Shown: positions 1 to 26,091 of the stretch, one piece after another
Layout: each line of letters opens with the position of its first letter
Numbering within the stretch: the first letter of the stretch is position 1
Translations under genes and position numbers: made by a program
NCBI GenBank assembly: GCA_016930435.1
Contig: JAFGGQ010000011.1
Span: forward strand, 1-26,091
DNA: 26,091 nucleotides
Reading direction: 5' to 3'
DNA from: a bacterium
GTDB lineage: Bacteria > UBP14 > UBA6098 > JAFGQG01
The notes under the pieces: model-generated
Told to the model about the DNA's origin: nothing
The model's database searches: none
Seen by the model: the letters and a program-made list of their open reading frames with translations, nothing else

Positions 1-790
1 CGATATTTCCAATGAGAATAAAAATAATTATTATAACGTGTGCCCATGATTGGGCATCCATTCCCGCGGTAGCGGTATCCGGTTTGTTTATAAGTGTTTC
101 ATACTCGGCAGCGCCTTTAAGCCCGCCCAGCATACCCACGATCTGACCACTTTGCAGGTAGATATAATAATCCGGAGCCATAACCCCGGTAACTCCCCAG
201 GCGATGTCCTGTCCAAATCTCTCCTTAGCAAAGCTTAACCAGGTTACTACGATTGCCGAGCCGCTAAAACTCATGGCAAGGTTAATATCTTCATAGTTTC
301 TGATATTGAGCATAACCGGGATGTCCTGAACGGGGGTTCCGTAATAATCTGTGGGAAACTGTGTATGAATATCCACACCCATGCCCAATACCAGGAGTCC
401 CCATCCGGGCCGGTATCCCAGGAAACAATAGTCCAGGCCATTGATTAAACCGAATTCATCTGCGACTTCTTTAATAACATCTTCGGCCAGACCAACACCC
501 TGAGGATAGAGTGTCATCATCAATAATTTCACCTCACGCTGCGCGCAATGCCGGGCAATAGCTTTTACCATCGGGTATAGCTCCGGCGCGGTTTGGGGAT
601 CGTAATCACTGGAAAGCAGCACCACATCATTAGGGCCCAAATCTTCTATATAATTATAAATGTTCTCCACTTCTTTGGTGATGGGCACTGGTAGTCCCAT
701 AGGTACAAAAAAGGGAATTATGATAGCCAGGGCGAGAATGATATATATGATCCGGCGATCTATGTTCATCAACTTCTCTAAGAATTTCAT
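1..790 (-). CDS. Membrane-anchored protein of unknown function, partial (C-terminus beyond the left edge)
   Basis: I read 263 codons from an ATG at 790 to the window edge with no in-frame stop, so the gene is real but cut. A purine-rich AGGGGG lies just upstream of the ATG. The N-terminus is basic, followed by a membrane segment at about residues 12-32, a soluble alpha/beta-looking domain of about 210 residues, and a second hydrophobic stretch from residue 250 running off the window. The basic N-terminus puts the domain outside the cytoplasm by the positive-inside rule. I do not recognise the family. A short C-terminal part of the domain (about residues 206-233) loosely resembles the end of the DUF6754 domain encoded upstream, but this is only suggestive. 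It follows the 218-codon membrane protein gene by 68 bases and is probably the next gene of the same operon. Confidence 0.8.
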   Translation of the reverse strand, partial: MKFLEKLMNIDRRIIYIILALAIIIPFFVPMGLPVPITKEVENIYNYIEDLGPNDVVLLSSDYDPQTAPELYPMVKAIARHCAQREVKLLMMTLYPQGVGLAEDVIKEVADEFGLINGLDYCFLGYRPGWGLLVLGMGVDIHTQFPTDYYGTPVQDIPVMLNIRNYEDINLAMSFSGSAIVVTWLSFAKERFGQDIAWGVTGVMAPDYYIYLQSGQIVGMLGGLKGAAEYETLINKPDTATAGMDAQSWAHVIIIIFILIGNI

Positions 791-858
791 TTTGCCCCCT
801 TTTGGGTTATGTTCATACTATGTATTCCAAACTTTTTCATTGATCTCTGTCCAAAGTT

Positions 859-1515
859 TTAGTCTCCACCGCCCAGATAGGTGCGCTCGATACCCAGAAT
901 GATTTTCAGTGATACCAGCATCATTCCCAATGCCACTCCAAGCGCTATGGCTCTTTTAGAAGCCATATTGGGAACGTCCATGATCCAATTGGCAATATCA
1001 ACAAGGGATGGCAGATTGGGGTTCCACTTTGTCCAAAAGGAGATGGACTGACCCAGCGGTACCCTTCCTAGCATCACGATCACGGCAGCCAGAAGAAGGC
1101 CGGTCGCCTTGGCGGTTCGAGCCCGGAAAGCCCGATAAGAGGCCGAAGCGATGTAAAATCCCAGCAGGGAAAACATAGTTGCGCTGATGGGAACAAAAAC
1201 ATAATTGTACATATTGGAGAAGAACGATCCGGTTTCCTGACCTCCTATAATAGCTCCCAGCACCATAGACAGCATACAAGCCAGTGTAATAACACTGTAA
1301 AACCATCCGGGAACCTTGCGGCGAATCTTATTGGAATGCAACCGGACGATAGAGTAGAACCCCAGAATCGCTCCAAATGTTGCGATAATAATTGCCCAGT
1401 CCGTGTACCACTCGAATATCGTCTGGGAAATGCGGTGGGGTACAAAGTATTGTATTGCAAAAACCACACCCGCTATAAAGGCAATAGCCAGCGGTAGTTG
1501 TCTCTTCCAGAACAT
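859..1515 (-). CDS. Polytopic membrane protein of unknown function
   Basis: A 218-residue, very hydrophobic protein with about six likely membrane segments (near residues 7-27, 38-58, 70-90, 100-125, 135-150 and 188-208). Basic loops such as the HSNKIRRK and RAFRARTAK stretches give a positive-inside pattern. The ATG at 1515 is preceded by a strong AAGGAGG, which fixes the start. It begins 18 bases after the stop of the upstream DUF6754 gene, so co-translation in one operon is likely. I do not recognise a catalytic motif or transporter signature. From its position it is probably an integral membrane partner of the two DUF6754 proteins and of the truncated membrane protein at the window edge; that role is inferred from context only. 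Confidence 0.88.
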   Translation of the reverse strand: MFWKRQLPLAIAFIAGVVFAIQYFVPHRISQTIFEWYTDWAIIIATFGAILGFYSIVRLHSNKIRRKVPGWFYSVITLACMLSMVLGAIIGGQETGSFFSNMYNYVFVPISATMFSLLGFYIASASYRAFRARTAKATGLLLAAVIVMLGRVPLGQSISFWTKWNPNLPSLVDIANWIMDVPNMASKRAIALGVALGMMLVSLKIILGIERTYLGGGD

Positions 1516-1533
1516 ATTAAGTTCCTCCTTTTA

Positions 1534-4269
1534 TCATTGAGTAACGACTGTGAAGAGGTGATATATCCAATCTTGGTGAACGGTCATCAGTAAAATTCCA
1601 AGTACTATCAGGAACATAACAATGGCTTTTCCGTAATCCTGCGCCTTAAGGGAGCCAACCTGTATCGGCTCATCGGAGAGATATGCGGATGCTGCATACA
1701 ATTCTTCACCAATCAGGGTGTAATCGCAGGTAGTAATAAAGAATGGGATTTGTGTAACGGCGTCGGTGCCGGCGATTTGAATTGCTCCCATTCGCGTGCC
1801 GGTTTCCGCCAGCAGCAATGACTCAGCATAGAACATCCCCATGTAAAAGTTAGTGGCGGTCTTTTCCCGGAGCATAATGCCATTGACCGCAGCGGCGTAT
1901 GCGAACTGAGAAGTAGTTACAAAGAAGACATCCTCTTCCCGGTAAGCATCCGGCCTTCCAGCCTCTATACAGGCCGATTTAACTGTTTCCTGAGCGACCA
2001 GCATAACGATGGGGTCATAGCAGGGAACAATAACCCGGGTATTATATTTAGCAGCGCGGTTGGCTACCCTTCCCAAAACGGTTATACCCGCCAGGGTAGC
2101 AATGTCTCCTATGGAAGATAGACCCAGCACGAAAAGGGCAGGACGGCCCATTTCAGTAGCCCGTCCCAGGGCTTCATCAACATGCTCGATTCCAGCAATG
2201 GGACGAATATAGAACTTCTTTCCCCTTTTGGCATTGTTGAAAAAGTAAAGGGCTACAGAGATAAAAATGACCATTAGAATAAAAACGGTCGCCTTATTGG
2301 TGTCAAATATTTCGTTATGGGCCTTTAGAGGACCCAGGAGCGGAGAATCCACAAAACCTCCGCTGGGAGAGTTTGCCCTAAGGAAATAGTGATAGGCGTA
2401 TTGTGTCGAATCAAGAACATCACGATGCTCACGTGCTGTTGCCGGCAAAGTGGTAAGCTTCTTCGCAAAGTTCATGTCCTCACCATCCCTGAACCGGAAA
2501 ATATCGTAATAATGAGGGGGGATTTCCGGTGAATAGCTGTTAGGCTCGGTAGCATCAATTTCCAGCTCGATATTGGCTTCGGGATGACTCATGGGTTTCC
2601 CACTGGAACCAAGGAACTGTACTGTTAATTTGTGCTGTTCTGGGGAGATTTCCAAAAATTTGAATTTCTCCAGCTCCATACGGTCAACATGCCATTTCCC
2701 TTCATCTAATTTAGCCCGAACAAAACCCACATCCTGCAGAATTTTGTCGATGTAACTATGATGATATGCGCTCTCATAGGAGATAATCAGGTTTTTAGGC
2801 CCGGGTTCGCTGCCCTTGACCCTCTGGTCCTGCCTGACCCACAGTACCTTTGCTATATAATCCATGGGTTCGGTCCATTCCCGGGAACAAACCACTTCAT
2901 GTTGGCCGGTTTCCGGATTGCTCACCAGGTAGCAATTCTGGTCCTCGAAGGAGAACTTTTTGGATTCAAGCTGGGGAGGATTATCCTCTACTACCATATA
3001 TTCTACATATAGCTGTGCTGGTTCCCATTGAACCTGCAGGACATTCCCCCACTTGTCATTTGGGGGTTCGACGAGTGTCAGTCCGGGTGGGAGAAGTATT
3101 TCGCCTACCTCGAAAGCCGAGGGCGTCACAAGTGCTGAACGGGCACTTTGACCCCCCTTGTCGGTAGCTTGTAAATAAAACGATTTGCCCTGAAAAGACT
3201 CCTGGAAATCAATTTTAGCCGAACTCCAATCCGCGCCAAATTCAGAGATCAAATGCCCGAATTCATAGTTTGTGTCTCCCTCATCAGTGTAAAAAAGGCT
3301 AAATTTGCTGATGTCGGAATCTGTTGGTCTCCATCTCATGATAAGTGAATTTTCGGTGGAATCAAGACCGCAAAGCTGGATGAGGGGGGGGGCAGGTATA
3401 TTATCCAAAGTGGTTACCTCAAGTACTTCCGATTCAATCCGGCTGCCGTCCAGGCCCACTGCTACTACCTTGTAAAAAAAGTTTTTACCAATCTCGATAC
3501 CCTCGACATCAACATGTTGAAAAGAAGCGTGGATCATACAATAGCGCTTAGTCTGGGTAACGAATGAGGCTATTTTAAGCCCGTATTTTTTGATATATTT
3601 GCTATTTTCAAGGTCGTTCTCATAGATTTTTTGCTTTTGTTCCAGAAATGCGATTTCATCCGCTGATTTTTCAATTGCTATTTCCAGGGCGTTATCACCG
3701 GATTCAATGGTGTAAAACCCTTCAGCGACATCGGTCAATTTCCCGGTCCGGGTGATAAAATTAGGCCGTGAAGCCTCATCCGCTTGCGCTATGATCTTAA
3801 AATAATCGCCCCGGACATATATCTGTTTCAGTGTATCCAGATCAGGTGGTGCAATCTCTTTTTCAAGGAATAAGACCTTTTCTCCGATCCGGGATAGGCT
3901 GTCCCGGTTTTCTATGTTAGCCTGGATAAGCTTCAGGCTGGGTATCTCGGAATCATTCTCAAGGACAATATAATAGTCATCTTCAATAAGATTATCAGAA
4001 GCCTCAATCCGGGGGATTTCAAAGCCCGACTGAACCCTTTTTTTGGTGATCAGTTTAAGGTCCTCTTCAGAATCTCCCCGCCAGATCTCGTATTCAAGCG
4101 TAGGGGAAGCGTTAAAGTGTATCCAGTTGATCAGAACACCAGTACCGTCATCACTGGGTAGGTCTATTACTTGCAATTCAAGGGGAATCGCCGGTTTTCG
4201 TGCCTCCTTGCACCCTATAAGGGTAAGAAGGAGTAGAAGTATAAATAAAACTCCGAGCTTTTTCAACAT
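1534..4269 (-). CDS. DUF6754-type membrane lipoprotein, downstream copy
   Basis: This 911-residue protein starts with a lipoprotein signal: basic N-terminus, hydrophobic core and LIGC lipobox with the acceptor at Cys20. Residues about 28-650 form a long extracytoplasmic region with fibronectin type III-like stretches (near 28-115, 290-380 and 390-450). A membrane segment at about 660-677 is followed by the basic NNAKRGKK, so the next domain should be cytoplasmic. Residues about 680-875 match what I recall as DUF6754, an alpha/beta domain of unknown function, and a second membrane segment lies at about 882-897. It is a tandem paralogue of the gene at 4447-7182, with the same length. GGGAG precedes the ATG at 4269. 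Family assignment is from memory; function is unknown. Confidence 0.9.
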   Translation of the reverse strand: MLKKLGVLFILLLLLTLIGCKEARKPAIPLELQVIDLPSDDGTGVLINWIHFNASPTLEYEIWRGDSEEDLKLITKKRVQSGFEIPRIEASDNLIEDDYYIVLENDSEIPSLKLIQANIENRDSLSRIGEKVLFLEKEIAPPDLDTLKQIYVRGDYFKIIAQADEASRPNFITRTGKLTDVAEGFYTIESGDNALEIAIEKSADEIAFLEQKQKIYENDLENSKYIKKYGLKIASFVTQTKRYCMIHASFQHVDVEGIEIGKNFFYKVVAVGLDGSRIESEVLEVTTLDNIPAPPLIQLCGLDSTENSLIMRWRPTDSDISKFSLFYTDEGDTNYEFGHLISEFGADWSSAKIDFQESFQGKSFYLQATDKGGQSARSALVTPSAFEVGEILLPPGLTLVEPPNDKWGNVLQVQWEPAQLYVEYMVVEDNPPQLESKKFSFEDQNCYLVSNPETGQHEVVCSREWTEPMDYIAKVLWVRQDQRVKGSEPGPKNLIISYESAYHHSYIDKILQDVGFVRAKLDEGKWHVDRMELEKFKFLEISPEQHKLTVQFLGSSGKPMSHPEANIELEIDATEPNSYSPEIPPHYYDIFRFRDGEDMNFAKKLTTLPATAREHRDVLDSTQYAYHYFLRANSPSGGFVDSPLLGPLKAHNEIFDTNKATVFILMVIFISVALYFFNNAKRGKKFYIRPIAGIEHVDEALGRATEMGRPALFVLGLSSIGDIATLAGITVLGRVANRAAKYNTRVIVPCYDPIVMLVAQETVKSACIEAGRPDAYREEDVFFVTTSQFAYAAAVNGIMLREKTATNFYMGMFYAESLLLAETGTRMGAIQIAGTDAVTQIPFFITTCDYTLIGEELYAASAYLSDEPIQVGSLKAQDYGKAIVMFLIVLGILLMTVHQDWIYHLFTVVTQ

Positions 4270-4446
4270 GGTTCAACTCCCTATTTCGTATGCTTATTAA
4301 TAATGTTTTATCTGATTTATAAACAACAAAAACCACTTTGTTGGTTTATAATTATATTATAGAATTTTTATAATAAATATTTATTGTATTTAGGCAAGTA
4401 TATTTAAAAAAAAATTGATTTTTTTCTCTCAGTATTTTGGTTTTCT
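4270..4446 (-). promoter_or_regulatory. AT-rich spacer between the two DUF6754 genes, with a weak promoter and a small hairpin
   Basis: At 177 bases this is the longest gene-free stretch in the window and is strongly AT-rich. On the minus strand a TTGCCT box (4392-4397) is separated by 16 bases from TATTAT (4370-4375), a fair sigma70-like match. Downstream of it a 6-bp stem AAACCA/TGGTTT (4330-4335 with 4342-4347, loop 6) is followed by a T-rich run. The stem is short and A-T rich, so it may be a weak terminator or attenuator, or nothing. A separate promoter would let the downstream DUF6754 copy and the genes after it be made in a different amount from the upstream genes. Confidence 0.3.
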
Positions 4447-7182
4447 TTACTGGGTGATCACGGTAAAAATATGGTAGATCCAGTCGAGATGGAAGGTCAT
4501 CAGAATAATTCCAAGGAGTATCAAGAAGACTACGATGGCCTTTCCAAAATCCTGCGCTTTCAGTGATCCTACCTGAATCGGGTCATCGGAGAGGTATGCC
4601 GAAGCTGCATATAATTCCTCGCCGATAAGTGTGTAATCGCAGGTTGTAATGAAGAAAGGTATCTGGGTCACGGCGTCGGTTCCGGCGATCTGGATAGCGC
4701 CCATCCGGGTACCCGTTTCAGCCAGCAGCAGGGCCTCTGCATAGAACATGCCCATGTAGAGGTTGGTGGCGGTTTTCTGACGTATCATCATCCCATTGAC
4801 AGCGGCAGCGTAGGCGAACTGGTCGTCGGTAATGAAAAACACATCTTCTTCCCGATATGAATCGGGCCGTCCCGCTTCGATGCAGGCGGACTTTACCGAT
4901 TCCTGAGCGACCAGCATGACGATGGGATCGCAACAGGGTACCAGTACTCTTGTGTTGAACTTTGCGGCTCGTCGGGAGACATGTCCCAGGACGGTTAATC
5001 CTGCTAAAGTGGCGATATCCGAGATGGTGGACAGCCCCAGGACGAAGAGGGCTGGCCGCCCCATTTCAGTTGCCCGGCCCAATGCCTCATCAATATGCTC
5101 TATTCCAGCAATTGGACGAATGTAAAATTTGTGGCCCTTCCGGGCTCGATTGAAAAAGAAAAGGGCGATAGCCACAAAAACTATCATAAGCGCAAATACA
5201 GATGCCTTGTTGGTGTCAAATATCTCGTTCCGGGATTTTAAGGGTCCCAATACCGGTGAGTCTATAAATCCCCCTGAAGGGGAATTGACCCGCAGAAAAT
5301 AATTATAGGCATACTCGCTGGAATCAAGTATATCCCAGTATTCCCGTGATGAAGATGGGAGAGAGTCCAATCTCACTGCCTGCTCAATCTTCTCGTCCTC
5401 CCGAAAACGGAAAACCTCATAATAATGATCGGGTATAGGCGTAGAATAGCTCATAGGAATGGAGGCATCTATATCTAACTTGATCAAAGCTTCCGGATTA
5501 GGCATTGGCTTTCCCGAGGAAGAAAGCCATTGCAGGGTTAATTGGTGAATCTCCGGGGTAAGGTCTTTAATTTTAAAATAACCGATTTCATTCCTGTCAA
5601 CCAACCATTTATGGTTGTCCAATTTTACCCTCACGAATCCTGTTTTTTGCAGTACCCTGTCGATATATCCACGATGAGCGGCTTTATCGTAGGTAATAAC
5701 CAGATTCTTTGAAGATAAATTTTCCTGCTCAGATGGAAAGGATTCTTTGACCCACCGGATTTTACCCATATTAAGCTGTTCCGGGCTCTCAGCAGGTTGT
5801 TGGCTCAAAGTGAATGAAGCATTCAGTGTGTCCTGAAGCAGGAAGAAATCCTTTTCCTCGAAGGGATAAAGCCTAAATTCAATTTTGGGAGGAGCAGTAT
5901 CCTGGATAGCATAAGTCATGTATAATTGGGGTGGATCCCAGCGGACAGACAGAACATTCCCCTTCTGATCGTTGGGGGGTTCTACCAGTTCCAGTCCGGG
6001 CGGAAGTGTAAGGGAAGCCATTTCGAATTTCTCAGGCAGGAATAGGGGAGTGGTACTTTGTTGGCCGCCACGGTCAGATGTGATCATGTATAATGCGGCA
6101 TCCTCAATAGCGCCCTGAAAAGGAATTGCGGTTCTATACCAACTGGAATGAAATTCACCCTGAAGAAACCCTCTGACGCAAAATGAGTCGAGCGGATCAG
6201 TTAAAAAGATGGAATATTTTTCCAGGTCATTATCCGGACTGAACCAGCTTACAAATATCTTCTTTTGGCTGGGGTCATACAGACAATAATCAATATATGG
6301 CGCTTCGGGGTGATTATCCTGGGGTTCCAATGATAAAAGCGGAGATTCTACTATACTATTGTCCTTATTGATCCCTAAAAGCTTGTAATAATAGGTTTTT
6401 CCGCTTTCCAGTTCTCCGGTATCCACATATTCGATGTCAATGCTGGACATTGAATACCGTGTATTCGAGGTAATGAATCCGGAGATCTTTTTCCCGTATT
6501 TAAGTAAATAGCCTTGGATATGTGGTTCCATAAGCCGGACTATTTCAGTATTCTTAAGAAACTCAATTTCATCGGGTCGCTTTTCCAGGGCAATTTCCAG
6601 ATTTCCAATACCGGGTGAGATCTGGAATGAACCATCAGGGCTTTTTTGAAGAACCCCTTTTTGACGGATTATGTCAGGTTTGGTGATTTCCTCGTTCTTC
6701 TCCGGGAGCAAATAATAATCACCCTGTACTACCTGTAGTTGGAGTTTATCATAATCGGGCGGAGAAACTTCCCTTTCCAGGAAAAGCACCTTTTCTCCCA
6801 CCTCTATCAGGCTATCTTTGTTCTGAGCTGTAGCCTTGATCAGTTTCAGAAATGGAGGGTTACTATTGTTTTCCATTACTACATAGTAATCCTGGTCTTT
6901 TAGGTTATCGGTAGCGTCATACTGAGGGGTGACGAAGGATGTCTGGAGTCGTTTAATATTGATCTGTTTGAGTTCTTGGGGTGTTTCCCCCCGCAAAACC
7001 TGATATTCCCTGGTGGGAAAGGCATTGTAATGTTTCCATTTGAGAATGATGGCTGTGCCATCATCACATGGATAATCCAGGAGTTGGAATTCCATGGGTA
7101 ACGGGGATTCCTTGATCTCTTTGCATCCCCAGAAAGAGAACAGAAAAATCCCCAGCAACAGAAAGCCAATTTTTTGGGGCAA
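4447..7182 (-). CDS. DUF6754-type membrane lipoprotein, upstream copy
   Basis: This paralogue of the neighbouring gene also has 911 codons. The start is TTG at 7180-7182, with an AGG-containing Shine-Dalgarno about 8 bases away. The next in-frame Met (residue 30) would remove the signal sequence, so TTG is the better start. The signal has a basic residue, a hydrophobic run and FWGC with Cys20, a slightly non-standard lipobox. Residues about 28-650 are fibronectin III-like and extracytoplasmic. Membrane segments near 660-678 and 882-897 flank the DUF6754 domain. Compared by eye, the last 256 residues match the other copy at 215 positions (84%), while the N-terminal part is far more diverged. 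The differing regions presumably face different partners while the DUF6754 domain keeps a common one. Function is unknown. Confidence 0.9.
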   Translation of the reverse strand: MPQKIGFLLLGIFLFSFWGCKEIKESPLPMEFQLLDYPCDDGTAIILKWKHYNAFPTREYQVLRGETPQELKQINIKRLQTSFVTPQYDATDNLKDQDYYVVMENNSNPPFLKLIKATAQNKDSLIEVGEKVLFLEREVSPPDYDKLQLQVVQGDYYLLPEKNEEITKPDIIRQKGVLQKSPDGSFQISPGIGNLEIALEKRPDEIEFLKNTEIVRLMEPHIQGYLLKYGKKISGFITSNTRYSMSSIDIEYVDTGELESGKTYYYKLLGINKDNSIVESPLLSLEPQDNHPEAPYIDYCLYDPSQKKIFVSWFSPDNDLEKYSIFLTDPLDSFCVRGFLQGEFHSSWYRTAIPFQGAIEDAALYMITSDRGGQQSTTPLFLPEKFEMASLTLPPGLELVEPPNDQKGNVLSVRWDPPQLYMTYAIQDTAPPKIEFRLYPFEEKDFFLLQDTLNASFTLSQQPAESPEQLNMGKIRWVKESFPSEQENLSSKNLVITYDKAAHRGYIDRVLQKTGFVRVKLDNHKWLVDRNEIGYFKIKDLTPEIHQLTLQWLSSSGKPMPNPEALIKLDIDASIPMSYSTPIPDHYYEVFRFREDEKIEQAVRLDSLPSSSREYWDILDSSEYAYNYFLRVNSPSGGFIDSPVLGPLKSRNEIFDTNKASVFALMIVFVAIALFFFNRARKGHKFYIRPIAGIEHIDEALGRATEMGRPALFVLGLSTISDIATLAGLTVLGHVSRRAAKFNTRVLVPCCDPIVMLVAQESVKSACIEAGRPDSYREEDVFFITDDQFAYAAAVNGMMIRQKTATNLYMGMFYAEALLLAETGTRMGAIQIAGTDAVTQIPFFITTCDYTLIGEELYAASAYLSDDPIQVGSLKAQDFGKAIVVFLILLGIILMTFHLDWIYHIFTVITQ

Positions 7183-7224
7183 CTTTATTACCTGCCGGTA
7201 TTAAAATGGTTTTAATGGTGGCCT

Positions 7225-8355
7225 CTATTCCTCGATAACCTCCACATTTGCCCGAGGAATTAACACTCTTACGCCGTCTTCGAATTCTACTTCAAGTACA
7301 CGGGCGACGGATTCGGACTCCAGGACTTTTAAATCTGGTGGCAGATCGGTAACCCTTCCGATCTTGCCGAAATATGGAACCCTGATAGCTCTGACTTTGG
7401 AACCTACGAGGACGCCTTTACCCCCAGATTCCGATGTACCCGCCTCTTTTTGCTCATGATGATCCTTATGAGTTATAACAACTTCAGGTCGGATAACCCC
7501 TGCCCTTATTTGAGTTGACCCGTTAATGGAAACCTCTTCACCTTCATATTTAGATAGTAGTTCGAAGGTGTGATGAGCCATGGGAATTTCACTAAATCCT
7601 TCAGTTACAACAAGTGTGCACGGGATCTTTTCCGAACCGGTGATGGCTACTCCGATATCATAACCAAGGAATTCCCTCAGGTCTTTATCATCGAATCCGC
7701 CTACTACGATACCACTTACCCCATGTTCACATGCAGTTGTCAGTGCCTGAGCAGAGATGAAGCTACCCGCGACCAGGATTTTGCCCCTGTGCTTTTCGGT
7801 AATGTCTGAGGGCTCAACGGTCTTACCGGGATCATCTACGATTTTTTCCAGTTTACCGAAGTTTTCCCCACCGATCCCAAAAATGCCTTGGATCAGGCAA
7901 GCACGGCTCTCTATCACGGCTCCCTCTTCCGGAATGACCTCGATAACTTCACCACTGATATAGGCGGTGACATTTATAGGTGAAGGTTCTCCCCTGATAA
8001 TGATCTGTCCGGTTATGTCCGAAATGCTCTCTAAACTGCCTTTGAAAGGCCCCCGGTAAGAGGTCTTCAAGAATCCAAAGATTCCCTTGGTTTGGGCTAT
8101 CAATTCGCCTCGTTCAAATTTGTCACCGGGTTTTTTTTTCATTACCAGTTCGATATCTTTAGCTTCAACGTTGAGTTTCCCCGAAATGTTAACGGCTTCG
8201 GCTTTCCCGGGCAGAAAGGTCTCAGCTATGATTGTATCGGGCAATACTTTGTCTCCTACTTTGACCAGAACATCCCCTTTCAAAGGGAGAATTCTTTGTT
8301 TACGTACTGTGGTAAACTCGGTAACTTTTAATCCAGGTGTATAGACATGTCCCAT
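7225..8355 (-). CDS. Beta-barrel adaptor-like protein with barrel-sandwich and KOW-like segments
   Basis: A soluble 376-residue protein with no signal or membrane segment, therefore cytoplasmic. Residues about 20-160 contain three repeats of the turn seen in biotinyl/lipoyl-type barrel-sandwich folds: KGDVLVKVGDKV (26-37), KKPGDKFERGELIA (74-87) and SGEVIEVIPEEGAVIES (134-150). No obvious modifiable lysine motif is present. Residues 190-290 look alpha/beta, with a glycine-rich strand GVSGIVVGG. The C-terminus (about 316-376) has a KOW/SH3-like pattern: VGSKVRAIRVPYFGKIGRV then a short barrel. AAGGAAG precedes the ATG at 8355, and the gene starts 2 bases after the GlmL-type gene stops, so the two are translationally coupled. 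I infer an adaptor between that ATPase and the membrane proteins; no enzymatic function is visible. Confidence 0.88.
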   Translation of the reverse strand: MGHVYTPGLKVTEFTTVRKQRILPLKGDVLVKVGDKVLPDTIIAETFLPGKAEAVNISGKLNVEAKDIELVMKKKPGDKFERGELIAQTKGIFGFLKTSYRGPFKGSLESISDITGQIIIRGEPSPINVTAYISGEVIEVIPEEGAVIESRACLIQGIFGIGGENFGKLEKIVDDPGKTVEPSDITEKHRGKILVAGSFISAQALTTACEHGVSGIVVGGFDDKDLREFLGYDIGVAITGSEKIPCTLVVTEGFSEIPMAHHTFELLSKYEGEEVSINGSTQIRAGVIRPEVVITHKDHHEQKEAGTSESGGKGVLVGSKVRAIRVPYFGKIGRVTDLPPDLKVLESESVARVLEVEFEDGVRVLIPRANVEVIEE

Positions 8356-8357
8356 TT

Positions 8358-10190
8358 TTACTTCCTTTTATTTAATATTGAAGAAGGATAAACATCCAGG
8401 GATGTCAACCATTCGCTCAATTTCCTAATTCTCTCGCTATCATCCAGTGGCAATTGCATTGGCCGGCCCCTTCCGTCCAGGATGATTCCAACAACTCCAC
8501 CCTTTATCAGGGATTCCATTTTGTTGCCTGCGCCGTTACCCAGGTCGAATTTACGGCCGGGTTCGAAGGCGGCTTCGGCAGTTTCGCCAACTCCCAGGGG
8601 GATACGTTTGATCTCACCGAATTTGAGTGTGCCTTCCTCATTTTTTCCTCCGGGGAGCTGTAAGTTGTATTTCATGATTTCATTACCCTCGGTCCGGTCC
8701 TTATTGCTTCCTCCAACAGGAGCGATACAGGTCCCCAGATGGATCAGGCAATCCTTGTTAAAAACTTCAGTAGCGGCTTTAGCATGAATATCGGTTAACA
8801 CTCCTAATTGAGGCATCATAAAGATTGAATCCACGGCAAGATCGGTTATGCCTTCGGGTTGAAATGCGTCGATGAGCATAATAGCGGCCTGATTTCGCCG
8901 TGGTGCATGGGAAAGCACTCCACCGGAGCCTACCAGCATATTTAAGGTCATCATGTTTACCATGGTGTCTGATTGCGCCTGGGAGAAAGTGTCAGCAAGG
9001 GTGCGCAACCGCTGAACACCTTTTAATGTGGTAGCGAAAGATTTGTGCTGAATAAAGGCCAGCCGTAAAGCTTCCCGGGCTATTCCCTGCTCAAATACCA
9101 GTTCCTCCAAACTCTGAGGTATTGTTGTTGGTCTTACCATTTTATTCTTGACCCTGTTTCGAAGGTCCCGTTCGTCGAGATGAAAGGGTACCCATCGCAT
9201 AACGTTTTCCAGTCCGGTTTCAGCAAAAACATTGGAGACCGAGTAACTCATTCCCAGGTTCGCCGAGACGGTCCGGTTAAAAGTATTCTGGAATACGCTG
9301 AAGATATCGGTAGTTGCTCCGCCGATATCAACCCCTACGATCTCTATATTTTCAAGATCCGAGATGGTTTTCATAATCAGGCCTACAGCCCCGGGAGTGG
9401 GCATAATAGGGGCGTCGCACCATTTCATCAGTTTTTTATAACCAGGGGCCTGGGCCATGACATGCTCCATGAACAGGTCATGTATTTTTTCCCGTGCTGG
9501 TCTGAGGTTCTCCTGTTCCAGTACAGGCCGCAGGTTTTCTACGGTGTCCAATGAAGTTTTACCTGCCAGCGAGTTGGATACAGCCTCCCGGGCATCAATA
9601 TTACCTGCATAAATGACGGGGAGTTTGTAACCGATACCCAATCTCGGTTTGGGGTCAGCAGCAGAGATAACCTCGGCTAATTCAACCACGTGTGTGATGG
9701 TCCCGCCATCGATCCCTCCGGAGAGAAGGATCATGTCCGGCCGAAGCTGGCGAATTCGCTCTATCTTTTCATGAGCCATACGGTTATCGTTAGTAGCGAT
9801 AACATCCATAACGATCGCTCCGGCACCGAGTGCAGCCCGTTCGGCGCTTTCAGCAGTCATTTCCCGGACTACCCCGGCGCACATCATTTGTAATCCACCC
9901 CCTGCGGATGAAGTGGAAATATAAATATCACAACCTACATTACCATTTGCCGGGCGGATGATCTGCTGATTCTCGTCAATTAACGTCTTACCGGTCAATT
10001 CCTCCACCTCGCCAACCGCGTTTAAAACCCCCATGGTGACGTCCTCGAATGGGGCTTCAACCGTTGTAGGGGCTTCACCCCTGACAACCAATCGGTATTC
10101 CCCGTCTTTCAACTCGATCAGGATAGCTTTGGTTGTCGTGCTACCGCAGTCAGTTGCTAAAATTACCTTTATATCTTCAGGATTTTTCAT
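8358..10190 (-). CDS. glmL: GlmL/MutL-family actin-like ATPase
   Basis: This 610-residue protein has the ASKHA (actin/Hsp70-like) ATP-binding motifs: phosphate-1 loop TDCGSTTTK at 13-21, phosphate-2 loop DIGGATTD at 288-295, and glycine-rich LLSGGIDGG at 155-163 and VGSGGVLSHAP at 420-430. Family members related to GlmL reactivate or chaperone B12-dependent glutamate mutase. Classical GlmL is about 460 residues, so this belongs to a longer subgroup. No glutamate mutase subunit or B12-binding protein is encoded in the window, so that role is doubtful here and a partnership with the downstream barrel protein and DUF6754 proteins is more likely. The ATG at 10190 has AGGAAGGAG upstream and lies inside the end of the preceding gene (14-base overlap). 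Family call firm; function inferred. Confidence 0.92.
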   Translation of the reverse strand: MKNPEDIKVILATDCGSTTTKAILIELKDGEYRLVVRGEAPTTVEAPFEDVTMGVLNAVGEVEELTGKTLIDENQQIIRPANGNVGCDIYISTSSAGGGLQMMCAGVVREMTAESAERAALGAGAIVMDVIATNDNRMAHEKIERIRQLRPDMILLSGGIDGGTITHVVELAEVISAADPKPRLGIGYKLPVIYAGNIDAREAVSNSLAGKTSLDTVENLRPVLEQENLRPAREKIHDLFMEHVMAQAPGYKKLMKWCDAPIMPTPGAVGLIMKTISDLENIEIVGVDIGGATTDIFSVFQNTFNRTVSANLGMSYSVSNVFAETGLENVMRWVPFHLDERDLRNRVKNKMVRPTTIPQSLEELVFEQGIAREALRLAFIQHKSFATTLKGVQRLRTLADTFSQAQSDTMVNMMTLNMLVGSGGVLSHAPRRNQAAIMLIDAFQPEGITDLAVDSIFMMPQLGVLTDIHAKAATEVFNKDCLIHLGTCIAPVGGSNKDRTEGNEIMKYNLQLPGGKNEEGTLKFGEIKRIPLGVGETAEAAFEPGRKFDLGNGAGNKMESLIKGGVVGIILDGRGRPMQLPLDDSERIRKLSEWLTSLDVYPSSILNKRK

Positions 10191-10578
10191 CGAGCTTTCT
10201 CCTTCCTATCCATTTGGCCCAAAAGCCATGCTTTTTTCTTTCGGTTTTGAGAGCGCTTCTTTTTTGAGAATATTCGATTTCATGCTCTTCTATTTTATCA
10301 ATTAATAAGCTAATTCCTTCTCTCTTGGCAATAGCCCTGCGGAACTCAATAAAATCTTTGCCCTTAAATAGCAGACTAAGATAAGGCTCGAAGAAGAGAG
10401 TAACCTGGCTGGCAACGTAATTAAGAGGTTTCACCTGCTCAAGGAACATCACCGCGGGAACAGTCATCTGCCATTCAGCAACCTTTTTACCAAGTTTATC
10501 AAGTATAGCGATCTGGGCTTCTGTACACTCTTCCGAGAATTCGGCTTCCGGATCGAAACGAAGCCAATAATCCTGCAT
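10177..10578 (-). CDS. Small soluble protein of unknown function
   Basis: A 133-residue protein without signal or membrane segment. The middle (about 38-75) is hydrophobic and aromatic-rich (PAVMFLEQVKPLNYVASQV), followed by a charged helical region and a very basic tail (about 108-133, many Lys and Arg). AGGAG sits at the right distance from the ATG at 10578, and the 3' end overlaps the GlmL-family gene by 14 bases, which supports both reading frames and translational coupling. I do not recognise a named family. The tight coupling suggests it works with the ATPase, for example as a regulatory or docking subunit, and the basic tail could contact nucleic acid, an acidic partner or the membrane surface. 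Those suggestions are inference. Confidence 0.8.
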   Translation of the reverse strand: MQDYWLRFDPEAEFSEECTEAQIAILDKLGKKVAEWQMTVPAVMFLEQVKPLNYVASQVTLFFEPYLSLLFKGKDFIEFRRAIAKREGISLLIDKIEEHEIEYSQKRSALKTERKKHGFWAKWIGRRKLDEKS

Positions 10579-10607
10579 ATTCAGGTCTCCTGATTTTTTG
10601 TTGTAAT

Positions 10608-11003
10608 TTAAAATTTATCAGCAACAAAATCAAGCATTTTTTTGTTTTTGGGATAAATATACCAGGCTCTGTACCGGTTCAGCCAATGGGGCTTTTCAAA
10701 AGGACTTAGGAATACTCCATTGTCTTTTTCCACAAACCTTTTGAAATAACTCCATGGCTGCTGCTTGTTGATACCCAGATAGGTTTCTGTGACCCCTTCT
10801 TCATCCAGTTTAAAGGTAGTCGGGAAGAAAAAGCGGCCACATCCAAAAGTAAGCAAAAGCATCGCAAAAAACCCAAAATAGAGGCTGTTCATGAATATTA
10901 CCGATGCAATACCAGTAAGAATTATTACTACAATTGCGATTACCATTCTGACTTTATGTTCTTTCGCAGGAAAAACCTGCCATATAATCTCCTCATTATT
11001 CAT
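10608..11003 (-). CDS. Small two-TM protein with a PH-like cytoplasmic domain
   Basis: The 131-residue protein has two adjacent membrane segments (about 19-39 and 42-60) forming a hairpin, followed by a soluble part of about 70 residues. The pattern (TFKLDEEGVTETYLG, then aromatic-rich strands ending in a short helix) resembles small bacterial PH-like domains such as YcxB-type proteins. Basic residues before the first segment and the following charged part both suggest cytoplasmic termini. It starts 2 bases after the stop of the 72-codon gene and has no purine-rich ribosome-binding site of its own, so translation must rely on coupling to that gene. Function is unknown; it probably anchors or regulates the membrane complex encoded downstream. 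Confidence 0.78.
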   Translation of the reverse strand: MNNEEIIWQVFPAKEHKVRMVIAIVVIILTGIASVIFMNSLYFGFFAMLLLTFGCGRFFFPTTFKLDEEGVTETYLGINKQQPWSYFKRFVEKDNGVFLSPFEKPHWLNRYRAWYIYPKNKKMLDFVADKF

Positions 11004-11005
11004 TG

Positions 11006-11224
11006 TTATGAGGAGGGAGGAGGTTGCAGCCTTTCTTTTTCAAGATGCTGTAGTTCCTCCATGAATTCTTCCGGAGTTATGATCTTCTTTTTAATCAGAA
11101 GGATAACTAAAGCTTCCTGGGAGAGGTTGTTTGTCAGGCATAATTCCTCGAAGCTGATGTCCCTTTCCTGACCATCGATGATAACTTTGAGCAAGGGCGG
11201 TTTTTGCTGATAGTCGTTTTCCAT
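11006..11224 (-). CDS. Small acidic protein of unknown function
   Basis: A 72-residue protein starting at ATG 11224 with AAAGGTG close upstream, 12 bases after the stop of the 601-codon gene. It is predicted to be soluble: a short beta-like opening (LLKVIIDGQERDISFEEL) followed by helices including LVILLIKKKIITPEEFMEEL, then a Pro/Ser-rich tail. The helical stretch looks like short oligomerisation modules such as SHOCT, but I cannot assign it. Its placement between the 601-codon gene and the 131-codon membrane gene, with only 2 bases before the next ATG, supports it as a real operon member despite its size. Confidence 0.68.
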   Translation of the reverse strand: MENDYQQKPPLLKVIIDGQERDISFEELCLTNNLSQEALVILLIKKKIITPEEFMEELQHLEKERLQPPPSS

Positions 11225-11236
11225 AGCACCTTTATC

Positions 11237-13042
11237 CTATTGTATGCGCACGAAATGATCCCGGTTAAATTTAAGAATAGTAGCCTGAGTATTAGCTCCG
11301 GTGGGGTCGAAGGTAATATTTTGAGATGCTCCCTGGTAATTCTTGATGCCGGAAAGGTAATCCCGGACAACCTCAGGATAGAAAGCCCCGTTGGAAATTG
11401 CTTTTCCCAGAATACCAAGGGCGTCATAACCGAGAGCCGCGAACTTATCTGGCTTCTCATCGTACTTTGTGTTGTATTTTCTGGCGAACCCAAACCATAT
11501 TTTAGAACTTTCATCCACATAAAAATCATCCGGAATGAAGATGGCGCTATCTGCGTAAACCCGGCCGATCTTTTTGACCTCTTCCAGGTTCCAGCCATTA
11601 GCTCCCAGGATTTGAGTTTTGATATAATTAAATGGAATTTGGGGAAGGATAAGGGAGAGTTCGCTGGAATATGCGGGTAAGAACAGGGCATCCAGTTTTA
11701 CTTCCCATTCGTGACGGGGTTTTAGTTTTCCGTATTCATCATAAAAAGTGCTGTCCGTTGTATCAGCTTCAGCAACAAGGAGGTCCATCTTCTTTAAAAG
11801 AGGTTCTTTTATCTCGATGAAGTCTATAGTAAAGTCGATTTTATCTTCGCCGTAGAACCGGATATCCATGGCTTTAATCCCGGAATTTTCCAATGCATTT
11901 TTAAAGGCGGTGGCCATACTATGCCCGTATTTATCATCCGGCGCCAGGATAGCGAACAGCGAATCTTTGAGCGAATCGACAGCGAACCGGGCCAATATCT
12001 TTCCGCAGTATTCCGGGGTAATGGCTAACTGGAATACAAAGGGGCTTATCGTGCTGAGATTATCCCGGGAAGCGGTAGGAGTGATCATGGGAACCCGGTA
12101 CTGGTCTGCAAGTATGGCAAGGGGAACCGCAGTTTCACTGAGTAAAGGGCCGACAATTGCCACCGGAGTCTCGGATTCAAGGAGCTTCTTGACCTCCTCG
12201 ACAGCAACAAGAGGGTCTCCCTGGGAGTCCAGTTCGATGATCCTGAGTTCCTGGTCAAAACTGCTTTGATAATCCGCCTGTCCGATTTTCATCCCTCGCA
12301 GGATCCGCTCACCATATTCCTGGTATGTTCCGGACAATGGAAGAACCGCGACTATCGAAAGCTGCCGGGTAAGCCGTTGTTCCGCACCCTTGGAAAATGA
12401 TTGCAGGTTCTTTTGATATTTACTTTCAGGAAATTTTTGGTTGAACTTATTTATCTCCTCCAGAAGTAAAGCCAGTTTGCCCTGATTATAGAGATGTTTG
12501 ATGGCATAAAAATGAATTATCTCTTCAGCAGGTTCGCCGCTGAAACGCCTCTTTAAAACGTTGATCTCCTCTGGATTGAGATAACCCCAGAGCAGCCTTT
12601 CCAGAGAGATAGTGATATTATCCCGGAAAGTGGTCTTTGGGGAGAGCAATGTGGAGAATTGTACCGCGCTATTATAGAAATCGCCAATATAATAATCGGA
12701 GCTGGCAATATAATAACGGGCGTAGTTCCGCAGCGAATGGTCAGGAAATTTAGCCATGAATTCCCTGAATTCCTCTGAGGCGTTGACCCATTTCTGGGCT
12801 TTAAAGCTGCTCAAGGCTTCCATATAGTATGAGGCGGCCAAATATTCATGATTTTGGGATATCTGGTTGAAATTAGAGAAGAGTTCATGGGCCTCCTCAT
12901 AAGCCCCTTCATTGAAAGCGATCATTGCAAGTTCAAAGCGCTGAATATCAGTTTTATCCTGACCATACAATTGATTATAAAAAGAAACCGTCAGGAATAT
13001 CCAACTGAATAGTATTATTGCTTTAAAGGTCGGATTGTTCAT
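11237..13042 (-). CDS. Exported TPR plus periplasmic-binding-protein-like protein (type 1, LivK/LpoA-like)
   Basis: A 601-residue secreted protein: N-terminal signal peptide with probable cleavage after LYG near residue 27. A helical region of about 180 residues with TPR-like pairs (repeated A..F..G.Y.EA and YY-rich stretches) resembles YbgF/outer-membrane assembly repeats. From about residue 227 a type-1 periplasmic-binding fold begins with IVAVLPLSGTYQEYGERI, continues through VAIVGPLLSETAVPLA and FAILAPDDKYGHS, and is close to the branched-chain amino-acid receptor family. No ABC permease or ATPase lies nearby, so transport is not indicated. The same architecture occurs in LpoA, the activator of penicillin-binding protein 1A, which is an alternative role. 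It starts 12 bases after the DUF151 gene and has no clear Shine-Dalgarno, so its translation is probably coupled. Confidence 0.87.
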   Translation of the reverse strand: MNNPTFKAIILFSWIFLTVSFYNQLYGQDKTDIQRFELAMIAFNEGAYEEAHELFSNFNQISQNHEYLAASYYMEALSSFKAQKWVNASEEFREFMAKFPDHSLRNYARYYIASSDYYIGDFYNSAVQFSTLLSPKTTFRDNITISLERLLWGYLNPEEINVLKRRFSGEPAEEIIHFYAIKHLYNQGKLALLLEEINKFNQKFPESKYQKNLQSFSKGAEQRLTRQLSIVAVLPLSGTYQEYGERILRGMKIGQADYQSSFDQELRIIELDSQGDPLVAVEEVKKLLESETPVAIVGPLLSETAVPLAILADQYRVPMITPTASRDNLSTISPFVFQLAITPEYCGKILARFAVDSLKDSLFAILAPDDKYGHSMATAFKNALENSGIKAMDIRFYGEDKIDFTIDFIEIKEPLLKKMDLLVAEADTTDSTFYDEYGKLKPRHEWEVKLDALFLPAYSSELSLILPQIPFNYIKTQILGANGWNLEEVKKIGRVYADSAIFIPDDFYVDESSKIWFGFARKYNTKYDEKPDKFAALGYDALGILGKAISNGAFYPEVVRDYLSGIKNYQGASQNITFDPTGANTQATILKFNRDHFVRIQ

Positions 13043-13054
13043 AGCGAAAGCTAC

Positions 13055-13522
13055 TTAAAACTGGTTAAAATTTTCAGGATTAATTTTCTTCAGGCGCTTT
13101 AGCAGGGCTTTATATTCCTTTGCGCTTTCCCCATTGGGATTGAGGGTTGGGACGTCATCTTCGACGAAAATATCGGACTTTGCCCTGAGTGCGAGGGCAA
13201 TAGAGTCGCTGGGGCGTGCATCTATAACCAAAAGCTCGGAGTTATTCTGGATGTAGATCAGGGCAAAGTAGGTACTGCGCTGCAAGGCAGTAATAACTAT
13301 CTTTTGCAGATTTACGCCCAGGCCTGTAAGAATTGAGGAAAGCAGGTCGTGAGTCATAGGACGGGGCGGTTTAATTCCCGAAAGGGTAATGGAAATAGCA
13401 AGGGCCTCTGCCTTGCCGATCCAGATAGGCAAGATGCTTTCACCCCCGTCCAGTTTTAACAAAACCACGGGGCTGTTATTGGCGATGTCCAGAAGCATGT
13501 TTATTTCGGTTACTTTTCGCAT
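13055..13522 (-). CDS. Bifunctional nuclease (BFN/DUF151) family protein
   Basis: The 155-residue protein carries the conserved signatures of the DUF151/BFN family: an N-terminal strand region with VVLLKLDGGESILPIWIG, the motif RPMTHDL (54-60) and DARPSDSIALALR (101-113). Members studied in plants and thermophiles have DNase/RNase activity, but most bacterial copies are uncharacterised and the nuclease function should be seen as a family association. A short C-terminal helix rich in Lys follows. The ATG at 13522 comes 6 bases after the stop of the DUF3307 gene with no visible ribosome-binding site, so translation is probably coupled. Genes on both sides are co-oriented with gaps of 6 and 12 bases, consistent with an operon. 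Confidence 0.93.
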   Translation of the reverse strand: MRKVTEINMLLDIANNSPVVLLKLDGGESILPIWIGKAEALAISITLSGIKPPRPMTHDLLSSILTGLGVNLQKIVITALQRSTYFALIYIQNNSELLVIDARPSDSIALALRAKSDIFVEDDVPTLNPNGESAKEYKALLKRLKKINPENFNQF

Positions 13523-13528
13523 GATTGT

Positions 13529-14269
13529 TCAGTAAATCTTAAAGAAAAATTCCGGTAAAACGGTTAAGAAACCCAGAATGATTGTAATTATCCATTCCAT
13601 AATGGGGATTGGGATATTGTCCTTATTCAGTTTGAGAAGTACCCTGATGATAATAGCCACGGGGATAAAAAGGAAATATAATTTGTTTCCCATGATACCC
13701 AGAACCAATCCCAGAAAAATCAAGGCGCGTTCGAAATAGGCCAATTTGTGCCATTCTTCCTGGTATTGAGTCTGTGGATTAATACCATCGTATTTTATCT
13801 GGTTTCGGATAAAGAACATTAAAATGGGCAATACCCATACCACGAATACAGCCATGCTCATGAGCCTGAAGAAGAATTCCCAATTAACCTGTCCGGGGGT
13901 AGCATAGAATGTGAGGTCGGACCACTTTGTGAGAAAATAGATCAGGCCGATGTGCAAAGTCTGATCAACCAGGAAGAAAGATAATCGGTCTCTTCCTTTT
14001 TTCCGGGTCAACTTCAGTTTAACCCAATCGATGATCAGGTGGGAAATGGTCAGGAGTCCGATTACCAGCCATATTTTATTAACGTAAAAGTAAGGCCAGA
14101 AGTAGTTATTTTCCCGGTAGTTAATTAGGCTGAATACACAAAGGAAGCCGAAAATCAGGGCGTGCAGGCTAACTCCGTACCACTTCGACTTGATTGCTCG
14201 TATCGCTTTTGTTTGGAGTGGAAAATCGGCAATAAAATGAGCTAATAAAAATCTCCAGAATAAGTCCAT
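13529..14269 (-). CDS. DUF3307 membrane protein
   Basis: A 246-residue integral membrane protein with about six or seven hydrophobic segments. It shows the marks of DUF3307 that I recall: HFIADFPLQTK near the N-terminus (residues 11-21), SHLIIDWVKLK (96-106) and DQTLHIGLIYF (122-132), in which His and Asp residues repeat inside membrane helices. The biochemical function of the family is unknown; a hydrophobic, possibly metal- or lipid-related role is only a guess. The ATG at 14269 lacks a good Shine-Dalgarno at the usual distance. It follows rplI by 45 bases and precedes the DUF151 gene by 6, so it is probably part of the ribosomal-protein operon's downstream extension. Confidence 0.9.
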   Translation of the reverse strand: MDLFWRFLLAHFIADFPLQTKAIRAIKSKWYGVSLHALIFGFLCVFSLINYRENNYFWPYFYVNKIWLVIGLLTISHLIIDWVKLKLTRKKGRDRLSFFLVDQTLHIGLIYFLTKWSDLTFYATPGQVNWEFFFRLMSMAVFVVWVLPILMFFIRNQIKYDGINPQTQYQEEWHKLAYFERALIFLGLVLGIMGNKLYFLFIPVAIIIRVLLKLNKDNIPIPIMEWIITIILGFLTVLPEFFFKIY

Positions 14270-14314
14270 TTATAACTTGGTTTGACCTCGTGCCCTGAGG
14301 ATGAGAAGAGAAAA

Positions 14315-14761
14315 TTAACTCTCTTCAACCACCCAGAGTTTAATTTTGGGCTGAATTTCGGGGTGAAGGTTAAGGTTGATAATATATACTCCCAGTGTAT
14401 TAATGGGTTCTTCCAGTTCAATTTGTTTCCGGTCTATCTCGAATCCTTTTTTGGCGATTGCTTCGGCGATCATTACCGGAGTAACAGAACCGTATATTTT
14501 ATCGTTTTCACCCACCTTGACTACGATTTCGCAGGAGATTCCATCCAGCGATTCAGCATATTTTTCCAGTGATCGCTTCTTTTTCTCTTCCTTGCTTTCC
14601 TTTTGTTTTTTGATCAGCGTGATCTGGTTTAAGTTAGCCCGGGATGCTAAAATAGCGAGCTTTTGGGGGATTAGATAGTTTCGTCCGTACCCATCAGCAA
14701 CGCTTACAACATCACCGGCTTTCCCCAGTTTGCCAAGGGTTTCAGTTAGGATTATTTTCAT
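14315..14761 (-). CDS. rplI: 50S ribosomal protein bL9
   Basis: bL9 binds 23S rRNA near the L1 stalk base. The 148-residue length is typical. The N-terminal signature is plain: MKIILTETLGKLGKAGDVV, then VADGYGRNYLIPQKLA (residues 21-36), followed by the long connecting helix (about 40-75, rich in Lys and Glu) and a C-terminal domain from about 78. GGGAG precedes the ATG at 14761. It comes 16 bases after rpsR, in the order rpsF-rpsR-rplI usual for bacteria. The acidic end (VVEES) is normal. Certain. Confidence 0.98.
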   Translation of the reverse strand: MKIILTETLGKLGKAGDVVSVADGYGRNYLIPQKLAILASRANLNQITLIKKQKESKEEKKKRSLEKYAESLDGISCEIVVKVGENDKIYGSVTPVMIAEAIAKKGFEIDRKQIELEEPINTLGVYIINLNLHPEIQPKIKLWVVEES

Positions 14762-14777
14762 AAATACTCCCTGTTCA

Positions 14778-15014
14778 TTATCGATAAGTTTGGATTGTAA
14801 AGGGCAGCAGGGCTAAAAACCGTGCTCTTTTGATCTCCTGGGCCAATTTGCGCTGATGTTTTGCGCATATCCGGGTAACCCGGGCGGTCTTTATCTTGCC
14901 CCTCTTGGTTAAAAATTGTTTGAGCATATGATAATTCTTGTAATTAATATAAATATTACTATCCGTACAGAAAATACAATCTCGCCTTACTCTCTTTCGT
15001 CTGTCCCAAGCCAT
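14778..15014 (-). CDS. rpsR: 30S ribosomal protein bS18 (zinc-motif form)
   Basis: bS18 assembles with bS6 on the central domain of the 30S subunit. The 78-residue protein is basic and has the family core, with KTARVTRICAKHQRKLAQEI at residues 42-61. Cys13, Cys16, Cys50 and His53 form a CxxC...CxxH set, so this is the zinc-binding (C+) form. GGAGG lies upstream of the ATG at 15014, and the stop of rpsF is directly next to that ATG, so the pair is translationally coupled, fitting their heterodimer. The single-stranded DNA-binding gene ssb, usually between rpsF and rpsR, is not here. Confidence 0.98.
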   Translation of the reverse strand: MAWDRRKRVRRDCIFCTDSNIYINYKNYHMLKQFLTKRGKIKTARVTRICAKHQRKLAQEIKRARFLALLPFTIQTYR

Positions 15015-15683
15015 TTATGCCTCCTGATTATTGTCTTTAACCTCTTTTTGTTCCTCTTCCTGAATAGGCTCATCTGAACCTGCAGGTTCAAGATTATTTT
15101 CCTCTTCAATATCATCAACCTGTTCATCGATATCGGTGATTTTCTCATCATCAAAATCGTCAGGTTGGTCTTCGCTATCCAGGGATTCAGAGTCTTCTAC
15201 TTCATCTTCTTCTGCAATATCTTCCTCGGTTTCAACCTTTTCTTCGTTTCTCTTAATGTCGTCCCTGATTTCTTTTGTAGTTGAACTCCTTCTTTCAAAG
15301 GTGTCCATTTCATCATCTTCTTCATCCCGGAGTTTAAAAGAAGGGGTGGATTCCTCTCCTAAAGCCTGCTTTTCCAGGTTCTCAATATCCCTTTTTGTGG
15401 CCACAATTATCAATGATCTTAGGATATCATTATTGTGTTTAATAGGATTATCGATTTTCGGAAGCAGCTCTTTTTCACTGTTAAATGTGTAGCAAACGTA
15501 ATAACCTACTTTTTTCTTCTTGATCGGGTAGGCCATTTCCTTGGAGCCCCAGCGGGAAATCCCCAGAAGCTCAGCATTATTAGTAGTCAACAGATTGGAT
15601 AACCATTCTATGGCTTTATCCAGGTAAGGACCTTCCAGTTCTCCGTTGAAGATCGCGGTCAACTCATAGTTTTGTGTGGACAT
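15015..15683 (-). CDS. rpsF: 30S ribosomal protein bS6 with long acidic C-terminal extension
   Basis: The first about 115 residues are a normal bS6 domain: YELTAIFNGEL at 6-16, WGSKEMAYPIKKKKVGYYV near 45-63 and the final strand RSLIIVATKRD near 89-99. The protein is 222 residues, while bS6 usually has 95-135. Residues about 116-222 are dominated by Asp and Glu with Ser, Gln and Asn and should be disordered. E. coli bS6 also carries a short glutamate tail added after translation by RimK; here a much longer acidic tail is encoded in the gene. AGAGGAA precedes the ATG at 15683. The stop abuts the rpsR start. I see no frameshift that could have created the extension. Confidence 0.97.
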   Translation of the reverse strand: MSTQNYELTAIFNGELEGPYLDKAIEWLSNLLTTNNAELLGISRWGSKEMAYPIKKKKVGYYVCYTFNSEKELLPKIDNPIKHNNDILRSLIIVATKRDIENLEKQALGEESTPSFKLRDEEDDEMDTFERRSSTTKEIRDDIKRNEEKVETEEDIAEEDEVEDSESLDSEDQPDDFDDEKITDIDEQVDDIEEENNLEPAGSDEPIQEEEQKEVKDNNQEA

Positions 15684-15711
15684 AAGTATTCCTCTCTTTA
15701 TAATTGCTGTC

Positions 15712-16803
15712 TTATTTAAAAATAATATTAATTATATCTTTATCTTTTACCTGATAATCCCTGCCTTCGGTATGGACCAGACCCAGATTGCGCAGTTCCT
15801 TTTCAGAACCATACTGCTGGAGTTCGGGAAGGCGGTAAACCTGGCCCTTAATAAACCCATCAGCCATATCGGTATGGATTTTCCCGGCTGCTGCGACAAT
15901 AGTTTCGCCCTTTTCCAAAGACCATGCTCTTACTTCATTGCCGCCAACGCAGGTATAAAACGTAATCAACCCAAGCAGGGTAAAACACTTTTCAATGATC
16001 CGGTTCAATATATTCTCTCCAAGCAGCAATTCATCCCGGAAAAGCCCGGCTTCCTTCTCGGGAAGTTCCGCAATTTCCGCCTCCACCTTCGCTGAAACGG
16101 GCAAGATATCCCGGTTGCTGCCCTTACAAAAATTATTCAAGCTAATATATAACTTGTTATTATTTAAATCAAGTTTTTTTTCACCTATATTAGCAATATA
16201 TAGGGTAGGTTTAAAAGAAAGTATCTGATATTGGCTAATTCTCTCGAATTCAAGCGTATTGAAACCTGGTTCGGTGAAACTATTATTATTCAATATCTCG
16301 ACAACTTTCTGCAAGAGTTCTAACTCTTCCCGAATATGTGGTTGGGTTTTTGAGACCTGCTTCTCCAGCTTTTTTATGCCCTTTTCAACAATTTCCAGGT
16401 CAGAGTGCCTGAGTTCTGACTCGATAATTTTAACATCTCTGACCGGATCAATAATAGGATTGAAATGGGATACATTTTCATCCTCAAAGCAGCGAACAAG
16501 GTGCAGGATGGCATCTACTCCCCTGATATTGGAGAGAAACTGGTTGCCCAGACCCTCTCCCTGATGTGAGCCTTCGATGAGACCAGCAATATCAATAAAT
16601 TCCAGGGTTTTATGGGTTACCTTTGCTTCAGGGAAAAACCGTGCAATTTCTACGAGTTGGGGATCGGGTACAGGGACCACGCAAATATTTGGATCCACGG
16701 TGCAGAAGGGAAAATTATCCTGGGGCACTTTCATTCCGGTCAGAGCATTGAACAAGGTAGATTTACCTATATTGGGAAGTCCTATGATACCTATCTTCAG
16801 CAT
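15712..16803 (-). CDS. ychF: Redox-regulated ATPase YchF (EngD/Ola1 family)
   Basis: YchF is an Obg-family P-loop protein that prefers ATP and binds ribosomes. The 363-residue length is normal. Visible motifs: Walker [17 protein letters not shown] (8-23), switch I region [10 protein letters not shown] (34-43), [16 protein letters not shown] (71-86, where YchF has no catalytic Gln), ANIGE in the G4 position and SAK in G5. The C-terminal TGS-like region includes [26 protein letters not shown] and a [10 protein letters not shown] end. A GAGGG lies a little far (about 14 bases) from the ATG at 16803. It sits 17 bases downstream of hppA and 28 bases upstream of rpsF. The co-transcription with ribosomal proteins fits its link with translation. 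Confidence 0.97.
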
Positions 16804-16820
16804 ATTTTAATTCAAATCCC

Positions 16821-18863
16821 TCATTTAAACAGTGGGGCAAGTACCAGGGAGACCACGGATATCAATTTTATCAGTATATTCATAGATGGCCCGGACGTAT
16901 CCTTGAAGGGATCGCCGACGGTATCGCCGACTACTGCGGCCTGATGGGCCGGTGAACCCTTTCCGCCAAAATTACCTTCTTCGATGTACTTTTTTGCATT
17001 ATCCCAGGCTCCTCCTCCATTGGCCATTAAAAGGGCTAACATAACTCCGCAGAGGGTGGAACCTGCAAGCACCCCTCCCAAGGCCGATGGGCCCAGTCCG
17101 AATCCCACGAAAACGGGCACAATTACCACACAGAGACCCGGCAGTATCATCTCCCTTAATGCTGCTTTGGTACTGATATCGATGCAACGGGTTACATCCG
17201 GTTTGGCTTTGCCCTCCCGGAGTCCCACTATCTCCTTGAATTGGCGGCGTACCTCGTTGACCATTTTAAATGCCGCTTTACCTACCGAATTCATGGTCAA
17301 CGAAGCTACAAAAAATGGTAATGCTCCCCCGATGAATAATCCGATGACTACCATGGGATTGGTAAGATTGATTATCTCAAGGCCCACCGCGGTAGAATAA
17401 GCGGAGTAAAGGGCTAATGCGGTAAGCGCAGCTGAACCGATTGCAAAGCCCTTCCCGATAGCTGCGGTGGTATTGCCTAAAGAGTCCAGACTATCGGTTA
17501 TCTTCCGGGTTCTGTCGCCTAATTTGGCCATCTGGCTTATTCCTCCAGCATTATCGGCGATAGGTCCATAAGCGTCAACTGACATGGTTATTCCAACAGT
17601 TGACAACATTCCCACTGCAGCAATCCCGATTCCATATAAACCGCTCAATTTGTATGCAATAAAAATGACTATACAAATAGCAATAACCGGTAAACCTGTG
17701 CTTTGAAGTCCCACCGCCATTCCGGTAACAATGTTGGTTGCGGGTCCGGTTTTAGAAGCCTCGGCGATCCTAAGAATAGGGGGTCCGGATGTATAATATT
17801 CAGTAATCAGGCCAATAATAACTCCTACCATGCTTCCCGCAAAGATGGCCCAGAAGACATAAGAAGCCATATTCAAATAGCGGCAGACACAATAGCTTCC
17901 GAAGAACATCAGGATATTGGCAATATAGGTGCCGTATCTAAGCGCTGTGGCGGGATGCTTTTGTTTAAGAAATCTGGTGAAGGCGATACCAACCAATGAA
18001 GCCAGCAAGCCAACGGTAACCACCATCAAGGGAGTAACCATGAAAGCCATCCGGATAATATGGATCTGAGAAGAGAGCAGGTTTTTGGAACTGTTTAGCA
18101 GGGGGAAAAAATGCTTGGCAATACTATCGGAGATAGCCATAGTTGCTCCGATTGCGATAGTAGCTACGATGGAGCCAACATAGGATTCGAAAATATCGGC
18201 CCCCATTCCGGCAACGTCCCCAACGTTATCGCCGACATTATCAGCAATAGTAGCTGGATTACGTGGATCATCCTCGGGGATATTTTCCTCCAGTTTTCCT
18301 ACAAGGTCCGCTCCCACATCAGCAGTTTTGGTATAAATTCCCCCTCCAATTCGGGCGAATAGGGCGATAGAGCTTGCACCCATTGCAAATCCATTGATGA
18401 TTGAAGCCGTTTCAGGTTTGCCATAGAGCAAGAAAAATATTCCAAGTCCCAATAAACCCAGCGATGCAACCGCCAGACCCATGACCGAACCACCCAGGAA
18501 AGCTACCCAAAGCGCTTTACCCTGACCATGTTGATGGGCTGACCAACTGGTCCTGACATTGGCGGAGGTTGCCGCCATCATCCCGATATAGCCTGCTAAC
18601 ATAGAGCATGCCGCTCCGCTTACAAATGCGATCCCGGTGGGAAGGCCAATAAAAACAGCCAGTAGAACGAAGATAGCCACAATAAAAAATGCTAATACCA
18701 GATATTCCCTTTTTAAGAATACTAAAGACCCCTTGCGGATAGAAGCGGCTAATTCGATCATTAATTCATTACCCATTGGCTTTTTATTGACCAAATGATA
18801 AAAAAATAAACTAATTAAGAATCCCAAAATGCCAATTATGGGAATCCAGCTTATAATGTTCAT
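16821..18863 (-). CDS. hppA: Membrane-bound ion-pumping pyrophosphatase, K+-dependent type
   Basis: This enzyme couples hydrolysis of pyrophosphate to pumping H+ or Na+ across the membrane. The 680-residue protein has the expected 16 or so membrane helices. Active-site sequences are intact: [20 protein letters not shown] (184-201), [19 protein letters not shown] (208-226), [12 protein letters not shown] (430-441) and, near the end, [15 protein letters not shown]. The residue after GNTT is Ala (A467 in [10 protein letters not shown]); K+-independent enzymes have Lys there, so this should need K+. The pumped ion cannot be settled by eye. AGGAGGGG precedes the ATG at 18863. It begins 19 bases after pth stops. 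Its presence suggests energy conservation from pyrophosphate, common in anaerobes and energy-limited bacteria. Confidence 0.97.
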
Positions 18864-18882
18864 AGCCCCTCCTGATGAAAGA

Positions 18883-19485
18883 TCATTTGCCTTCTCCCTT
18901 ATTATCAGGGATTAAATTTTCTTCAATTTTCCGGTTGAAGGTATCCATCGCGGATTTCAGGCCCCGATGGATAATGTGATCCACTGCTCTTGTAGCCCTT
19001 TTTATGAGCGATGGCAATTGCTTTTTCTGAGCTGCATCAAATTCACCCAGAACATGATCAACGGCATCGTCCAGGGGTGCACCAACCCCTATCCGAAAAC
19101 GGGGGATATTATCCGAGTTAAGTTCATCAATAATAGAGGCTAAGCCGTTATGGCCTCCATCAGAACCCCTTTCTCTTATCCTGAATTGATCAAAGGGAAG
19201 ATTTATATCGTCCATTATGATCAGGATTTCCTCCGGTATGAAATTGAACTTGGAGCAGATCGTCTTTACAGCGATCCCGCTATTATTCATAAAAGTCATC
19301 GGTTTTACCAGCAATACTGACCGCCCAGCCCTTATCAGTTTAGCAAAGCTGTAGTTACCTGCTTTATGCCATTTTAAATCATATTTCCGGGCAACGGCTT
19401 CCACTATCATAAAGCCAATATTATGGCGGGTTTTTGTGTATTCCGCGCCAGGATTCCCTAAACCGATAATACTTACTATGCCCAT
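18883..19485 (-). CDS. pth: Peptidyl-tRNA hydrolase
   Basis: Pth releases peptides from peptidyl-tRNA dropped by the ribosome. Motifs: [19 protein letters not shown] at the N-terminus (catalytic His in RHNIGF), [19 protein letters not shown] and [12 protein letters not shown] (GSxGGHNGL is the family's substrate-binding loop). The length of about 200 residues is normal. I place the start at the ATG at 19483-19485, giving [13 protein letters not shown]. The frame could extend to a TTG at 19497, but that lies within the promoter found here and adds four residues not typical of the family. The gene opens the long run that continues into hppA, ychF and the ribosomal proteins. Confidence 0.96.
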
Positions 19486-19497
19486 AAAATTCTGCAA

Positions 19498-19526
19498 AAT
19501 CTATATCATACTCTAATATTTGTCAA
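19498..19526 (-). promoter_or_regulatory. Sigma70-like promoter for pth and the downstream run
   Basis: The minus strand has a perfect -35 TTGACA (19521-19526). A candidate -10 TAGATT follows after 17 bases (19498-19503); TATAGA with a 15-base spacer (19500-19505) is the alternative. Transcription would start about 19490, leaving a leader of roughly ten bases or less before the pth ATG at 19485. The rest of the 146-base spacer (19527-19643) is AT-rich and holds no gene or clear terminator. Only the -35 box is strong. Confidence 0.5.
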
Positions 19527-19643
19527 GAATAAACACTATTAAAATGTTTAGAGTAAGTAATTTAAATACTTGGACTTTTATAATTTAAACGGAAAAATAA
19601 ATCTGATAGCTTAGACCCTTAAAAGGATTTTAACCTGAAAGAC

Positions 19644-20909
19644 CTATCCTTCATCTTTAAGAATAACCTTTACTGCAGCTACTCTCCTCTGTACTACTTT
19701 CTCTACGATAAATAAGAGATTTTCGTACTCGAATTTTTCTCCTTCACTAGGTATCGCTTCAGCCAGTTGATAGATCAACCCCCCTAAAGTGTCCGCTTCA
19801 TCAGAAGGGATATTCAAGTTTAGAGTCTCATTAAGTTCCGGAATAGTTATCTTGGCCAATACGGTATATACATTTTGGCTGATAGGGGTAATCAAACTTT
19901 CCTCCTGGTCATATTCATCCTGGATCTCACCCACGATCTCTTCGATTAAATCCTCCATGCTAACCATACCAGCGGTTCCCCCATATTCATCAACTACAAT
20001 AGCAATGTGTATTTTACCCTTTTTCATCTCTTCCAGAAGATCCCGTATCCGCTTGGCTTCGGGCACAAAATAGGCTTCCCGGACTAATTTAGGAAGGATA
20101 ACATTCTCGCCGCGAAAGAGGGGATTTAAGATGTCTTTGGCATAGAGGATACCAATGATATTATCTATTCTTTCCTGGAATACCGGGATTCTTGAATGGC
20201 CAGCGCTGATGATGGTTTCCAGAACCTCCTTCAAGGGGGTTTCGGATTCTACACAAATCATATCAATACGGGGGACCATTACTTCCCTGACCATAGTCTC
20301 ACCAAATTCAACAATATGACGGATCATTAATTTCTCTTCTGCTTGAAGCCCGGTATTATTCCCATTGATTTCGAATATATCCTGGATTTCTGATTTTAAG
20401 GTTGATTTTCTTAAGATATCCTCTATTTCCCTGCCCGTGAAGAGCTTCAAGAAAAACCTCCAAATCACCACAAAGGGATAGAAAACAAAATATAATAATC
20501 TTCCAAACGATGCAAAATAGCCTACCTTATCCACCAGATTTCCCCGTTTTAAGTGTAGTGGAGAAAGATGTACAAAGGTCAGGTAGATTATCCACAGCAG
20601 TAATCCTTCCAATAGCAATCTTAAGAAGGTGGAATTTATTAGGCTGACTGCATAGAAAGAAAGATAGTAGTCAAAAATAACTACGAATACAATAATGAAT
20701 AAGCTCTTAATAACCGTAAATGCGAAATGGAATCGGATTGGTGCTCTCAAATTATTTAATAACCAGGCGATGCTGCTTTTGCTGGACTTGCGGAGATTCT
20801 TTATATCCTGATCTTCAAGTGATTGGATAAGGGTTTCGAATGCCGAAATAAAATAAGTCCCCAATATGAAAAGTACGATTAATGCTAATGTGATTAACCC
20901 TGTTATCAT
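19644..20909 (-). CDS. CNNM/CorC-type hemolysin-family membrane protein with CBS pair
   Basis: A 421-residue protein of the CorC/YfjD/CNNM group, linked in studied members to Mg2+ and other cation transport or efflux. The N-terminal 160 residues hold about four membrane segments of the DUF21 domain, with divergent sequence (FISAFETLIQSLEDQDI near 20-36). Then come the CBS pair (about 205-340: MVREVMVPRIDMICV, HSRIPVFQERIDNIIGILYAKD, VDEYGGTAGMVSMEDLIEEIVGEIQDE) and the CorC_HlyC domain at about 345-421 ending VAAVKVILKDEG. The DEYGGTAG and MEDLIEEIVGEI signatures are clear. It lies downstream of pgpH, as in many genomes, but without ybeY. Its leader has an extended Shine-Dalgarno in a possible RNA structure (separate entry). 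Confidence 0.94.
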   Translation of the reverse strand: MITGLITLALIVLFILGTYFISAFETLIQSLEDQDIKNLRKSSKSSIAWLLNNLRAPIRFHFAFTVIKSLFIIVFVVIFDYYLSFYAVSLINSTFLRLLLEGLLLWIIYLTFVHLSPLHLKRGNLVDKVGYFASFGRLLYFVFYPFVVIWRFFLKLFTGREIEDILRKSTLKSEIQDIFEINGNNTGLQAEEKLMIRHIVEFGETMVREVMVPRIDMICVESETPLKEVLETIISAGHSRIPVFQERIDNIIGILYAKDILNPLFRGENVILPKLVREAYFVPEAKRIRDLLEEMKKGKIHIAIVVDEYGGTAGMVSMEDLIEEIVGEIQDEYDQEESLITPISQNVYTVLAKITIPELNETLNLNIPSDEADTLGGLIYQLAEAIPSEGEKFEYENLLFIVEKVVQRRVAAVKVILKDEG

Positions 20910-20950
20910 ATTAACCCCATAAAACGGGGATCACCTCCTTATGTTAATAT
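20906..20950 (-). promoter_or_regulatory. Structured translation-initiation leader of the CNNM/CorC gene
   Basis: The mRNA carries AAGGAGGTGATCC (20928-20940), complementary over 13 bases to the usual 16S rRNA 3' end. GGAGG is 24 bases from the ATG (20907-20909), too far for normal initiation. A small stem CCCC/GGGG (20926-20929 with 20915-20918, a G-U pair inside, loop 20920-20924) would shorten the gap to about 9. An 8-base perfect inverted repeat (20943-20950 with 20908-20915) encloses both and covers the first two bases of the start codon. A four-codon ORF (20920 to 20906, ATG GGG TTA ATA TGA) has a TGA that overlaps the main ATG. Structures were read by eye. Confidence 0.45.
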
Positions 20951-20968
20951 TAATCAAATGAACTCTGA

Positions 20969-23149
20969 TTACCTATTTCTCTTATGATGAACTCCTGACA
21001 ATATCGGAACAAAGATGTCTTTAATGGAATTAAGGTCCTTGAGGGTAATACCGCATTCGTCAAGTTCACCCTCGTTAAACCTTTTATCAAAAATGGTCAT
21101 GACTAACTGGTTAATGCGGTCCAGTGAAGGATTGTCCAGTTCCCTGGTTGCAGCTTCGACAGCATCGGCCAGAAAGACAAGGCATGCTTCCTGTGTTTGA
21201 GGCTTAGGCCCGTTATATCTGAAATCAGCTTCCCGGAGTGTTTCATCCTTCTGTAATGCTTTTTGATAGAAAAATTCCATCAATGTGGTACCGTGATGCT
21301 GTTGAATGATATCAATAATAGGTTTGGGAATTTTATGGGCTTTGGCCAGCTCTACCCCTTCTTTTACATGATTCTTGATTACCAGGAAACTCATACGGGG
21401 AGATAGTTTATAATGGGGATTATCCTCTTTTTGGTTCTCATTAAAGTAGCCGGGATTTGTGATCTTTCCGATGTCGTGATATAGTCCGCCGGTTTTTGCC
21501 AGCAGGGAATTAGCATTGATTGCAATTGCTCCGGCCTCACTGAGGTTGCCAACGATAACACAATGCTGATAGGTTCCCGGCGCTTCTATGGAAAGCTGCT
21601 GGAGCAGAGGAGAATTGGAATTACCATATTCAGCTAAGGTGAGATTAGTGGTTATTCCTGTTAAATTCTCAAATAAGGGAACAAGCATAAAAGTAACCAG
21701 AGGTACAAAAAATGATTTTATTACCACAATTCCAGATCGCATTAGCAGTTCAACAGGAGAGTCGAAATTAATCAGTTCCGTTGAAATAATGAAAAGCACC
21801 ATATATAAAACAAAAAGCAGGATCGGTTTAAAAACCTCCTGTCGATTAGATACTTTCCGGAAAAGAAAGGCTGCAAAAAAACCGGCGGTTATTATGTACA
21901 CTGAAGGAAGCAGGTTGAATCCACTCAAAATTCCGCAAATCAACCCCGTGGTCAGGATGACGCTAAAGCTCAGGTCGAGACTGAACAGGAGTACGAGCAA
22001 TATAGCAGTAAGACTTATAGGCACCAGATCTAAGGCAAGATCAAATTTATTCAGCAGGAATACAATGGTGGTTTGAACAAGAATTAATAAGAGTATCAGG
22101 ATAAAGTGTTTGAATTCTTTTACAATATGTTTTTGAAATTTCTGAAGATAAATAAAGAATAGGCCAATAACCAGCAGTAAAAGAATAAACCTGCCGATGG
22201 GGACTAAACTAGCTAAAAATGGGTAGTCCTGTTGCTGTTTGAGTTCATAAGCTTTTTCAAGGGAATAAAGCTTCTCATAGATTTCTTCGGTCACCCTTTC
22301 ATGAACGCCTACTATCTTTTCATCGATTAGTACTTCGCCCTTCGTTGGGCTGACCATCTGTGCTGCTTTTTGGCGGCGTTCAGCAGTTAGGGTTTCGTCG
22401 GGCAGGAGATTTGGGCTAAGGAATTCCTTCAGGATATCGAAGGAAGAGTTGGTCAAAGGTGGATAGTCGATGAAAATGTTCCCCAATAGTCTTCTTGCGG
22501 TAACTATTATATCTTCCTCGGTGGCTATTTGTTGAGGCGTATAAATTTGTTCTGAATTTCCCCGAAAAACCGAGAATAATAGTTGCTCACTGGTTTTCTG
22601 CTGTTTCCATTGGGCATCCATGAATCCCTGTGAATAAAGGGTATCTAAAACATAAGTTATACCTTTATAAAGGTTTTGAATGCTTCTGGTTGATACCAGG
22701 GTGGAGATGGTTTCGCTGCTGAGGTTCTTCCATAATCGGGTAAGTGAATCTTCCTTGGCTTCCTTGTTTTTAAGGGAATCCAGAATATCCAAAGTTTGAG
22801 TCCACATACTCTCAAAACGATCTAATTGATGTTCATATACTGAATCGGAATAAACAAGGACCTCGGGTATATTCTCACGAGCTGTTTTCTGTTCACTTTT
22901 TAATTGTATATCATCCTTGATTATATCAAAAGTAAATGGAGCGATAATGTCCTGCTCGGAGATCTTTCCTTTCTGTGGGATGAATATATGACCTGCTTTT
23001 TCCGAAGGAAATAAAAACATGTGGATCAGCGTAAATGCCAGGGCTATTAATATCCAGAATAAAGCTCTGGAACTTATCTTTTGAAAAGAATTTTTACCGG
23101 CTTTACGGTTAGAAGGGTCTGAAGGTTTATTGGATGAGGTATCGTCCAC
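20969..23149 (-). CDS. pgpH: 7TM-HD family cyclic-di-AMP phosphodiesterase (PgpH/YqfF type)
   Basis: Members of this family hydrolyse cyclic di-AMP to pApA, using a metal-binding HD domain. The 726-residue protein has a membrane segment at about 29-47, a large extracytoplasmic 7TMR-HDED region (about 50-310), seven further membrane segments (about 315-495), and a cytoplasmic HD domain (about 510-720). Metal-site motifs are visible: TYQHC (His529), GLYHDIGK (His558-Asp559), QQHHGT (His618-His619) and FLADAVEAATREL (Asp662). It starts at GTG (23147-23149); the next Met lies in the first membrane helix. The upstream site is weak. It follows the PhoH gene by 70 bases, with its own promoter, and precedes the CNNM/CorC gene, the usual order. 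Confidence 0.95.
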   Translation of the reverse strand: MDDTSSNKPSDPSNRKAGKNSFQKISSRALFWILIALAFTLIHMFLFPSEKAGHIFIPQKGKISEQDIIAPFTFDIIKDDIQLKSEQKTARENIPEVLVYSDSVYEHQLDRFESMWTQTLDILDSLKNKEAKEDSLTRLWKNLSSETISTLVSTRSIQNLYKGITYVLDTLYSQGFMDAQWKQQKTSEQLLFSVFRGNSEQIYTPQQIATEEDIIVTARRLLGNIFIDYPPLTNSSFDILKEFLSPNLLPDETLTAERRQKAAQMVSPTKGEVLIDEKIVGVHERVTEEIYEKLYSLEKAYELKQQQDYPFLASLVPIGRFILLLLVIGLFFIYLQKFQKHIVKEFKHFILILLLILVQTTIVFLLNKFDLALDLVPISLTAILLVLLFSLDLSFSVILTTGLICGILSGFNLLPSVYIITAGFFAAFLFRKVSNRQEVFKPILLFVLYMVLFIISTELINFDSPVELLMRSGIVVIKSFFVPLVTFMLVPLFENLTGITTNLTLAEYGNSNSPLLQQLSIEAPGTYQHCVIVGNLSEAGAIAINANSLLAKTGGLYHDIGKITNPGYFNENQKEDNPHYKLSPRMSFLVIKNHVKEGVELAKAHKIPKPIIDIIQQHHGTTLMEFFYQKALQKDETLREADFRYNGPKPQTQEACLVFLADAVEAATRELDNPSLDRINQLVMTIFDKRFNEGELDECGITLKDLNSIKDIFVPILSGVHHKRNR

Positions 23150-23182
23150 TTTATTCTGATAATCCTGTTTTTACTGATTTAA

Positions 23183-23211
23183 ATAATAATATACTGGCAA
23201 GGAAACGTCAA
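23183..23211 (-). promoter_or_regulatory. Sigma70-like promoter of pgpH
   Basis: In the 70-base gap between the PhoH gene and pgpH, the minus strand reads TTGACG (23206-23211), a 17-base spacer, then TATTAT (23183-23188). Both boxes match the consensus at five of six bases. Transcription would begin about 26 to 30 bases before the GTG of pgpH. This suggests pgpH and the CNNM/CorC gene can be transcribed independently of aspS and the PhoH gene. Confidence 0.5.
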
Positions 23212-23219
23212 TAGTATTC

Positions 23220-24215
23220 TTAATCCCCATCAGTACTATTTCTATTATTTTTCCCGAATTTGTCATAAGCCTGTATAATGTCCTGCACCAATTTATGCCT
23301 GACCACATCAGCCTGGTCGAGGTAAACGAACTGAATTCCGGAGATTCCCTTCAGAATATTCTGGACCTGTAACAACCCGGAGTCTTTGTGATTGGGAAGG
23401 TCTATCTGGGTAATGTCCCCGGTGATTACCGCCTGGGAACCGAAACCAAGACGGGTAAGCAGCATTTTCATTTGACCGGAAGTAGTATTTTGGGCCTCAT
23501 CAAGAATAATAAAGGAGTTATTCAGACTTCTTCCCCGCATGTATGCTAATGGTGCTACTTCAATAGTATTGTGGAATAATAGTTTCTCCATTTTATCGGC
23601 AGCCAGCATTTCGTAAAGGGCATCATAAAGGGGCCTTAGATAGGGGTCAACTTTCTCTTTCATATCTCCCGGCAGAAACCCCAGACTCTCACCAGCCTCT
23701 ACTGCTGGCCGGACCAGGATAATCCTTTCGATCTCCCGGGCTTTTAATTTCCGGATGGCACAGGCAACCGCCAGATAAGTTTTACCGGTACCCGCAGGAC
23801 CGATTACAAAAACCAGATCATTTTCCCATATCGCTTTTAAATAAGCTGTCTGACCGGAAGAACGGGGTTTGATCACATCGCGGTTGGGTTTCACCAGGAC
23901 CCGGTCATCCTCGTTTATACTCTTTAAGGGTGTTTCACCACGCGTATTGCGAATCAAATTCTCAAAAAAATGTTCAGGGACCTCCCCTTCCTGTTTGACC
24001 TGGCGGATTAATATCTGGAATAGATCCCGAATCTTGAATAATTCGAGGGTCTCGCCATAAACCTTGAGCTTTTCTCCCCGGGCTACTATTTTAACCGGGA
24101 ATGCCAGCTCGATCTCCTTGAGATTCAAAGAATTATAGCCGAAAAGTATTCTCTGATCAATTCCCTTGAGGGAGATTTCAATAGAATTTTCTTCGTACTT
24201 ACTTTTCTGGTTCAT
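23220..24215 (-). CDS. phoH: PhoH-family ATPase (YbeZ type)
   Basis: A 331-residue P-loop ATPase of the PhoH/YbeZ family, linked to RNA processing and ribosome maturation together with YbeY. Walker A is VIGPAGTGKTYLAVA (137-151), Walker B is FIILDEAQN (235-243), with a sensor-like VITGDITQIDL (263-273) and TTSGQMKMLLTRLG (244-257). The N-terminal about 100 residues have a KH-like pattern (ELAFPVKIVARGEKLKVYG). The ATG at 24215 lies inside the end of aspS (17-base overlap), implying coupled translation. Residues after 315 are a polar tail. Its usual partner ybeY is not in this window. Confidence 0.96.
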   Translation of the reverse strand: MNQKSKYEENSIEISLKGIDQRILFGYNSLNLKEIELAFPVKIVARGEKLKVYGETLELFKIRDLFQILIRQVKQEGEVPEHFFENLIRNTRGETPLKSINEDDRVLVKPNRDVIKPRSSGQTAYLKAIWENDLVFVIGPAGTGKTYLAVACAIRKLKAREIERIILVRPAVEAGESLGFLPGDMKEKVDPYLRPLYDALYEMLAADKMEKLLFHNTIEVAPLAYMRGRSLNNSFIILDEAQNTTSGQMKMLLTRLGFGSQAVITGDITQIDLPNHKDSGLLQVQNILKGISGIQFVYLDQADVVRHKLVQDIIQAYDKFGKNNRNSTDGD

Positions 24216-25989
24216 GGATATCTTCAGGCGTGCATAGTTTTAAACCCAACTCCGCAAGTTGCTCCGCACTAACCGCAGTAGGAGCGCCATCCATAAGGGA
24301 TAAGGCGGTGGTTGTTTTTGGAAATGGAATTACGTTCCGAATGGAGTTTTGACCAGCCAAAAGCATAACCAGACGGTCGAACCCGAAAGCGATCCCCCCG
24401 TGTGGCGGAGCACCATATTGCAGGGCCTTTAGTAAAAACCCGAACTTGTTCTGCGCTTCTTCAGGATTGATCTTGATGGCTTCAAAGACCTTCTGCTGTA
24501 CCTCTACTTGATGAGAACGGATACTCCCACCAGCGATCTCATTGCCGTTCAGAACAAGGTCATAAGCCTCTGCTTTGACCTTAAGGGGGTCGCTGTTCAG
24601 TAAATGGACATCTTCCTCGAAGGGCTTGGTAAAGGGATGATGAGCGGCGGTCAGTCTTCCGCTTTCGGGATCAAGTTCAAACATAGGGAAATTTACTACC
24701 CACAACGGATAGAATTCCTGGTCATTATAAAGATTGAATTTTTCAGCCAGATGGGTGCGCAAAAATCCAAGTGAATTTGATACGATGGCGCTTTGATCGG
24801 CAACTATCAGTATCAAGTCGCCTTCCCCTGGAGTGAATAGGTTAATGATGCCCTGAATTTCCTGTGGGGTCAGGAATTTCAAAAAAGAGGAGTTTAATTC
24901 TCCCTCCTGGAATTTTAAAAAAAGCAATCCTTTGGCTTTGAAATCAGCGATCTCCGCCGTCAGTTTGTCTATATCACCCCTGGACAGGGATGCTCCACCT
25001 GGTATTTTTATGCCTCGAATAATCCCGGCATCTGACAGGCATTGTTTAAATATACGGAATTCACAGTTCTTTAATATATCCCCCAGATCCTGGATTTCCA
25101 ACGGAATCCTGAGGTCGGGCCGATCCGAGCCGTAACGAGCCATCGCTTCTGTATAATCAACCTTTGGGAAGGGTGTTTTTAACAGTAGCCCCCTGGTCTT
25201 TAAAAATATGTGAGCCAGGAGGTTTTCACCGATAGCCATGACCTGTTCGGGATCAACGAAGGACATCTCAATATCTATCTGAGTGAACTCGGGCTGCCGG
25301 TCCGCTCTGAGATCTTCATCCCTGAAACACCGTGCGATTTGATAATAACGGTCAAATCCGGAGACCATAAGGAGCTGCTTGTAGGTCTGTGGTGATTGGG
25401 GGAGCGCATAAAAACGCCCTTTATGTTTGCGGCTGGGGACAAGATAATCCCGGGCTCCCTCAGGGGTGCTCTTCATTAGTATAGGGGTTTCAATCTCCAG
25501 AAAACCTTTTTTATTCAGGAACTCCCGGGCTGATTGGGTGATCTTGTGACGGAGAATCAGGGCTTTTTGCATCTCCGGACGCCTGAGATCCAGAAAACGC
25601 CATTCCAAACGCAATTCTTCAGATGCTTTGACATCATCTTCGATCAGGAAAGGAGGAACCTTGGAGGGGTTCAATAGTATCATGTCCACCGCGAAAACTT
25701 CTATCTCACCAGTTGCCATATTGGGATTCAAGGCCTCCGGAGGCCGCTGCACTACAGTGCCTTTAATATATATAACATCCTCGCTGCCCAGAGCCTCTGC
25801 TTGCTTGTAAAGCTGTTTGTTCTCGGGGCGAAATACTATCTGAATGGTGCCATAACGATCCCGTAAATCCAGAAAAAATAAGCCACCATGTGGCCGACGA
25901 TGATGAACCCAACCATAAAGGTGAACCGAAAGGCCAAGATTATTGGAACTCAATTCACCACAGTTGTGAGTCCTTTCCGGTAATTTCAT
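24199..25989 (-). CDS. aspS: Aspartyl-tRNA synthetase, bacterial type
   Basis: Class II synthetase that charges tRNA-Asp with aspartate. The 596-residue length is typical for the bacterial form. The anticodon-binding OB fold spans about 1-110, motif 1 lies around 150-172 (FLNKKGFLEIETPILMKSTP), motif 2 is RCFRDEDLRADRQPEFTQID (220-239), a GAD insertion covers about 290-420, and motif 3 is GIAFGFDRLVMLLAG (532-546). In the OB fold, His34 in RRPHGG matches the His reported in non-discriminating enzymes that also charge tRNA-Asn, which points to that type. There is no clear ribosome-binding site upstream of the ATG at 25989. Its 3' end overlaps the PhoH gene. Confidence 0.97.
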   Translation of the reverse strand: MKLPERTHNCGELSSNNLGLSVHLYGWVHHRRPHGGLFFLDLRDRYGTIQIVFRPENKQLYKQAEALGSEDVIYIKGTVVQRPPEALNPNMATGEIEVFAVDMILLNPSKVPPFLIEDDVKASEELRLEWRFLDLRRPEMQKALILRHKITQSAREFLNKKGFLEIETPILMKSTPEGARDYLVPSRKHKGRFYALPQSPQTYKQLLMVSGFDRYYQIARCFRDEDLRADRQPEFTQIDIEMSFVDPEQVMAIGENLLAHIFLKTRGLLLKTPFPKVDYTEAMARYGSDRPDLRIPLEIQDLGDILKNCEFRIFKQCLSDAGIIRGIKIPGGASLSRGDIDKLTAEIADFKAKGLLFLKFQEGELNSSFLKFLTPQEIQGIINLFTPGEGDLILIVADQSAIVSNSLGFLRTHLAEKFNLYNDQEFYPLWVVNFPMFELDPESGRLTAAHHPFTKPFEEDVHLLNSDPLKVKAEAYDLVLNGNEIAGGSIRSHQVEVQQKVFEAIKINPEEAQNKFGFLLKALQYGAPPHGGIAFGFDRLVMLLAGQNSIRNVIPFPKTTTALSLMDGAPTAVSAEQLAELGLKLCTPEDIHEPEK

Positions 25990-26016
25990 GTTAATATAAG
26001 GGTTTGAAATTTAAAA

Positions 26017-26022
26017 ATTATA
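26017..26022 (-). promoter_or_regulatory. Possible -10 box for aspS
   Basis: The minus strand has a perfect TATAAT about 27 bases before the aspS ATG, giving a short leader. No good -35 box is found 16-19 bases upstream, so this is a weak candidate. The remaining sequence to the window end (26023-26091) shows no gene I can support. Confidence 0.25.
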
Positions 26023-26091
26023 TGTTTCCTCTGAATCTATTATGTCCTAATTCTATTGGATTAAGCGCCGGAAAGCAAATGCTTATTACAA

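Follow-up and report, generated by a model that had tools for sequence, protein, structure and literature searches.

The window analysed here is an entire contig (C126) of 26,091 bases from a draft genome of 2.85 Mb that is 90% complete. Its positions 1-11224 carry nine open reading frames of 72, 131, 133, 610, 376, 911, 911, 218 and at least 263 codons, all on the minus strand, just as a preliminary description of this DNA had listed them. From upstream to downstream, the intergenic distances are 2, 29, −14 (an overlap), 2, 42, 177, 18 and 68 bases. The gaps are mostly under 70 bases, as was also claimed, with the single exception of the 177 bases between the two 911-codon genes. We named the genes as follows:

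11006..11224, minus strand: I, a 72-residue protein found mostly in the window's phylum, with one weak match elsewhere (L127)
10608..11003, minus strand: H, 131 residues, two predicted transmembrane (TM) segments and a YcxB/PH-like tail (sub-threshold YcxB match)
10177..10578, minus strand: G, a small soluble protein of 133 residues, whose gene in other phyla often precedes that of GlmL
8358..10190, minus strand: F, a long GlmL-type (PF13941) actin-fold ATPase of 610 residues (Pfam E 2.3e-126)
7225..8355, minus strand: E (E376), a putative soluble adaptor of 376 residues with a barrel-sandwich hybrid region (weak RnfC_N and Biotin_lipoyl family matches)
4447..7182, minus strand: C2, the first DUF6754 protein, 911 residues, TTG start (PF20539, E 1.7e-114)
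1534..4269, minus strand: C1, the second DUF6754 protein, 911 residues, with an N-terminal lipobox-like LIGC (PF20539, E 7.9e-117)
859..1515, minus strand: B, a membrane protein of 218 residues with six predicted TM helices, N-in/C-in by hydropathy and charge, and invariant residues in a cross-phylum alignment
2..790, minus strand: A, at least 263 residues, predicted as TM, extracytoplasmic Rossmann-like domain, TM (AlphaFold2 model of the G011 homologue; charge), cut by the contig end

Because the contig stops inside A, the window contains only part of the cluster. In G011, from the window's family, A is followed by one further core gene, X (L023/L038), encoding a 209-residue membrane protein with the motif SFLYKDNPFYKFAEH; its position lies past the window's contig end. 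Besides F, C2 and C1, none of the remaining seven cluster proteins matched a Pfam family over its cut-off. Upstream of 11224, after a gap of 12 bases, the co-directional run continues with genes for proteins of 601, 155 and 246 residues and then ribosomal L9/S18/S6, the families being LivJ/LppC-like (601 residues), bifunctional nuclease domain, DUF3307 and ribosomal proteins. The extent first given for the cluster, 1-11224, is thus right for the nine genes, but the run starts farther upstream and the last gene is incomplete.

The 601-residue protein (11237-13042, minus strand) combines a TPR-like N-terminus with a Peripla_BP_6/LppC-like domain, an arrangement that recalls LpoA, and its gene immediately precedes the cluster in two families of this phylum. 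A search against Rfam found no match. Predicted promoters and terminators were discarded, their numbers being those of shuffled controls. An in-frame TGA in two DUF6754 matches (G257 and G121) is an ordinary stop that closes the reading frame.

Both 911-residue proteins match DUF6754 at residues 651-905 (389.4 and 381.7 bits, cut-off 27), in agreement with the domain assignment in the preliminary description, and with E values of 1.7e-114 or lower they are clear members of a family that has no recorded function. In the window copies, C consists of a signal- or lipoprotein-like N-terminus, an outer region of about 600 residues, a TM segment, DUF6754 and a last TM segment. C1 and C2 are 41% identical over residues 1-580 and 81% identical over residues 600-911; the inner core is therefore the constrained part of C. 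In other phyla, C is often just 260-450 residues long. The tandem DUF6754 pair and the outer region of about 600 residues are not part of the core of the system, being limited to the window's lineage and a few others.

An AlphaFold2 model of C1 residues 585-911 (pLDDT 82) contains an fn3-like domain, a TM segment, a Rossmann-like domain and a second TM segment. Within the modelled fragment, pLDDT is lowest (52-63 over most of 231-280) in the part of DUF6754 with the most invariant residues, at about 225-280; such a drop is expected of a segment that gains order only on binding a partner. We infer that this stretch may be a partner interface. The model of the A homologue from G011 (pLDDT 92) shows a TM segment, a Rossmann-like domain and a TM segment, and by charge A is N-in/C-in. 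Positive-inside charges place DUF6754 inside and the domain of A outside, all topology assignments being predictions from hydropathy and charge; the cytoplasmic DUF6754 and extracytoplasmic N-terminal region proposed earlier agree with this.

Fold searches with the DUF6754 and A domains gave middling, non-specific matches to many unrelated Rossmann-like chains (best Z scores 9.7 and 9.5) and no Foldseek match under E 1e-3. The two models are alike: the Rossmann-like domain directly precedes the last TM segment, and the junction carries a G-x-x-x-A-Q-like motif. Homology between DUF6754 and A is unsupported, since the profile-profile score (24.6) is no higher than that of a shuffled/reversed-column control (24.9). 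No sequence relatives of DUF6754, B or X were found in the PDB, Pfam has no entry for the A, B and X families, and none of the membrane subunits matched a known family of transporters, secretion or assembly proteins.

We wondered whether the cluster could encode a trans-membrane sensor, in which the outer parts of C and A would bind a ligand, DUF6754 with E376 and GlmL would relay the signal, and ATP turnover would set a state without performing work. The variable outer regions over a conserved inner core resemble receptor diversification, and the fn3-like domain in the C1 model lies outside. However, two conserved polytopic subunits exceed what a receptor needs, no signalling gene recurs beside the cluster across lineages, and C is short and lacks a large outer region in G212 (a genome of 0.9 Mb) and in Chloroflexota. 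We consider a sensor unlikely, and prefer transport or assembly by a membrane machine because an ATPase and two polytopic subunits make up the conserved mass.

The adaptor E376 has no predicted TM segments. Among ten members of its family, six show weak RnfC_N matches and five Biotin_lipoyl matches, the window's own E376 scoring below the Pfam cut-off for RnfC_N (13.6 vs 25.6 bits). Its middle part has a very weak RraA-like match (E 0.012), and its C-terminus appears KOW-like by eye. GlmL is joined to an E376-like region in a second GlmL protein of the window's genome (contig C36, 921 residues) and in Fermentibacterota, where in several MAGs the fusion shares a contig with C-B-A-X. This fusion, in a sister subfamily, suggests that GlmL and E376 touch each other, and fits the ATPase-adaptor contact proposed from the window. 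The fusion gene on C36 (L021:6659-9424, minus strand) has a serine protease, TsaE, a response regulator/PglZ, a histidine kinase and SerRS as neighbours, with no DUF6754 nearby.

The barrel-sandwich region could also point to an ion- or electron-transport complex, in which E376 would act like the corresponding subunit of Rnf or Nqr and the Rossmann-like domains of C and A would bind cofactors; the fusion has an NQRA_N match (E 1.1e-9) in addition to the RnfC_N-like matches of E376 members. Yet only this small domain is shared with the N-termini of RnfC and NqrA, the E376 alignment has no invariant cysteine, no Fe-S or flavin domain of RnfC or NqrA was matched, and the partners differ. DUF6754 shows no evident GxGxxG-type loop, and its fold matches, like those of A, are non-specific. 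We therefore give such a complex somewhat less credit than a sensor, and continue to favour an ATP-driven machine that moves or assembles a substrate.

To place the cluster in a wider context, we collected relatives, of which at least 518 were found among 84,980 species genomes. The best 80 of them come from UBP14, Cloacimonadota, Fermentibacterota, TA06, WOR-3, Eisenbacteria, Effluviviaceae, Poribacteria, Mcinerneyibacteriota and others. The conserved operon can be written (H-G)-GlmL-E376-[DUF6754-B-A-X]n. Gene maps of the window's phylum, where 16 of 17 genomes have DUF6754, show a constant E376-C-B-A-X order wherever contigs allow, and complete H-G-GlmL-E376-C-B-A-X operons occur in Poribacteria, Effluviviaceae and Eisenbacteria. 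The C-B-A-X block is present two or three times in several genomes, and in 58 of the 88 cases with room to see the genes after C, these are B-A-X. Of 20 further loci, one of them from a 0.9 Mb genome, most keep this order or show a variant. G homologues were found at 12 of 20 sampled loci of other genomes, and G is preceded by H in Poribacteria, Eisenbacteria and other groups. Beyond these genes, no universal neighbour was found, only lineage-specific ones; in the window's phylum, housekeeping genes flank the cluster. The parts first named as the system do belong to it, but its core is larger, including B, A and X and often G and H.

Several Chloroflexota genomes have the order C-B-A-X-GlmL-E376. 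In G398, which we take to be Chloroflexus aurantiacus J-10-fl, C-B-A-X-GlmL is found with E376 far off elsewhere in the chromosome. The same arrangement is present in G390, which is Herpetosiphon aurantiacus 114-95T (PMC3368417); the phylum name Chloroflexota rests on this identification. In this phylum C is short, and A has 815-1480 residues and in most copies an N-terminal zinc ribbon, the rest of its large extra region matching no Pfam family above cut-off. Examples of enlarged A copies are L166:10070-14410, L167:3395-7837, L168:9775-12222 and L172:11451-14441.

Some loci depart from the common plan. In Fermentibacterota (L057, L059, L074, L084, L090, L094, L099 and L101), a lone DUF6754 gene of about 385 codons is not followed by B-A-X, and several of the genomes with such a gene also carry a C-B-A-X unit; WOR-3 has stand-alone DUF6754 genes too. 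G073, a single-contig genome of 5.0 Mb (C1:3818019-3818780, L120), has C, an A of 449 residues and X, with GlmL-long, E376 and B not detected, and may represent a reduced form. DUF6754 was found without detectable GlmL-long or E376 in G092, G232 and G270, the last of which is 83% complete.

We examined co-occurrence in a sample of 290 genomes, 273 of them outside the window's phylum, counting a GlmL as long when its open frame reached at least 550 residues and adding five broken long copies. DUF6754 was present in 88 genomes, PF13941 in 99, and E376 in 84 by tally, or 82 without two weak or fusion-only matches. Outside the window's phylum, the counts (both/first only/second only/neither) were 67/5/2/199 for DUF6754 and GlmL-long (p = 5e-55), 67/5/0/201 for DUF6754 and E376 (p = 2e-58), and 66/1/3/203 for E376 and GlmL-long (p = 2e-58); these p-values ignore shared ancestry and are too small in absolute terms, because related genomes are not independent. 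Within the 121 sampled Chloroflexota genomes, 34 had DUF6754, and GlmL was found in 33 of these vs 22 of the 87 without it (33/1/22/65, p = 7e-14). Counted from coordinates, DUF6754 and GlmL lie within 12 kb in 27 of the 34, and at least some matches in the remainder sit at a contig end. The three families therefore co-occur far beyond chance and are often neighbours, as the preliminary description had anticipated, and conservation of the neighbourhood no better than chance, which it had named as the opposite outcome, was not what we found.

We asked whether an old operon might simply be kept by co-expression of functionally separate proteins that form no joint machine. E376 has DUF6754 as a near neighbour in 43 of 81 genomes, GlmL in 57 of 80 and at least one of the two in 69 of 80, contig breaks accounting for part of the separation; in G170, however, GlmL and E376 lie 7.7 kb apart on a different contig from C-B-A-X. 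This ability of E376/GlmL to sit apart from C-B-A-X, together with the flanking housekeeping genes in the window's phylum, would fit mere co-expression. Against it, co-presence is near-perfect even without linkage (in 11 genomes that contain all three families, E376 is not close to either partner, in some of them because of contig breaks), the gene order differs in Chloroflexota, C-B-A-X is duplicated as a unit, and GlmL and E376 are fused. A set of functionally separate proteins is thus improbable, and a joint membrane machine remains our preferred reading.

The 610-residue ATPase matches PF13941 with 422.7 bits (cut-off 27) over profile positions 1-450 of 450, which bears out its earlier assignment as GlmL-type. 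The phosphate and adenosine motifs of the ASKHA fold are conserved in GlmL-long (DCGSTTTKAIL, DIGGATTDIFSV and GSGGVLSHAP); with these nucleotide-site motifs kept, it is predicted to be an ASKHA-type ATPase. The full-length PF13941 similarity and these motifs are shared with GlmL/MutL of glutamate mutase (NF040745, TIGR01319) and Or-4 of ornithine degradation (NF040744). Unlike them, the window ATPase carries a C-terminal extension of about 130 residues relative to short forms, reads TVSANLGMSYS where short GlmL has TVEGDLGV, scores below the NF040745 (GlmL) equivalog cut-off (228.3 vs 475 bits) and the TIGR01319 (GlmL family) subfamily cut-off (163.3 vs 204.05 bits) and also below the cut-off for Or-4, and has membrane-protein neighbours. 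In a tree with long branches, the short, fused and long forms separate, long from short with 99/98 support. No viral relatives of the ATPase were found. Its TAL-effector matches in a PDB search were treated as spurious, no stretch passing alone.

The glutamate mutase E family (PF06368) had no match in the window's own draft genome, and passed the cut-off in only 6 of the 290 genomes. The partnership of the ATPase with glutamate mutase, which the preliminary description had set against its own reading, is accordingly not seen. Among genomes with only short GlmL, DUF6754 was present in none of seven, and of the five clear glutamate mutase genes, four come from genomes that have short GlmL (G093, G122, G235 and G134). 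G134, the sole DUF6754 genome with a clear glutamate mutase E, has both GlmL forms at separate loci, and the mutase adjoins the short one, not the long one. That the ATPase is a chaperone or reactivase of a B12-dependent mutase, with the membrane genes nearby by coincidence, is therefore very improbable in spite of its PF13941 membership and full-length similarity to the GlmL and Or-4 models, given the rarity of the mutase, its place beside short GlmL, the split in the tree and the low scores under the NCBIfam models. Anti-phage defence was also rejected, as the nine window genes and X gave 0 PADLOC-DB 2.0.0 HMM matches at E up to 0.001.

The cluster had been called an envelope system. Omp85 was found in 86 of the 88 DUF6754 genomes vs 186 of the 202 others, a difference that is not significant (p = 0.11), and the two exceptions, G075 and G216 from one Chloroflexota genus, carry the system with Omp85 not detected. 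An outer membrane is thus not needed, and 'cytoplasmic-membrane system' is the better term. Taken as a whole, the first interpretation is partly supported.

From gene order, co-presence, fusion and predicted topology, we think it probable that the gene products assemble into a single multi-subunit complex in the cytoplasmic membrane, with an actin-fold ATPase operating from the cytoplasm. The fuller proposal, to which we give about an even chance, is an unrecognised ATP-driven cytoplasmic-membrane machine, in which the GlmL-type ATPase drives a C-B-A-X core and moves or assembles some substrate, in many phyla including Omp85-lacking Chloroflexota and in at least one cultured species. The membrane part would comprise polytopic B and X together with double-TM C and A, so that one Rossmann-like domain, DUF6754, faces the cytoplasm and the other, that of A, the outside, with a large variable outer region on C in some lineages and an enlarged A in others. 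GlmL-long and the adaptor E376 would form the cytoplasmic part. ATP binding and hydrolysis by GlmL may alter its grip, through E376, on DUF6754 and on the conserved cytoplasmic loops of B, and the TM helices would pass this change on to A and the outer region; H and G would have accessory roles. Most likely, the machine uses ATP to move or assemble something at the cytoplasmic membrane or across it.

In PilM/PilNO and GspL-type assemblies, a cytoplasmic actin-fold protein is attached to membrane proteins that reach outside. This likeness concerns only how such a machine might work; no homology was found, and the window GlmL belongs to another branch. Pilus and type II secretion families gave no match at E up to 1 with the nine cluster proteins and the A and X alignments, and none was among the families shown for B. 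We count the system as new because no known system has its set of parts, the ATPase itself coming from a known superfamily. No publication on it was found in open-access literature, in line with the earlier view that it is apparently undescribed; it is also conserved, with a recurrent order across phyla. DUF6754 goes unmentioned in the 5.4 million open-access papers searched, and GlmL-like terms returned nothing relevant there; the novelty is provisional, as the search was mostly open-access.

Few multi-gene membrane systems are conserved across many phyla and yet lack a recorded function. Herpetosiphon aurantiacus is cultured and carries this one, so that purification and microscopy are possible. 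The system would give one branch of GlmL ATPases a role outside B12 metabolism, and annotations of this branch as GlmL, made by similarity to the glutamate mutase accessory protein, are therefore probably misleading.
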